A stretch of 64,000 bases of DNA from an uncultured Verrucomicrobia subdivision 3 bacterium. Lineage in GTDB: Bacteria > Verrucomicrobiota > Verrucomicrobiia > Limisphaerales > UBA11358. The notes beneath the pieces were generated by a model that saw nothing but the letters and a program-made list of their open reading frames with translations, ran no database searches and was not told the DNA's origin. The position numbers and the translations under genes are program-made. The stretch covers positions 1 through 64,000 of the forward strand of contig CAIQKM010000102.1 in assembly GCA_903872345.1 (NCBI GenBank), given 5' to 3'. How positions within the stretch are numbered: position 1 is the first letter of the stretch; every line of letters begins with the position of its first letter. Below, piece after piece: positions 1-64,000 of the stretch.

Positions 1-137
1 TATCCTTGGTGGCGGAACATGCTTATACGCGGACAATCGTAAAACTACGAACCCACTGACTGGAGAGCCGGATGCGGGAAATCCGCCCGTCCGGTTCGGA
101 GGGAGGGGTGGGGCTAATCCCCCATCCCTACCCCTAT
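1..137 (+). mobile_element. Group II intron, 3' end (domains V and VI)
   Basis: Positions 65-97 match a domain V hairpin: GAGCCGGA at 65-72 pairs with TCCGGTTC at 90-97, an inner GCGG/CCGC stem follows (74-77 with 83-86), and the loop contains GAAA. Domain VI follows at 101-134. Its arms AGGGGTGGGG (104-113) and CCCC..TCCCT (120-129) pair, and A130 bulges out seven bases before the likely 3' splice site at 137, as expected for a branch-point adenosine. The reverse transcriptase/maturase gene of such introns normally lies upstream and is outside the window. Bases 1-64 would be the tail of domain IV. No intron protein can be seen, so mobility cannot be judged. Confidence 0.8.
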
Positions 138-199
138 CGACCGTTGGACGGGCAGGTAATGTGTTTGAACCGTCCGGGGGAAAACAATGGTGTGACGAA

Positions 200-241
200 G
201 GTGTTCGGCGGGACGCCGAACACCGCACGCGAGACGCGTGC
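200..241. repeat. Two adjacent perfect hairpins
   Basis: The 11-bp arms GGTGTTCGGCG (200-210) and CGCCGAACACC (214-224) enclose a 3-base loop. The 6-bp arms GCACGC (225-230) and GCGTGC (236-241) enclose GAGAC. The pair lies downstream of the minus-strand eboE stop and about 60 bp past the intron end. It could end the eboE transcript, but no U-tract follows. Both hairpins share a GCG(G/A)GACGC-like centre with the hairpin at 36043-36065, so a dispersed palindromic repeat is also possible. Confidence 0.6.
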
Positions 242-271
242 GCTCCCCTTCGTTCCGCCAAGATTCGGGGT

Positions 272-1441
272 TCAGGCCAGCCCGCGTTCCGCCAACCGGG
301 CGAGGGTCCAGGCGTATTCCTGGGCGAGTTGGTCCACGACGTTCTGGGATTTCAGTTCGGGCGGCAGGACTTCCCAGGTGTACGTTTCCATTTCCAGGTG
401 GGGACACAGGCCGGGGTTGGCGGCGAGGATGTCCAGGACGCCAAGAATATGGTCGTTGGTGTTTTCAAACGGCGGCGCGGCGGGGGCGTGCAGGGGAATG
501 TGAAAGTGAATGCGCCATTCCTCGGTCTCGGGCGTTTCGGACAGGGGATGCCGGTTGAGGGCCTCGGGGAGGTCGCGGTAGATGGTGCGCTGGCCGGCTT
601 CGTCGCGGACGACGACTTGGTGCAGATAGACGTCGTCGGCAAAGGCGCGCAGGGCGACGCGGGCTTCGGCGGTGGGGGTGGTCTTGAGGGCGGAGCTGAG
701 GTGAATTTTGCTGATCTTGATGTCGTGCTGCACGAGGCTGACGAGGGCGTTGTGGGGTTCCTCGAATTCGATGGCGAAGTGGCAGGTGTCGTAGTTCACG
801 CCGAGATGGCGGGCGAGGCGCTCATCGTGCGGGTGTTCGCTGCGCAAATGATCGAAGAGGTGGATGGTTTCGGCGCTGCTTTCGAGCAGGCACATGGGCT
901 CGGGTTCCAGGCCGAGGTGCAGGGTGCGACCGGTCTGGGCGCCGAGGCGGTCAATGTGTTCGACGGCGCGCCAGACGTTCTGGCGCATCGCGTGGCGGCT
1001 TTCGGGGGTGTGATGAAATTCCTTGAAGGAACCGGGCAGGGTGCTGACGCTGCCTTCCACTCCCGGGGGCAGGAGGCTGGCGAGAATATCAAACAGGAGG
1101 TTGGTGTAAGCCAGTCGCTCGGGCGAGGTCCAGTCCGGCCGGTAAACATCTTCCTTCACGCGGGTGTTGTGGAAGCGGCCGTAGGGAAAACCATTGATCG
1201 TGAAAACATAGCAGCCGTTTTTTTCCAGCCAGCGGCGGAAGGCCAGGAGCTCGGCGGGATCGGCAAGTTCCGTGGCGGCCCGGGCGCTGAGGCGCAGGCC
1301 GATGGCGTAGGGGTGTTGCGGGCAGACCTGCGCGCGTACGGCGAGCGCATGGGTTTGCAGGGAATGAAAGGTTTCCAGCCAGGTTTCACCCCGGTGGATA
1401 TTGGTGCAATACGCGAGATGACGTCCGTGCGGGAGTTTCAT
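272..1441 (-). CDS. eboE: EboE-like metabolite traffic protein (TIM barrel)
   Basis: A 389-residue protein recognised as EboE, a TIM-barrel protein of the xylose-isomerase-like superfamily. It belongs to the ebo set, linked in other bacteria to export of precursor metabolites to the periplasm. Visible family motifs are YCTNIHRGETW (11-21), FTINGFPYGRFHNTRVK (80-96), HLGLEPEPMCLLES (175-188, likely a metal-ligand region), NYDTCHFAIEFE (216-227) and KIHLSSAL (245-252). Its ATG overlaps the stop of the upstream membrane-fusion protein by 4 bp (ATGA), so the two are probably translationally coupled. The other ebo genes are not in the window, which is unusual because they usually cluster. Family assignment is firm; substrate unknown. 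Confidence 0.85.
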   Translation of the reverse strand: MKLPHGRHLAYCTNIHRGETWLETFHSLQTHALAVRAQVCPQHPYAIGLRLSARAATELADPAELLAFRRWLEKNGCYVFTINGFPYGRFHNTRVKEDVYRPDWTSPERLAYTNLLFDILASLLPPGVEGSVSTLPGSFKEFHHTPESRHAMRQNVWRAVEHIDRLGAQTGRTLHLGLEPEPMCLLESSAETIHLFDHLRSEHPHDERLARHLGVNYDTCHFAIEFEEPHNALVSLVQHDIKISKIHLSSALKTTPTAEARVALRAFADDVYLHQVVVRDEAGQRTIYRDLPEALNRHPLSETPETEEWRIHFHIPLHAPAAPPFENTNDHILGVLDILAANPGLCPHLEMETYTWEVLPPELKSQNVVDQLAQEYAWTLARLAERGLA

Positions 1442-2442
1442 GGGGAGAGGAAGTCCACCTTGGCGGACAGTTCGGGGGTGAGGAAATGGTCGGGGTTTTC
1501 GATCTGGACCTTGATCTGGAGCGTGCCCTTGGAGCGGTCGGCCTCGGGCGCGATCTCGGCGACGTGCCCGGCGTAGGTGCGGTCCGGGTAGGCTTCGGGG
1601 CTGACATGGCAGGCCTGGTTCATGCGGATCTTGGAAAGATCGGCTTCATTGATGTCAATTTCAACCTGCAAATCGGCGGGGTCGGCCAGCGCCACGAGGG
1701 CGGTGCTGGGGCCGCGGCCGCCGCCGAAGCTCTGCGGCATGACGAGTTCGTTGGGGCGGGCGAGTTTTTCGAGGATGACACCGTTGATGGGGGAGCGGAT
1801 GGTACACCACTCAAGGTAGGTGCGGGCGAGTTCGAGTTCGCCTTGGGACTGGACGACGTTGGCCCGGTCGGCCGCGAGCTGGAGGCGGGCGTCATCGAGG
1901 GTTTGCGCGGATTCGACGGCGGTTTTGGCGAGCCGGGCGATGCGATTGAACTGGAGTTCGGCGCGGTCGGCGGCGGCCTGGGCGGCGGCGAGGGTGCCTT
2001 CGGCTTGGTGAACGCGGGCTTGGTATTCGGCATCGTCGAGCCGGACGATGACCTGGTTATTGGTGACGGGGTCGCCTTTTTTGACGCCGATCCATTTGAC
2101 GACGCCGAGGAAGCGGGGGCTGATTTCGATGCGTTCGCGGTTAATGATATAGCCGCTGACGGTCAGGACCGAGCCATTGGCGGACTGGATCGGGGTGGCG
2201 GCGGGGGTTGGAGACGGAGTGGTAGCGGTACTGGCCGGGCTGGCGCCGGTTTCCGCCACGGCGGGGGCTGCCGACGCTTTTCCGGCCATTTTGCGGATAT
2301 TATCGCTGGCACGGGGCCAGGCGAGCAAGGCGGCCAAAGCGGTGACTACGACAATAACGATAAAAATGGCAACCCAAGACCGCTGGGGGCGGCGTTTGGC
2401 GGCGGGGTCAATGGCGAGGCGGGCAAGGTGCCGGGTATCCAT
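1438..2442 (-). CDS. HlyD/RND-type periplasmic adaptor (membrane-fusion) protein
   Basis: A 334-residue adaptor that would link an inner-membrane transporter to an outer-membrane channel. It has one N-terminal membrane anchor (about residues 23-42), a Pro/Ala/Thr-rich linker (about 60-90), a lipoyl-like barrel half (VSGYIINRERIEISPRFLG, about 95-113), an alpha-helical hairpin rich in Ala and Gln (about 140-215), the second barrel half (TIRSPINGVILEKL) and a beta-barrel C-terminus. The ATG at 2442 is chosen because the open frame above it (to 2505) adds an unlikely leader before the membrane helix. No transporter or outer-membrane channel gene is adjacent; its partner in this operon is EboE. 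Confidence 0.85.
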   Translation of the reverse strand: MDTRHLARLAIDPAAKRRPQRSWVAIFIVIVVVTALAALLAWPRASDNIRKMAGKASAAPAVAETGASPASTATTPSPTPAATPIQSANGSVLTVSGYIINRERIEISPRFLGVVKWIGVKKGDPVTNNQVIVRLDDAEYQARVHQAEGTLAAAQAAADRAELQFNRIARLAKTAVESAQTLDDARLQLAADRANVVQSQGELELARTYLEWCTIRSPINGVILEKLARPNELVMPQSFGGGRGPSTALVALADPADLQVEIDINEADLSKIRMNQACHVSPEAYPDRTYAGHVAEIAPEADRSKGTLQIKVQIENPDHFLTPELSAKVDFLSP

Positions 2443-2537
2443 GCCGCTTAAGATGGGGCGAACGGGAAATATTTCAAGGCGCAAAGACGTTGACACGCTT
2501 CTCAACCCGGTTTAATCTCAGAAAAATTGCAATAACA

Positions 2538-3305
2538 ATGTTACTCCGCATCAGTTTGATTGTGGCCATTTTGGCCGGCCTCGGCGCCGGTACTCTGGCG
2601 TATCTGGAAGTCTCCAAACAGATTCCCGTGCTGGTGCAACAGCGCGACGATGAAAAATCGGCCAAGCAAACGGCGCTGACGCAGCTTGCCAACACCAACA
2701 AGGTGCTGGTGAAGACGCGGAGCGAACTGGCCCAGACCCAGCAGGAGCTCGCGGACACCAAGAGCGAACGCGACAAGGCGATCGCCAGCGCCGATGCCGC
2801 CACCCGCCGCGCGGATATTCTCAACGACAAGCTCGCCAAGACCACCCAAGAACGCGACGACGCCCAGAACCAACTGGCCGCCTACAACTCCACCGGGCTG
2901 ACTCCCGAACAGGTCAACAAGCTGAACGGACGACTGAAGGACGCCCAGGCCGAAATCGCCGCGATCACGGATGAGAAGATTGTTTTGCAACGCGTGCGGG
3001 ATCGTTTGAAGGCGCAGCTTGACCACATTCTCGGACCGGATGTATTTGTCAAATTGCCCCCGGATCTCCGCGGTAAAATTGTCACGGTGGATCCCAAGTG
3101 GGAGTTTGTGGTGCTCAACATCGGTGAACTTCAGGGGTTGCGCGAAGATGGCGAACTTCTCGTGAGTCGCGACGGCAAACTGATTGCCAAGGTCATTGTC
3201 CGCACCCTTCAGAAGGACCGGGCAATTGCCAATCTGGTTCCCGGCTGGAAACTGGGTGACGTAACCGAAGGCGACGTGGTTTCCCCCGCGCATCCGGCGT
3301 CCTGA
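2538..3305 (+). CDS. Coiled-coil membrane-anchored protein, function unknown
   Basis: About 255 residues. A membrane helix (about 5-25) is followed by a long charged coiled coil (about 28-160, repeated Ala/Glu/Lys/Gln heptads such as RSELAQTQQELADTKSERDK). The C-terminal domain of about 85 residues looks beta-rich (DLRGKIVTVDPKWEFVVLNI, then a Gly-rich end). It is probably periplasmic and tethered to the inner membrane. The ATG at 2538 starts directly before the helix; a TTG at 2490 would add 16 polar residues. The lipoprotein gene starts 14 bp downstream and shares its terminator, so they form a two-gene operon. No established function recognised. Confidence 0.8.
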   Translation: MLLRISLIVAILAGLGAGTLAYLEVSKQIPVLVQQRDDEKSAKQTALTQLANTNKVLVKTRSELAQTQQELADTKSERDKAIASADAATRRADILNDKLAKTTQERDDAQNQLAAYNSTGLTPEQVNKLNGRLKDAQAEIAAITDEKIVLQRVRDRLKAQLDHILGPDVFVKLPPDLRGKIVTVDPKWEFVVLNIGELQGLREDGELLVSRDGKLIAKVIVRTLQKDRAIANLVPGWKLGDVTEGDVVSPAHPAS

Positions 3306-3319
3306 TTTATTGGAATGCC

Positions 3320-3487
3320 ATGAAGCTTTCAGCCGCCAACTGGGTGTTTCTGTTCCTGCTGGGATTGGTGATTGTGCTGGGCAGCGGTTGCGCCACGGAT
3401 GATCCGGAAAATGTCTCGGTGCGTCCTTGGAACTCGCCGCAGGGCTGGGAAAACGGCCTCGGCGGTATGGATAATCAGCACGAGTAA
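3320..3487 (+). CDS. Small lipoprotein (55 aa)
   Basis: A short gene: MKLSAANWVFLFLLG begins a hydrophobic signal peptide ending in a lipobox-like LGSGC (Cys24). A 31-residue mature part follows with the motif RPWNSPQGWE. The -3 position of the lipobox is Gly rather than the usual Leu, so lipidation is likely but not certain. It lies 14 bp after the coiled-coil gene and directly before a strong terminator. It may work with its neighbour at the cell envelope; this is inferred only from the shared transcript. Confidence 0.75.
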   Translation: MKLSAANWVFLFLLGLVIVLGSGCATDDPENVSVRPWNSPQGWENGLGGMDNQHE

Positions 3488-3503
3488 GCGGCTGATAAAT
3501 TTT

Positions 3504-3538
3504 AAACCCCCCTCTCCGGTTCGGAGAGGGGTTTTTTG
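3504..3538 (+). terminator. Rho-independent terminator
   Basis: The stem CCCTCTCCG/CGGAGAGGG with a short GTT loop (about 3510-3530) is followed by GTTTTTTG. It ends the coiled-coil/lipoprotein operon 16 bp after the lipoprotein stop. Confidence 0.9.
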
Positions 3539-3608
3539 TTGATGCCGTTTTCAGGCGTAACAATGCAGTTCAACCACGGATGGACAAAAAGGTCTTCGTC
3601 AAATAACA

Positions 3609-3637
3609 TTGACATATTCGCCATTCGCGAATAGCAT
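3609..3637 (+). promoter_or_regulatory. Sigma70-type promoter with internal palindrome; implies leaderless mRNA
   Basis: TTGACA (3609-3614, perfect -35), exactly 17 bp, then TAGCAT (3632-3637, -10-like). The ATG of the HTH gene begins at 3644, six bases after the -10, where transcription would be expected to start, so the mRNA would have no leader. The spacer holds a perfect inverted repeat, TATTCGC (3615-3621) and GCGAATA (3627-3633) around CATTC. It is an obvious operator candidate for the HTH protein encoded just downstream. Confidence 0.75.
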
Positions 3638-3643
3638 ATAGAC

Positions 3644-4159
3644 ATGATTGCCAAGTCATTGGATGTGGTTGTATTGCTCAAACTGCTGCTTGAAAAGGGG
3701 CGGAAGCCGTATGCTCAATTATCCAATGAACTGGGGATTAGCGCTTCCGAAATTCACGCGGCTGTCCGCCGGGGGATCACCGCCGGGCTAATTTCAGCCG
3801 AATCGAAACTGCCTTTGAAAAAACCCTTGGAAGATTACCTTCTTCACGGTGTTCGATATGCATTCCCAGCCAAACCGGGGCCGGTGGCGCGCGGATTGCC
3901 CACTGCGTATGCCGCCCCTCCCCTTGCTGAAAAAATGAACCTGAATGACATGCCTCCGGTCTGGTCGGATCCGGAGGGAACAGTCAGAGGATTCGCCGTT
4001 GAACCACTGCACCCCTCGGTGCCCGCCGCTGCGAAGGCAGATGCGGCGCTGTATCAACTGCTGGCCTTGGTTGACACATTGCGAATTGGTCATGCAAGGG
4101 AACGAAAGCTGGCCGAAGTTGAATTAAAAGACCGCCTGAACCATGCCAACGCCACTTGA
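3644..4159 (+). CDS. Winged-helix/HTH protein paired with a nucleotidyltransferase
   Basis: A 171-residue protein. Residues about 5-50 form a MarR/winged-helix-like DNA-binding region (VVLLKLLLEKGRKPYAQLSN, then LGISASEIHAAVRRGITAGL). The rest includes conserved-looking LLHGVRYAFPAKPG and GLPTAYAAPPL and an acidic helical tail (ALYQLLALVDTLRIGHARER). The gene overlaps the nucleotidyltransferase gene by 17 bp. A palindrome inside its own promoter suggests autorepression. By analogy with AbiE-type type IV toxin-antitoxin pairs (HTH regulator plus nucleotidyltransferase) it would be the antitoxin/regulator, but it is not a clear AbiEi sequence. Family function is not established. Confidence 0.8.
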   Translation: MIAKSLDVVVLLKLLLEKGRKPYAQLSNELGISASEIHAAVRRGITAGLISAESKLPLKKPLEDYLLHGVRYAFPAKPGPVARGLPTAYAAPPLAEKMNLNDMPPVWSDPEGTVRGFAVEPLHPSVPAAAKADAALYQLLALVDTLRIGHARERKLAEVELKDRLNHANAT

Positions 4160-4841
4160 AGAAATGCGGACAGTCGCCAAGCGACTGCAACCGTTGAAGG
4201 TTCCGTTTGCATTCATCGGCGGGGCGGTGCTGGGCTTGCTGGTTGATGACCCCAAACTCTCCGAAGTTCGGAGCACGAAAGACGTTGACGTGGTGGTTGA
4301 GGCTGTGACCTATGGCGAGTATGTGGCGCTTGAAGAACGGCTCCGCCAAGCACACTTTCAACATGACACATCGCAAGGCGCCCCGATTTGTCGGTGGATT
4401 ATAGACGGTTGTCTGGTGGATATTCTGCCGAAAGATTCGGCGGCGTTGGGAATGAGTTCCAGATGGTTCCATGAAGTTTTGGCGTGCTCAAAAGATGTGG
4501 ATTTGGGTGAAGGCTGCGTAGTCAGAGTGATAACGCCGGCGTTATTTTTAGCCACCAAACTTGAGGCATTCAAAGATCGCGGCAAAGGTGACTACCTCAT
4601 GAGCCGTGATTTGGGGGATATTGTTACGCTGGTAGATGGACGCGCAACCATTGTCGAGGATGTTGCCGGCGCTTTGGCTGCTGTCCGTTCGTGCATCAGC
4701 AAGAATTTTTTGGAGTTGCTGAAAGATCCATATTTTCATGAAGCCCTGCCGGAAAACCTGCCCCGCATGGAGGGGGCGGCAAAACGTGTTCCACTGGTCA
4801 CCAAACGGTTTGAAGCCATTGCCATGTCGCGAGGGACATAA
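4143..4841 (+). CDS. Nucleotidyltransferase-fold protein, putative toxin partner
   Basis: A 232-residue protein with minimal nucleotidyltransferase hallmarks: Gly26-Gly27 in FIGGAVLGLL, then STKDVDVVVE with Asp47 and Asp49, and a third Asp93 in GCLVDILP. These match the GG and D-x-D plus D metal site of the pol-beta-like fold used by AbiEii and related toxins. The segment ATKLEAFKDRGKGDYLMSRD (about 140-160) is a typical family block. Overlap with the upstream HTH gene indicates coupled expression. The substrate (tRNA, protein or small molecule) cannot be read from sequence. Confidence 0.8.
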   Translation: MPTPLEEMRTVAKRLQPLKVPFAFIGGAVLGLLVDDPKLSEVRSTKDVDVVVEAVTYGEYVALEERLRQAHFQHDTSQGAPICRWIIDGCLVDILPKDSAALGMSSRWFHEVLACSKDVDLGEGCVVRVITPALFLATKLEAFKDRGKGDYLMSRDLGDIVTLVDGRATIVEDVAGALAAVRSCISKNFLELLKDPYFHEALPENLPRMEGAAKRVPLVTKRFEAIAMSRGT

Positions 4842-4961
4842 AGGGATCAGTTCAATGCCAATGACAACTGGCGGGGTGGGGCTGATAGAAGTTTGGGGAT
4901 GGCGCGACAATTGCGAATGGAATATGCGGGAGGTTCCACAAGGTAGGTTTATCATCCCGCA

Positions 4962-5549
4962 TCACCCCTTGGCGCGGACCAAGCGGTCGGGGGTGAGGAT
5001 GAAATTCACTTTGGCGTCGTGGGGTTCGGCCGGGATCAGCGGGTTCAGTTGGAGGGTGTGGCAGATGCCGCATTTGATGCCGCTAGCGTACTGCAACAGG
5101 CGGTCGTAATAGCCCTTGCCCCGGCCGAGACGGTGGCCGGCAAGGTCGAAGGCCAGGCCGGGAACGAGCACCAGGTGGAAGGCTTCCAGCGGGATTTCCG
5201 GGCAGGATTCGGCCGGTTCACGAACGCCGAATTTGCCGGTGACGAGGTCGGTTTCCAGATCGGTGACCTGCCGGGCGAGATAGGTTTGCGTGGCGGGATT
5301 GAACCAGGGCAGGGCCACAGTTTTACCTTCGGCCACGGCTTCTTCGAGCAGAGGCCAGATATCGATTTCATTTTCCAGCGGGGCGAAAAACAGGATGATG
5401 CCGGCGCTGCGGATTTGCAGTTCCAGCCGTTCGCAGAGGGAGACGGATTCCACTTCGCGAATTTCGGGAGTGATGCGGGCCAGGGCGGCGCGCATGGTGG
5501 CGCGCAGGGCGTCTTTGGCGAGGGCGATTTCGTTGATTTCAGGTTCCAT
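4962..5549 (-). CDS. 5-formyltetrahydrofolate cyclo-ligase
   Basis: A 195-residue enzyme that converts 5-formyl-THF to 5,10-methenyl-THF using ATP. The diagnostic C-terminal motif is present: VLVPGLAFDLAGHRLGRGKG followed by YYDRLL (about 127-152). An N-terminal KDALRATMRAAL helix supplies the usual basic region. The ATG at 5549 gives the family's normal length; the open frame continues upstream to 5801, but that part crosses a dispersed repeat (5611-5650) and is not coding. It lies downstream of rarA on the same strand with about 190 bp between. Confidence 0.9.
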   Translation of the reverse strand: MEPEINEIALAKDALRATMRAALARITPEIREVESVSLCERLELQIRSAGIILFFAPLENEIDIWPLLEEAVAEGKTVALPWFNPATQTYLARQVTDLETDLVTGKFGVREPAESCPEIPLEAFHLVLVPGLAFDLAGHRLGRGKGYYDRLLQYASGIKCGICHTLQLNPLIPAEPHDAKVNFILTPDRLVRAKG

Positions 5550-5610
5550 GGTGGGCGGGTGAAAATGTGAATCGAGGATGGGGGAATGAGAAAATAAATG
5601 TTTAACGCTC

Positions 5611-5650
5611 GCCCTCACCCCGGCCCTCTCCCCCGGGGAGAGGGAGAAAA
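5611..5650. repeat. Dispersed GC-rich palindromic repeat, copy A
   Basis: Starts CCTCACCCCGGCCCTCTCC, and CCCTCTCCCC (5624-5633) pairs with GGGGAGAGGG (5635-5644). The same head sequence recurs at 8223-8262 and 57772-57822. Copy A is intergenic, just upstream of the cyclo-ligase gene. Confidence 0.85.
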
Positions 5651-5737
5651 GGTTCCAGCGGATGGAGTTGTTCCAACCGGGCTGATTGTTCACACCGGGG
5701 AAAATAGGGAAGGTTATTATGGGGCAGTTCCATGCTG

Positions 5738-7141
5738 TCAGGCCGGGCCGGTTTGGGACGGTGGTTTTTGCGCGCGGGTGGCGACGAATTGGGCGCGCCA
5801 TTTTTCCACGCGGTCTTTGATCTTTTTTTCCACCCCTTGCTCGGTGGGTTCGTAGTAGGTGCGGTTCACGCCGAGATAATCCTGGGCGACAAAGTGATCC
5901 GGATGGTCGTGCGCGTAGGCGTAGTTTTTGCCGTGGCCGAGGCGTTCGGCGCCGGCGTAATGTTTGTCGCGCAAATGTTCGGGCACGGCCAGGGTGCGGC
6001 CGGAGCGGACATCGTCCAGCGCGGCGTCAATGGCCTTGATCGCGGAATTGCTCTTGTTGGCGGTGGCGATGTAAATGGTGGCTTCGGCGAGAGGAATTCG
6101 GGCCTCGGGCCAGCCGACAAATTCGGCGGCGCTTTGGCAGGCATTGGCGAGCACAAGGGCCATGGGGTCGGCCAGCCCGACATCCTCGGCGGCGCAGATG
6201 ACAATGCGACGGGCGATGAAGCGCGGGTCTTCGCCGGCGTGAATCATCTTGGCCAGCCAGTAGAGGGCGGCATCGGGATCGCTGCCGCGCATGGATTTGA
6301 TGAAAGCGGAAATGGTGTCGTAGTGGGCATCGCCATCGCCGTCATACACGATGGCCTTTTTCTGGATGCTCTGCTCGGCCACGGCAAGGGAGACACGGAT
6401 GATGCCGTCGGCGTCGGGCGCGGTGGTGAGCGCGGCGATTTCCAGGGAGTTGAGTGCCTTGCGGGCATCGCCATCGGCCACCCGGGCGAGGTGGCGGAGG
6501 GCTTCGTCATCGGCGGTAATTTTCAGGTACCCGAGGCCGCGTTCCTCATCGGTGAGGGCGCGTTGCAGCAGGGCGAGGAGGTCGGCCTCGGTGAGCGGGC
6601 GAAGCTCGAAAATCTGGGAGCGGGAGACGAGCGGGGAATTGACGAAAAAGAACGGGTTGTGCGTGGTGGCACCGATGAGCCGGATGACCCCGCTTTCCAC
6701 GTCCGGCAGCAGGACGTCCTGCTGGGATTTGTTGAACCGGTGGATTTCGTCAATGAAGAGAATGGTGGAGGCCCCGGTGTTTTCCAGACGATTGGCGGCG
6801 CCGGCGAGCACGCGGCGCATGTCGGCCACATTGGATTCCACGCCGCTAAGACGCTCGAATTTGCTCTTTGTCTGGCGGGCGATGATCTGGGCGAGGGAGG
6901 TTTTGCCGGTGCCGGGCGGGCCGTAAAAAATGAGGGACTGGATGCGGTCGGCCTCGATGGCACGGCGCAGGAGCTGTCCGGGGCCGAGCACATGCGTCTG
7001 GCCGGCGTATTCCGCGAGGTTGCGCGGGCGCATGCGGGCGGCGAGGGGCCGGTTGCGCAGGGCTTCGGCTTCGGATACGGGCGCGGTCGTTTCCACCGGC
7101 GGAGGTGCCGCCGGGGTGGAAAAGAGATCGTCGCGAGACAT
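5738..7141 (-). CDS. rarA: Replication-associated recombination protein A (AAA ATPase)
   Basis: A 467-residue member of the RarA/MgsA/WRNIP1 family, clamp-loader-like ATPases acting at stalled replication forks. The Walker A motif is GPPGTGKTS (74-82), Walker B is ILFIDEIHRF (127-136), and an ATTHNPFFFVNSPL sensor-type segment follows. The family's C-terminal tetramerisation region includes SFIKSMRGSDPDAALYWLAK-like residues. Length is normal, with a Pro/Ala-rich leader before the AAA core. The upstream region carries short tandem repeats rather than an obvious operon partner. Confidence 0.95.
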   Translation of the reverse strand: MSRDDLFSTPAAPPPVETTAPVSEAEALRNRPLAARMRPRNLAEYAGQTHVLGPGQLLRRAIEADRIQSLIFYGPPGTGKTSLAQIIARQTKSKFERLSGVESNVADMRRVLAGAANRLENTGASTILFIDEIHRFNKSQQDVLLPDVESGVIRLIGATTHNPFFFVNSPLVSRSQIFELRPLTEADLLALLQRALTDEERGLGYLKITADDEALRHLARVADGDARKALNSLEIAALTTAPDADGIIRVSLAVAEQSIQKKAIVYDGDGDAHYDTISAFIKSMRGSDPDAALYWLAKMIHAGEDPRFIARRIVICAAEDVGLADPMALVLANACQSAAEFVGWPEARIPLAEATIYIATANKSNSAIKAIDAALDDVRSGRTLAVPEHLRDKHYAGAERLGHGKNYAYAHDHPDHFVAQDYLGVNRTYYEPTEQGVEKKIKDRVEKWRAQFVATRAQKPPSQTGPA

Positions 7142-7145
7142 GGGG

Positions 7146-7246
7146 AAAGGCTAAAGGCTAAAGGCTGAATGCTAAAGGGAAAACGGTAAACCGAAGTCCG
7201 ATAAAAGGAAACATCCAACAACCAACATCGAACGCCCAACATCCAG
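7146..7246. repeat. Short tandem-type intergenic repeats
   Basis: Two simple repeats lie before rarA. One is built on GGCTAAA/GGCTGAA units (7148-7180). The other has CCAACATC-like units repeated with variation (about 7211-7244). They do not encode a supported gene. Confidence 0.6.
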
Positions 7247-7352
7247 GTGATGAGTTTACTTTCGTTGCCCTATAATGACATTATAACAGAATAGAACGAA
7301 ACTTTAGACAGACCAAGTATTGATGTCAGGAACCTTATCATAAATGGTTTTC

Positions 7353-7694
7353 TCAACCTCCTGACGATGAATCTTGCTCAAAACCGGAATCCCAACTGAT
7401 TTGACAATGTGGACAGTCATAGAAAAAACGCGATGAATTAGAATTCGACAAACGCCGTATGGAAGCACGCAAACGCCGCGAGCATGAAGGGCACCGAACG
7501 AAATACTGCATGTGGGTCATAACAATACCGCCCACAATGAATGGAATTGGCCAAAGCCACCATACTTCAGGCAAACCTTTGAAGTCTCCCCAAGCCTGCA
7601 AAGCGAATGCAATGGCGAAGGCGGATACGAATATTACGAGATGCCAACGCCCGAATCGCTTCAACTTTCTGTGTGGAAAAGCGAGTTTATCCAT
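7353..7694 (-). CDS. Small membrane protein with zinc-ribbon-like tail
   Basis: A 113-residue protein with two predicted membrane helices (WHLVIFVSAFAIAFALQA, about 17-34; WLWPIPFIVGGIVM, about 46-59). A cytosolic tail with CPSC (about 69-72) and CPHC (about 95-98) forms a likely four-Cys metal site. The gene sits in an AT-richer island (about 7.24-7.74 kb) unlike its neighbours, suggesting recent acquisition. The start at 7694 lies in the second copy of a 16-bp tandem duplication that also duplicated the start codon. Function unknown. Confidence 0.6.
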   Translation of the reverse strand: MDKLAFPHRKLKRFGRWHLVIFVSAFAIAFALQAWGDFKGLPEVWWLWPIPFIVGGIVMTHMQYFVRCPSCSRRLRASIRRLSNSNSSRFFYDCPHCQISWDSGFEQDSSSGG

Positions 7695-7710
7695 AAGCGA
7701 GTTTATCCAT
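7679..7710. repeat. 16-bp perfect tandem duplication over a start codon
   Basis: AAGCGAGTTTATCCAT occurs at 7679-7694 and again at 7695-7710. On the minus strand each copy reads ATGGATAAACTCGCTT. The distal copy gives only a 7-codon reading frame (MDKLAYG then stop); the proximal copy starts the 113-residue gene. Confidence 0.95.
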
Positions 7711-7733
7711 ACATGCCAAATTTTACATATGGC

Positions 7734-7787
7734 TTAATCCACGGTCAACAAGGCCGTGAGCGGGGAGGTGTCGGATACGACAATCAT
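7734..7787 (-). pseudogene. Truncated DUF3368/PIN-type toxin remnant
   Basis: The ATG at 7787 overlaps the UPF0175 stop by 4 bp (ATGA) and reads MIVVSDTSPLTALLTVD, then TAA. This is the characteristic N-terminus of DUF3368 PIN-domain proteins (VVSDTSPL with the first catalytic Asp), the usual partner of UPF0175 proteins. Only 17 codons remain. The following DNA is the AT-rich island, so the toxin appears to have been cut by a rearrangement at about 7735. Confidence 0.75.
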
Positions 7788-8023
7788 TGCCTGGCGAGGG
7801 TCTCAACGGTCGCCAAATCGGCGGCAAGTTCAGCACTGCCGTAATGGATGGGTATGTGGCGCTGTCCCAGTTCGCGCAGGAAATCCGCCTGCGAGATTCC
7901 GGCCACCTGGGCGGCCTGGCCAAGGGTGGATTCGTCGGCGACAAAGAGACCAATGGCCAGATGCAGCGCGGTGGATTGCGGCGTGAGGCGCGCTTCCAGA
8001 TTCTGGGGCAGTGTCAGGGTCAT
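7784..8023 (-). CDS. UPF0175 family protein (antitoxin-like)
   Basis: A 79-residue protein: MTLTLPQNLEARL, a helical middle, then the family block STLGQAAQVAGISQADFLRE and LGQRHIPIHYG. UPF0175 proteins resemble HTH antitoxins and are normally encoded just before a PIN-domain toxin. Here the toxin is reduced to 17 codons, leaving the antitoxin orphaned. The ATG at 8023 fits the family N-terminus better than the upstream open frame. A 7-bp inverted repeat (8102-8117, ACGGTTG/CAACCGT) about 80 bp upstream could be an operator. Confidence 0.8.
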   Translation of the reverse strand: MTLTLPQNLEARLTPQSTALHLAIGLFVADESTLGQAAQVAGISQADFLRELGQRHIPIHYGSAELAADLATVETLARQ

Positions 8024-8346
8024 GGGCGGATGGCGGTGGAAAACGTTGGTTGTCAGACTGGCATGGCGTTTGCCTATACCACGGTAATTTAGCATGAATC
8101 CACGGTTGTGCAACCGTCGAAGCAAGCAGCAAGGTGGGAATTATTTGCAATTGCCAATGGCCGATTGCCAATGGGGATGAGGGCGGGAGGCCTGATATTA
8201 TTGTGCCAAATGCAATTCAGGCCCCTCACCCCGGCCTCTCCACGTTGGGCGAGGAGAGGGGGAAGCGGGTCGGCTGGCGCGGTGGCAATAGATCTGGCCG
8301 TCCGCCGGTCTTGCTTACTGCGGGGTGTCCATTAAATTCTTTGGCG
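8024..8346. other. Intergenic region between UPF0175 gene and Xer-type recombinase gene
   Basis: It holds a short palindrome at 8102-8117, a tandem GATTGCCAATGG-type duplication (about 8147-8174) and copy B of the dispersed GC-rich repeat (8221-8262). No gene is supported. Both flanking genes are transcribed outward, so their promoters should lie here, but no clear -35/-10 pair was found. Confidence 0.6.
8221..8262. repeat. Dispersed GC-rich palindromic repeat, copy B
   Basis: Begins CCCCTCACCCCGGCCTCTCC; CCTCTCC pairs with GGAGAGG across a 13-base loop. Same family as 5611-5650 and 57772-57822 but with a different loop. Confidence 0.75.
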
Positions 8347-9330
8347 ATGGCTGTGCCCGCAAATCAATCTGACAGATCCGCTCCGGCGGAGGTTCATGAT
8401 CCGTGGATGGATAAGTTTCTGACGCATTTGGCGGCGGACCGGGGGGCGTCGGTTTATACGCAGCGGAATTATGCGCAGGCGTTAAATGAGTTTTACCGGT
8501 GGCACATGGAGGAACGGGGTGGGGAGCCGCAGTGGGATACTTTGCAGCGGGATGATTTCCGGGGGTATCTGCGGTTTCTGGGGCGGGGAAAGTTGAGCCG
8601 GGCGGCGACGCGGCTGCGGTTTTCGGCGCTGCGGACGTTTTACAAATTTCTGATGCGGCACGGGGCGGTGGCGGAGTTGCCGATCAAAAACATTTCATTG
8701 CCGAAGCTGGAGAAGCGGCTGCCGCGGTTTCTGACGATTCCGCAAATGAAGGACTTGCTGGAGGCACCGCTAAAATTGATTGAATCGCAGAAAGTGAAGA
8801 AGGGACCGGGGCGGCCGGTGTCCACGGAGGTGTGTCTGCGGGATGTGGCCGTGCTGGAGACGATTTATTCGTGCGGGTTGCGTATCAGCGAGCTGTGCGG
8901 GCTGCGGGTGGAGGATATCAATTGGAACGAGCAGGTGGTGCGGGTCCGGGGCAAGGGCAAGAAGGAGCGGATGGTGCCGATTGGCGAGCCGGCGTTGCAG
9001 GCGATTCAGCGGTATTGGGACGGGGTGTTGTCGCCGCCGGTGGGGGCACAGGCGGTGTTCCGGTCGGATACGACGAAGGCCGCGCCGCTGGCACCGGTGC
9101 AGTTGTCGCGGCGGCTGAAGCAGTATCTGATCATCGCGGGCCTGGACCCGGCGCTGACGCCGCACAAGCTGCGGCACAGCTATGCCACGCACCTGCTGGA
9201 TGCCGGTGCGGATTTGCGGAGCGTGCAGGAATTGCTGGGGCATGCGCATTTGATCACCACGCAGGTCTATACGCATGTGACGACGGAGCGGTTGAAACGG
9301 GCGTATGAGGCGGCGCATCCGCGGGCGTGA
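8347..9330 (+). CDS. XerC/XerD-type tyrosine recombinase
   Basis: A 327-residue recombinase with the full catalytic set: Arg179 (CGLRISEL), Lys203 (RGKGKKER), His273 and Arg276 (HKLRHSYATH), His299 (LLGHAH) and the nucleophile Tyr308 (TTQVYTH). The N-terminal SAM-like core-binding domain spans about 20-110. An insert around 140-160 (ESQKVKKGPGRPVSTEVC) is longer than in E. coli XerC/D. Family role: resolution of chromosome dimers at dif. Whether this is XerC or XerD cannot be told. The last codons (HPRA, stop) overlap a dispersed repeat shared with 10364-10419. Confidence 0.9.
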   Translation: MAVPANQSDRSAPAEVHDPWMDKFLTHLAADRGASVYTQRNYAQALNEFYRWHMEERGGEPQWDTLQRDDFRGYLRFLGRGKLSRAATRLRFSALRTFYKFLMRHGAVAELPIKNISLPKLEKRLPRFLTIPQMKDLLEAPLKLIESQKVKKGPGRPVSTEVCLRDVAVLETIYSCGLRISELCGLRVEDINWNEQVVRVRGKGKKERMVPIGEPALQAIQRYWDGVLSPPVGAQAVFRSDTTKAAPLAPVQLSRRLKQYLIIAGLDPALTPHKLRHSYATHLLDAGADLRSVQELLGHAHLITTQVYTHVTTERLKRAYEAAHPRA

Positions 9331-9377
9331 AGGGATTTAACCGCATAGAACGCAGAGAAGGGAGGGCAGACGGAGCC
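9312..9377. repeat. Dispersed repeat copy R1, overlapping the recombinase 3' end
   Basis: About 40 bp (GCATCCGCGGGCGTGAAGGG, then ATTTAACCGCATAGAA) are nearly identical to 10366-10404 and related to 11764-11790. Copy R1 includes the last four codons and stop of the recombinase gene. Confidence 0.75.
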
Positions 9378-9432
9378 GCTGATTCAATTCGCAGTTACCA
9401 CACCACGCCCGGACTTCTGCCAGATCGATAAG

Positions 9433-10101
9433 TTAATTGACATATCTTTGCATGGCGAACGACGCATATCTTTTCAACTCGGGGCGCAAATTGCGGTGGT
9501 GATCCACGAATGCGGTGATTATGCTCTGGCACTGATGCTGGTAGGAATGCCCCCAGTGACCAAGACCATGTAACGCGCTCTCCTGACAGGCGACGGATGG
9601 AAGCTGCAACGTGGTTTCCATAACAGAAAGGCATGCCTCGTCGATCTCGCGCCGCGCCGTGTCCTCCGGCTGACCAACCAATGGGAGGATGTCCCACCAC
9701 ATATAGCAAACCGGGTTTAGTGCTCCAGCGCCGGCCTCATCCAGATGTGACAAATGGGGAGTGCAGCGGACGGCGAAAAACTCCTCGAAAACCGTGGACA
9801 TGGAACGGATGCATTGCACGCGTTGCTCCAAAGGGATGGATATCTCGGTAAGTGCGTAAAGCGGCGAAGTGCACTCGCCGACGAGAAACCAAAGACCCTG
9901 ATTTGTTTGAGCATCAGTGTAGGGGGTGAGCAACTCCACGGAGTTCTGAAAAAGCTTGGTGGCATGGGTAATGACATGCTGGGGTTCCAATTCGGCGCAA
10001 TTAGCGTCCGCATCCCAATACCAGGCCGGCTCAGTTACCGGATGGTCGAATATGTACCGGATCCATTCGGCGAAGGAAAGGTCTGTGAGAACTTTGTTCA
10101 T
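9433..10101 (-). CDS. Hypothetical protein (222 aa)
   Basis: A soluble 222-residue protein with no signal peptide or membrane helix. It is rich in Trp and His, with distinctive segments FAEWIRYIFDHPVTEPAWYW near the N-terminus and ALHGLGHWGHSYQHQCQS near the C-terminus, and looks all-helical. It begins 7 bp after the small antitoxin-like gene on the same strand, so they share a transcript. I do not recognise the family; position makes a partner of the small protein possible, but nothing in it resembles a known toxin. Confidence 0.6.
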   Translation of the reverse strand: MNKVLTDLSFAEWIRYIFDHPVTEPAWYWDADANCAELEPQHVITHATKLFQNSVELLTPYTDAQTNQGLWFLVGECTSPLYALTEISIPLEQRVQCIRSMSTVFEEFFAVRCTPHLSHLDEAGAGALNPVCYMWWDILPLVGQPEDTARREIDEACLSVMETTLQLPSVACQESALHGLGHWGHSYQHQCQSIITAFVDHHRNLRPELKRYASFAMQRYVN

Positions 10102-10108
10102 GCCTTTG

Positions 10109-10312
10109 TTAAGCTCCCAACCTGGAAAACTTAAACTTCGTCAACTCTCCGTTTTTCTCCACCTGTTCCAGCGGGATGAGGCGTCCTTGATCAGCCTGCT
10201 GCTCGCCTGCGCGGACAGCGGCGAGGAAGTCAATCTCGTCGCGGATTTCCCGCAGCGTGACTTCGTCGGGCAGCCGGCGAATCGCTTCCAAGACACTTTG
10301 CTTGTCGCTCAT
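10109..10312 (-). CDS. Small antitoxin-like protein (67 aa)
   Basis: MSDKQSVLEAIRRLPDEVTL is followed by an acidic helix (REIRDEIDFLAAVRAGEQQA) and the G-R-L-I-P-x-E-x-V segment typical of small type II antitoxins that precede RelE/ParE toxins. No RelE/ParE-like gene follows; the next gene (222 aa) is unrelated in appearance. It may be an orphan antitoxin or part of a new pair. A repeat copy (from 10318) begins five bases upstream of the start codon. Confidence 0.6.
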   Translation of the reverse strand: MSDKQSVLEAIRRLPDEVTLREIRDEIDFLAAVRAGEQQADQGRLIPLEQVEKNGELTKFKFSRLGA

Positions 10313-10317
10313 GGGTT

Positions 10318-10573
10318 TAATCTAACCGGCAAACCACGCTTGGCAAGCATGAGGTTATTAATCGGCGCCTCCGCGGGCGTGAAGGGGATTTAACCGCATA
10401 GAATAGAGAGCGCAGAGATCCTGGATTTTTTCCGGCGATAAATATAAAGCGCCCTTTAGATAAGGGCGATGTATCTAAAGCGATGTTTGACCCACAAAGG
10501 GGCACAGAGAGCGCAGAGATGGGAAGGGGAGGCGGAACCGCGTGAACGCGGAACTCCAAACATTCGGAACTCT
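10318..10573. repeat. Dispersed repeat copy R2 plus associated hairpin
   Basis: Positions 10318-10405 align with 11714-11800 (shared GCTTGGCAAGC, then GGCGT.AAGGGG.TTTAACC). CACAGAGAGCGCAGAGA-type simple sequence follows (about 10400-10520). Then CGCGTGAACGCGGAACTCC occurs at 10540-10558, a hairpin module also seen at 11824-11842 and 16363-16384. No gene is visible between 10313 and 10579. Confidence 0.7.
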
Positions 10574-10579
10574 GTTTGC

Positions 10580-11680
10580 CTACTGGCCGTTTACCTGCTG
10601 CCACAGGCTCGCGTCATTGGTTCCCTTGTAATCGCTGCCATTGGTGATGGTGTAATCCGCCAGATTTTTGGCAATATGCGCCTCTGCCCGGCGGTACCGG
10701 TAATCCAGCACGCGGACATCGGCTCCTGCCGGCGCGTGAAAGGTCAGGTTTGCATACGGCTCCACTTTCACCCATTCCGCCTCAAGGGTGGAACGAAAAA
10801 TCGCCACTCGATTGGTGAGCCCCTCGGATGAGGTAAATTGAGTAAACACAGTTTCTCCCGGAACACTGATCCCGTTCGTCGTCAAGTGTCCCCGGCAGAC
10901 AAACTCGGCGATGGTCAGCCAGTCGGGTACGGATTTTCTCACTTGCAGCGTCGCCTGTTCGAATTTCTTGGTTTCGGGTTCCGTGGGATAGCGATGCTCT
11001 GGCCGGAGAAATTCAGCTTCTTCCGCCAAGTCCAGTTTACGATCCCGCACCATCTTGATTGTCTTTGCAAAGCCGGCACCATCCGCCGGTTGCACCTCCC
11101 ATCGGTATCCGAAACCTTCGAGACTGACCGTGCAACCTCTCCAGGGCAGCGGAATTGTGTGTCCCGGAATTCGGGCGATTCTCTGCGGCTCCAGACCGTA
11201 AGCCAGCCAAGCGGAGTAAAGTCCGAGCCGGCTTTGCCCGCCGTCACTCAACCCGGCGGTTGCGAAAATATCGGTAAAAAGGTCATGCGGGCCGGTCATG
11301 GCCACATTGAAATGATCCGGATAGGTGGAGGTGTAATAGGTGTTGGTGCCGTCGAAGGAAATCCGCTCCCACTGGTTGGTGGCAAACTTGATCCGCTCCG
11401 GATAACCCTCGGTCCCTTCAAAAATATCCCGGCTCCGACTGACATCAATCTGCCACTGATCCCCGCAAATCTGCGCCACAAAATAGGCGTCAAAAGCGTT
11501 GGTAAAGGTGTTATCTTCCCGATCACGAATCTCATTTGAATAATGGCCCGCGATGGTGATGTGCTGTCGCGGCCTGCCCGCGCCCCGATATGTCAGCATC
11601 CAAAGCATGGACAATAAAATTACCGCCACCAATAGCACGCCGGGGAGGCGCTTTGAGTGAATTGATTTTGGCTGGCTCAT
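10580..11680 (-). CDS. Hypothetical membrane-anchored protein (366 aa)
   Basis: One N-terminal membrane helix (LPGVLLVAVILLSMLWML, about 13-30) is followed by a large soluble, probably periplasmic, domain with many aromatic and Asn/Thr residues (NTYYTSTYPDHFNV, YRWEVQPADG). No catalytic motif or known domain is recognised. Related repeats flank it on both sides (R2 downstream, R3 33 bp upstream of the ATG). Lineage-specific envelope protein is the most that can be said. Confidence 0.65.
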   Translation of the reverse strand: MSQPKSIHSKRLPGVLLVAVILLSMLWMLTYRGAGRPRQHITIAGHYSNEIRDREDNTFTNAFDAYFVAQICGDQWQIDVSRSRDIFEGTEGYPERIKFATNQWERISFDGTNTYYTSTYPDHFNVAMTGPHDLFTDIFATAGLSDGGQSRLGLYSAWLAYGLEPQRIARIPGHTIPLPWRGCTVSLEGFGYRWEVQPADGAGFAKTIKMVRDRKLDLAEEAEFLRPEHRYPTEPETKKFEQATLQVRKSVPDWLTIAEFVCRGHLTTNGISVPGETVFTQFTSSEGLTNRVAIFRSTLEAEWVKVEPYANLTFHAPAGADVRVLDYRYRRAEAHIAKNLADYTITNGSDYKGTNDASLWQQVNGQ

Positions 11681-11713
11681 CTGAGTTTAACAGACCTTGT
11701 TCCCTATTGAGCT

Positions 11714-11850
11714 AATCTATCTGGCAAACTTTGCTTGGCAAGCTTGGGGTTTTGAATCGGGGCATCCCCGGGCGTAAGGGGTTTAACCATCACAGAGAGC
11801 AGAGAGGGAAAGACAGCCGGAGCCGCGTAAACGCGGAACTCCGAACGGGG
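11714..11850. repeat. Dispersed repeat copy R3 plus associated hairpin
   Basis: It aligns with R2 over about 85 bp and ends with CGCGTAAACGCGGAACTCC at 11824-11842. It lies in the 5' region of the minus-strand 366-aa gene, as R2 lies in front of the 67-aa gene. Confidence 0.75.
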
Positions 11851-11859
11851 GCGACGAAC

Positions 11860-13059
11860 TTATTGCAGCAGCAGTCGATAAAAGGCGTTGCCGGTGGCGG
11901 ACATTTGGTTGGTCATTCGACAGTAGCCGCCAACGATGGCGGGGGATTTGGCGACTTTGGTCCAGGTGGCGCCGGGGCCGGGGTTGGTGGCGGTGTAGAG
12001 GTTGTAGCCGGCCCAGTTTGTGCCCCAGGTGAGGATGAGGTTTTTGCCAACGATTGACGAGGTCATGGTGGGAGCATCGAGGATGTGGATGAGATGCCGC
12101 ACGGCGAGGGACTGTGAGCCTTGGTACCAGGTATTGGCGGAGACGTCCTGGCAGGAGGCGGAATGGGAGGCGAGCAGGCCGTTGCCGAGATAGAGGGTGA
12201 CGTGGTCGAGGTTGGCGATGTTGGTGTCGCCTTCCCAGTTCCAGCCGACGATGTCGCCGGGGGCCATGTTGGTGAGGGAAAATACTTCGATGGCGTAGCC
12301 GGGGGCGATGAGGGTGGTGTTGACGAGATGGGCGGCACCGGGTTCGCCATAGGTGGGCGGCACGCGGCTGGCAATGGGCAGGCCGCCGCCGCGCACATGG
12401 GGTTCGCTGCCGATGCAGCAGGAAACGAAATGCGCGCAATCATCGCCCAGCCCGCTGGCGGGCGCGGGGGAGAGCGGGGTGGCGGTGGCGTAGCTGGAGC
12501 CGTTGGTCCAGAAATAGCCGTCGCTGTTCACGAAGCCGGAGTAGGTGTTGGCGTAGGAGACGGCGCGGGCGCGGTCGTACTGATTGGTGGACCCGGCGGC
12601 GGTGACGATGATTTGCAGGGTATTGGTCGGCCCGAAGTAAACGCTGCTGGCGTTATTTAACTGAAAGACATCGGTGACGGGGCCGGGCGTTTCCGGGGTG
12701 ATGAAACTCATGGTGAAGGTGGCCTTTCCACCGGGTGGGATGGAGGCGCCGCTGCCGATGTAGGTGGACAGGGTGTGTGAAGCGTAGGTTTTGGCGGCGG
12801 GCGGCACGGCGCCAAGGCTGTCGGCACCGACGATGTTCATGGTATAGCCGCTGAACGTGGGCGTCCAAGTGGTGGTGCCGGTGTTCGTCATGGTCCAGGT
12901 CTGGGTGAACACGGTGCGCGGCAGCATGACGGTGCCGTTGGTGATGGTAACGGAGAGCAATTGGGCATTGTCTCCCGCCGCCGCACGACCGGTGCCGATC
13001 AGCAGGGCCAGGCAAATGAGCAGGGCATGGCCGTGCCTTAATTGTTTCAGACCATTCAT
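11860..13059 (-). CDS. Secreted amidase-domain protein with NBR1-like Ig module
   Basis: A 399-residue secreted protein. The signal peptide covers about 1-28 (LLICLALLIGTGRAAA). An NBR1-like Ig domain spans about 31-153 (TQTWTMTNTGTTTWTPTFSG is its hallmark). A putative amidase domain of the NlpC/P60-like fold covers about 160-320, with Cys208 in GDDCAHFVS and His286 in NLDHVTLYLG as likely catalytic residues. The C-terminal module (about 330-399, LILTWGTNWAGYNLY) resembles appended beta-sandwich domains of verrucomicrobial secreted proteins. It probably cleaves peptidoglycan or another amide outside the cell; the substrate is inferred from the fold only. Confidence 0.75.
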   Translation of the reverse strand: MNGLKQLRHGHALLICLALLIGTGRAAAGDNAQLLSVTITNGTVMLPRTVFTQTWTMTNTGTTTWTPTFSGYTMNIVGADSLGAVPPAAKTYASHTLSTYIGSGASIPPGGKATFTMSFITPETPGPVTDVFQLNNASSVYFGPTNTLQIIVTAAGSTNQYDRARAVSYANTYSGFVNSDGYFWTNGSSYATATPLSPAPASGLGDDCAHFVSCCIGSEPHVRGGGLPIASRVPPTYGEPGAAHLVNTTLIAPGYAIEVFSLTNMAPGDIVGWNWEGDTNIANLDHVTLYLGNGLLASHSASCQDVSANTWYQGSQSLAVRHLIHILDAPTMTSSIVGKNLILTWGTNWAGYNLYTATNPGPGATWTKVAKSPAIVGGYCRMTNQMSATGNAFYRLLLQ

Positions 13060-13201
13060 GTTAAAGGCTTATCAAGGTCAAAAAGTCGCCCTGATTCGCT
13101 TTTCCTTGCCTTTAAATTAGCACAGCCGTAAACGCATTAAAGAAATATTATCAACTGATTGCAGGTCAACAGTTAAAGATGTTTTTAGGTGAAAGGTTGG
13201 C

Positions 13202-13242
13202 GAAAAAAACAAAATGGGCGCGGGACAAATGTCCCGCGCCCA
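13202..13242 (-). terminator. Strong terminator after the PEP-CTERM gene
   Basis: A perfect 12-bp stem, TGGGCGCGGGAC (13215-13226) with GTCCCGCGCCCA (13231-13242), loop AAAT. On the minus strand it is followed by TTTTGTTTTTTTC. It ends the transcript of the gene at 13278-14075. Confidence 0.9.
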
Positions 13243-13277
13243 ATTGTGTGAAATGTGATTAAACCAATGACATTCGC

Positions 13278-14075
13278 TTACTTGCGGCGGCGAAGACCGA
13301 GCAGACCGGCACCACCCAAAGCGCACAAAGCGATCGTGCCGGGTTCGGGAGTGGGGACGGGAACCGCGTCAGTGGTTGCGCTAAAGCCGTCAATCTCCGA
13401 CATGCGATCACCGGCGGCTCCGATATAAGCATAAACCTCGGTGCCACCCGCCAGGACGCTGTTGGCTTGGGAGGCGGATTCAGTATGCACCAAACTGCCC
13501 ACGTTGCCGTTGGCATCCGAATTATAAATGCTAAAGATCGAGTTGAACTGACTGCCGGTAAAGGTAATCTGGTCAACAATTTTATACCATTGGTTGGCGG
13601 GAATATCACCGCCGTAGCTCGGATATTGGGCGCCACTGTTATCGGTACCCACGGTATCGTCAAAAATCATGCCGCCGGCATGTGCGCTTACGCCCACCGA
13701 GTTGGCGGGGGCGACATCATAGGCAACTTGCGCACCCAAGGGGGTGGCCGACAGGCCCAAGCCGCCGTAACCGGAATCATGCTGATCGTTATAAAATGCC
13801 GAGATGGTGAACGTATTCCCGGCGGCCAGCGAAAATCCCTGTTTATAGATGGCCAAACCTTGATCGTTCCCCAGATCAACCGTCAAACCACCACTGCCAC
13901 CAAGGCCGCTGGAGGTGTCCTGAACCAAAGGCACACTGCCACCGGTCCAGTTGTTAAAGTAGGTGTCCAAGTCGCCGGGGGTGTTAAAATCCACGGAGTA
14001 GGTGGTTTGCGCCTGGAGCGAAATGGCTCCGGCAAAGGCGCACAGGCCAATCGGCAATGCAATTTTTAAGTTCAT
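13278..14075 (-). CDS. PEP-CTERM sorting-domain protein
   Basis: A 265-residue exported protein with an N-terminal signal peptide (about 1-22, ending SLQAQ). The middle is beta-rich and Gly/Ser/Asn-rich and resembles lectin-like secreted domains. The C-terminal PEP-CTERM tripartite signal comprises PEP at 243-245, a hydrophobic stretch (GTIALCALGGAGLLGL) and an RRRK tail. Such proteins are processed by exosortase and placed in the envelope or extracellular matrix. No exosortase is in the window. It has its own promoter and strong terminator, so it is probably monocistronic. Confidence 0.9.
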   Translation of the reverse strand: MNLKIALPIGLCAFAGAISLQAQTTYSVDFNTPGDLDTYFNNWTGGSVPLVQDTSSGLGGSGGLTVDLGNDQGLAIYKQGFSLAAGNTFTISAFYNDQHDSGYGGLGLSATPLGAQVAYDVAPANSVGVSAHAGGMIFDDTVGTDNSGAQYPSYGGDIPANQWYKIVDQITFTGSQFNSIFSIYNSDANGNVGSLVHTESASQANSVLAGGTEVYAYIGAAGDRMSEIDGFSATTDAVPVPTPEPGTIALCALGGAGLLGLRRRK

Positions 14076-14141
14076 TTTTTAATGCGGTTTACGGTTTTAG
14101 GTTTTCTTCTTGTATGTGTTAATCATTCACACAACTTAATG

Positions 14142-14169
14142 ACTTTATCAACTTTCCAGCTACAGTCAA
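14142..14169 (-). promoter_or_regulatory. Candidate promoter of the PEP-CTERM gene
   Basis: On the minus strand, TTGACT (14169-14164), a 16-bp spacer, then TAAAGT (14147-14142). The start codon lies 66 bp downstream. An inverted repeat TTAACG/CGTTAA (14187-14205) just upstream could bind a regulator. Not decisive. Confidence 0.45.
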
Positions 14170-14360
14170 CCTGTTAATAATTTAAGTTAACGTTTTTTGC
14201 GTTAATTTTCCCATCGCTTGAGCGGTAACGATGCTGTGCAAACTCGGATGGACAGGCCGGAAAATGAAGCAAGCGGCGGGGGCGCCGGGCGGGCAGATTC
14301 GCACGTCAGAGGCGGCGATTGAAACTTCGCGGTGTGGTCCGGCGTCTTTTCTGCCGTACT

Positions 14361-16226
14361 ATGATGAAATTGTTTTGGATGGCGGTGGGGGGCTTTCTGC
14401 TGGCAGGTGCGGGATTTGCCGCCGAGAGCGGCTCGGCGTCCGGGTTGCTGGGCACCTTGCGTCCAAGCCATCCCCGGCTGCTGGTTTTAGAAGACCAACT
14501 GGCCCGTGTGCGGGAGTCGACCAATGCCGATGCGAATGCCCGGAACCTTTATCTCCAATTGCAAACGGCGGCGGAAAAAATTCTGCGTGAGCCGCCATCG
14601 ACTTATGTCATTGGCGGACCAGAGCATACGCTGCTGGAGGTGAGCCGGAATGTGGAGGGGCGGGTATGGTTGCTGGCCGGGCTTTACCGGTTGAACGGGG
14701 ATGGCCGGCTGGCCGCCCGGGCCCGGGATGAAATGCTCGCGGCTGCGGGGTTCCCGGATTGGTATCCGAAACATTTTCTGGACACGGCGGAGATGACGGC
14801 GGCGCTGGGGGTTGGCTATGACTGGCTGTATGATTATCTGTCGCCGGCGGAGCGGTTGGTGATCCGGCAGGCGATTGTCACCAAAGGTTTGGATCCGGGA
14901 TTGGCCGGGTTGGCGGACAAGGGGCGGCTGGCGCGGTTGCATAATAACTGGGCGCAGGTTTGCAACGGCGGGCTGACGCTCGGAGCCCTGGCGATAGCCG
15001 GGGAGGAACCCGAAAAGGCGGCCGAGCTGGTTGGCCGGACGCGGGCGCCGATGCGCAAAATCATGGAGTTGTTTGCTCCGGATGGCGGGTTTGAGGAGGG
15101 ACCGGCCTATTGGAATTATGCGACGACCTACAATGTTTTGTATCTGGCGGGCCTCGAAAGCGCCTTGGGCACGGATTTTGGTTTGGCGTCGGCCGAAGGT
15201 TTTTCCAGCACGGGCAATTATCGGATGCAAACCATCGGACCGTTGGGGAAATGCGCAAATTTTGGGGACGCGGGCGAACCGATCGGGATAGCACCCCAAA
15301 TGCTCTGGCTGGCGGCCAAGTTTCAGCACCCGGAATATGCCGTGCATGAGCGGGCCGTGGCCCGCTTGGCGAGCCTCAACCGGATCAACATGGAATTGTC
15401 CCGGTTTGCCATTATGGAATTGCTGTGGAATTCCCCGGGCACCGGCAGTCTGGCCGGGGCGGCTTTGCCGGCGGGAGCGAAATTTGACCGCGTGGCCGCG
15501 GCGTTCATGCGCAGTGCCTGGAACGACACCAACGCGGTTTATGTGGGATTCAAGGGCGGCAGCAATCGTTCCAGTCATGGCCATCTTGATCTGGGCACGT
15601 TTGTGCTGGATGCCGCCGGGGAGCGCTGGGCGCTGGATCTGGGCGCGGACAGTTATGGGTTGCCGGGTTATTTTGGGGCGTTGCGGTGGAGTTATTACCG
15701 GCTGCGCACGGAGGGGCATAACACCCTGACGGTGGATAATGAGAACGAAGACCCCAATGCGGCGGCACCGTTGACGCAGTTCGCCAGCGGTACAAACGGG
15801 GCGCTGGCGGTGGCCGATCTGAAGGCGGCATATCCCCAAAAACTGGCGGACTGGCAGCGCGGAATCCGATTGCTTGGCGGAGGCCGGGTGCTGCTGCAGG
15901 ACGAGGTTGTCCCCAGGAACGCGGCGGACATCACGTGGAATTTTCATACGCGCGCCGCCATCACGATTTCCGCCGATGGGCGGGGGGCGACCTTGGCGCA
16001 AGGGAATGCCAAATGGATGGCTCGCATCCTGGCACCAGGGGATGGGAAGTTTGAAAAAATGTCCGTCCAAGTGGCCTTGCCGCAGCGTTCCACGGCCGGC
16101 GTGTGGAATTTGATCATCCGGCGGCCGCATACGGAATCACCGACGACGCTGGCGGTTTTATTTACACCACCGGATGATCTGACGCCAAGGCCGGTGATCG
16201 GGCCATTGAGCCAGTGGAAGCCGTAG
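14361..16226 (+). CDS. Heparinase II/III-like family protein
   Basis: About 621 residues: a signal peptide (MMKLFWMAVGGFLLAGAGFA), an alpha/alpha-toroid region (about 30-370, with WPxxF-type DWYPKHFLDTAEM and LHNNWAQVCNGG), then a beta-sandwich of the heparinase II/III type. The latter carries GGSNRSSHGHLDLGTFVLD (SHGH at about 405-408), DLGADSYGLPGYF and EGHNTLTVDNE. The family degrades acidic polysaccharides by beta-elimination in the periplasm; substrate here unknown. ATG 14361 places the signal peptide at the N-terminus; an ATG 42 bp upstream would precede it with Arg/Cys-rich residues. It is divergent from the PEP-CTERM gene. Confidence 0.85.
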   Translation: MMKLFWMAVGGFLLAGAGFAAESGSASGLLGTLRPSHPRLLVLEDQLARVRESTNADANARNLYLQLQTAAEKILREPPSTYVIGGPEHTLLEVSRNVEGRVWLLAGLYRLNGDGRLAARARDEMLAAAGFPDWYPKHFLDTAEMTAALGVGYDWLYDYLSPAERLVIRQAIVTKGLDPGLAGLADKGRLARLHNNWAQVCNGGLTLGALAIAGEEPEKAAELVGRTRAPMRKIMELFAPDGGFEEGPAYWNYATTYNVLYLAGLESALGTDFGLASAEGFSSTGNYRMQTIGPLGKCANFGDAGEPIGIAPQMLWLAAKFQHPEYAVHERAVARLASLNRINMELSRFAIMELLWNSPGTGSLAGAALPAGAKFDRVAAAFMRSAWNDTNAVYVGFKGGSNRSSHGHLDLGTFVLDAAGERWALDLGADSYGLPGYFGALRWSYYRLRTEGHNTLTVDNENEDPNAAAPLTQFASGTNGALAVADLKAAYPQKLADWQRGIRLLGGGRVLLQDEVVPRNAADITWNFHTRAAITISADGRGATLAQGNAKWMARILAPGDGKFEKMSVQVALPQRSTAGVWNLIIRRPHTESPTTLAVLFTPPDDLTPRPVIGPLSQWKP

Positions 16227-16527
16227 GATGAAACCCTGACTCGGGAAAAAGGCTGCGCGGGATCCCTGCTCAAGGGCCTAAAAACCTGCAGGATTAATTT
16301 GGCGGGAAGAGCAATTTGCGGGCGGGGTTTCAACTTGTCAGAGCTGAGGGGCATGGCGGGGGACCGGCTGAAGCCGGGACTCCAAACTTCGGACTGACTG
16401 CCATGGTGGCTTTGGATGAATGGCGCGGCCACGGGGGAGCGTACATGCCAATTTCTGCAAAATAAATTCGATTGAATTTTTGGCGGACAGGCACACAATC
16501 GGAAGAAGGATTTTTTCCGATAAAGTG
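16227..16527. other. Intergenic region with hairpin-type repeat
   Basis: It contains CCGGCTGAAGCCGGGACTCC (16365-16384) followed by AAACTTCGGA, the same design (palindrome, GA centre, GACTCCAAAC) as at 10540 and 11824. Nearer the SulP start lies a 7-bp hairpin, ATCGGAA (16498-16504) with TTCCGAT (16515-16521), ending six bases before the ATG. No gene is supported. Confidence 0.6.
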
Positions 16528-18237
16528 ATGGGTTCTTATTTTTCGTTTCGTCCTAAACTGCTCGACACCCTGAAGAATTATTCGGGGCAAACATTTGCGG
16601 CCGATTTAACGGCCGGGCTGATTGTGGGAATTGTGGCGCTGCCGCTTTCGCTGGCGCTGGCGATTGCCTCGGGGCTGCCGCCGGAGGTGGGTCTGTTCAC
16701 GGCGATCATCGGGGGCATTCTGGTGTCCCTGCTGGGCGGTTCGCGCGTGCAGATCGGCGGTCCGGCGGGGGCGTTTGTGCCGCTGCTGGCGCCGATCGTA
16801 ATCCAGCACGGGCCGCAGGCGCTGGTGGTGTGCGCGCTGCTGGCGGGGGTGATTCTGTTTGTGCTGGGGGCGTGCAAACTGGGCACGATGATCAAATACA
16901 TTCCGTATCCGGTGGTAACCGGGTTTACGAGCGGGATTGCGATCATCATCATGAGCACGCAGATCCGCGATTTTTTCGGGTTGCAACAAAAGTTGCCGGC
17001 GGATTTTATCGGCAAGGTGCGTTCGCTGGCGGCGGATTTTCATCCGAACGGGCCGACGGTTTTGATGGCGCTGGCGGCCACGCTGGCGATCTGGTTCTGG
17101 CCGAAAGCGTGGGCCCGGCGGGTGCCGGGGTCCATGGTGATTGTGGTGCTGGCCGCGGCGGCTTCGGCGGGCTTTCATCTCAATGAACATTGGGGGATTG
17201 CCACGCTGGGTTCGCAATTCGGGGATTTGCCGCGCAGCCTGCCAATGCCGCACTGGCCGTCGCTCCCGCTGGAGGCGTGGCGGGCGCTGGTGCCGGCGGC
17301 GATGACGGTGGCGGTGCTGGGGGCGATTGAGTCGCTGCTGTGCGCGGTGGTGACGGACGGCATGATTGATGACCGGCACGATTCGAATCAGGAGCTGATG
17401 GGGCAGGGGATTGCGAATATGGTGGTGGGGATTTTTGGCGGGATGCCGACGACCGGGGTGATTGCGCGGTCGGCCACAAATGTGCGGGCCGGGGCGAAGA
17501 CGCCGGTGGCGGGAATCATACATTCGCTGACGATTCTGGTAATTTTGCTGGTGGCGGCGCCGCTGGCGAAACATATTCCGCTGGCGGCATTGAGCGCGGT
17601 GCTGGTGGTGGTGTCGATTCGCATGGGCGAGTGGCATCAGTTTGTGCGGCTGAACCGGTGGCCGAAGAGCGATGTGATGGTGTTTTTGTGCGCGTTTACG
17701 CTGACGGTGGCGCTGGATCTGCCCACGGCGGTGGGGACTTCGTTGATTCTGGCCTCGGCGCTGCTGGTGAAGCGGCTGGCGGAGACGGCGCAGGTGGCGC
17801 CGGATGCGGAGGTGACGCAGGGGGATTCGGTGACGCAACAGACGGCGGGCCGGAAAATACCGCAGGGCGTGCTGGTTTACCGGGTGTTCGGGGCGTTTTT
17901 CTTCGGCGCGGCGGATAAATTGGAGTCGGCCCTGCGGGATGCCGGACAATTGCCGGAAGTATTGATTTTACGGATGCGGGACGTGCTGGCGCTGGATGCG
18001 ACGGGATTGGACGCGTTGGAAGATTTATATGAGAAGTTGCGTATTAAAAAGAAATACCTTATTCTTTGCGGACCTCACTCGCAGCCGCTGTTTGCGTTGA
18101 CCCGGGCGGGACTGATTGAACGACTGGGTGAGGAGAATGTCTGTGGCGACATGGAAAGTTCGCTGGCGCGGGCCAGGCTGTTAATGGAAGAAAAGAAAAG
18201 TAAAAAATTTATTGACAGCAAACCCGCAGTTACCTAG
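16528..18237 (+). CDS. SulP family anion transporter with STAS domain
   Basis: A 569-residue inner-membrane transporter. The transmembrane core (about 12-385) carries the SulP signature region LTAGLIVGIVALPLSLALAI and GLFTAIIGGILVSLLGGSRV, with QIGGPAGAFV. The C-terminal STAS domain covers about 440-550 (LILRMRDVLALDATGLDALE). The family moves sulfate, bicarbonate or other anions, usually with Na+ or H+; the substrate cannot be assigned. ATG 16528 is chosen because the core begins right after it. It is followed by its own terminator and is probably monocistronic. Confidence 0.9.
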   Translation: MGSYFSFRPKLLDTLKNYSGQTFAADLTAGLIVGIVALPLSLALAIASGLPPEVGLFTAIIGGILVSLLGGSRVQIGGPAGAFVPLLAPIVIQHGPQALVVCALLAGVILFVLGACKLGTMIKYIPYPVVTGFTSGIAIIIMSTQIRDFFGLQQKLPADFIGKVRSLAADFHPNGPTVLMALAATLAIWFWPKAWARRVPGSMVIVVLAAAASAGFHLNEHWGIATLGSQFGDLPRSLPMPHWPSLPLEAWRALVPAAMTVAVLGAIESLLCAVVTDGMIDDRHDSNQELMGQGIANMVVGIFGGMPTTGVIARSATNVRAGAKTPVAGIIHSLTILVILLVAAPLAKHIPLAALSAVLVVVSIRMGEWHQFVRLNRWPKSDVMVFLCAFTLTVALDLPTAVGTSLILASALLVKRLAETAQVAPDAEVTQGDSVTQQTAGRKIPQGVLVYRVFGAFFFGAADKLESALRDAGQLPEVLILRMRDVLALDATGLDALEDLYEKLRIKKKYLILCGPHSQPLFALTRAGLIERLGEENVCGDMESSLARARLLMEEKKSKKFIDSKPAVT

Positions 18238-18270
18238 CTTGCATGTCGTCAGAGCCGTAAAATTAAAACA

Positions 18271-18320
18271 CCGAAATTCCCTTTAGAATTTTGAGAAGTG
18301 CAAAAGGGAATCGGTTTTTT
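18271..18320 (+). terminator. Terminator after the SulP gene
   Basis: TTCCCTTT (18277-18284) pairs with AAAGGGAA (18303-18310), extended by CCGA/TCGG, followed by TTTTTT (18315-18320). It separates SulP from the trnT-tuf transcript. Confidence 0.75.
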
Positions 18321-18359
18321 GTCGTTTTACGAATCGGGTTTGAATAGACTTTATTGGAT

Positions 18360-18435
18360 GCCCAAGTAGCTCAGTTGGTAGAGCACGTCCTTGGTAAGGA
18401 CGAGGTCATCAGTTCAATCCTGATCTTGGGCTCCA
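18360..18435 (+). tRNA. tRNA-Thr (GGT anticodon)
   Basis: Acceptor arms GCCCAAG and CTTGGGC, D-arm AGCTCAGTTGGTAGAGC, anticodon loop TTGGTAA with GGT at 18393-18395, and T-arm with TTCAATC. An encoded CCA is at 18433-18435. It lies 50 bp before tuf, the classic trnT-tuf arrangement. Confidence 0.97.
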
Positions 18436-18485
18436 TAATAATAAAGAACAAACGCAGCAACTGAGACAAGCAACACAACAATCAC

Positions 18486-19673
18486 ATGGCTAAAGAGCAA
18501 TTTCAGAGAACCAAACCGCACGTCAACGTCGGCACCATTGGCCACGTCGACCACGGTAAATCGACGTTGACCGCCGCCATCGTTGCGGTGCAGCACCGCA
18601 AGGGCATGGCGCCGATGATCGAGTACAAGGACATCACCAAGGGTGGTACCGTTCGTGACGAAACGAAGACGGTCACCATTGCGGTGTCGCACGTGGAATA
18701 TGAGTCCAACAAGCGCCATTACGCTCACGTTGACTGCCCCGGCCATGCTGACTATGTGAAGAACATGATCACCGGCGCCGCGCAGATGGACGGTGCGATT
18801 CTGGTGGTGAGCGCCGCCGACGGCCCGATGCCGCAGACGCGCGAACACATTCTCCTGGCCCGCCAGGTCGGTGTGCCGAGCATTATCGTCTGCCTGAACA
18901 AGGTTGACCTCGCTGATGCCGACCTGCTCGAGTTGATCGAGATGGAAATCCGCGAATTGCTCACCAAGTACGGTTTCCCGGGCGACACGACCCCGATCGT
19001 TCGCGCTTCCGCCACGGCCGCCCTTGCGGGCAAGCCCGAAGGCGAGCAGGCGATCCAGAACCTGCTCGAAGCGCTCGACAGCTTCGTGCCGGATCCGGTC
19101 CGCGAAATCGACAAGCCGTTCCTGATGTGCATCGAAGACGTGTTCACCATTGAAGGCCGCGGCACCGTGGTGACCGGCCGTGTGGAGCGCGGTATCTTGA
19201 AGAAGATGGAAGAAGTGGAAATCGTTGGTCTGGCCGACACCCGTAAAACGGTGGCGACCGACATCGAAATGTTCCGCAAGCTGCTGGACAGCGCCGGCGC
19301 CGGCGACAACGTGGGTGTGCTGCTCCGCGGTACGACCAAAAACGAAGTGGAACGCGGCATGGTTTTGGCCAAGCCCGGTTCCATCAAGCCCCACACCAAG
19401 TTCAAGGCGGAAGTGTACGTCTTGGGCAAGGATGAAGGTGGCCGTCATACTCCGTTCTTCACGAACTACCGTCCGCAATTCTATTTCCGTACCTCCGATG
19501 TCACGGGCACTTTGACCCTGCCGGCCGGTGTGGAAATGGTGATGCCGGGCGACAACGTCTCGGTGGAAGTGGAACTCCAGAAGTCCGTCGCGATGGAAAA
19601 AGGCTTGAAATTCGCGATTCGCGAAGGCGGCCGCACCATCGGTTCGGGCATTGTGGCTGAAGTCATCGCCTAA
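18486..19673 (+). CDS. tuf: Elongation factor Tu
   Basis: A complete EF-Tu of 395 residues that carries aminoacyl-tRNA to the ribosome. G1 is GHVDHGKS (19-26), G3 DCPGH (83-87) and G4 NKVD (138-141); domains 2 and 3 follow. The switch I/effector loop is unusual. In place of the common NAPEEKARGITI there is [14 protein letters not shown] (52-65), two residues longer by alignment; only the metal-binding Thr (Thr64) is kept, and the Gly before it is lost. Similar loops occur, to my knowledge, in other Planctomycetes-Verrucomicrobia EF-Tu sequences, so this is probably a lineage trait, not damage. Confidence 0.98.
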
Positions 19674-19688
19674 GGGCGACTAGTTTCC

Positions 19689-19726
19689 GGGAGCGCGGAG
19701 TTTTTGAAAGCTCCGTGCTCCCTTTT
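19689..19726 (+). terminator. Terminator after tuf
   Basis: GGGAGCGCGGAG (19689-19700) pairs with CTCCGTGCTCCC (19711-19722), followed by TTTT. It begins 16 bp after the tuf stop. Confidence 0.85.
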
Positions 19727-19769
19727 CGTCCTCGGATGTAACGGGGGCGGTGGGAATTTTTGGACGGCT

Positions 19770-19845
19770 ACGGCGTTAGCTCAATTGGTAGAGTAGCGGT
19801 CTCCAAAACCGTTGGTTGGAGGTTCAAGTCCTCCACGCCGTGCCA
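19770..19845 (+). tRNA. tRNA-Trp (CCA anticodon)
   Basis: Acceptor arms ACGGCGT and ACGCCGT, anticodon loop CTCCAAA with CCA at 19803-19805, T-arm with GGTTCAAGTCC. An encoded CCA end is at 19843-19845. tRNA-Trp before secE is a widely conserved order. Confidence 0.97.
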
Positions 19846-19858
19846 GTCTGCTTTAGCG

Positions 19859-19948
19859 GGAGAGGTGGCAGAGTGGTCTATTGCGGCGGTCTTGAAAACC
19901 GCTTTGGGGTAACTCCCAACGGGGGTTCGAATCCCTCCCTCTCCGCCA
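19859..19948 (+). tRNA. tRNA-Ser (TGA anticodon)
   Basis: A 90-nt class II tRNA. Acceptor arms GGAGAGG and CCTCTCC, anticodon TGA at 19893-19895 in loop CTTGAAA, and a long variable arm (GGGGTAACTCCC region). Encoded CCA is at 19946-19948. It sits 13 bp after tRNA-Trp and directly before secE. Confidence 0.96.
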
Positions 19949-19965
19949 TAACTTAGATTTTTTTT

Positions 19966-20214
19966 GTGAATAACTGGATACATATCGGGATTTGGGCTGT
20001 CGTCATTGGAGCCGTTTTCGGCTATCTTTGGTGGCAGGGGCAGGTGCAACGGCTGGCGGTCTACGTGCAGGAAACGCGCGAAGAACTTAAGAAATGCACC
20101 TGGCCGACCCGGGACGAGCTCAAAGGCTCCACGCTGCTGATCATGATTATGGTCGCCATGCTGGGTATCTTTGTGGTGGTCGTGGATACGGTCCTGTTCA
20201 AATTGTTTTTTTAA
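19966..20214 (+). CDS. secE: Preprotein translocase subunit SecE
   Basis: An 82-residue subunit of the SecYEG channel. It has two hydrophobic helices (about 5-24 and 55-80) flanking the conserved cytosolic amphipathic stretch YVQETREELKKCTWPTRDEL (33-52). It begins with GTG at 19966, 17 bp after the tRNA-Ser end and preceded by a T-run, not a clear Shine-Dalgarno. nusG follows after 12 bp, the standard order. Confidence 0.95.
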   Translation: MNNWIHIGIWAVVIGAVFGYLWWQGQVQRLAVYVQETREELKKCTWPTRDELKGSTLLIMIMVAMLGIFVVVVDTVLFKLFF

Positions 20215-20226
20215 CACCCAAATTTC

Positions 20227-20772
20227 ATGCGCAGCCAGTGGTTCATTATCCAGACACTTTCCGGCCAGGAGCACAAGGTCAAGGAAAGTATTGAAAAGCG
20301 TATCAAGCCCGACGAAATGCAGGACTATGTGAAGGAAGTCCTGGTTCCGATGGAGAAGGTGGTGGAAGTACGCAACCAGAAGAAAACGGTGACCAACCGC
20401 AAGCTTTGGCCCGGTTATGTCTTTGTGGACATGGTCCTGCTGGATGATGAGAAGCGTCTGATTGAGGCGCCGTGGTATTTTATCCGGGAAACGCAGGGTG
20501 TGATCGGCTTTTTGAGCGATCCGCCGCAGCCCACCCCGAACGAGGAAGTGGAAGCCATCAAGGTGCAGATTTCGGCCTCGGAAGAGACGGAAAAGCCCAA
20601 GGTGAACTTCAATGTGGGCGAAACGGTCAAGATCAACAACGGACCGTTCCTGAATTTCAGCGGCGTGATCGAGGAAATCGACCCTGCCCGCGGCAAGCTC
20701 AAAGTGACCGTCAATATTTTCGGCCGGAATACGCCGGTGGAGCTGGAATATTGGCAGGTTGAGAAAGCATAA
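20227..20772 (+). CDS. nusG: Transcription termination/antitermination factor NusG
   Basis: A 181-residue NusG. The N-terminal NGN domain (about 4-110) begins with QWFIIQTLSGQEHKV and includes KLWPGYVFVDM. The KOW domain (about 127-178) has GETVKINNGPFLNFSGVIEE. It binds RNA polymerase and couples it to Rho or the ribosome. The interdomain linker is acidic. It lies in the secE-nusG-rplK order. Confidence 0.97.
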   Translation: MRSQWFIIQTLSGQEHKVKESIEKRIKPDEMQDYVKEVLVPMEKVVEVRNQKKTVTNRKLWPGYVFVDMVLLDDEKRLIEAPWYFIRETQGVIGFLSDPPQPTPNEEVEAIKVQISASEETEKPKVNFNVGETVKINNGPFLNFSGVIEEIDPARGKLKVTVNIFGRNTPVELEYWQVEKA

Positions 20773-20838
20773 TAATTTATCTTTCCATTCGCCGGGATTC
20801 TGGCAGATTGGACGGCTCGGTTTTAATTTTTTAATTTT

Positions 20839-21264
20839 ATGGCTAAGAAAGTTACAGGACAGATCAAGTTGCAGATTCCGGCCGGACAGGCCAATCCCGC
20901 ACCGCCCGTTGGCCCCGCGCTCGGTCAACATGGTGTGAACATCATGGGATTTTGCAAAGAATTTAACGCAGCGACCAAAAATGACGCCGGTCTGGTGATT
21001 CCCGTGGTGATCACGGTGTATCAGGACAAGTCGTTCACCTTCATCACCAAGTCGCCGCCGGCGTCGATCTTGCTGAAGAAGGCCGCCGGCATCACCGCCG
21101 GTTCCAAGACCCCCAACAAGGACAAGGTCGGCAAGGTCACGCGCAAGCAGATTTTGGACATCGTGAAAATGAAGTCCAAAGACATCAACGCCAATTCCGA
21201 GGACGCCGCCGTCCGGCTGATTGCCGGCACCGCGCGCAGCATGGGAATTGAAGTTGTCGGTTAA
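20839..21264 (+). CDS. rplK: 50S ribosomal protein L11
   Basis: A 141-residue L11 of the GTPase-associated centre. N-terminal [20 protein letters not shown] and the C-terminal rRNA-binding domain ([20 protein letters not shown], then SMGIEVVG) are intact. It starts 66 bp after nusG. Confidence 0.98.
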
Positions 21265-21319
21265 TCGCAACAATCAACCGCGGGAGAGCCTTCGGGCTCG
21301 TTGGAACCGCACCAAATAA

Positions 21320-22012
21320 ATGCCCAGCAAACGTTATAAGAAGGCTCTGGAAGTGGTTGACGCCAAGAAGGCGTATGCCCTGAAGGATGCCGTTGGCGTG
21401 CTCGCCAAGTTTCCGAAAGCCAAATTCAACGAAACCATTGACTTGGCGTTCCGCCTCGGGGTGGACCCGAAGCAGTCCGACCAGATGGTTCGCGGCACGG
21501 TTCCGCTGCCTCACGGCAGTGGCAAACTGGTGCGCGTGCTTGTTTTTGCCCGTGGCCAGGCCGCTGATGCCGCCCGCGCCGCCGGTGCCGAACATGTCGG
21601 GTTTGAAGACATGATCGCCAAGTGCAATACGGGATGGAATGATTTCGACGTCGCCGTGGCCACACCCGAAGCGATGGTGGAAGTCCGCAAACTGGGCAAA
21701 GTCCTCGGACCGCGGGGCCTCATGCCCAACCCGAAGACCGGTACGGTCACGGAAGACACCGCCAAAGCGGTGAAAGAAGTGAAAGCCGGCCGTGTGGAAT
21801 TCAAAGTTGACAAGGCGGCGAATGTGCACGTCATTGTCGGCAAAGCCTCGTTCAAGCCGGAACAGATCGAGGAAAACGCCCGCGCGGTGATCGAAGCCGT
21901 GGCGAAGGCTCGCCCGACCAGTGTCAAGGGCACTTACATCAATTCGTGCACGCTCTCGGCGACCATGAGTCCGCCTGTCCGTGTGGATATCCGTGAATTT
22001 ACAACCAATTAA
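21320..22012 (+). CDS. rplA: 50S ribosomal protein L1
   Basis: A 230-residue L1 of the ribosomal stalk at the E site. Family blocks include [42 protein letters not shown] and a C-terminal [21 protein letters not shown]1 is also an autogenous translational repressor in other bacteria. A 55-bp gap separates it from rplK. Confidence 0.98.
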
Positions 22013-22026
22013 GAAAGATTTGAGCC

Positions 22027-22539
22027 ATGCGTGCTGAAAAGAAACTTTTAACGAGCGAATACGTCGCCCGCCTGAACGGCTCGCCGTTCTTCATTGTGGT
22101 CGGCTATCAAGGCCTGAAGGTCACCCATCTGACTGAGCTGCGCAAGCGTCTCAGCAAGGCTGGTGCGGAAATCCACGTGGTAAAAAACACCATCTTTCGG
22201 GTCGCCGCGCAGGAAGCCGGTGTGGCCGATTTGAACGGCAACCTGACGGGCCAGCTGGCCGTGGTGACCGGACCGAAGGACATCTCCGGCGCCGCGAAGG
22301 CGTTGAAAAATTTTGCCGCCGAATTTGACAAGCTGAAGCTGAAGTTCGGCTATTTGAACAACCAGCGCCTCGACGAGGCCAGCATACTGGTGCTCGCGGA
22401 TCTCCCGAGCCTGGATGTGCTGCGCGCCAAGTTGCTGGGCCTGTTCAACGCCCCGGCGACCAAGCTGGCGACCCTGATCAACACCCCGGCGACGCAACTC
22501 GCCCAAGTGATCAAGGCCAAGGCCGAAAAAGCCGAATAA
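22027..22539 (+). CDS. rplJ: 50S ribosomal protein L10
   Basis: A 170-residue L10, the base of the L7/L12 stalk. Conserved KLLTSEYVARLNGSPFFIVV and HVVKNTIFRVAAQEAG are present; the C-terminal helix that binds L7/L12 dimers is Ala/Leu/Lys-rich. It is only 14 bp after rplA, so the long L10 leader seen in enterobacteria is absent. Confidence 0.96.
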   Translation: MRAEKKLLTSEYVARLNGSPFFIVVGYQGLKVTHLTELRKRLSKAGAEIHVVKNTIFRVAAQEAGVADLNGNLTGQLAVVTGPKDISGAAKALKNFAAEFDKLKLKFGYLNNQRLDEASILVLADLPSLDVLRAKLLGLFNAPATKLATLINTPATQLAQVIKAKAEKAE

Positions 22540-22545
22540 CCCTTT

Positions 22546-22569
22546 CGCCCCGCCGTCAAACGCGGGGCG
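22546..22569 (+). promoter_or_regulatory. Hairpin between rplJ and rplL
   Basis: CGCCCCGC (22546-22553) pairs with GCGGGGCG (22562-22569) over an 8-base loop; no U-tract follows. The 133-bp gap here is longer than others in the operon. It could be an attenuator or processing site that sets the higher dosage of L7/L12. Confidence 0.5.
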
Positions 22570-22672
22570 GATTAACCAACAAACAACAACGTAAATCGTC
22601 GGTTCACGGGCCTTGAACTGAAACTTGTCCAGGCCGGACAAACGACGAGACGACCGAAAGAAAAGTAATATT

Positions 22673-23059
22673 ATGGCAGACATTGCAAACCTCGTAGAAG
22701 AACTGAGCAAGCTCACGGTGATCGAAGCCGCTGACTTGGTCAAACAACTCGAAACCAAGTGGGGCGTTTCCGCCGCCGCTCCTGTCGCGGTTGCCGCGGC
22801 TGGTGCTCCCGCTGGCGCTGCTGCGCCCGCCGCTGCAGCCAAAGACACTTTTGACGTGATCCTCGCCTCGGTTCCGGCCGACAAGAAGATCGCCGTCATC
22901 AAAGTCGTGCGTGAAATCAAGGCCGGTCTGGGTCTCGCCGAAGCGAAAGCTTTGGTTGAAGGCGCGCCGAAGCCCTTGCTGGAAGGTGCGAACAAGGCTG
23001 ATACCGATGCCGCCAAGAAGAAGCTGGAAGAAGCTGGCGCCAAGGTCGAAGTCAAGTAA
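22673..23059 (+). CDS. rplL: 50S ribosomal protein L7/L12
   Basis: A 128-residue L7/L12. N-terminal dimerisation domain ([20 protein letters not shown]), Ala/Gly/Pro hinge (about 38-58), and C-terminal factor-binding domain ([20 protein letters not shown], then [17 protein letters not shown]). ATG 22673 gives the canonical N-terminus. Confidence 0.97.
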
Positions 23060-23071
23060 TTCGTCCGTCTT

Positions 23072-23125
23072 TGGGGCGGCGGCGTCATGCTGCCGCCCCA
23101 TTTCATCCCCGCCTGGCGGCGGGGG
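23072..23125 (+). promoter_or_regulatory. Two hairpins between rplL and rpoB (attenuator candidate)
   Basis: TGGGGCGGC (23072-23080) pairs with GCCGCCCCA (23092-23100), followed by TTT. A second stem, CCCCGCC with GGCGGGG, lies at about 23108-23125. A partial terminator or RNase site between rplL and rpoB is known in enterobacteria; this has the right position. Function inferred. Confidence 0.55.
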
Positions 23126-23258
23126 GCTAAATTTGGATTGGTAGGACAGTGAGTTGTTGGTTTGGCAAGCTCGCCGTTGAACGCGGCAGGCTTGCCTTGT
23201 GTCGTTAAGTATAAATATACCGGTGCAGTGTGTCGCTGCGCCAAAAAGAAAGTAAAAA

Positions 23259-27152
<3,894 letters not shown>

Positions 27153-27178
27153 AATTGAAATCTTTGCTGAAATAAAAT

Positions 27179-31324
<4,146 letters not shown>

Positions 31325-31339
31325 ACTGATTTAAAGCAA

Positions 31340-31370
31340 GCGGGCGTCCGCAAAACGGACGCCCGCCTTT
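31340..31370 (+). terminator. Terminator after rpoC
   Basis: A perfect 11-bp stem, GCGGGCGTCCG (31340-31350) with CGGACGCCCGC (31356-31366), loop CAAAA, then TTT. Confidence 0.85.
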
Positions 31371-31398
31371 AACAAAGCAAATTAATTGGAAAATATAG

Positions 31399-31427
31399 TT
31401 GCAACGGATCATCGGGTAATTTAACAT
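31399..31427 (+). promoter_or_regulatory. Candidate promoter of rpsL-rpsG
   Basis: TTGCAA (31399-31404), exactly 17 bp, then TAACAT (31422-31427), 59 bp before the rpsL ATG. It lies just downstream of the rpoC terminator, where a new promoter is needed. Confidence 0.55.
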
Positions 31428-31486
31428 TCCGATTCCGTTTCTCCCTAAACTGAAAACGGTCGTTTTTACAGCGATTTTTAACGCAA

Positions 31487-31879
31487 ATGCCGACAATCAA
31501 TCAACTGGTCCGCAAGGGCCGCAATAAAGTCAAGTACAAGTCCAAGTCACCCGCCTTGGAGAATTCTCCCTTCCGCCGTGGCGTGTGCATCCAGGTGATG
31601 ACGCGTACTCCGAAGAAGCCGAACTCCGCGATGCGTAAGGTCGCGAAGGTCCGCCTCACGAACGGCTACGAAGTGATCGCCTACATTCCGGATGAAGGTC
31701 ACAATTTGCAGGAGCATAGCATTGTTCTTGTGCGTGGCGGCCGTGTGAAGGATTTGCCCGGCGTGCGTTATCACATTGTGCGTGGCACGCTCGACGCCGC
31801 CGGCGTTGAAAAGCGCCGCGTGAGCCGCTCCAAGTACGGCGTGAAACGGCCGAAGGCGGCCAAGCCGGCGGCGAAGTAA
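31487..31879 (+). CDS. rpsL: 30S ribosomal protein S12
   Basis: A 130-residue S12 of the decoding centre. [15 protein letters not shown] begins the protein; [19 protein letters not shown] contains the Lys residue whose change gives streptomycin resistance elsewhere, here the wild-type sensitive form. [16 protein letters not shown] is conserved. The basic C-terminal tail is slightly extended (PKAAKPAAK). rpsG follows after 31 bp. Confidence 0.98.
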
Positions 31880-31910
31880 ACCCCTTTAATAACCAAGAGA
31901 GTAAAGAATC

Positions 31911-32384
31911 ATGTCTCGCAGACGTCAAGCAACCAAACGGCCCCTGGCCAAGGATGGCAAGTACCAGAACACGCTGGTCAGCCGCCTCGTCAACATGGTC
32001 ATGTTTTCCGGCAAGAAGAGCACCGCACAGCGCATTGTTTATGGCGCGTTCGATGTGATCTCCGAGAAGAATCCGGCCAGCAACCCCATTGAAATCCTGC
32101 AGCGCGCGGTGGATAACGCCAAGCCCCGCATTGAAACGAAGCCCCGCCGCGTAGGTGGTGCCACGTATCAGGTGCCGCTGGAAATCCCGGTGGAACGCCA
32201 GAATGCGCTCGCCCTGCGCTGGATCGTCGATTTCGCCGATTCCCGCAAAGGCACGCCCATGAAGGCCGCCCTCGCCGCCGAAATCCTCGAAGCTTATCAA
32301 GGGCAGGGGAACGCCATCCGCAAACGTGACGAAGTTCACAAGATGGCCCAGGCGAACAAGGCCTTCGCCCACTTCCGCTGGTAA
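31911..32384 (+). CDS. rpsG: 30S ribosomal protein S7
   Basis: A 157-residue S7, the primary 16S rRNA binder of the head. Motifs SRRRQATKRPLAKDGKYQ and KTRRVGGATYQVP-like KPRRVGGATYQVPLEI are present, with RWIVDFA. The fusA gene that often follows rpsG is not here; a terminator closes the unit instead. Confidence 0.98.
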   Translation: MSRRRQATKRPLAKDGKYQNTLVSRLVNMVMFSGKKSTAQRIVYGAFDVISEKNPASNPIEILQRAVDNAKPRIETKPRRVGGATYQVPLEIPVERQNALALRWIVDFADSRKGTPMKAALAAEILEAYQGQGNAIRKRDEVHKMAQANKAFAHFRW

Positions 32385-32409
32385 TTTATACCAGTCAGTC
32401 AATCTCAAG

Positions 32410-32437
32410 AACGCCGGAGGCAACTCCGGCGTTTTTT
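32410..32437 (+). terminator. Terminator after rpsG
   Basis: AACGCCGGAG (32410-32419) pairs with CTCCGGCGTT (32424-32433), loop GCAA, then a T-run to 32437. Confidence 0.92.
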
Positions 32438-32491
32438 TATTGGCGGTCATAACTTGCTTGCCTGCCGCCAAATTTGGCCTAAGTTGGCACC

Positions 32492-32872
32492 GTGTTTGCG
32501 CGTGGCGGTAAAATCCTGGTGATTGTGGCCCTGGTCCTGACGACTGGGCTGCACTGGGCCGCGCTGCAAACGGTCGCGTGGTCCGCGATGTTCGCGAGCC
32601 ATTTGCGCACGCAGTCCATGACGGAGTCCATGGCGCAAACCTTCGATGGCTTGCATCCCTGCTGCCTGTGCAAGGCCATTGCCGCCGCCAAGCAGGCGGA
32701 AAAAAAGGATGAGTCCGCCGCTCCGGTGCTTAAATTTGAGTTTCCCATTTATGGCGAAACGGTCATTTTGACCTCGCCTGCCCGCTTTGCCCAAGTGCAA
32801 TCCGGCAATGCATTTGCCGCTTCTTTGAGATCCAAACCGCCCTTGCCGCCGCCTCGCGATTTCTGCTCCTGA
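32492..32872 (+). CDS. Small Cys-containing membrane-anchored protein
   Basis: A 126-residue protein starting with GTG. One N-terminal hydrophobic helix (KILVIVALVLTTGLHWAALQ, about 7-26), then HPCCLCKAI (about 55-63) with a CC-x-C cluster, a Lys/Glu stretch and a Pro-rich C-terminus (KPPLPPPRDFC). The Cys cluster near Met and His residues, and its place ahead of copper-type genes, suggest a metal-binding envelope protein; the family is not identified. A terminator-like hairpin follows. Confidence 0.55.
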   Translation: MFARGGKILVIVALVLTTGLHWAALQTVAWSAMFASHLRTQSMTESMAQTFDGLHPCCLCKAIAAAKQAEKKDESAAPVLKFEFPIYGETVILTSPARFAQVQSGNAFAASLRSKPPLPPPRDFCS

Positions 32873-32895
32873 GGCGCCTTTTCGAAACCGATCCG

Positions 32896-32921
32896 CAGCC
32901 GGATTTCTCTGCCGGCTTTTT
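32896..32921 (+). terminator. Weak terminator after the Cys-containing gene
   Basis: AGCCGG (32897-32902) pairs with CCGGCT (32912-32917), followed by TTTT. The stem is only 6 bp. Confidence 0.5.
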
Positions 32922-33099
32922 AACAGCTCATCCATGGGATGAGGCGGGCGGTAAATCAATTCTGACCGTTCGTATCCGGTTTCCAACGCGCCTGAAATCT
33001 CTTCTTGGCCAGCGAGCCAGTCGCTTTGCCGGCTGGCGATTTTAAACATTAAAAATATTTAGAGGCCATCCGTGAGGATGGACTCTCAACCGTTGCAGA

Positions 33100-34053
33100 A
33101 TGATGAAAAATAAAAATTCACAGTTTAAAAATGTTGGTGTGGGTGTTGGTATGTTGGCGGCGCTTATGACGCCCGGGGCCGTATGGGCGTGTGCCTGCGG
33201 TTGTGGCGTGTTTGATGTGGCGACGAGTTCAATGCTGCCGGACCGCCTGGGCGGCACGGCCTATCTGAATTACGATTATCAAAATCAGAATCGCAACCAG
33301 AGCGGGACTTCGTTCGCCCCGTCGGCGGATAATTCGGACAAGCAGATTCAAACCTCGTTTACGAGCTTGGGTTTGCAATACATGTTTAATCCAAGTTGGG
33401 GCGTGCAGGGTGAATTGCCCTACTGGTTCCGGACCTTCAAGACGGACATCGGATCGCCCGGTTCCCCGGACATCGTTTCCCGGAGCTGGAATGGCTTGGG
33501 TGACATCCGGCTCAAGGGCATATACACGGGGTTCACCCCGGACCTTTCCGCCGGCCTGACCTTTGGCCTCAAGCTGCCAACGGGAAGCTATAACCGTGAT
33601 GGCGATATTGTGGATCGCGATACGCAGATCGGCACCGGCAGCACCGATTTTTTGCTGGGCGGCTTCTACCGGCATAATCTTACGGAGGATGGCAAGTTCA
33701 CCTGGTTCTCCCAGGCGGAGTTTGACGTGCCGTTTTTGGTGCAGGACGGCTACCGTCCAGGGGCCGAGTTGGACGCGGCCACCGGAGTTTACTATAGCGG
33801 GTTGTCGGTTGGTCGCGTCCATATCACCCCCATCGCGCAGGTCATAGGTTCCTGGCGGGGGCGTGATAATGGCGACAATGCGGCTCCGGACGATTCCGGG
33901 TATCAGCGCATTCTGCTGTCGCCGGGCATTGAATTCCATGTGCATCCGGTGAAAATCTATGCGGATGCCGAATTGCCCGTGTATGCCAATGTCCGGGGTA
34001 ACCAGTTGGTCGCGCCGGTGCTGGTGAAGGTCTCGGTCAGTTATATGTTCTGA
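33100..34053 (+). CDS. Outer-membrane beta-barrel protein of a copper/SCO cluster
   Basis: A 317-residue exported protein. The signal peptide (about 1-30, ending GAVWA) is followed at once by CACGCGVFDVATSSMLP, a Cys cluster just after the cleavage site. The rest alternates in beta-strand fashion with aromatic girdles (YLNYDYQNQNRNQSG, GVQGELPYWFRTF, GLTFGLKLPTGSY) and ends with the barrel-type C-terminus SVSYMF (terminal Phe). Probably an outer-membrane channel or sensor. Neighbouring SCO proteins suggest a link to copper or thiol chemistry, but transport substrate is unknown. Confidence 0.7.
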   Translation: MMKNKNSQFKNVGVGVGMLAALMTPGAVWACACGCGVFDVATSSMLPDRLGGTAYLNYDYQNQNRNQSGTSFAPSADNSDKQIQTSFTSLGLQYMFNPSWGVQGELPYWFRTFKTDIGSPGSPDIVSRSWNGLGDIRLKGIYTGFTPDLSAGLTFGLKLPTGSYNRDGDIVDRDTQIGTGSTDFLLGGFYRHNLTEDGKFTWFSQAEFDVPFLVQDGYRPGAELDAATGVYYSGLSVGRVHITPIAQVIGSWRGRDNGDNAAPDDSGYQRILLSPGIEFHVHPVKIYADAELPVYANVRGNQLVAPVLVKVSVSYMF

Positions 34054-34419
34054 GCATCGTGAGGCCTGTCCATGAACTGCCGGTTCATGGGCAGGCTTAG
34101 GTTGCCCCGCTCCGCCCAAGGGCTGAAAGCCCGCCAGGTTATAGTCCAGGGTGCAGCGCGCAGCGCAAGCCCTGGGACAACCGTCATAACGCTGTTCCCA
34201 GCCTGAAGGGCTGGTACGCCGACACGCATTGACGCGGTGACGGCCCTACAGGCCGGAGAACGATTTGGTGACCTTTACCCAGGCCTGCGCTCGCCGACTC
34301 GCTCCTGCCTGGGCTACAACCTTGCAGGCTTTCAGCCCTCGGAATCCGCCGCCGGCTGCTGTTGTCCGGATTTGTTTTTGAAAACCGGCGGCGAAATCAT
34401 ACGCTGAGATTGTTACGCT
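34054..34419. other. Structured intergenic region without genes
   Basis: It opens with a long imperfect hairpin (34064-34095, GCCTG.CCATGAAC with GTTCATGG.CAGGC) that could terminate the barrel gene. Several short palindromic modules follow: AGGGCTGAAAGCCC-type (about 34120), CCAGGG.TGCAGCGCGCAGCGC then GCCCTGG (about 34147-34175), and AGCCTGAAGGGCT (about 34199-34212). No reading frame with coding character is visible. It looks like a mosaic of dispersed repeats. Confidence 0.6.
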
Positions 34420-35079
34420 ATGTCTGATTCATCGGATGCCAGCCCGGAGCGCCGGGGCGAAGAACGGTTCTTTCTGGGAATCGTGGTAGCGCTCGCCATT
34501 GTGGCCGGGGCGGGCAGTTGGGTAGCGGTTTATGCGTTGTCGCACCATGAAAAGTTGCAAAGCCTGCCGGTGGATCATCCGCGCCGGTTGGTTGATTTCA
34601 GCCTGACCGACCGCACTGGACGCACGGTGACCCGGGCGGATTTGAACGGCAAGATTCTGGTGGTGAGCTTTCTGTTCACCAGTTGTTCGCTGACTTGCCC
34701 GGAAGTGAGCCGGCGCATGGCGGAAATCCAGCGGCTCACGGCGGGGCAGCCGGATGTGCTGTTGGTTTCCGTGACGGTGGATCCGCGTACGGACACGCCG
34801 TCGGCGCTGGCCAAATTTGGCGACAAGTATGGGGCGAGCACCAATCGCTGGTATATGCTCACGGGGGCCAAACCGGTGCTCTACGATCTCATTGGCACCA
34901 GTTTTTTGCCGCAGGATAATAAGGATCCATTTAATTCGATGCCGGGCAATTTTACCGGCACAGAGCGGATTGCCATAGTGGATAAAAAGGGAAACACACG
35001 CGGTTTCTTTGACGGCCTGAATGTGGCCACGCCGGCGGCGGTGGTGGCGAATATCAATCATCTGAGGGATGAGCCATGA
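34420..35079 (+). CDS. SCO1/SenC-like protein lacking the conserved histidine
   Basis: A 219-residue protein with one membrane helix (about 19-40) and a thioredoxin-like SCO domain. The CxxxC motif is present: Cys89 and Cys93 in FTSCSLTCPEVS. SCO copper chaperones usually also need a His near the C-terminus (xHxxR before a LIDP-like strand). Here the matching segment is NFTGTERIAIVDKKG, with no His, so copper binding is doubtful and a thiol-redox role is possible. Its stop overlaps the next gene by 4 bp (ATGA). Confidence 0.85.
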   Translation: MSDSSDASPERRGEERFFLGIVVALAIVAGAGSWVAVYALSHHEKLQSLPVDHPRRLVDFSLTDRTGRTVTRADLNGKILVVSFLFTSCSLTCPEVSRRMAEIQRLTAGQPDVLLVSVTVDPRTDTPSALAKFGDKYGASTNRWYMLTGAKPVLYDLIGTSFLPQDNKDPFNSMPGNFTGTERIAIVDKKGNTRGFFDGLNVATPAAVVANINHLRDEP

Positions 35080-35918
35080 GAGAATACATTTTAACAACAC
35101 TGATCCTGCTGTCCGCCCTGTTTCCCGCCCGGTCCCAGACGAACCAATACCCGGTTCATGGAGTGGTGCAAAAGATCGACTCGGATCGTCGGCATGTAAC
35201 CGTCAAGCATGAGAAAATTCCCGGTTACATGATGGCCATGACGATGGATTTTTCCGTGCATGACACCAATGTGCTCAACCAAGTTGCGCCGGGAGATGAG
35301 ATAGATTTTACGCTTTCGGTCACCCCGGATGATGACTGGGTGGAAAATATCCGGCGCACGGGCAAGGCCGGTGTGTCCGCATTGCCCGCCGTGCAGTTCA
35401 ATGTGCCCGAACTCCAGGTGGGGGAGGAAATGCCGGCGGCGGAATTCACGGGTGAAGCGGGCCAGATTGTCCACTTGGCAGATTATCGCGGTCAGGCGGT
35501 GGCGTTCACGTTTTTCTTCACGAGTTGTCCGCTGCCGGAGTTTTGTCCGCGCATGAACAAGAATTTTGCCGAAGCGCGAAAGCTGCTGCGGGCGGATACG
35601 AATGCACCTGGCAACTGGCGGTTTCTGTCCGTGTCGTTCGATCCCGGGTTTGACCGGCCGGAAAACCTGCGGCTGTACGCGAATCTTTACCGGGGTGACG
35701 ATACCAACCGCTGGTTGTTTGCCGTCGCTTCGCCCGAAACCCTCCGCGTTTTGGGACCCCGGCTGGATTTTCATTTTTGGCGGGAGAATGGGACGCTGTC
35801 GCACAACTTGCGCACCGTTGTGCTGGATCCCCATGGCCGGATTGCCGCCCAATTTGATGGCAATGAATGGACGCCGGCGCAACTCGCGCAGGCGCTGCGG
35901 GAGGCGGCCCGGCGTTAA
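35076..35918 (+). CDS. CusF-like domain fused to an SCO domain
   Basis: A 280-residue exported protein with a signal peptide of about 20 residues. A CusF-like copper-binding domain (about 24-90) has His45 and a Met cluster in GYMMAMTMDF (50-59). An SCO/thioredoxin-like domain (about 108-275) carries Cys151 and Cys157 in SCPLPEFCPRM, with the conserved His243 in LSHNLRTVVLDP. It should bind and hand over copper in the periplasm, for example to cytochrome oxidase CuA. It is coupled to the upstream His-less SCO protein. Confidence 0.85.
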   Translation: MREYILTTLILLSALFPARSQTNQYPVHGVVQKIDSDRRHVTVKHEKIPGYMMAMTMDFSVHDTNVLNQVAPGDEIDFTLSVTPDDDWVENIRRTGKAGVSALPAVQFNVPELQVGEEMPAAEFTGEAGQIVHLADYRGQAVAFTFFFTSCPLPEFCPRMNKNFAEARKLLRADTNAPGNWRFLSVSFDPGFDRPENLRLYANLYRGDDTNRWLFAVASPETLRVLGPRLDFHFWRENGTLSHNLRTVVLDPHGRIAAQFDGNEWTPAQLAQALREAARR

Positions 35919-35931
35919 AACCACTTGCGCT

Positions 35932-36008
35932 GTAGCAGCCGACGTAAGGAGGCTCAAATATCTTTGGGAGCGCTTATTTATTTGGAGCCTCCTTACGTCG
36001 GCTGCTAC
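35932..36008. repeat. Palindromic element, copy 1 (24-bp perfect inverted repeat)
   Basis: Left arm 35932-35955 begins GTAGCAGCCGACGTAAGGAG; right arm 35985-36008 is its exact complement and ends CGTCGGCTGCTAC; the loop is 29 bases. The same element occurs at 56909-56985. It lies between the CusF-SCO gene and proA. It has no coding capacity and looks like a miniature mobile or REP-type element. Confidence 0.92.
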
Positions 36009-36042
36009 TCATGTAGCGCCAGCCGTCCCCTGCTTGACAGCC

Positions 36043-36065
36043 TCTGGCGGCGAGACGCCGCCAGA
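36043..36065. repeat. Hairpin with GCGAGACGC centre
   Basis: TCTGGCGGCG (36043-36052) pairs with CGCCGCCAGA (36056-36065), loop AGA. The centre resembles the hairpins at 200-241. It is followed by GCGCGGACGCCCGCG, another short stem. Confidence 0.7.
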
Positions 36066-36171
36066 ACTCGCAGGCGCGGACGCCCGCGTTACGCCGTCTT
36101 CGTTACATCGCGGTTACGTGACGTCCCGGTTTTGACTTCCGCCGTTATTTCGCTAGATTGTCAGTTCTAGA

Positions 36172-37461
36172 ATGAATTTGAATGATCAGATGACGGAATT
36201 GGCCCGGCAGGCCAAGGAGGCGTCGCGTGAACTTGCCAAGCTGACCACGGCGGAGAAAAACGCCTGTCTGCTGGCCATGGCGGAGGCTTTGGAGAAGAAT
36301 GTCGAAGCCCTGAAGTACGCCAATGCCGATGACATGGAGCTGGGTGCCAAGATCAATCTTTCCGCCGCCATGATGGACCGGCTCAAGCTGGACGACAAAC
36401 GCATTGCCGCCATGGCCCAAGGACTGCGGGAAGTGGCGGCGTTGCCGGATCCGGTCGGCCGGCTGCTGGATGAACGCATCCGGCCCAACGGACTCAAGTT
36501 GCAGAAGATTTCCACGCCCATTGGCGTGGTGGTGATCATTTACGAATCCCGGCCCAATGTGACGGCGGATGCCGCAAGCCTGTGCTTCAAATCCGGCAAC
36601 GCCACGATTTTGCGCGGCGGCAAGGAGGCGTTGAACTCCAACCAGCTCATTGCTCAGATCATGATCGAGGCGGGCCGGAAAGTGGTGGCGCATTTTCCAG
36701 AGCATGCCATTCAGGTGGTGTCCGTGACGGAGCGCGAGGCCATTCCCGCTTTGCTGTCGCTCACGCAGTACGTGGATCTGTGCATGCCCCGGGGCGGCGA
36801 AGGACTGATTCGCGCGGTCACGGAATGTTCCAAGGTGCCCGTGATCAAGCATTACAAGGGCGTTTGCCATGTGTACGTGGCGGCCGAGGCCGACCTTAAG
36901 ATGGCTGAGGCGATTGTCATGAATGCCAAGGTTCAGCGGCCGGGCGTTTGCAACGCGGCGGAAACCCTGTTGGTGGACAAGGCCATTGCGGGCCAGTTTT
37001 TACCCGTTATCGGAGCCAGACTGTTTGAGAAACACGTGGAACTTCGGTGTGACGGAACCTCGCATGCGATTTTGCAACCGTTGCTGGCTCAATTCAAATC
37101 GGCCCGGCTTAAGCTGGCGGTGGAGCAGGATTATTTTACCGAGTACAACGACTACGTGCTGAACGTGCGCGTGGCGGCGAATGTCCAGGCGGCGATTGAT
37201 CACATCAATTATTACGGATCGGCGCATTCGGACAGCATTGTGACGCGCAATGAGGCGGTGGCGAAACAGTTCCTGGCCGAGGTGGACTCGGCGGCGGTGT
37301 ATTGGAACGCCAGTACGCGGTTCACGGATGGCGGCGAGTTCGGCATGGGCGCGGAAATCGGCATCAGCACGGACAAGATTGGTGCGCGCGGTCCGATGGG
37401 TTTGGAAGAGTTGACGAGTTATAAGTGGCTGGGTATTGGGACCGGGCAGATTCGGGGGTGA
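36172..37461 (+). CDS. proA: Gamma-glutamyl phosphate reductase
   Basis: A 429-residue ProA that reduces gamma-glutamyl phosphate to glutamate semialdehyde with NADPH in proline synthesis. Motifs include IGVVVIIYESRPNVTADAAS, NATILRGGKEA, the catalytic Cys260 in RPGVCNAAETLLV, and the C-terminal GEFGMGAEIGISTDKIGARG with LTSYKW. Length is normal. proB is not adjacent. Confidence 0.97.
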   Translation: MNLNDQMTELARQAKEASRELAKLTTAEKNACLLAMAEALEKNVEALKYANADDMELGAKINLSAAMMDRLKLDDKRIAAMAQGLREVAALPDPVGRLLDERIRPNGLKLQKISTPIGVVVIIYESRPNVTADAASLCFKSGNATILRGGKEALNSNQLIAQIMIEAGRKVVAHFPEHAIQVVSVTEREAIPALLSLTQYVDLCMPRGGEGLIRAVTECSKVPVIKHYKGVCHVYVAAEADLKMAEAIVMNAKVQRPGVCNAAETLLVDKAIAGQFLPVIGARLFEKHVELRCDGTSHAILQPLLAQFKSARLKLAVEQDYFTEYNDYVLNVRVAANVQAAIDHINYYGSAHSDSIVTRNEAVAKQFLAEVDSAAVYWNASTRFTDGGEFGMGAEIGISTDKIGARGPMGLEELTSYKWLGIGTGQIRG

Positions 37462-37641
37462 GATTGTGGCGGATTGGTCGGGAATAGGGTGTAATGCTTG
37501 CCCCGCATTACGGTTGCAAATAGTGGTTGATTTCTGCCGTGAGCCAACCGATAATCCCATTACGTCTGAGTGAGATGCTATGCGCCTCATGCAGGGCCTT
37601 AGGGACCTGCCTTAGACGTTTTTTTATTCCCCGGGAGCCTT

Positions 37642-38577
37642 ATGTATTTCTGCTACCTTGATGAATCAGGCACACCCCAATTGGGAGCGCAAACGTCACA
37701 CTTCATTTTGTTGGGCATGGCGATTCCCGCCGCCGCTTGGCACCAAAAAGATCGGCGCGTCAGTGTCATCAAGGCGCGCTATGCCCTGCAAGACGCCGAG
37801 ATTCACACAGGTTATATCGCACGCCGGTTTCCCGAACAGGAACATATTGCCAACTTTGAGCAGATGGATTCCGTTCAGCGTCGGGCGGCGATGACACAAG
37901 AACGCAAGAACTCGTTAATCAAAGCGGCCGCCTTGAAAACGGGCGACCGGCTGAAATCACTCAAAAAAGTCTATGCCAAGTCTGCCGATTACATCCACCT
38001 CACTCACGCGCAGCGCACCCAATTATTGCAGGAATTGGCCGACGAAATTGGCGGATGGAATGATGCCCGGTTGTTTGCTGATGCGGTTGATAAAGTAACG
38101 ATGCCTCCGGGCGTGGATGTTTTTGAGAAGACGTTTGAGCAGGTGGTATCCCGATTTCACACTTTCCTGACGAAACGCGAAAAAGAACGCTTGAATCGAG
38201 GCGGCGCAACTACGGGAACTTCTGTGGATAATCAGGGGCTTCTGATTCAAGACAACAATCAGACGGTTGCGAAAAAAATCACGGCGCTGATGCGGAAGTT
38301 TCACCAGCAAGGGACGCTCTGGGCCAAAGTTGACCGCATTATTGAAACGCCACTGTTTGTGGACAGCAGTCTGACCAGCATGGTTCAGATGGCGGATCTT
38401 TGCGCCTACGCCACGCGTCGTTTCTTCGAGAACGGAGAGACGGATTTGTTCGACCGGATTTTTGGCCGGTTTGACCAGGCCAGTGGCAGAATCGTCGGCA
38501 TCCGTCATTATGTTGGTGCAAAATCTTGCGAATGCAAAGTCTGTGCGGCTCATCGTGGCATCGCGAAACAGAAATGA
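37642..38577 (+). CDS. DUF3800 domain protein
   Basis: A 311-residue DUF3800 protein, an RNase H-like fold often found in mobile or defence contexts. It has the family's N-terminal YLDESGTP (5-12, acidic Asp7 and Glu8) and the C-terminal VDSSLTSMVQMADLCAYATR with Asp and Asp in a likely catalytic arrangement. A Cys/His-rich tail (CECKVCAAHRG) could bind zinc. Activity of the family is not established. The next gene starts 18 bp downstream, so they may be co-transcribed. Confidence 0.85.
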   Translation: MYFCYLDESGTPQLGAQTSHFILLGMAIPAAAWHQKDRRVSVIKARYALQDAEIHTGYIARRFPEQEHIANFEQMDSVQRRAAMTQERKNSLIKAAALKTGDRLKSLKKVYAKSADYIHLTHAQRTQLLQELADEIGGWNDARLFADAVDKVTMPPGVDVFEKTFEQVVSRFHTFLTKREKERLNRGGATTGTSVDNQGLLIQDNNQTVAKKITALMRKFHQQGTLWAKVDRIIETPLFVDSSLTSMVQMADLCAYATRRFFENGETDLFDRIFGRFDQASGRIVGIRHYVGAKSCECKVCAAHRGIAKQK

Positions 38578-38595
38578 CTTTTATTTTTTAAATTT

Positions 38596-39597
38596 ATGAC
38601 TGCTTTTACCCCGTCCGACTGCATCTCGGTCGCGATTCATCGCAGCGCCCAGCCGGCGGAGTTTGCCGCGAGTTTGCGGCGGTCTTTTGAGCGGCGGCAG
38701 ATTGACCCGAAGTTTCATTACACCAGCGCCCGGCAGGCGGCGGAATGGCTGGCGTTGCACAAGAAGTATTCACCTTTCATCAAAGCGGCGGATGGCACGG
38801 CGGTGTATGACGCGGCGTTCAACTGGGCGGTGGAAAATTTACCGGCCAGTTCTGTGCAACTTCTGAGTCTGGCCTGTGGCGGGGCGGGCAAGGAATTGCG
38901 GTTGGTCAAAACGCTGCAGCGCGGAGGGAAGAAGGTGTCGGCGACGGTTTCCGACATCAGTGTGCCCCTGGTCATTGAAGGAGTTCGGGTGCTGACCCGG
39001 GAAGCCGGGCTTACCAGGGTGGATGCCGTGGCGCTGGATTTGCTGGAGACGGAGGAGTTGTATGAGGTACTGACGGCGGGGGCAGGGCAGAGGGATCGCC
39101 GCGTGGTAACGTGCTTTGGCCTGATGCCGAATGTGGATCCATTGCTGATTTCCGCGCAACTGGCTTCGCTGATCCGGCCCGGCGATGTTTTATTGGTGGG
39201 AGCCAATCTGGTGCCGGCCGAAAACTATGAGCAAAGCACCCACGCGGTGCTGGGCGAGTACGACAATCCGGAGACGCGCGGCTGGCTTTCGCTGCTGCTG
39301 GCGGATTGCGGCTTTGAGCCGGGGGATGGCGAAATCCGCTTTGCGGTGGAATCTTGCGCCAGCCTGCCGGAATTGTTGCAGATTGTTAGCCGGTACCATT
39401 TTTACCGAGACAAGGCCATTTCTTTGGATGGCCAGACCCTGGCCTTTTCCGCCGGAGAAAACCTGCGGCTATTTTTCTCCAATCGTTACACTCCGGCGTT
39501 GCTCAAGCAGGTTTTTGCCGGGGCCAAAATGAAAATTCCCGGCGAATGGATATCCGCCGGGAAAACTGAAGGAGTGATTGCGTGTCAGGCTCGTTAG
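38596..39597 (+). CDS. EgtD-like L-histidine N-alpha-methyltransferase family protein
   Basis: A 333-residue SAM-dependent methyltransferase of the Methyltransf_33/EgtD type. The N-terminus RRQIDPKFHYTSARQAAEWL matches the family lead-in, SLACGGAGKELRL (91-103) is the SAM-binding loop, and the C-terminal FFSNRYTPALLKQVF block matches the family end. EgtD trimethylates histidine in ergothioneine synthesis; no egtB is nearby, so the true substrate is uncertain. It ends one base before the convergent fabI stop. Confidence 0.75.
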   Translation: MTAFTPSDCISVAIHRSAQPAEFAASLRRSFERRQIDPKFHYTSARQAAEWLALHKKYSPFIKAADGTAVYDAAFNWAVENLPASSVQLLSLACGGAGKELRLVKTLQRGGKKVSATVSDISVPLVIEGVRVLTREAGLTRVDAVALDLLETEELYEVLTAGAGQRDRRVVTCFGLMPNVDPLLISAQLASLIRPGDVLLVGANLVPAENYEQSTHAVLGEYDNPETRGWLSLLLADCGFEPGDGEIRFAVESCASLPELLQIVSRYHFYRDKAISLDGQTLAFSAGENLRLFFSNRYTPALLKQVFAGAKMKIPGEWISAGKTEGVIACQAR

Positions 39598-39598
39598 C

Positions 39599-40369
39599 TT
39601 ACATCCCCATGATCTGGTAGCCGGAGTCCACGTAGAGCACCTGGCCGGTCATGGCGGCCGCGCCATCGCTGGCCAGGAACACGCCGGTGGCGCCGAGTTC
39701 TTCGGGCAGGACGTTCCGTTTTAGCGGAGAATGGGCTTCGTAATGCTTCAGCATATCGGTGAAGCCGGCAATGCCGCGCGCGGCGAGGGTGTTCACGGGG
39801 CCGGCGCTAATGCAGTTTACGCGGATTTTCTTGGGACCCAAATCGTAGGCGAGGTAGCGGGTGCTGGCTTCGAGCGAGGCTTTGGCCACGCCCATCACGT
39901 TGTAGTGGGGCACGACTTTTTCCGCGCCGTAATAGCTCATGGCCACAATGCTGCCGCCATCGGTCATCAACGGGGCGGCGGCGCGGGCGAGGGCGACCAG
40001 CGAGTAGGCGCTGACGTCGTGGGCGATGCGGTAGGCCTCGCGGCTGGTATTCACAAATTCCCCTTCGAGCGCATCCTTGGGCGCGAAGGCGACGGAGTGC
40101 AGCAGCAGGTTGAGTTTGCCGAACCTGGCGCCGACGTCGGCGAATACGCGGGCGATGTCCTCATCCTTGGTCACGTCGCAGGGCAGGATCAGGGTGTCGG
40201 CACCGAAAGTGCCGGCGAGTTCCTCGACGTTGTCCTTGAGGCGTTCCCCCTGGTAGGTGAAGGCGAGTTTCGCGCCTTCGCGGGCCCAGGCCTGGGCGAT
40301 GGCCCAGGCGATGGAGCGTTTGTTGGCGACACCAAAGACGATACCGGTTTTTCCAGCGAGTAATGACAT
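39599..40369 (-). CDS. fabI: Enoyl-[acyl-carrier-protein] reductase (NADH)
   Basis: A 256-residue FabI, the last step of each fatty-acid elongation cycle. Cofactor motif GVANKRSIAWAIA (13-25), catalytic Tyr156 and Lys163 in the YxxxxxxK pattern (with Tyr146 also conserved), and the VNCISAGPVNTLAARGI loop are present. The active-site residues are the triclosan-binding type. It is convergent with the methyltransferase gene and divergent from the M50 protease gene. Confidence 0.96.
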   Translation of the reverse strand: MSLLAGKTGIVFGVANKRSIAWAIAQAWAREGAKLAFTYQGERLKDNVEELAGTFGADTLILPCDVTKDEDIARVFADVGARFGKLNLLLHSVAFAPKDALEGEFVNTSREAYRIAHDVSAYSLVALARAAAPLMTDGGSIVAMSYYGAEKVVPHYNVMGVAKASLEASTRYLAYDLGPKKIRVNCISAGPVNTLAARGIAGFTDMLKHYEAHSPLKRNVLPEELGATGVFLASDGAAAMTGQVLYVDSGYQIMGM

Positions 40370-40449
40370 AATAGTTCCTTCTATTTTAAAATAAATTTGC
40401 GCGGCGTCCAGTCTCGACTCGCTGGTTCTCCCGGGCTAAAATCCGCACA

Positions 40450-41103
40450 ATGCAAGATCTTCCGGACGCATTAATCCAATATCTGATGCTGATTGCGCTG
40501 CTGACCTTCCACGAGTACGGACATGCGTGGATGGCCTGGAAATGCGGCGACGACACCGCGCGCCTGCAAGGCCGGCTGTCGCTGAACCCGCTGGTGCATA
40601 TTGATCCCATCGGCACGGTGCTCATGCCGCTGCTGATGATCGTGCTGCCCTACGGGGTCAGCCGGTTTCTCATTGGCGGGGCCAAGCCGGTGCCGGTGAA
40701 TCCCTATAACCTGCGGAATCCGAACCGGGACGATGTGCTGGTGACGCTGGCCGGACCGGCGATGAACCTGATCCTCGCCATCTTTATCCTGGGCGTGGCT
40801 CGGGTGCTGGTGGTGGTGGGTGGTCACAATCAGAACGTTGGCATTGTGCTCGATTTGCTGGTGAAAATGGCGGATTTAAGCCTGTTCCTCTGCTTCTTCA
40901 ACCTGTTGCTGCCGGTGCCGCCGCTGGATGGTTCGCATATTGCGCGGGCGCTCATCGGCATGAGCCATGAAAATTATCAGAAGCTGACCCAGTTCGGATT
41001 CATTCCGGTGATCCTCATCTGGCAGATTCCGTTGGTACAGAGTTATGTAATGGTGGTTACCCGGACGGTATTCAATCTGATAGCCTTCGGTTTTGGCTTT
41101 TGA
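40450..41103 (+). CDS. Site-2 protease family (M50) membrane protein
   Basis: A 217-residue membrane metalloprotease. Zinc ligands His21 and His25 with Glu22 lie in FHEYGHAW; the third-ligand motif is LPVPPLDGSH near residue 160. It has about five to six hydrophobic helices and NPLVHIDPIGT, typical of short group III rhomboid-like S2P proteins without a PDZ domain. Such proteins cleave membrane-embedded substrates; target unknown. Its stop overlaps a TTG that could start the OPT transporter gene. Confidence 0.9.
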   Translation: MQDLPDALIQYLMLIALLTFHEYGHAWMAWKCGDDTARLQGRLSLNPLVHIDPIGTVLMPLLMIVLPYGVSRFLIGGAKPVPVNPYNLRNPNRDDVLVTLAGPAMNLILAIFILGVARVLVVVGGHNQNVGIVLDLLVKMADLSLFLCFFNLLLPVPPLDGSHIARALIGMSHENYQKLTQFGFIPVILIWQIPLVQSYVMVVTRTVFNLIAFGFGF

Positions 41104-41174
41104 AAACCGGGCAAGTCCGGGGCTTTACCATAAAAAGCTCGCGTGCGGGGGGCAAATTGCCGAAATTGCGGCGC

Positions 41175-43091
41175 ATGCACGAGGGAAATCAGAACGCAAA
41201 AAACAATCCGGAGAAGGACATTGAACTGCCCATTGCCGGGTTCACCGGCACGCCCGAGGAGATCGAGCGGCAATGGTTTGAGCAGGTTTATCGCGGGCGC
41301 GGCGACTCCATGTGCCAGCTCACCTGGCGTGCGGTGCTGATGGGTTCCCTGCTGGGCGGGGTGCTTTCGCTGACCAATCTTTACATCGGCCTGAAATCGG
41401 GCTGGGCCATGGGCGTGGCCATCACCGCCTGTATTCTCTCCTATGCGCTCTGGACGGCGCTGGTCAAGATCGGCATCGCCAAGACGCCGATGACCATTCT
41501 GGAAAACAATTGCATGCAGTCCACGGCCAGCTCGGCCGGCTATTCCACGGGCGGCACGCTGGTTTCAGCCTTCGCGGCGTTCATTGTCCTCAACGGCCAT
41601 GCGCTCCCGATTCCACTGACGCTGGCGTGGGTGTTTTTTCTGGCGGTGCTCGGCGTGACCATGGCGGTGCCGATGAAGAAACAGATGATCAACATCGAGC
41701 AACTGCGTTTTCCCAGCGGCGTGGCGGCGGCGGAAACCCTCCGCGCACTCCATTCCCATGGCGAAAAAGGCATGCGGGCGGCGAAGGCGCTGGGCATTGC
41801 CGGCGTCCTCGCTGCCATTGATAATTTCTGGCACGACGGTTTTGGGATGTTTGCCCGGCTGGCGGATTATTCGAGCGACGCGCTCATCACCAAATTGAAC
41901 GGTGTCATTTTTGGTCCGCTCTGGATGGGCCGGACGGTAATGTGCAGTTGGGAGCCGATCTTTATCGCCTCCGGCGCCATCATGGGCATGCGCGTATGCA
42001 TCAGCGTCCTCATCGGCAGTATTGCTTGTTGGATGGTTTTTGTGCCGGAGTTCCAACATCTGGGGCTGATCGCCCCCACGGGCGGATTCCGCGCCTGTGT
42101 GCAGTGGACCTTGTGGTTTGGCGTGTCGTGCATGGTGTCGTCCAGCCTGCTGGGCTTTATCCTGCAATGGCGCACGGTGGTGCGGGCGTTTCAGGGGTTT
42201 GGCGTTTTGTTTACCCGCAAATCGGGGAAGCCAAGCGAGCTGGATGCCATTGAGACGCCGATGTCTTGGTTCGCGGCCGGGCAGCTTATTTCGTTGGTGG
42301 CACTCGGCTGGCTGGCCCATGCCTCGTTTGGCATGCCCTGGTGGCAGAGTTCCATTGCGGTGGTGATGTCTTTTGCGCTGGCGCTGGTAGCGTGCCGGAT
42401 TACCGGCGAAACGGATACCACGCCCATCGGCGCACTGGGCAAGGTGACGCAATTGACCTTTGGCGTGCTGAGTCCGGGCAACATGAACGTGAACCTGATG
42501 AGCGCCAATATCACGGCGGGCGCGGCGGGTTCCTCGGCCGATTTGCTGACGGATTTGAAGAGCGGTTATCTGCTCGGTGCCAATCCGCGCAAACAGTTCC
42601 TTGCGCAGTTTGCGGGCATATTCATCGGCACCTTGGTGAGTGTGCTGGCTTTTGCGGTGCTGGTGCCGAATGCCTCGGTCATTGGCTCGGATCAATTTCC
42701 TGCGCCCTCGGCCATGACCTGGTCGGCGGTGGCGAAGGCCTTGAGCAAGGGGTTGGAAGCGCTGGAGCCGGCGAAGGTTTGGAGCATTGTGGGCGGAGGC
42801 ACCCTGGGCATTATCTTTACGGTGCTGCCGATGCTGTTCCCGAAGCAGCAGAAGTATCTGCCCTCGGCGGCAGGCTTTGGGCTGGCCTGGATTTTTCAGT
42901 GGTATTACGGCGTCCTGTTTTTCATCGGCGCGGTGCTGGCGTACTGGTACCAGAAAAAGTCGCCCACGAAGGCGGAGGAATACACGTATCCGGTGGCGTC
43001 GGGCATTATCGCCGGCGGTTCGCTGATGGGCGTGGCGCTTATCTTCTGGCAGAATGGGCCGGAAATGTTTCACAAGCTGATCGGGCATTGA
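41175..43091 (+). CDS. OPT family oligopeptide transporter
   Basis: About 638 residues with some 14-16 hydrophobic helices. The OPT signature start TWRAVLMGSLLGGVLSLTNL, then YIGLKSGWAMGVAIT, and NCMQSTASSAGYSTGGTLVS are clear, as is TDTTPIGALGKVTQLTFGVL. The family imports peptides or metal chelates with protons. ATG 41175 is preferred; a TTG at 41100 overlapping the M50 stop (TTGA) would add 25 residues and imply coupling. The following PLP enzyme also starts at or near this gene's stop. Confidence 0.9.
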   Translation: MHEGNQNAKNNPEKDIELPIAGFTGTPEEIERQWFEQVYRGRGDSMCQLTWRAVLMGSLLGGVLSLTNLYIGLKSGWAMGVAITACILSYALWTALVKIGIAKTPMTILENNCMQSTASSAGYSTGGTLVSAFAAFIVLNGHALPIPLTLAWVFFLAVLGVTMAVPMKKQMINIEQLRFPSGVAAAETLRALHSHGEKGMRAAKALGIAGVLAAIDNFWHDGFGMFARLADYSSDALITKLNGVIFGPLWMGRTVMCSWEPIFIASGAIMGMRVCISVLIGSIACWMVFVPEFQHLGLIAPTGGFRACVQWTLWFGVSCMVSSSLLGFILQWRTVVRAFQGFGVLFTRKSGKPSELDAIETPMSWFAAGQLISLVALGWLAHASFGMPWWQSSIAVVMSFALALVACRITGETDTTPIGALGKVTQLTFGVLSPGNMNVNLMSANITAGAAGSSADLLTDLKSGYLLGANPRKQFLAQFAGIFIGTLVSVLAFAVLVPNASVIGSDQFPAPSAMTWSAVAKALSKGLEALEPAKVWSIVGGGTLGIIFTVLPMLFPKQQKYLPSAAGFGLAWIFQWYYGVLFFIGAVLAYWYQKKSPTKAEEYTYPVASGIIAGGSLMGVALIFWQNGPEMFHKLIGH

Positions 43092-43132
43092 TTCTGCGCG
43101 TCGCCTCGGCCATTGTGGTCGGACACCGTTCC

Positions 43133-44422
43133 GTGACTGCACCATTGGAAAAAATCAACCGGCTGGATTTTGGCCATCCGCCGGCGACCATTGAATTTTG
43201 GAAGCAGCGCGTCCGCGAGTCGCTCGCGCTGACGCCGTCACCGCTGTATGTTTTTGCCGGCGGCCCGGTGGCGGAACGGCTGGCGGAGCTGGAGGCTGAA
43301 TTGGTCGCCGCCGGCTTTCGCACGGCCACCGCCAATCTCAAATCGCCGCTGGGGTTCCGCCACTGGCTATCCTTCAAAACCCAGCCGCTGCGGCCCTTGC
43401 TGAATTGGTGGCGTGCGCAGGGACGGCCCATTGAGGTGGTCAGCGAATTTGAACTGCGCGCCGCACTGGCGGAAGGGTTTGCCCCGGAAAACATCTTGGT
43501 CAACGGCCCGGCCAAACATCATTGGCTGTCGGCTTTTGAACTGCCCGGGCTGGTTGTGAATTTTGATTCGGCGGTGGAAGCGGAAGTGCTGTTGCCACCG
43601 GCCCAAAAGCAGAATTGGTGCCTGGGCGTGCGGATTCTGACGAGCCAGGAATTCGACCCCGAAAACCCTTCGAGTCCCACGCAGTTCGGTCTGGAGCCGG
43701 ACGCGGCGGTTCTGGTGCTCAAGAAACTGCTGGCGGCCGAGGTCCGGGTGGAGACGGTGCATTTCCATCTGCGGACCAATGTTTCGGCCGTGCATATTTT
43801 TGAGCAGGCCATTGCCGAGGTGGCGGGAGTTTGCCGGGCGGCGCAGTTCAGTCCGTTGCATCTGGATGTGGGCGGCGGGGTGCCGGTGCGGCATGTGCGG
43901 TCGCGTGGCAGCAAGGTTTATGATGGCGAATTCGGCCTGCGTTCCTTTGCGCGGATGTTGCGGCAGTCGGTGAAAGCCATGCCCAGCCTGCAGGAAGTGT
44001 GGCTGGAAAACGGACGCTTCATCACCGCCGGCAGCGGTGCGCTGGTGGTGAAGATCCTCGATGTAAAGGAGCGGCGCGGTCTGCGCCAGTTGATTTGCGA
44101 TGGCGGTCGCACGCTGCACGCCATCACCTCGGTCTGGGAACAGCACGCTCTGCTGCCGCTTGAAAACCGTACCGGGCCGGAAGTGCTGACGGTCGTTCAC
44201 GGTCCCACCTGCATGGCCTTCGACCAACTCGCCCGCATTCCCTTGCCACGCAGTTTGTCACCCGATGATCACCTCATCTGGCTGGATGCCGGGGCCTATC
44301 ATCTGCCGTGGGAGACGCAGTTTTCCCACGGTCACGCCGCCATTTGCTGGCAGGATGAGGCCGGCCTGCGGCTGGTGCGCCCGCACCAGCCGTTTGCGGA
44401 CTGGTGGGGACAGTGGCAATAA
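43133..44422 (+). CDS. Fold-type III PLP-dependent decarboxylase-like protein
   Basis: About 429 residues of the ornithine/diaminopimelate decarboxylase fold. The PLP lysine is Lys82 in WLSFKTQPL (YAVKANP equivalent); NGPAKHHW and the phosphate-binding HLDVGGGVP follow. WLENGRFITAGSG replaces the usual EPGRxxVA, and the second-barrel GPTCMAFDQL and DAGAYHLPW are present. Several family positions differ, so the substrate (a basic amino acid or carboxy-polyamine) is open. Start is uncertain: GTG 43133 is chosen; TTG 43088 overlapping the OPT stop or GTG 43115 are alternatives. Confidence 0.75.
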   Translation: MTAPLEKINRLDFGHPPATIEFWKQRVRESLALTPSPLYVFAGGPVAERLAELEAELVAAGFRTATANLKSPLGFRHWLSFKTQPLRPLLNWWRAQGRPIEVVSEFELRAALAEGFAPENILVNGPAKHHWLSAFELPGLVVNFDSAVEAEVLLPPAQKQNWCLGVRILTSQEFDPENPSSPTQFGLEPDAAVLVLKKLLAAEVRVETVHFHLRTNVSAVHIFEQAIAEVAGVCRAAQFSPLHLDVGGGVPVRHVRSRGSKVYDGEFGLRSFARMLRQSVKAMPSLQEVWLENGRFITAGSGALVVKILDVKERRGLRQLICDGGRTLHAITSVWEQHALLPLENRTGPEVLTVVHGPTCMAFDQLARIPLPRSLSPDDHLIWLDAGAYHLPWETQFSHGHAAICWQDEAGLRLVRPHQPFADWWGQWQ

Positions 44423-44529
44423 ACCGGTGTTCCCCTTGCTTTGGACGAATGAGGGATATCCGCTTGAAAAACCATTTTGGCAGATGATAAACCATTGACT
44501 TGGTGGTGAAACCGCCAAATAATTTTCAC

Positions 44530-45810
44530 ATGCACCCGGGCAGAAAAAATGCATTGTGGTTGATTGCAATCTTTGTCATTGCTGCCGGGCAGTTTGTCTG
44601 GGATCTGATTATTCCGAACGGTTTGACCGACTGGGTTTGGTATACCATTCCCATTTTTTTATCCACCCAAGTTGGAAGTCGCAGTTTTTCCTATCTGCTG
44701 GCGGCGCTGGTATCGGTATTGATGCTGGTGGCTTTTTATCTGTCTCCCCAAGGAATTGATCCGCATCTGGCTTTGGAGGGCCGGTTTATCGGCATGGGGG
44801 CTTTCTGGCTGATGGCGTGGCTGATCGCCCGGCAAAAGGGGGTGGAGCAGGATCTTCGCAAGTCCAACCGCGCCCTGCGTACCATCAGCGCCTGCAATCA
44901 GATTCTGGCACATGTCACCGTCGAAACGGAGTTGTTGCAGGAAATCTGCCAGGCGATTATTGAACAAGGCGGGCACCGAATGGCTTGGGTGGGATTTGCC
45001 GAGGAGGATGAACAAAAATCCGTCCGTTGCGCCGCCAGTGCCGGCATGGATGAGGGTTATCTGGCCAGGGCCAGAATCTCTTGGTCCGAGGCCACGGAAC
45101 GCGGCCGGGGTCCCACGGGCAGAGCCATCCGCAGCGGTCAGATTGTCATCTGCAAGAATATTCAGACCGATCCAACCATGATTCCATGGCGTCGGGAGGC
45201 CGAGCGGAGGCAATATGCCTCCACCGTTGTTTTGCCTTTGCGCAAGAGTGAAAAGGCCTTTGGCGTATTGATGATTTATGGGCGGGAGCCTGATGCCTTT
45301 AATGCGAACGAGGTGGAAATGCTGAAGGAACTGGCCGATAACCTGGCCTTTGGGATTCACGCCTTGCGTGCCCAGACGGAACGCCAGCTGGCCGAGGCGG
45401 CGAAACTGGCCAATGAACGGCGGTTGCAATTCCTGCTTACCAATACGCCGGTCATCATCTATTCCCTCGGTGCCGGGAAAAATTTTCCGACCGTCTTCAT
45501 CAGTCCTAATGTGCTGGAGGTGTTGGGGCATCCGCCGGAGGCGTTTACGGGGGATACGGAATTCTGGTTTGCCCACCTGCATCCCGATGATTCGGCGGCG
45601 ACTTTGGATAATGTTTGCAAACAGCAGATGCCGGATGTGGTGATCCGTGAATATCGTTTCCGGCATGCGGATGGCACCTATCGCTGGATGCATGATGAAA
45701 TGCGCGTGATGCGCGACGAACAGGGCGCCCCCGGGAATTTGTCGGCTACTGGCTGGATATCACCGCGCGCAAACAGTCGGAGGAGCGGGATGCCCGGCTG
45801 GCGGCCATAG
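44530..45810 (+). CDS. Hybrid sensor kinase, N-terminal part (frameshifted)
   Basis: The first part of a large sensor kinase. A membrane region of about four helices (residues 4-100) is followed by a GAF domain (about 120-265, AYLARARISWSEATERGRG-like core with VLPLRKSEKAFGVLMIYGRE) and a PAS domain (about 285-400). The frame leaves the protein at the C-run 45728-45732. The true continuation (EFVGYWLDITARKQSEERDA) is read one base back in the other frame, while this frame runs on to a spurious stop at 45810. ATG 44530 is chosen; TTG/GTG codons at 44500-44506 are also possible. Confidence 0.75.
   Translation: MHPGRKNALWLIAIFVIAAGQFVWDLIIPNGLTDWVWYTIPIFLSTQVGSRSFSYLLAALVSVLMLVAFYLSPQGIDPHLALEGRFIGMGAFWLMAWLIARQKGVEQDLRKSNRALRTISACNQILAHVTVETELLQEICQAIIEQGGHRMAWVGFAEEDEQKSVRCAASAGMDEGYLARARISWSEATERGRGPTGRAIRSGQIVICKNIQTDPTMIPWRREAERRQYASTVVLPLRKSEKAFGVLMIYGREPDAFNANEVEMLKELADNLAFGIHALRAQTERQLAEAAKLANERRLQFLLTNTPVIIYSLGAGKNFPTVFISPNVLEVLGHPPEAFTGDTEFWFAHLHPDDSAATLDNVCKQQMPDVVIREYRFRHADGTYRWMHDEMRVMRDEQGAPGNLSATGWISPRANSRRSGMPGWRP
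45728..45732 (+). other. Frameshift site in the sensor kinase gene
   Basis: In GGCGCCCCCGGG the frame read from the 5' side loses the protein, and a -1 step on the five-C run restores it (reading G-A-P-R-E-F). One missing C, a sequencing error, or slippage at the run would all explain it. Confidence 0.8.
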
Positions 45811-45887
45811 TCAACTCGTCAGACGATGCCATCATCGGCAAAAATCTGGCCGGGATCATCACCAGTTGGAACCGGGGCGCGGAAAAC

Positions 45888-48086
45888 ATGTTCGGGTACA
45901 GCGCCGCTGAAGCGGTGGGCCGGCCGCTGCTGATGCTTTTTCCGCCGGAACTGGCCGCCCAGGAGCCGGAAATTCTGGCACGAATCGCCCGGGGCGAGAA
46001 TGTGTTGCATTTTGAAACCGTTCGCCTTCACCGAGACGGTCGGCTGATTGATGTTTCGGTGACGATTTCACCGATTATCGATCCTGGTGGCAAGGTGGTT
46101 GGGGCTTCCAAGATAGTCCGGGACATCTCGGCCCGGAAAAAGGCGGAAAAGTTGCTGTACGAGAATGACGAACGCCTGCGACTGGCCTTGCAAGTTTCAA
46201 ATCAGGGTATTTACGACATCGTCAATTTGCAAACGGGAGAAATCATTACCAGCCCGGAATATGCCCGCATGTTGGGTTATGACCCGGACGGGTTTAAGGT
46301 GACCCACGGCCAGTGGGCGGAATGGTTGCACCCGGACGACCGGGAATCGGTCCGGCAAACGTTTGGCAGGTATGTTGCCGACGAGATATCGGAATACAGG
46401 GTGGAATACCGGTTGCGAACCCGGGAGGGTAACTGGCTTTGGGTGTTTTCGACCGCCAAGATCATTGAACGGAATAAAGACGGTCAACCCCGGCGCATCC
46501 TCGGCACCCTCACGGATATTTCCCGCCGCAAGGCGGCGGAGGAAATCAGTCAGCGGCTGATGGTCGCGATTGACCAGTCGGTGGAGTCCATTGTGTTCAC
46601 CGACCTGCAGGGAATCATTCTGTATGTGAATCAGGGATTCGAAAAAGTCACCGGCTACCGGCGCGAGGAAGTGATTGGTCAAACCACCAAAGTGCTGAAG
46701 AGCGATCGCCATCCTCCCGAATTCTATAAAGATCTTTGGGAGACGATCAGCAGCGGGCGGGTCTGGCGGGGGCGGATTACCAATCGGCGCAAGGATGGCC
46801 AGATATTCATTGAAGATGCGACCATTTCACCCGTGCGCAACACCCGGGGTGAGATCACCAGTTACGTGGCCGCCAAACATGATGTCACCCGGGAAATGCA
46901 ATTGGAGCGGCAGCTCATCGAATCGCAGAAAATGGAAGCCATCGGCCAGCTCGCCGGCGGCGTGGCTCATGATTACAACAATATTCTGGCCACCAATATG
47001 ATTCAACTGGGCATGCTGCTGGCCGAGCCCGGTTTGGATCCGGAAGTGCGGGAATCGCTCAACGCCTTGAAGCGGGGTACGGACCGGGCGACCAAACTCA
47101 CGCGGCAACTGCTCATGTTCAGCCGCCGGCAGGCCATGGAAAAGAAACGGATGGAACTGAATGCCTTGGTGGATGAAGAACTGAAGATGTTGCGCCGGCT
47201 GCTGGGCGACAATCTGAAACTGGTTTTGCAAGTCAGCCCCGCCGAAGTCTGGGTGGAGGCGGATCCCGGGATGCTGGAACAGGTGGTGATGAATTTGTGC
47301 ATCAATGCCCGGGATGCCATGCCGCAGGGCGGGCGGTTGGTGGTTGGTGTCGAGCCGGTGACGATCGCGGCGGCGTCTTTGCCCCAACATGTGGAGGCCC
47401 GCCCGGGACAATTCGTCCGGCTCACGGTGGCCGACAACGGCTGCGGCATGAGCGCCGAAACATTGGGGCATATTTTTGAACCGTTTTTTACCACCAAACC
47501 GGTGGGGAAGGGCACCGGGCTGGGGCTGGCCACGGTTTATGGCATAGTCCACCAACATGAGGGCTGGATTGAGGTGAGCAGCGAAGTGGGGCGGGGTTCC
47601 GAATTTCGGGTTTTCCTGCCCGCCTGTCCGGCCGGGTTGCCGGCAGTTTCTGCCAGTACCGGTTCCGGGGATGTCAGCGGTACGGAAACCATTTTGGTGG
47701 TGGAAGATGAGGATGAATTGAAGCAATCCGTGGCGGCCTATTTGCGCGCTTCCGGTTACCGGGTGTTTGTGACAGGCAACGGTCGGGAAGCTTTGGAGCA
47801 ATGGCGGGACCAGATTGGTGTAATTGATGTTTTGCTGACGGACATGGTGATGCCAGGCGGCGTGAACGGACTGGAACTGGCCGAAGCCCTGCGGGCGATC
47901 AAACCGGGCCTGCCGGTGGTGATCATGAGTGGCTACAGCAAGGAAATGGCCCGGGCGGGTGCGTCACTTAATCCGGGGTTTTTGTTCAAAAATAAACCAT
48001 GTGAACCCAAAGAGCTGACGGCCGCCTTGCGAAAGGTGTTGGAGTTGAGTCGATCCGGTTCGCCGGGCAGTCTGCCGGTTTCTTAA
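45888..48086 (+). CDS. Hybrid sensor kinase, C-terminal part (PAS-HK-REC)
   Basis: The open frame begins at about 45735 without a start codon; the first ATG (45888) falls inside a PAS domain ([15 protein letters not shown]), so this is the rest of the upstream gene, not an independent one. It contains three PAS/PAC units (to about residue 340), the phospho-acceptor region [17 protein letters not shown], an HATPase domain ([34 protein letters not shown]) and a receiver domain at the end ([21 protein letters not shown]). It signals to the response regulators just downstream. Confidence 0.85.
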
Positions 48087-48106
48087 CCCTTACCCATTAT
48101 TTTTGT

Positions 48107-48988
48107 ATGCCAAAGATATTGATTATTGACGACGATGTGGAGCTTGGCTCCGCCTTGGGGAAATTCCTGCGCCGCCAAGGGCACGAAGTGACGACGGCGA
48201 CAGACGGCCGGCAGGGGTTGGTGGCCGCCCTGCAAGGGCCAGACTTGATTATCTGCGATCTGGCCATGCCGGTTTTGAACGGACACGGGGTGCTGGAAGC
48301 GCTCCGGCAGGACAAGCGGTTGGAGGATACGCCATTTATTTTTCTCAGCGGTTCGGCCAACCGGGAAATGATCCGGCGCAGCATGAATCTGGGCGGCGAT
48401 GATTTTATCACCAAACCGGCTGAATTGACCGAGATACTGGCGGCGGTGGATTCCCGGCTGCAACGTCAGCAGCAACGGCGGCAGCGGCAGGAAGAGACGG
48501 TCAAGCAGGCGGTGGAAATGTTTGCCGGCATTGTCAATGATTTGGGCGGAGCCCAGGCCGCGATTGAATGGCTGGCGGAAGCCGCGGCCAAAGGCCAGCC
48601 GCTGGATAAAAATGCGCCGGTTGCCCCGCCGGCCCCGGCGTCCATCCTGGTTAGGAAGGACAACCGCCGATTCTTTTTGAAGCTCTCGGAAGTGAAGGCG
48701 TTTTTGGCGGATGGCGAATATTCCCGGGCGCATTGGGGGCGGGACCAGACGATGATGTTTCGCAAGCCTTTAAAGCAATGGGAAACCGAACTGCCGGCGG
48801 AGCAGTTTGTTCGAGTGCACCGCCAGGCCATCATCAATCTGGCCTTCCTGGATTTTGTCGGCAAGGGGGCGGGCGGGCAGCCGGAAATTCATCTGGTTGA
48901 TTTCCCTGGGATTGTTGAAGTGAGCCAGCGGAAGGTTTCGTATCTGAACCGGGTTTTAAAAAACGGGGCGGATACATTTAATGCATAA
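48107..48988 (+). CDS. Response regulator with LytTR DNA-binding domain
   Basis: A 293-residue regulator. The receiver domain (about 2-120) has Asp8-Asp10, phospho-acceptor Asp51 in CDLAMP and Lys in ITKPAEL. A Gln/Arg-rich linker (RQQQRRQRQEE) leads to a LytTR-type domain (about 185-290) with NRRFFLKLSEVKAFLADGEY and FVRVHRQAIINLAFL. It probably acts with the hybrid kinase 20 bp upstream as a two-component pair; LytTR proteins bind direct-repeat sites. Target genes unknown. Confidence 0.9.
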   Translation: MPKILIIDDDVELGSALGKFLRRQGHEVTTATDGRQGLVAALQGPDLIICDLAMPVLNGHGVLEALRQDKRLEDTPFIFLSGSANREMIRRSMNLGGDDFITKPAELTEILAAVDSRLQRQQQRRQRQEETVKQAVEMFAGIVNDLGGAQAAIEWLAEAAAKGQPLDKNAPVAPPAPASILVRKDNRRFFLKLSEVKAFLADGEYSRAHWGRDQTMMFRKPLKQWETELPAEQFVRVHRQAIINLAFLDFVGKGAGGQPEIHLVDFPGIVEVSQRKVSYLNRVLKNGADTFNA

Positions 48989-49115
48989 AAAGCGGCGCTG
49001 ACTGATATGTTTATTAACAGGTTGGAATAAATGTAATAACATAAACCATGATTACATCATTCCGTCGCGCCGGGCGGAGGCAGATGAGGTCATACAGCAT
49101 AAAGCAGGATAATTT

Positions 49116-49505
49116 ATGTCGCGAATACTGATTATTGATGACAATGAAGACTTTTCTGCCGCGTTGGGCAAGGCGCTCAACCGGGCGGGCTACGAAGTGA
49201 CCCGGGCACATAACGGCAAGGTGGGGCTCCAACTCTACCGGGAATCTAAATTCGACTTGGTGCTCAGCGACATCCTTATGCCGGAGACCGATGGGTTGGA
49301 GCTGATCTTTGCCCTCCGCAAAATCGACCCCGACGTGCCTATCATCGCCATGTCCGGCGGCGGCCGTGGCGCGGCTGAACATTATCTGCAAGTCGCCGGT
49401 GTCAGCGGTGCCAACGCCGTGATCCGCAAGCCCTTTAGCCCCGATGCTTTGCTTGAACTCGTCAAAACCCAGTTGGCGGTCAAAGCTTCGCCGGGTACGC
49501 CCTGA
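49116..49505 (+). CDS. Single-domain response regulator (CheY-like)
   Basis: A 129-residue receiver-only protein: ILIIDDNED, phospho-acceptor Asp52 in VLSDILMP, Ser in IIAMSGGGR and Lys in VIRKPFSPD. No output domain, so it would act by protein contact or as a phosphate shuttle. It follows the LytTR regulator by about 130 bp on the same strand. Confidence 0.92.
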   Translation: MSRILIIDDNEDFSAALGKALNRAGYEVTRAHNGKVGLQLYRESKFDLVLSDILMPETDGLELIFALRKIDPDVPIIAMSGGGRGAAEHYLQVAGVSGANAVIRKPFSPDALLELVKTQLAVKASPGTP

Positions 49506-49643
49506 CGGTTCTGGAGCAATGTTTTGGCCGGGCGGAATGGAGTCGTTGAAGGCGCCGTGGCTGGCAAAGACCTGCCGGAAAGCTGATATTAGCCCTTCCA
49601 GCGGCTTGATTCCTGACCGTTCCTGCGTCATTCTGGCCGGGAA

Positions 49644-50705
49644 ATGAGCCTTTCCGAACACCGTCAAGCGATTGATCAGTTGGACGCCGAGATTGTCAAA
49701 CTGCTCAATGAACGCACGCGTCATGTCCTGGCCATCGGCGAAATCAAGCTGAAGGCCGGCGAGGAGATCTATGCCCCGCACCGCGAACGCGCCGTGTTTG
49801 AAAAGGTCTGCGCCCTGAACCAGGGGCCCATCACCGGCGAACAACTCCGGACCATTTACCGCGAAATCATGTCCAGCGCCCTCGCGCTGGAAAAGACCAT
49901 GACCATCGCCTACTTCGGACCGGAGGCGACGTTCACCCATCAGGCCGCCATTCAAAAGTTTGGTTCCAGCCTCACTTATTCCGCGCAGAAGACGATTGGC
50001 GATGTTTTCACCGAGGTCAGCAAGCGCAGTGCCGATTACGGCGTGGTGCCGGTGGAAAATTCCACCGAAGGCGTCGTGACCCATACGCTGGACATGTTTG
50101 TGGACAGCGATCTCAAAATCGTTTCGCAGATCATGCTCCGCATCCAGCAGTGTCTGATGAGCAATTCGCCGATGGCGAAGCTGAAGAAGCTCTACGTGCA
50201 TCCGCAGTCGCTCGCGCAATGCCGGGGCTGGCTGCAAAAGCATCTGCCGCGCGTGGAAATCATTGAGACTTCCTCCAATGCCCGGTCGGCTGAGATGGCC
50301 GCCGCTGAAAAGTTTTCCGCCGCGCTGGGCGGTGTGTTGGCCGCCGAAAAATACGGGCTGAACGTGCTGGCGCAGGACATTCAAGACAACGCGGTCAATG
50401 TCACCCGCTTTCTCGTCTTGGGCCGCCGGTGCAGTCCGCCCACGGGCGATGACCGCACGAGCCTGATGGTCAGCGTGGCCGACAAGGCGGGTGCATTGCA
50501 CGAAGCCATTGCCGCCTTCCGCAAGAACAAGATCAACATGACGAAGATCGAGTCCCGCCCGAGCAAGCGCAAGGCGTGGGAATATTTCTTCTTCATCGAT
50601 TGCGCCGGCCATTTCCAGGAACCCAAGGTGGCCAAGGCCATCGAGGAACTGGGCCGGCACTGCCATTTCGTCAAAATCCTCGGTTCCTATCCCAACACTG
50701 AATAG
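49644..50705 (+). CDS. pheA: Bifunctional chorismate mutase/prephenate dehydratase
   Basis: A 353-residue P-protein of phenylalanine synthesis. Chorismate mutase domain (about 1-85; RQAIDQLDAEIVKLLNERTR), prephenate dehydratase domain (about 88-265; AYFGPEATFTHQAA, GVVPVENSTEGVV with the Thr-containing NVTRFLVLG), and a C-terminal ACT domain (about 275-350) with the phenylalanine-binding ESRPSKRKAWEYFFFIDC. The ACT domain implies feedback inhibition by phenylalanine. The cNMP-domain gene starts 7 bp downstream. Confidence 0.96.
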   Translation: MSLSEHRQAIDQLDAEIVKLLNERTRHVLAIGEIKLKAGEEIYAPHRERAVFEKVCALNQGPITGEQLRTIYREIMSSALALEKTMTIAYFGPEATFTHQAAIQKFGSSLTYSAQKTIGDVFTEVSKRSADYGVVPVENSTEGVVTHTLDMFVDSDLKIVSQIMLRIQQCLMSNSPMAKLKKLYVHPQSLAQCRGWLQKHLPRVEIIETSSNARSAEMAAAEKFSAALGGVLAAEKYGLNVLAQDIQDNAVNVTRFLVLGRRCSPPTGDDRTSLMVSVADKAGALHEAIAAFRKNKINMTKIESRPSKRKAWEYFFFIDCAGHFQEPKVAKAIEELGRHCHFVKILGSYPNTE

Positions 50706-50712
50706 CAACATT

Positions 50713-51414
50713 ATGGAAACACCAACCAACACCGGCCGGTATTTCATTTGGGGCATTGACCAGGCCGCTTACGGCCCCGTGGATCTCTCCACGCTTATCG
50801 AATGGATCAAAGATGAACGGGTGTTGGCCGAGACCTGGGTGTTTTCCTCGCGCGAGGAATTGTGGCAGCAGGCCAAAAAGATCGTGGAAATCGAGGCCCA
50901 CTTTGCCGCCGCCGCTCCCGCCGCCGGGGCTGAGCCCGTTCCCGGTGGCAAAATCAAGCCCGGCTCGCTGCGCCGCATTAAAATTCTCGCGGACCTCAGC
51001 GACATGCAACTCGCGCATCTCGTCCAATTCGTCGAGCCGCTGAATGTGCCGCAATTCAGAAAAGTTTTTGTGCAAGGCGATCCCGGCGACGCCATGTACA
51101 TGGTACTCGGCGGCGAACTCCGCGCGCGGCTGGTGGCGGACGAAAAAGAAACGATTCTGGCCACGTTCACCGCCGGCGAATTTTTCGGTGACATGGCCCT
51201 GTTTGATCAGGGCACCCGCTCGGCCGATGTGGTGGCGAATGTGGACAGCACCCTGCTGAAGCTTTCCTCGGTCAGTTTTGAGCGTCTCGTGAAGGAAGCG
51301 CCCGCGCTGGCCACGCCATTCCTGCAATCCGCCGCCCGCACGCTGGCGGCGCGCATTCGCGTGGATAACAAACGGCTGGCCCGCATTACCGAGCAGTTTT
51401 CGGCAAGCCGGTGA
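50713..51414 (+). CDS. GYF2-like plus cyclic-nucleotide-binding domain protein
   Basis: A 233-residue two-domain protein. Residues about 9-55 look like a GYF2/DUF4339 domain (YFIWGIDQAAYGPVDLSTLI, then WVFSSREELWQQA). An Ala/Pro linker leads to a cNMP-binding domain (about 80-220) with FVQGDPGDAMYMVLGGELRA and GEFFGDMALFDQGTRSADVV, the phosphate-binding cassette. There is no HTH, so it is not a CRP-type regulator. It lies 7 bp after pheA and is probably co-transcribed. Role unknown. Confidence 0.8.
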   Translation: METPTNTGRYFIWGIDQAAYGPVDLSTLIEWIKDERVLAETWVFSSREELWQQAKKIVEIEAHFAAAAPAAGAEPVPGGKIKPGSLRRIKILADLSDMQLAHLVQFVEPLNVPQFRKVFVQGDPGDAMYMVLGGELRARLVADEKETILATFTAGEFFGDMALFDQGTRSADVVANVDSTLLKLSSVSFERLVKEAPALATPFLQSAARTLAARIRVDNKRLARITEQFSASR

Positions 51415-51543
51415 GGGGTGAAGCGGTAATAATTCTTTGAAACAGGTGGCTGGGTTTGGTCGTGATCTTGGCCATTCCCACAACCGGGCTGTTTGAAAAG
51501 CGGCAACCATTTGCGCTTTGACCGGTCTCAATTATATTCCGTC

Positions 51544-52332
51544 ATGAATTTAAAAATCGAAAACAAACTCGCCCTCGTCACCGGTTCCACCAAAGGCATT
51601 GGCCTGGCCATTGCCACCTCGCTCGCCCGGGAAGGGGCGCGAGTAATTGTGAACGGCCGCACCGAAGCCTCCGTGACCGCGGCGGTGGCGGCCATTCAGG
51701 CGGCGGTGCCCGGGGCCCAATTGGAACCCTTCGCCGGCGATTTGGCAGGCGAGGCGGATACGGCCAAACTCATCGGCCGTTTTCCGGCGGTGGACATCTT
51801 GGTCAACAACCTCGGCATTTTTGAACCCAAGCCGTTCGAGCAGATTTCGGATGCGGACTGGCGGCGGTTTCTGGAGGTGAATGTATTGAGCGGCGTGCGG
51901 TTGAGCCGGGCGTATTTTGGCGGGATGCTCAAGCAGAATTGGGGACGCATCATTTTCATCAGCAGCGAAAGCGGCATTCAGATTCCCGCCGAGATGATTC
52001 ATTACGGCGTGACCAAGACGGCGCAGATTGCGCTCGCGCGCGGTCTGGCCGAGCTGACCGCCGGCACGGGCGTAACGGTCAATTCCGTGCTGCCGGGGCC
52101 CACTCATTCGGACGGCGTGGATGAATTTGTGAAACAGCTCAGCGGCGGCGCGCCGTTTGCGGAGTTTGAAAAGGAATTCTTCGCCAAGGTGCGGCCCACC
52201 TCGCTGCTGAAGCGGTTTGCCACCACCGAGGAAGTCGCCAATCTGGTCACTTATGTGGCCAGCCCGCTTTCCTCCGCCACCAATGGCGCGGCGTTGCGCG
52301 TGGATGGCGGCGTGGTGAAATCCGCTTTCTGA
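51544..52332 (+). CDS. SDR family oxidoreductase
   Basis: A 262-residue classical short-chain dehydrogenase. Cofactor motif GSTKGIGLA (15-23), VNNLGIF, and the catalytic Ser/Tyr/Lys set in ISSESG and YGVTKTAQ. Arg in NGRTEAS after the second strand suggests NADPH. Closest in form to 3-oxoacyl-ACP reductase-like enzymes, but a substrate cannot be assigned. ATG 51544 gives the standard N-terminus. The zinc-type dehydrogenase gene starts 4 bp downstream. Confidence 0.88.
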   Translation: MNLKIENKLALVTGSTKGIGLAIATSLAREGARVIVNGRTEASVTAAVAAIQAAVPGAQLEPFAGDLAGEADTAKLIGRFPAVDILVNNLGIFEPKPFEQISDADWRRFLEVNVLSGVRLSRAYFGGMLKQNWGRIIFISSESGIQIPAEMIHYGVTKTAQIALARGLAELTAGTGVTVNSVLPGPTHSDGVDEFVKQLSGGAPFAEFEKEFFAKVRPTSLLKRFATTEEVANLVTYVASPLSSATNGAALRVDGGVVKSAF

Positions 52333-52336
52333 ATTT

Positions 52337-53368
52337 ATGCCTGCCATGCGCGCCATCGCCATAATTGAAAAACTGCCGCTGACGGATCCCCGCTGCTTTG
52401 TGGCGGTGGAATTGCCGAAGCCAGCACCCGGACCGAATGATCTGCTCGTGCGGGTCAAGGCGGTTTCGGTCAATCCGGTGGATTACAAGGTTCGTCAGAA
52501 GCGCGATCCGGCCGCGCGCGAGCCGCGCATTCTGGGTTGGGATGCCGGCGGCGTGGTGGAGTCCGTGGGGCCGCAGGTGCAGTTGTTCCAGCCGGGCGAC
52601 GAGGTGTTTTATGCCGGCGATATTACGCGGCCCGGTTCCAATGCCGAGTATCAACTGGTGGATGCCCGCCTGGTGGCGCGCAAGCCGCGCGGACTTTCCT
52701 TTGAAGCGGCGGCGGCACTGCCGCTCACGGCCATTACCGCGTGGGAGGCGTTGTTCGACCGGTTAAACGTGCCACTTGAAAATGACCAGACATCGGTTTG
52801 CCGCTCGGTTTTGATCATTGGGGGCGCGGGCGGGGTGGGCTCCATTGCCATCCAGATTGCCCGGCGCGTGGCGGGGTTGCTGGTGATTGCCACGGCTTCC
52901 CGGCCGGAGACCGCCGACTGGTGCCGGTCGTTGGGCGCGCAGCAGGTCATTGACCATCGCCAGCCGTTGCGGCCGCAATTGCAGGCGCTGAACATCGGCG
53001 AGGTGGATTACATTCTGTGTTGCAATAACACCGACCAGCATTGGGCCGGCATGGCGGAGGCCATCAAGCCGCAGGGACGGCTTTGCTCCATCGTGGAAAA
53101 TGAGAAGCCGTTGGAACTGGGTTTGCTCAAAAACAAGAGTGCCGGTTTTATTTGGGAATTCATGTTCACCCGGTCCATGTTCAAGACGCCGGACATGATC
53201 GAGCAGCATCGTCTGCTGACGCGCATCGCCGAGTTGGTGGAGCAGGGGATCGTGCGCACCACGCATACGGAAACGCTCGGCGAACTGAACCCGGCCAATC
53301 TGGCGCGGGCGCACCAGCGGCTGGAAGCGGGGCAGACCATTGGCAAGCTCACGCTGACGGTGGAGTGA
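52337..53368 (+). CDS. Zinc-type alcohol dehydrogenase-like (MDR) oxidoreductase
   Basis: A 343-residue medium-chain reductase of the quinone-reductase-like, zinc-free type. N-terminal GroES-like domain (VSVNPVDYKVRQKRDP, GWDAGGVVESVG) and Rossmann domain (LIIGGAGGVGSIAIQIAR). The family block ALPLTAITAWEALFDRL is clear. It probably reduces a quinone or enone with NADPH. A second in-frame ATG at 52346 is an equally good start. It follows the SDR gene by 4 bp, so they form an operon. Confidence 0.88.
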   Translation: MPAMRAIAIIEKLPLTDPRCFVAVELPKPAPGPNDLLVRVKAVSVNPVDYKVRQKRDPAAREPRILGWDAGGVVESVGPQVQLFQPGDEVFYAGDITRPGSNAEYQLVDARLVARKPRGLSFEAAAALPLTAITAWEALFDRLNVPLENDQTSVCRSVLIIGGAGGVGSIAIQIARRVAGLLVIATASRPETADWCRSLGAQQVIDHRQPLRPQLQALNIGEVDYILCCNNTDQHWAGMAEAIKPQGRLCSIVENEKPLELGLLKNKSAGFIWEFMFTRSMFKTPDMIEQHRLLTRIAELVEQGIVRTTHTETLGELNPANLARAHQRLEAGQTIGKLTLTVE

Positions 53369-53420
53369 GGCGCGCGGTTCCAGATTGAAATTGCCGGGTT
53401 TTTCGCGCATCGTCTGGTTT

Positions 53421-54392
53421 GTGAGCCACCTTGCCAAAGCCCGCGAAGTGTTTGATATCGAACTGGCCGCCCTGAAAGCCGTGCGCGCCCAGTTGGATGC
53501 GTCGTTTAATCTCGCCGTCGAAACCATCATTGCCGCGCTCAAACAGCGCGGCAAAATCGTGATTGTCGGCATCGGCAAATCCGGCAACGTCGGCCAGAAA
53601 ATCGCCGCCACCCTCACCAGCACCGGCTCACCGGCCATCGTACTCAACAGCGTGGACGCCCTGCACGGCGACCTCGGCATCATCAACGATGGCGACGTGA
53701 TTTTTGCGTTGAGCTATTCCGGCGAGTCCGATGAGTTGCTGAACCTGCTGCCGGCAATCAAGCGGTTTGCCGTCAAAATCATCAGCTTCACCGGCAATGC
53801 CAAATCTTCCCTCGCGCGGCACAGCGACCTCGTGCTGGCGGTGAAAGTGCCGAAGGAAGCGTGTCCGTTCAATCTGGCCCCCACGAGCAGCACCACGGCG
53901 ATGCTCGTCATGGGCGATGCGCTGGCCATGGCGGTGTTGCAGGCGCGCGGGTTCAAGCAGAGCGATTTTGCGAAGTATCACCCGAGCGGTGCCATCGGCC
54001 GCGCCATGCTGCTGCGCGTGGGTGAGATCATGCGCCAGGGCGAACGCAATGCGGTGGCCGGCGAAGACATCCTTGTGCGCGAGGCGCTCATGGTCATGAC
54101 CCGGGCGCGTTCCGGCAGTCTGGCGGTGGTGAATGCCCGGGGCAAGCTCGCCGGGGTGTTCACCGATGGCGATTTCCGTCGGCGCATGGCCGAGGATGCC
54201 AATTTGCTCGCGCAGCCGCTGAAATCCGTGATGACCCGCAAGCCCATTTGTGTGCGGCAGGATGCGTTGGCGGTGGAAGCCTTGAAGATTTTCGATCAGC
54301 GAAACATTGACGACCTGATCGTTGTGAATGCCAAAAACGAACCGGTGGGCCTGATTGATTCGCAGGATCTGCCGAAACTTAAAATCATGTAA
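53421..54392 (+). CDS. kdsD: KpsF/GutQ-type arabinose-5-phosphate isomerase
   Basis: A 323-residue sugar isomerase that makes arabinose-5-phosphate for KDO and lipopolysaccharide. SIS domain (about 30-165; IVGIGKSGNVGQKIAATL, ALSYSGESDELLNLL, APTSSTTAMLVMGDALAMAV) plus two CBS domains (about 200-320). KYHPSGAIGR is diagnostic. GTG 53421 (reading MSHLAKARE) fits the family start better than the TTG at 53385. Assignment as KdsD rather than a capsule paralogue is inferred. Confidence 0.9.
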   Translation: MSHLAKAREVFDIELAALKAVRAQLDASFNLAVETIIAALKQRGKIVIVGIGKSGNVGQKIAATLTSTGSPAIVLNSVDALHGDLGIINDGDVIFALSYSGESDELLNLLPAIKRFAVKIISFTGNAKSSLARHSDLVLAVKVPKEACPFNLAPTSSTTAMLVMGDALAMAVLQARGFKQSDFAKYHPSGAIGRAMLLRVGEIMRQGERNAVAGEDILVREALMVMTRARSGSLAVVNARGKLAGVFTDGDFRRRMAEDANLLAQPLKSVMTRKPICVRQDALAVEALKIFDQRNIDDLIVVNAKNEPVGLIDSQDLPKLKIM

Positions 54393-54394
54393 CC

Positions 54395-55168
54395 ATGCGT
54401 GCGCTGCGATTGTTTTGCCTGTTGCCGTTGTTGTTTATCCTGGGCGCGTGCTCTCATTTAAAAGATACCCCCGCCATGAACCCCGGTCAGACTGCCCACC
54501 AGTTTTATCACGAACGCAAACAGGTATTCACTTCGGATTACCTGTTGTTTTTGCCGGAAGGTTATGCGGCCGGTTCCGCCAAACGTTGGCCGCTGATTTT
54601 GTTTCTGCACGGGGCCGGCGAGCGCGGCACCAATGTGTGGAATGTGGCCAAGCACGGGCCGCCAAAGCTTGACACCAGCGCCACCAACTTCCCGTTTATC
54701 GTCGTTTCGCCGCAATGTCCGGATGGCAAGTTATGGTCCAATGATCTGCTGCTGGCCTTACTGGATGAGATTACCCAAAAGTATGCCGTGGACACGCACC
54801 GGGTGTATCTGACCGGGTTGAGTATGGGCGGGTTTGGTGCGTGGAATTTGGGGCTCAGCTATCCCGAACGCTTTGCCGCGATGGCTCCCATCTGCGGCGG
54901 TGGCGAATTGATCACACCCTTGCTAACCTTGGTTTACAACAATGAACACACGCCGTTCCTCAAGACCCTGCCGATCTGGGCATTCCATGGCGGCAAGGAC
55001 CCGGTGGTGCCGGTGCAGGAATCTGAGCGGTTGGTGGACTATCTCAAAGCGCACGGTGTATCGGACGTGAAGCTTACGATTTATCCTGAAGCCCAGCATG
55101 ATTCCTGGACGCAGACGTATGCGAATCCGGAATTGTTCCGGTGGTTTTTGGAGCACGCAAGGCCCTGA
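54395..55168 (+). CDS. Alpha/beta-hydrolase (esterase) lipoprotein
   Basis: A 257-residue lipoprotein. The signal peptide ends in the lipobox LGAC (Cys19). The hydrolase domain has HGAGERG (oxyanion region), nucleophile Ser in GLSMGGFGAW, Asp in GGKDPVVP and His in EAQHDSW. It resembles the dienelactone hydrolase/phospholipase-carboxylesterase family acting in the envelope. It starts 2 bp after the isomerase stop. Substrate unknown. Confidence 0.85.
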   Translation: MRALRLFCLLPLLFILGACSHLKDTPAMNPGQTAHQFYHERKQVFTSDYLLFLPEGYAAGSAKRWPLILFLHGAGERGTNVWNVAKHGPPKLDTSATNFPFIVVSPQCPDGKLWSNDLLLALLDEITQKYAVDTHRVYLTGLSMGGFGAWNLGLSYPERFAAMAPICGGGELITPLLTLVYNNEHTPFLKTLPIWAFHGGKDPVVPVQESERLVDYLKAHGVSDVKLTIYPEAQHDSWTQTYANPELFRWFLEHARP

Positions 55169-55272
55169 AGTCAGGGCGAGGATGGAGGATTGAGTATAGT
55201 GGCTCGCTAGATTCGCGAAAAGTGCTGGATTTGGGCCGAAACGACACTAAGCTTTAACGTCAGGCGGAATCT

Positions 55273-56280
55273 ATGTTTGAATCCATTAAATTCGAGAATT
55301 TCAAGGCATTGCGTGACACAACGCTGCCGCTTGGCCGGTTCACTCTCATCGTAGGCCCCAACGGGAGTGGCAAAAGCACGGCTCTTTTGGGTTTTTCTGC
55401 GCTCCGAGTTCCCCTCGGTCTCATGGATAATTGCAGTGTTGGAGTGCCTGTTCAAAACGTGGTATCGGTATCTGCCTGTTGGCGTGATGAAGGAACTGAA
55501 ATTTCTGTACAAGCCACTTGGCATGGTAAGCTTGGCTGGAATGGTCCGAATTTTAGATCCGTTTCTCCCATAACACCATTGTCGAATGCTAATATTGCAT
55601 CTGTTGACGTTGCTCTTAACGGCGCGCGGTATTACTCACTTGACGCCAATGCCATTGCGGCTCAAGTGCAATTGTCACCAAACATGGAGTTGGGCCCCAG
55701 CGGTGCCAATCTGGCAGGGGTGCTAGACCGCCTTCGTGATAAATCCCCAGAACGATTTGAAGCCTTAAATGAACAATTGGGCCTTTGGATTCCGGAATTT
55801 AATCGGGTTCTTTTTGAGACCCCTCAAACGGGGCACCGCTCGATTGCGCTGCGCACTCGTGAAGGTGGTCATGTCATCCAAGCGAACAACCTTTCCCAAG
55901 GCACACTCATAGCGCTGGCGTTGCTGACCATTGCTTATCTGCCTGATCCGCCGTCCATCATTTGCCTCGAAGAGCCGGATCGCGGCTTGCATCCTCGGTT
56001 ATTGCGGGATGTCCGGGACGCCCTCTATCGGCTGGCCTATCCCGAAGACTCCAAAGAAAATCGGAAGCCCGTTCAAGTTTTGGCGACAACGCACAATCCC
56101 TACATGCTCGACCTTTTCCGGGATCACCCGGAGGAGATCGTCATTACGGAAAAAATCGGTCTGGAGTCCAAGTTTACCCGGCTTTCGGACCGTACGGATC
56201 TGAAAGAAATACTGGGTGACGCCCCGCTCAGTGAAGTCTGGTATAGCGGTGTTTTGGGAGGTGTCCCTGCTGGAAAATGA
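55273..56280 (+). CDS. AAA family (OLD/RecF-like) ATPase of a two-gene module
   Basis: A 335-residue ATPase of the AAA_21/OLD-RecF type. Walker A is GPNGSGKST (28-36), the ABC-like signature is NNLSQGTLIALALL (about 205-218), Walker B is IICLEEPDRGLHP with Glu233-Glu234, and the switch His274 lies in ATTHNPYM. The N-terminus FESIKFENFKALRD is standard. There is no fused TOPRIM domain; instead the next gene, overlapping by 4 bp (ATGA), encodes a TOPRIM-like protein. Many such ATPases serve anti-phage systems (OLD, PARIS, retron effectors). Confidence 0.85.
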   Translation: MFESIKFENFKALRDTTLPLGRFTLIVGPNGSGKSTALLGFSALRVPLGLMDNCSVGVPVQNVVSVSACWRDEGTEISVQATWHGKLGWNGPNFRSVSPITPLSNANIASVDVALNGARYYSLDANAIAAQVQLSPNMELGPSGANLAGVLDRLRDKSPERFEALNEQLGLWIPEFNRVLFETPQTGHRSIALRTREGGHVIQANNLSQGTLIALALLTIAYLPDPPSIICLEEPDRGLHPRLLRDVRDALYRLAYPEDSKENRKPVQVLATTHNPYMLDLFRDHPEEIVITEKIGLESKFTRLSDRTDLKEILGDAPLSEVWYSGVLGGVPAGK

Positions 56281-56912
56281 GAGTCGCCTTGTACGCAGAA
56301 TCTTCGGCCGATGAAGCTGCATTGGGAATCATCAGTGAAGCGGTTCTTGGCGTTGCGATTGAACCGGTGGGTCATGCCGGACTGCGGCATCGTGGCTGGC
56401 CGGCTGTCCGAACCGCCTTGCGTTCCATTCTGTTGGAATTGCATTATCACACCGATGCGGAAGGATTTGTTTTTATTGTTGATTCAAATGGATCAACACC
56501 CCATCTGCCGGCGCATAACTTGGCCGATGCCCATGACCCAACCTGTCGCCTTTGTGAATTGCGCCAAATAGCACTGGCGGTGCAGCGGCAAGTGCGCCCG
56601 CGACCGCATCTGCCTCCATTAAAAATCGCCTTGGGAACAGCGGTTCCGGCCATCGAGGCATGGCTTTTGTGCGGTATGAATCATCAAGTTTCGGAGGCGA
56701 CTTGGCTGAATGGCATTCGGCAAGGCCAGATTCCCTATTCCAGGCCAGACCTGAAGAATCAACTTTACGGAACCACCCGCCCGTCTCTCGCAGTTGAAAC
56801 GGAAGTGATGACGCAACGTGCGTCACACTTGGCGGCAAATCTGCAAAATCTTAGGGCGCAATTTCCGAACGGCTTTGGCGCGCTGCACGCGGATTTGATG
56901 AATTGGAAGTAG
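56277..56912 (+). CDS. TOPRIM/DUF4276-like partner of the ATPase
   Basis: A 211-residue protein. LYAESSADEAALGII gives the TOPRIM-style E-x3-D (Glu8, Asp12). GFVFIVDSNGS places Asp69 after a hydrophobic strand with Asn71 where a second acid is usual. PAIEAWLLCG (125-133) matches the E-A-W block of DUF4276 and AriB-like proteins. CRLC (90-93) may bind metal. Probably the nuclease-type effector governed by the ATPase; the Asn change leaves activity in doubt. Its TAG stop is the first part of the palindromic element at 56909-56985, so the C-terminus may have been set by that insertion. Confidence 0.75.
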   Translation: MRVALYAESSADEAALGIISEAVLGVAIEPVGHAGLRHRGWPAVRTALRSILLELHYHTDAEGFVFIVDSNGSTPHLPAHNLADAHDPTCRLCELRQIALAVQRQVRPRPHLPPLKIALGTAVPAIEAWLLCGMNHQVSEATWLNGIRQGQIPYSRPDLKNQLYGTTRPSLAVETEVMTQRASHLAANLQNLRAQFPNGFGALHADLMNWK

Positions 56913-56985
56913 CAGCCGACGTAAGAGGCTCAAAAACAGATGAACGTGTCCAAAGATATTTGAGCCTCCTTACCTCGGCTGCTAC
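56909..56985. repeat. Palindromic element, copy 2
   Basis: Left arm 56909-56931 begins GTAGCAGCCGACGTAAG; right arm 56962-56985 ends CTCGGCTGCTAC; they pair except for one deleted base and one mismatch. Same element as 35932-36008. The TAG in each outer GTAGC is the stop codon of the flanking gene on each side (plus-strand stop 56910-56912, minus-strand stop 56982-56984). Confidence 0.92.
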
Positions 56986-58301
56986 CCGTTAAACTTCAAA
57001 TAAATCACCTTCAAATACTCGGCCTCTTTGAAGCCTGCCGGATGGTCGGGCGGATGGAGGACGGTTTTGAGTTCGATGAAGGGGCGACCGGATTTTAGGG
57101 CGGCGCGGCGGACGGCGTCGAAGAAGTCGGTGGCGGGCACGTGGGCGGAACAGGAGCCGGCGACGAGGATGCCGTGCGGGGACAACTTGTGGATGCCTTG
57201 ACCGTTGACCCGTTCGTAAGCGCGTAACGCGCCTTCGCGTTCGGCGGCGCGTTTGGCGAGGGAGGGCGGGTCGAGGACGATGAGATCGAATTTGTCCGGG
57301 CCGGTGGCGATCCATTCAAAGGCGTCGGCTTGGACGGTTTCATGCTGGCAGGCGGCCACGGCGGGATGGTGTTGGTTCAGCGCAAAGTTGCGTTTGGCGG
57401 AGTCGAGGGCGTGGGCGCTGATATCGAGGTCGGTCACGGACTTGGCACCACCGCGCGCGGCATAGACGGAGAAGCCGCCGGAGAAGCTGAACGTATTCAG
57501 CACGCGGCGGCCCTGAGCGAGCAGTCCCACTTCGCGCCGGTTTTCCCGTTGATCGAGGAAGAAACCGGTCTTTTGGCCGCGCAAAACATCGGCTTCAAAG
57601 CGCTCGCCATTTTCCGCGAAGATCACGGGGCCTTCCGGGGTGGCGCCGGACATCACCTGGCCATCGTGCAGTTTAAACGCTTTGCCAGCGACGGGCTGGA
57701 TATTGCGGCTCAGGCGCAGGATGAGGCGGGTGTATCCTGACGTAGCCTCCGAGACTACCGAGCTGAGCGCCACCTCACCCCGGCCCTCTCCCCCATTTAT
57801 CAATGGCGGAGAGGGAGAAGAAACCGTCGTGCGAATGGCTTGCAGCAGGGCCAGCATCTTGGGCAGCTCCGGCAGCCAGGCGGCGGTGTAGAGTTTCAGC
57901 ACCAGCGTGGTGTCGTAGCGATCCAGCACGAGGCCGGGCCAGCCGTCGCTTTCGCCGTGGATGAGGCGGTAGCCGGTGGTCTCCGAATCGAACAAATTGC
58001 GGCGGCGGGCGAGGGCTTGTTCGAGGCGGGCCGCCCACCAGGCGGCGTCGAGCGTGACAGGTTTGCCAGTGTGCAGGATGCGGACGCGAATGGGGGAATC
58101 GGGATCAAACAGGCCGATGGCGAGGAACTTGTCCTTGCGGTCGTAGATGATGGCGAATTCCCCGGACGCACCAGGGCGGTTGGCCTCCAGCACGCTGTCG
58201 GAAAACACCCAGGGATGACCGTAGCGCACCGCCGTTTCCGCCGCAGCCGTGATGCGGAGTCGCAAACGGACTGGTGCGGGCAGTTGAGGGGCGGCGCTCA
58301 T
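56982..58301 (-). CDS. Class I rRNA methyltransferase, RlmI-like
   Basis: A 439-residue SAM-dependent methyltransferase of the RlmI/RlmK type. N-terminal PUA-like domain ([15 protein letters not shown]), central region ([20 protein letters not shown]), [15 protein letters not shown] loop [16 protein letters not shown] with [11 protein letters not shown], and catalytic motif [19 protein letters not shown] follows. Related enzymes methylate C5 of 23S rRNA cytidine. About 18 residues (161-178, [18 protein letters not shown]) come from an in-frame copy of the dispersed repeat at 57772-57822. ATG overlaps the trpS stop by 4 bp. Confidence 0.88.
57772..57822. repeat. Dispersed GC-rich palindromic repeat, copy C, inside a gene
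   Basis: ACCTCACCCCGGCCCTCTCC head, with CCCTCTCC pairing to GGAGAGGG across the loop. It lies wholly inside the rlmI-like gene and stays in frame, adding a Ser/Pro/Gly-rich linker. Confidence 0.85.
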
Positions 58302-59263
58302 TCCAAGCCGCTGGCCTGACGCGCGCGTTTTAGAATGGGACGCGCGATCGCGCGGGCCTTGGCGGCGCCTTCGGCGAGCACACCGTTCACGTAATCGGGA
58401 TTGGCGGCGAGTTCGGCGCGGCGCTGGCGGGCGGCGGCGAAATGATTCCAATAATGCTCGAACAGGGCCTTCTTCAGGTCGCCGTAGCCAAAGCCGCCGG
58501 CGCGTAGGCGTTCCTCTATTTCGGCACCCACCCCGGCGGGGGCGACGAGTTTGAGCAGTTGCACGGCGAGATTTTTGTCCGCATCGGGCTTGGGTTCGGC
58601 CGGGGTGCGGGAATCCATGGTAATCCCCATGATCTTTTTGCGGGTGGCCTTTTCCTCGCCGAAAATTTCAATGGTGTTGCCGTAGCTCTTGCTCATCTTC
58701 TGGCCGTCAATGCCGGGGACAAGGGCGGTTTCCTCGCGAATCTGCGGCTCCGGAATCACGAAGGTCGGGCCATACTGTTCGTTGAACTTGATGGCGATGT
58801 CGCGGGTCATTTCCACGTGCTGCTTCTGGTCCTTGCCCACGGGGACGATATTGGAATCGTAGAGCAGAATGTCGGCGGCCATGAGCACAGGGTAGGCAAA
58901 GAGCCCGTGGTTTACGGGAATGCCTTTGGCGGACTTGTCTTTGAAGGAGTGCCCTTTTTCCAGCAGGCTCATCGGCGTGAGCGTGGACAGGAGCCACGAA
59001 AGTTCCGTGACTTCGGGAACATCCGACTGCCGGAAGAAAATGGATTTTTTGGGGTCCAGGCCGCACGCGAGGAAATCCAGGGCCACGTCCCAAGTGTTCT
59101 TGCGGCGCTGGGCGGCGTCGAAGAGGGAGGTCATTGAATGGTAATCGGCGATGAAGTACAGCGCCTCGCCCTTGTCTTGCAACTCAACGGCTGGCCGCAT
59201 CATCCCGAAATAGTTTCCGAGGTGCAGGGTGCCGCTGGGTTGGATGCCCGATAAAATTCTCAT
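58298..59263 (-). CDS. trpS: Tryptophanyl-tRNA synthetase
   Basis: A 321-residue class I synthetase. HIGH-type signature TLHLGNYFG (12-20), KMSKS loop [10 protein letters not shown] (about 188-197) and the Trp-binding region [12 protein letters not shown]. Motifs [20 protein letters not shown] and [13 protein letters not shown] are conserved. It overlaps the rlmI-like gene by 4 bp (ATGA), giving a trpS-rlmI operon on the minus strand. Confidence 0.97.
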
Positions 59264-59326
59264 CCCCGGATTTTATGCGGAAGGCGGCGGGGGGCAAAGC
59301 TTGAAAATGCCAGAACCAATGGGGGT

Positions 59327-59359
59327 AATAAAAAGGCGGCCAACCGAGGGTTGGCCGCC
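59327..59359 (-). terminator. Terminator after the pseudopilin gene
   Basis: A perfect 11-bp stem, GGCGGCCAACC (59335-59345) with GGTTGGCCGCC (59349-59359), loop GAG. On the minus strand TTTTTATT follows. Confidence 0.88.
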
Positions 59360-59376
59360 GTTGAAAGATTCGAAGG

Positions 59377-60150
59377 TTACCACCAGAAGCCGGGGATGCC
59401 ATTTATCGAATGGCAGGTCATCAGGTCGAATTTTTCCCATTCGGTATGACCGTCCAGCATCAACAAATTTCCGCCGTTGGGCAGATTGTTTTTCAGATGT
59501 GCACTGGTGTGCGGTTTTAGAACGCCGTTGACTCTATAGCCGCCGGTAACCGAATTCCACGTATAGATGTTTTTTGAGGAGGCAGTGTATTGGCCAGGCT
59601 GGGAAAGCGTCGAGTCGGCGGCCAACACCCGGGTGGAAACGGTGTTGGTCGGGGCGATGGAGAGGCGGGTGTTCAAGTCGGCCTGAACCGCATTCGCGGT
59701 GCCCGGCAAGGTCATGGCATAGCCGATGATATGAAGCTGGCCGGGTGTCTGACCATCAACGTTGACGTCATTCCAAAGATTCAAATTATCCACGTCCGTG
59801 AATTTTTGGGCGGTACCGGGGCAAAACATCTGCTTTTGGGAACAGCCGCTGGCAACGAAGGCATCTCCCACGGCTTCAGGCAAGTCCCATAACCAGTTTG
59901 CGCCGCTGGCCCCGGCGGGGGCGGTGGGGATCCGGTCGTTGTTTTCCCCGGCATAGATAAAAAAGGCGATGCCCAACTGATGCATGTTACTCATGCATTG
60001 GGCCCGGATGGCCTTGTCTTTGGCCTTGGCCAACGCCGGGAGCAGCATGGCGGCCAGAATGGCGATGATGGCGATGACCACCAGAAGTTCAATGAGGGTG
60101 AATCCTTTCAATCGGATGGAACCCTTGGGGTGACGGGGTGTTTGACTCAT
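59377..60150 (-). CDS. Type II secretion pseudopilin-like secreted protein
   Basis: A 257-residue protein with a type IV prepilin leader: [20 protein letters not shown], cleavage between Gly16 and Phe17 and Glu21 at +5, followed by [12 protein letters not shown]. The globular part is Asn/Thr/Gly-rich and has the [14 protein letters not shown] end block common to large families of such proteins in Planctomycetes and Verrucomicrobia. Processed by a prepilin peptidase and probably exported by a T2SS-like route; role unknown. It is monocistronic with its own terminator. Confidence 0.9.
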
Positions 60151-60716
60151 ATTATGGATGCGTTGGGTATTTAATTAACTTTACTATTAAATTACCCCGA
60201 CCGCAAATGCTAAGTGCTCAAAACCACCCCCCTCAATTGAGGGGGGTAGTTTGATCAACCAAAATTTATAGTCGCCGAAATGGCAAGGGGATGTCGCTGA
60301 TGGGCTGGTTTGGGGCGCTTGGAGGGGTATGTCTGGCCGGGCGGCGGGGTGGGCAAGTTCCGGCAAAGTGGTTTGATTTACACAGATTTCAAGGGCTTTG
60401 GTGGCAGCCGGTGAGGGTTGCAGGCGTCTTGGGACATTGAGTTGAGGACAGCGGAGGAAATCAGTCGGGGTTGATTTCGCTTTTAAGGGGCAGCCGAGAC
60501 AAGAGCATGGCGTGATGGCGTTGATCTGGACGTTGCGGGCGGTTGCCAAGGGCGGGGCGCCTATCCGATTGAATATCTAAAAGATTTGTTCGTTCGCCGG
60601 CCGGCTGCTAAAATCACGCAAATCAAAAAATTCGCCAGCAGGGCAGGCCGCGCGTTCGCCCATCCGAATCCGGTTCCAACGGGCTTGAAACTTTTGCCTG
60701 GCAGGAAATAAAAACC
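60151..60716. other. Long intergenic region without supported genes
   Basis: 566 bp between two divergent genes. An AT-rich stretch (60165-60200) could hold the pseudopilin promoter. The perfect 22-bp palindrome at 60226-60247 is the only strong structure. A minus-strand frame of 120 codons (60187-60549) has a biased, Cys/Pro/Ser-rich composition with no domain and is not accepted as a gene. Confidence 0.55.
60226..60247. repeat. Perfect 22-bp palindrome
   Basis: ACCCCCCTCAA meets its complement TTGAGGGGGGT; with one mismatch the arms extend by AAAC/GTTT. T-runs on the plus side (GTTTG) and A-runs on the other make it a possible two-way terminator or a regulator site. No gene ends here. Confidence 0.8.
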
Positions 60717-61994
60717 ATGAAATCCATTCTCGCCTTCGCGCTCGTTTTGGGCGGCATTTTACCCGGCTGTTTCACCACCGCGCTGAATGCCGCGCCGCAA
60801 TTGCAGGTCAGCTCCGATTTCCCCGGCGGCTCGGCCCGGGTCCTGAGCCTTGACCCGGCCGGCAACACGATTCACATCACCCCGGCTGGCAATCCCAAGC
60901 GCGGGTGGCCATGCTGGTGGTATTTCCGGCTTGATGGCGTGGACACGAACCAGCCGGTCGTTCTTGAGGTCACCGCCAATCAAGGAGTGGTGCTGAACGG
61001 CGCTCCCGATAAAACCCGAAAGCTGCCCATCAACTTCTCCCTGCCGGAGTATGCGGCGTACTCGACCGATGGAACGGATTGGGTACACACACCAAAGGGC
61101 GAACGGAAAGGCGACCGGACGATTTATCATATCACCACCACCACATCCACGGTGTGGCTCGCCTGGGGACCGCCATTTACTTTGAAGGATGCCGACCAGT
61201 TGATTCAGAAGACCTGCGACCTGTGTCCTTACGCCAAAAGTTTTGTGCTGGCCCGTACGCGCGGAGGCCGGCCGGTTCCCGGCGTGCGCATCTCGCCGCC
61301 CGGCGCCGCCGCCGGTCCGCGCTTTAGCGTCTGGATTCAGGCCCGGCAGCACGCATGGGAAAGCGGCTCGAGCTGGGTCGCCCGCGGATTCGCCGAATGG
61401 CTGGTATCAAATGATCCCGCCGCCGAATCGCTCCGCGAGAAAGCCGACATCGTAATCATCCCGGTCATGGATGTGGACAGTGTGGAGACGGGGCAGGGTG
61501 GCAAGGAACAGGTCCCGCACGACCAGGACGAGGACTGGTCCCCCGCGCCTTATTTTCCGGAAGTGGCGGCGGGACAGAGGAGTTTGTCCGCCTTGGCCAA
61601 GGCGGACCGGCTGGATTTATTTTTGGATCTGCACAATCCCGGTCCCGGCGCCCACGACATAGATTTCTACCTGCCGCCAGTGGCGCTGCTGTTCCCGGAG
61701 CGGGTGGCGAACCAGGATGCCTTTTTCAAGATTGTGCGGGAACAAATGACCGGATCGATTAAGTTCAACGGCAGGATCGGGCCGAATAGCCAAACCTATG
61801 ATCCGGCGGTGAACAATGTCGTTGACGGCTGGGTCGGCGCCCAAAGCCGGCCTCACGTCGTTTCGCTCACCATGGAAACTCCCTGGAACCTTTCCGCCAG
61901 CACAGCCTCCGGCTACCTCAAAGTAGGCAAGCAATTGGGCCGGAGCATTGAGCTTTATTTGCAGCCAACGATTCGGGCGAATACGAAAGAATGA
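60717..61994 (+). CDS. M14 zinc carboxypeptidase-like secreted protein
   Basis: A 425-residue exported protein with a signal peptide (lipobox-like LPGC, Cys18, or cleavage near 26). A beta-sandwich N-domain (about 30-155; GWPCWWYFRLDGV) precedes the M14 catalytic domain. Zinc ligands are His212 and Glu215 in RQHAWESGSSW and a later His in LFLDLHNPGPG; TMETPWN supplies the likely catalytic Glu. The layout resembles cytosolic-carboxypeptidase-like M14 enzymes, here exported. Probably trims peptides or peptidoglycan outside the membrane. Confidence 0.85.
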   Translation: MKSILAFALVLGGILPGCFTTALNAAPQLQVSSDFPGGSARVLSLDPAGNTIHITPAGNPKRGWPCWWYFRLDGVDTNQPVVLEVTANQGVVLNGAPDKTRKLPINFSLPEYAAYSTDGTDWVHTPKGERKGDRTIYHITTTTSTVWLAWGPPFTLKDADQLIQKTCDLCPYAKSFVLARTRGGRPVPGVRISPPGAAAGPRFSVWIQARQHAWESGSSWVARGFAEWLVSNDPAAESLREKADIVIIPVMDVDSVETGQGGKEQVPHDQDEDWSPAPYFPEVAAGQRSLSALAKADRLDLFLDLHNPGPGAHDIDFYLPPVALLFPERVANQDAFFKIVREQMTGSIKFNGRIGPNSQTYDPAVNNVVDGWVGAQSRPHVVSLTMETPWNLSASTASGYLKVGKQLGRSIELYLQPTIRANTKE

Positions 61995-62172
61995 CTCGCA
62001 GCATGATCGTTATGGGCAATGCAACTTAAAGTGCCCCGTTAACTGCTTGCGGTTTATCCGCCGGGGCTCATTCATGTTCCCCGGATTGAACCAGTCAGCT
62101 TTGGTCACTCGTTTTCACCCGCGAAAAACCTGTCCTTTCGCGCGGCGGTCATTAGACTGGTTGCTTTGAAAA

Positions 62173-63423
62173 ATGAATCGTAAACCATCTCTGCTCGTCA
62201 TCTTTCTGACGGTCTTTATTGACCTGATCGGCTTCGGCATTGTGGTGCCGCTGGTGCCGCTGTACAGCCGTCATTATGGGGCCAGTGGCTGGATGATCGG
62301 GGCGATCATTGCCTCGTTTTCGGCCATGCAATTCATTTTCTCCCCGATCTGGGGGCGGCTGTCGGATCGCCATGGGCGGCGGCCGATTTTGCTGATCAGT
62401 ACGGCGGGGGCGTCGCTTTCCTACGTTCTGTTTGCGGTGGGGTCGGGGTTTGAAAATCATGCGATGGCGTTGGGGGCGTTGCTGGTTTCACGGGTGTTTG
62501 CCGGGGCGTGCGGCGGTAATATCACCGTGGCGCAGGCTTATGTGGCTGACATCTCCAAACCGGAAGAACGCTCCAAGCGCATGGGGCTCATCGGCATGGC
62601 CTTTGGGCTGGGGTTCATTTTTGGTCCGGCCATCAGCGGCGTGATGCTGAAATTTTTCGGGGCCACGGGGCCGGGTTGGGCGGCGGCGGCTTTGTGTGCG
62701 TTTAACTTTGTGCTCGCCTGGTTTATTTTGGTTGAGAGTCTCAAGCCAGAATCCATTCAGGCGGCCAGACGTCCCCGTTTCGCCCAATGGGGACATACCT
62801 TGGGCCAGCCGAAAATCGGCCTGTTGATCCTCATTTTCTTCCTCGCGACTTTTGCTTTCAGCTGTTTCGAGAGCACGCTGCCATTGCTGGTGAGTGATAA
62901 TTTTAATCTGGGTATTGCCGCAGATGCGGCTACGCCGGCGACCACGGTTATTTCGCTGTTTATCTTTTGCGGGCTTATTTCGGCTTTCGTGCAGGGCGGT
63001 ATGATTGGCCGGCTGGTAAAACTGTTTGGCGAACCCAGATTGATCTGCGCCAGTCTGGTGATGACCGGGCTCAGCTTGGTTTTGCTGCCGCTGATCAAGG
63101 GCGATGGCCCGTTGCGCTGGCTGGCGGTGTTGCATCTGGCGGATCCGGCGTGGATTAAAATGCTGCTCGTTTTGGTGCTGCTTTCGTTCGGTTCCAGCCT
63201 GTCCCGGGCCCCGGTGTTTGGGCTGCTTTCCAACCTCACGCCGGCGAATGAGCAGGGGGCCACGATTGGTGTGGCGCAGAGTGCCGGCAGTCTGGCGCGG
63301 ATTGTGGGACCGATCTTTGCGGCGACGCTTTACGGGCATATCCCGATGCTGCCTTATGTTATTTGTGGCGGTATCTCCATCGTGGCAGGAATTGCGGCGG
63401 TGGCCAGGCTGGGGGCAAAATAA
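62173..63423 (+). CDS. MFS transporter, TetA/multidrug-like
   Basis: A 416-residue major-facilitator protein with 12 predicted helices. Motif A GRLSDRHGRRPILL (about 61-74) and FIDLIGFGIVVPLVPLYSRH at the N-terminus are typical of the DHA1/TetA group; GMAFGLGFIFGPAISG is the helix-5 motif C region. It would export a drug or metabolite against protons; substrate unknown. It is not linked to a visible regulator. Confidence 0.88.
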   Translation: MNRKPSLLVIFLTVFIDLIGFGIVVPLVPLYSRHYGASGWMIGAIIASFSAMQFIFSPIWGRLSDRHGRRPILLISTAGASLSYVLFAVGSGFENHAMALGALLVSRVFAGACGGNITVAQAYVADISKPEERSKRMGLIGMAFGLGFIFGPAISGVMLKFFGATGPGWAAAALCAFNFVLAWFILVESLKPESIQAARRPRFAQWGHTLGQPKIGLLILIFFLATFAFSCFESTLPLLVSDNFNLGIAADAATPATTVISLFIFCGLISAFVQGGMIGRLVKLFGEPRLICASLVMTGLSLVLLPLIKGDGPLRWLAVLHLADPAWIKMLLVLVLLSFGSSLSRAPVFGLLSNLTPANEQGATIGVAQSAGSLARIVGPIFAATLYGHIPMLPYVICGGISIVAGIAAVARLGAK

Positions 63424-63622
63424 AGGGTTCCGTTAGCCATCAGCCGGTGGCGATGAATTCATATTTGAGGGGGCGGAGGGAGAAGACTTGGTGTTCGACC
63501 GGTTGGTGGTGATAACCGGTTCAGGATTGGAGGCGGTTTCAGGATTGGTTCATGGGCTTCCGCAGGTTGATTTTACAATTCCATGACAATTCGGCTTGCG
63601 GGTCCGGCTAACTTTTCCCGTA

Positions 63623-64000
63623 ATGAGACCGATGCGACCGCCCAAGCCCGAGCCTTCCCTCTACACCTCCCTATGGGTGGTGATCGGCTTGTGTGTCGTC
63701 AGCATGATCATCGGCCATCTGGCCGGCGGCGGCAAATCCGGCTCCAGCTATTGGAATAATCCGTTTTTTTCCATCGACCAGTGCCTTTATTTCTGGTTGT
63801 TCGCGGGCGCAGTCTGGATCCTCCTGCGGCAGTACTGGTCCAACCGCAACCGTCCGCGTAGCCGTCCCAGCCTGTCACCTATGATCTGGCAAGCCCGATA
63901 CAATCGGATGCTGATCCTCATCGGGCTGCTGCTGCTGATTCTCCTCATTGCTCTCATAATCGCTGTCTGCAATCCCAGCCCGCACCTCTGGATGAACTCG
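63623..64000 (+). CDS. Membrane protein, 3' end outside the window
   Basis: An open frame of 126 codons from ATG 63623 to the window end with no stop. It reads MRPMRPPKPEPSLYTSLWVV, then a hydrophobic helix (about 17-33), a Gly/Ser loop, a second helix (FWLFAGAVWILL, about 65-76), an Arg-rich loop (NRNRPRSRPS) and a long third helix (MLILIGLLLLILLIALIIAV). Function unknown; partial. Confidence 0.65.
   Translation, partial: MRPMRPPKPEPSLYTSLWVVIGLCVVSMIIGHLAGGGKSGSSYWNNPFFSIDQCLYFWLFAGAVWILLRQYWSNRNRPRSRPSLSPMIWQARYNRMLILIGLLLLILLIALIIAVCNPSPHLWMNS

Follow-up and report, generated by a model that had tools for sequence, protein, structure and literature searches.

Several arrangements of an OLD-type ATPase with a TOPRIM nuclease have been described. 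In single-chain OLD and GajA proteins, the ATPase and the TOPRIM domain share one polypeptide; classes of OLD proteins are set out in PMC10568477, and the metal-site residues published for OLD are E400, E404, D455, D457, T506, E508, and K562 (PMC6755086). PARIS, or "class 4" OLD, uses adjacent genes for an ABC ATPase, AriA, and a TOPRIM protein, AriB. According to PMC12409363, a hexamer of AriA sequesters AriB; once a phage protein has been sensed, AriB goes on to cleave tRNA. In the OLD literature covered here, ATPase/TOPRIM systems of OLD type from bacteria are regarded as anti-phage. The archaeal Cran1, or "class 5" OLD, is a single-polypeptide ATPase/nickase of the OLD family that is reported to act in cell-cycle progression and is apparently not antiviral (PMC12796447). 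Here we describe a gene pair that we read, with moderate confidence, as a split OLD-type nuclease made of two proteins and gated by its ATPase, which in this host is most likely an acquired, abortive-infection-like protective module.

The pair lies in a 64,000-nucleotide stretch of DNA (the window) from an uncultured Verrucomicrobia subdivision 3 bacterium. Gene A (55273..56280, plus strand) encodes a 335-residue ABC/OLD-type ATPase (AAA_21) without a TOPRIM domain, and gene B (56277..56912, plus strand) a 211-residue TOPRIM/DUF4276-like protein; both open reading frames are present as originally predicted, sharing the four bases ATGA. Upstream of A is an alpha/beta-hydrolase gene (54395-55168; Pfam Abhydrolase_2, 1.2e-13), preceded by what we take to be a sugar-phosphate isomerase-like gene, and downstream of B, on the opposite strand, is presumably an rRNA methyltransferase-like gene, both of these names having been assigned by reading and not by family match.

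Pfam assigned A to AAA_21 (5.5e-27) and found no TOPRIM family in it, in agreement with the original prediction that the C-terminal TOPRIM domain of OLD proteins is lacking. Conservation was examined in an alignment of 51 rows, including the window, picked from the same sets as the B alignment described below. Walker A (GPNGSGKST, residues 28-36, 55354..55380, plus strand as for all motifs that follow) has G28, N30, G33, and K34 in 51/51 rows, and the ABC signature-like LSQGT (residues 207-211, 55891..55905) has G210 in 51/51. The Walker B/catalytic pair E233-E234 (55969..55974) is likewise present in every row, and the switch histidine H274 (56092..56094) in 49 of the 51, so each ATPase motif that had been named from the window alone was recovered. 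Judged by these motifs, A is a complete Rad50/PtuA/OLD-type ABC ATPase. Near its C-terminus, a G-G-V-P motif (56257..56268), with G329 and G330 in 51/51 rows, is a candidate contact with B. Homologues of A were numerous (at least 2541 among 7999 candidates scored), and its PADLOC matches included defence ATPases: HEC-01A (PDLC04182, 1.8e-39), mad3 (2.1e-31), and AriA (6.9e-27). The HEC-01A model was matched by all 51 aligned rows at 1e-10.

B belongs to a family of at least 395 homologous proteins at E<=1e-3, and a profile search with B gave at least 120 proteins, 14 of them new. We aligned 79 rows, comprising the window B, 21 proteins (from the at least 120 matches listed), and B from 57 of 78 loci; two loci with B in two frames (L031 and L065), three fragments (L044, L075, and L077), and 16 further Opitutaceae-type loci were excluded. 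Invariant in 79/79 rows were E8, D12, D69, R91, P124, I126, E127, A128, W129, E140, L159, K160, and Y164. These residues include the motifs singled out at the outset, namely E8-x3-D12 (56298..56312), D69 of D69-S70-N71 (56481..56489), and I126-E127-A128-W129 (56652..56663), together with K160 (56754..56756). By order and spacing, E8-x3-D12 would be the counterpart of OLD E400/E404; E127 probably corresponds to E508, and K160 possibly to K562. D69-S70-N71 takes the DxD position, here DxN. Residue 71 is Asp in 52 rows and Asn in 27, including the window copy; the Asn71 that the original prediction gave as the second TOPRIM acid is a variant. B is a separate protein whose invariant acids and lysine follow the same order as the OLD two-metal site: order and E-x3-acid spacing agree between that site and E8, D12, D69, residue 71, E127, and K160 of B, and a one-to-one correspondence of residues may be proposed.

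In structural comparison, OLD TOPRIM domains took ranks 2 and 4 among the alignments of the B model, at middling Z scores. The alignment against 6nk8 opens with residue 1 of the model set against residue 393 of the chain, so that E8 would come near E400 if no gap lies between. E8 comes after the strand formed by residues 2-6, and D69 ends the strand at 63-69; the invariant Glu after the first strand that characterizes the TOPRIM superfamily is found in B as E8 in 79/79 rows, and the DxD position after a later strand is filled by DxD or DxN in the proportions given above. A fold unrelated to TOPRIM was not what this comparison returned, although the middling Z makes it a weak test. Searching solved structures with the B sequence gave 12 weak matches (best E 0.11), Foldseek with B gave nothing useful, and profile comparison of B with OLD TOPRIM gave no direct link.

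The clearer relationship by profile was to DUF4276. Using hhalign, B aligned with a DUF4276 profile at 93.3% (P 2.6e-7, 182 columns; control 0.6%), where the profile consisted of nine proteins, two of them below Pfam's cut-off. The DUF4276 family itself (PF14103) was matched by 3/79 B rows, with a best E of 0.066, and the window B did not reach its gathering cut-off, giving no match at E<=1. More broadly, no Pfam, PADLOC, or NCBIfam family matched the window B at E<=1. The HMM-HMM comparison proposed originally thus relates B to DUF4276 and leaves it without a profile link to OLD TOPRIM.

B also carries a putative zinc knuckle, H76-x3-H80-x9-C90-x2-C93 (56502..56555, plus strand), with all four residues in 73/79 rows. 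The same three rows (L050, L067, and L079) lack both C90 and C93, and H80 as well, a pattern to be expected of residues that share a metal site. As for single losses, L005 and L071 lack just H80, and L046 just H76. From this pattern we infer that the set probably binds zinc. It was absent from the nine DUF4276-matching proteins aligned.

We then compared the pair with each of the known systems. HEC-01, the PADLOC designation for AAA_21 and DUF4276 pairs, is like the window pair in its two-gene layout and ATPase family. The window B, however, matched no HEC-01B, DUF4276, or RloB model; the HEC-01B model PDLC04202 was weakly matched by 30/79 B rows at E<=1 (best 2.4e-5), and the window B was not one of them. 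The same genome contains a second pair, of classic AAA_21 plus DUF4276 and HEC-01 type (G000:C88:37448-39219, equivalent to L158:7449-9220), made up of an AAA_21-type ATPase (L158:7449-8540; HEC-01A, 6.1e-135) and a DUF4276 protein (L158:8507-9220; PF14103, 2.2e-50; HEC-01B, 5.4e-77). The window A has E-E where this second ATPase has D-E, and the H/H/C/C set of the window B again sets it apart from the aligned DUF4276-matching proteins.

PARIS resembles the window pair in having an ABC ATPase and a TOPRIM protein on adjacent genes, the TOPRIM nature of B being argued here, and A matches AriA as given above. AriB, in contrast, was matched neither by the window B (E<=1) nor among the 20 PADLOC families matched by the 79 relatives, which bears out the original view that there is no clear PARIS match. 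For MADS, the mad3 match of A has to be set against an NCBIfam MAD3 score of 97.1 bits where the cut-off is 420; mad4 was weakly matched by 6/79 B rows (best 0.0053) and NCBIfam MAD4 by 1/79 (0.01), and gene lists from 14 loci, read by eye, showed no MADS operon near the pair. Membership in PARIS, MADS, or DUF4276 therefore fails on the features tested. OLD/GajA proteins share with the pair the ATPase fold and motifs and the order of E-x3-(E/D), DxD, E, and K, but they carry both parts in one chain, whereas here the TOPRIM-like part has its own gene. Cran1 is likened to the pair as an OLD-type enzyme with a reported non-defence role.

The two genes keep company elsewhere. Of 78 loci from a species-level genome collection, 74 have A upstream of B in the same orientation, and wherever A is whole the distance between the two matches does not exceed about 275 bp. 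In three loci where no A was seen (L044, L075, and L077), B starts within 200 bases of the contig start; as these have no upstream room, 74 of 75 testable loci carry A. The remaining locus (L059:5054-5698) is the sole full-length B with upstream room and no A; upstream of it is a single weak 60-residue A match on the other strand (E 0.007), and a MarR regulator and an acyltransferase still follow B. Some copies are broken: A is split between two frames in L049 and matched only to position 246 in L023, and in L031 and L065 it is B that is split between two frames. At six Opitutaceae loci (L205-L210), a long open frame running over B raised the idea of an A-B fusion. We rejected it after reading the ORFs of four (L205, L206, L207, and L209), each of which has A and B in separate frames. 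Nearly all of the loci examined thus encode the two proteins together. The split ATPase/TOPRIM-like pair proposed originally is supported by this co-occurrence, the lack of which would have counted against it, by the DUF4276 profile, and by the structural ranks of the OLD TOPRIM domains. The biochemical description of the pair as a two-part TOPRIM nuclease gated by its ATPase is well founded, though unproven.

Next, we examined the site of the pair in the window's own lineage. Of 59 genomes, two carried B: that of the window itself and G023, one of 35 genus-mates, where the copy (L211) is an incomplete B, its first part cut off or scrambled, near the contig edge or start. In all seven genus-mates examined at the site, both flanks were there and the pair was missing. 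Homology to one of these, G008, ends at window position 55193 and restarts at 56982, so that a 1788-bp stretch (55194..56981) is absent and 74 bp lie between the same flanks in its place. Four of the seven (G008, G007, G002, and G001) keep the flanking hydrolase gene without the pair, and gain in the window's lineage, probably by transfer, is accordingly the simpler reading when set beside loss from the other genus-mates. Base composition says little, because the resident hydrolase gene on the left (53-58% G+C) is similar to the insert (51-55%), with the right side at 63-66%. The site varies in content: in G016 (L151:1562-3747), transporter-like and kinase-like genes lie between the rRNA methyltransferase-like and isomerase-like genes.

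A palindromic repeat, TAGCAGCCGACGTRAGRAGGCTC, straddles the right border of the insert (56909..56985, with arms at 56909-56925 and 56969-56985), and had been taken for a sign of mobility. We rejected this idea, since the repeat occurs genome-wide, its arms being matched 63 + 66 times with at most 2 mismatches, often in facing pairs about 50 bp apart and also at window positions 35933-36007; it is REP- or MITE-like and no mark of the module.

A setting in defence islands was not supported either. We scanned 129 neighbouring ORFs at 21 loci, mostly outside Opitutaceae and excluding the window's own neighbours, using a crude longest-ORF caller that included some antisense frames; the last two loci were represented by shortened stretches. 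PADLOC at 1e-10 gave few matches among the 25 of 51 families shown: mad2 had three members and 24 families one each, including a type IIG restriction enzyme and many PD-T4-6 models. The Pfam families shown (25 of 96) were mostly housekeeping, such as pseudouridine synthase (in two), PdxJ, triosephosphate isomerase, histidine biosynthesis, and undecaprenyl diphosphate synthase, alongside Uma2 ("putative restriction endonuclease") in two. In both L031 and L068, from an acidobacterium and a planctomycete, the pair comes after a gene for tRNA pseudouridine synthase, a context that these two phyla share. The missing island is weak evidence against defence, because the clear HEC-01 pair of this genome also stands alone among housekeeping genes, flanked by what we take, by reading, to be fumarase-like and methyltransferase-like genes. 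A pattern scan of viral contigs gave 47 stretches, none of them confirmed as a relative of B, and no relatives were found in phages or plasmids with the window B as the query.

The distribution of B across other genomes raises a second reading. In a sample of the phylum, B was present in 22/288 genomes, the window's own and 21 from one family, which is probably Opitutaceae. A sample of that family had B in 127/200 genomes, 97/147 good ones and 37/49 genera; every listed genome had a single match apart from G540, whose two were fragments covering different parts. DUF4276, by comparison, was found in 11 of the same 200 genomes (6 over cut-off), and as many as four times in a single genome. We used tblastn to count synteny, because an early version of the longest-ORF caller lost B in 20 of 65 loci. 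Of the 78 loci, 47 were selected by title (Opitut*, Didemnitutus, Cephaloticoccus, and Geminisphaera), and five with less than 2.5 kb downstream were dropped; an acyltransferase/AMP-ligase gene (PF01553, PF00501) followed within 7 kb on the same strand in 40 of the remaining 42, being missing in L035 and L039. Median tblastn identity to L017 was 68% for B, 66% for the acyltransferase neighbour, and 55% for A, so that in these loci B is about as conserved as its neighbour and A less so. An efflux cluster upstream is common to many of them. A MarR-family regulator lies between B and the acyltransferase in L019, L038, L059, L063, L073, L076, and L078.

The common single-copy state and the conserved neighbour raise the prospect that the pair is a resident genome-maintenance or stress-response nuclease, vertically inherited in Opitutaceae and comparable to Cran1, an archaeal precedent (PMC12796447), the window copy being a transfer of such a pair. 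The mostly housekeeping neighbours in other phyla and the lack of viral or plasmid copies of B in our searches favour this as well. It is nonetheless the less likely account, in that the pair is patchy in the window's genus and missing there at the site, its nearest named families are defence systems or candidates, and its occurrences beyond Opitutaceae are spread across phyla. In a quick tree of A, one branch (SH-aLRT 94) had all 22 Verrucomicrobiota-titled rows on the same side, and the window's clade (14 rows) lay among Planctomycetota, Acidobacteriota, Armatimonadota, and Methylomirabilota rows, with weak support at 21 of 48 inner branches. Furthermore, 73/200 genomes of the Opitutaceae sample (50/147 good ones) had no B match, so the pair is not indispensable there.

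It is quite improbable that B in the window's clade is a nuclease-weak or nuclease-dead TOPRIM-like regulator within an ATP-dependent binding switch, as Asn in place of the second Asp of DxD might suggest, for although most of the 27 Asn71 rows come from that clade, those rows too retain K160 and the remaining metal-site positions without exception, several DUF4276 proteins also lack the second Asp, and single metal-ligand substitutions in OLD, including D457A, had no discernible effect on cleavage (PMC6755086).

Under the split-nuclease reading that we prefer, ATP-bound dimers of A would keep B inactive by protein contact, perhaps via their conserved C-termini. When A senses a signal of stress or of phage, its ATP state would change and B would be freed or activated; B would then cut nucleic acid with two metal ions, the substrate being tRNA, as for AriB, or DNA, as for OLD. 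A defence role for the window copy is plausible. The anti-phage module proposed originally finds its support in the homology of A to defence ATPases; defence islands, the palindrome, and a purely accessory role are not supported, the last being at odds, for the family at large, with the frequency of B in Opitutaceae and its conserved downstream gene.

In Opitutaceae, the pair looks to have settled into a vertically inherited resident role, and being a common resident of a bacterial family is unusual for an apparent phage-defence module. We tentatively suggest, at somewhat less than even confidence, that the B family defines a distinct split-OLD class: an OLD/PARIS-like nuclease in two pieces with its own zinc knuckle, domesticated in Opitutaceae (vertical, single-copy, and syntenic) and also moving between phyla as a lone cassette of ~1.8 kb. 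If domesticated, it may serve in genome or RNA surveillance, or in constitutive immunity. For all its homologues, the window copy of B is caught by no Pfam, NCBIfam, or PADLOC model, and the H/H/C/C set is a specific feature open to testing. The same machine is thus seen in two settings, as a patchy insert in one lineage and, in another, as a single-copy pair that is common and keeps a conserved neighbour, and this makes a resident role for such a nuclease in bacteria testable in cultivable Opitutaceae.
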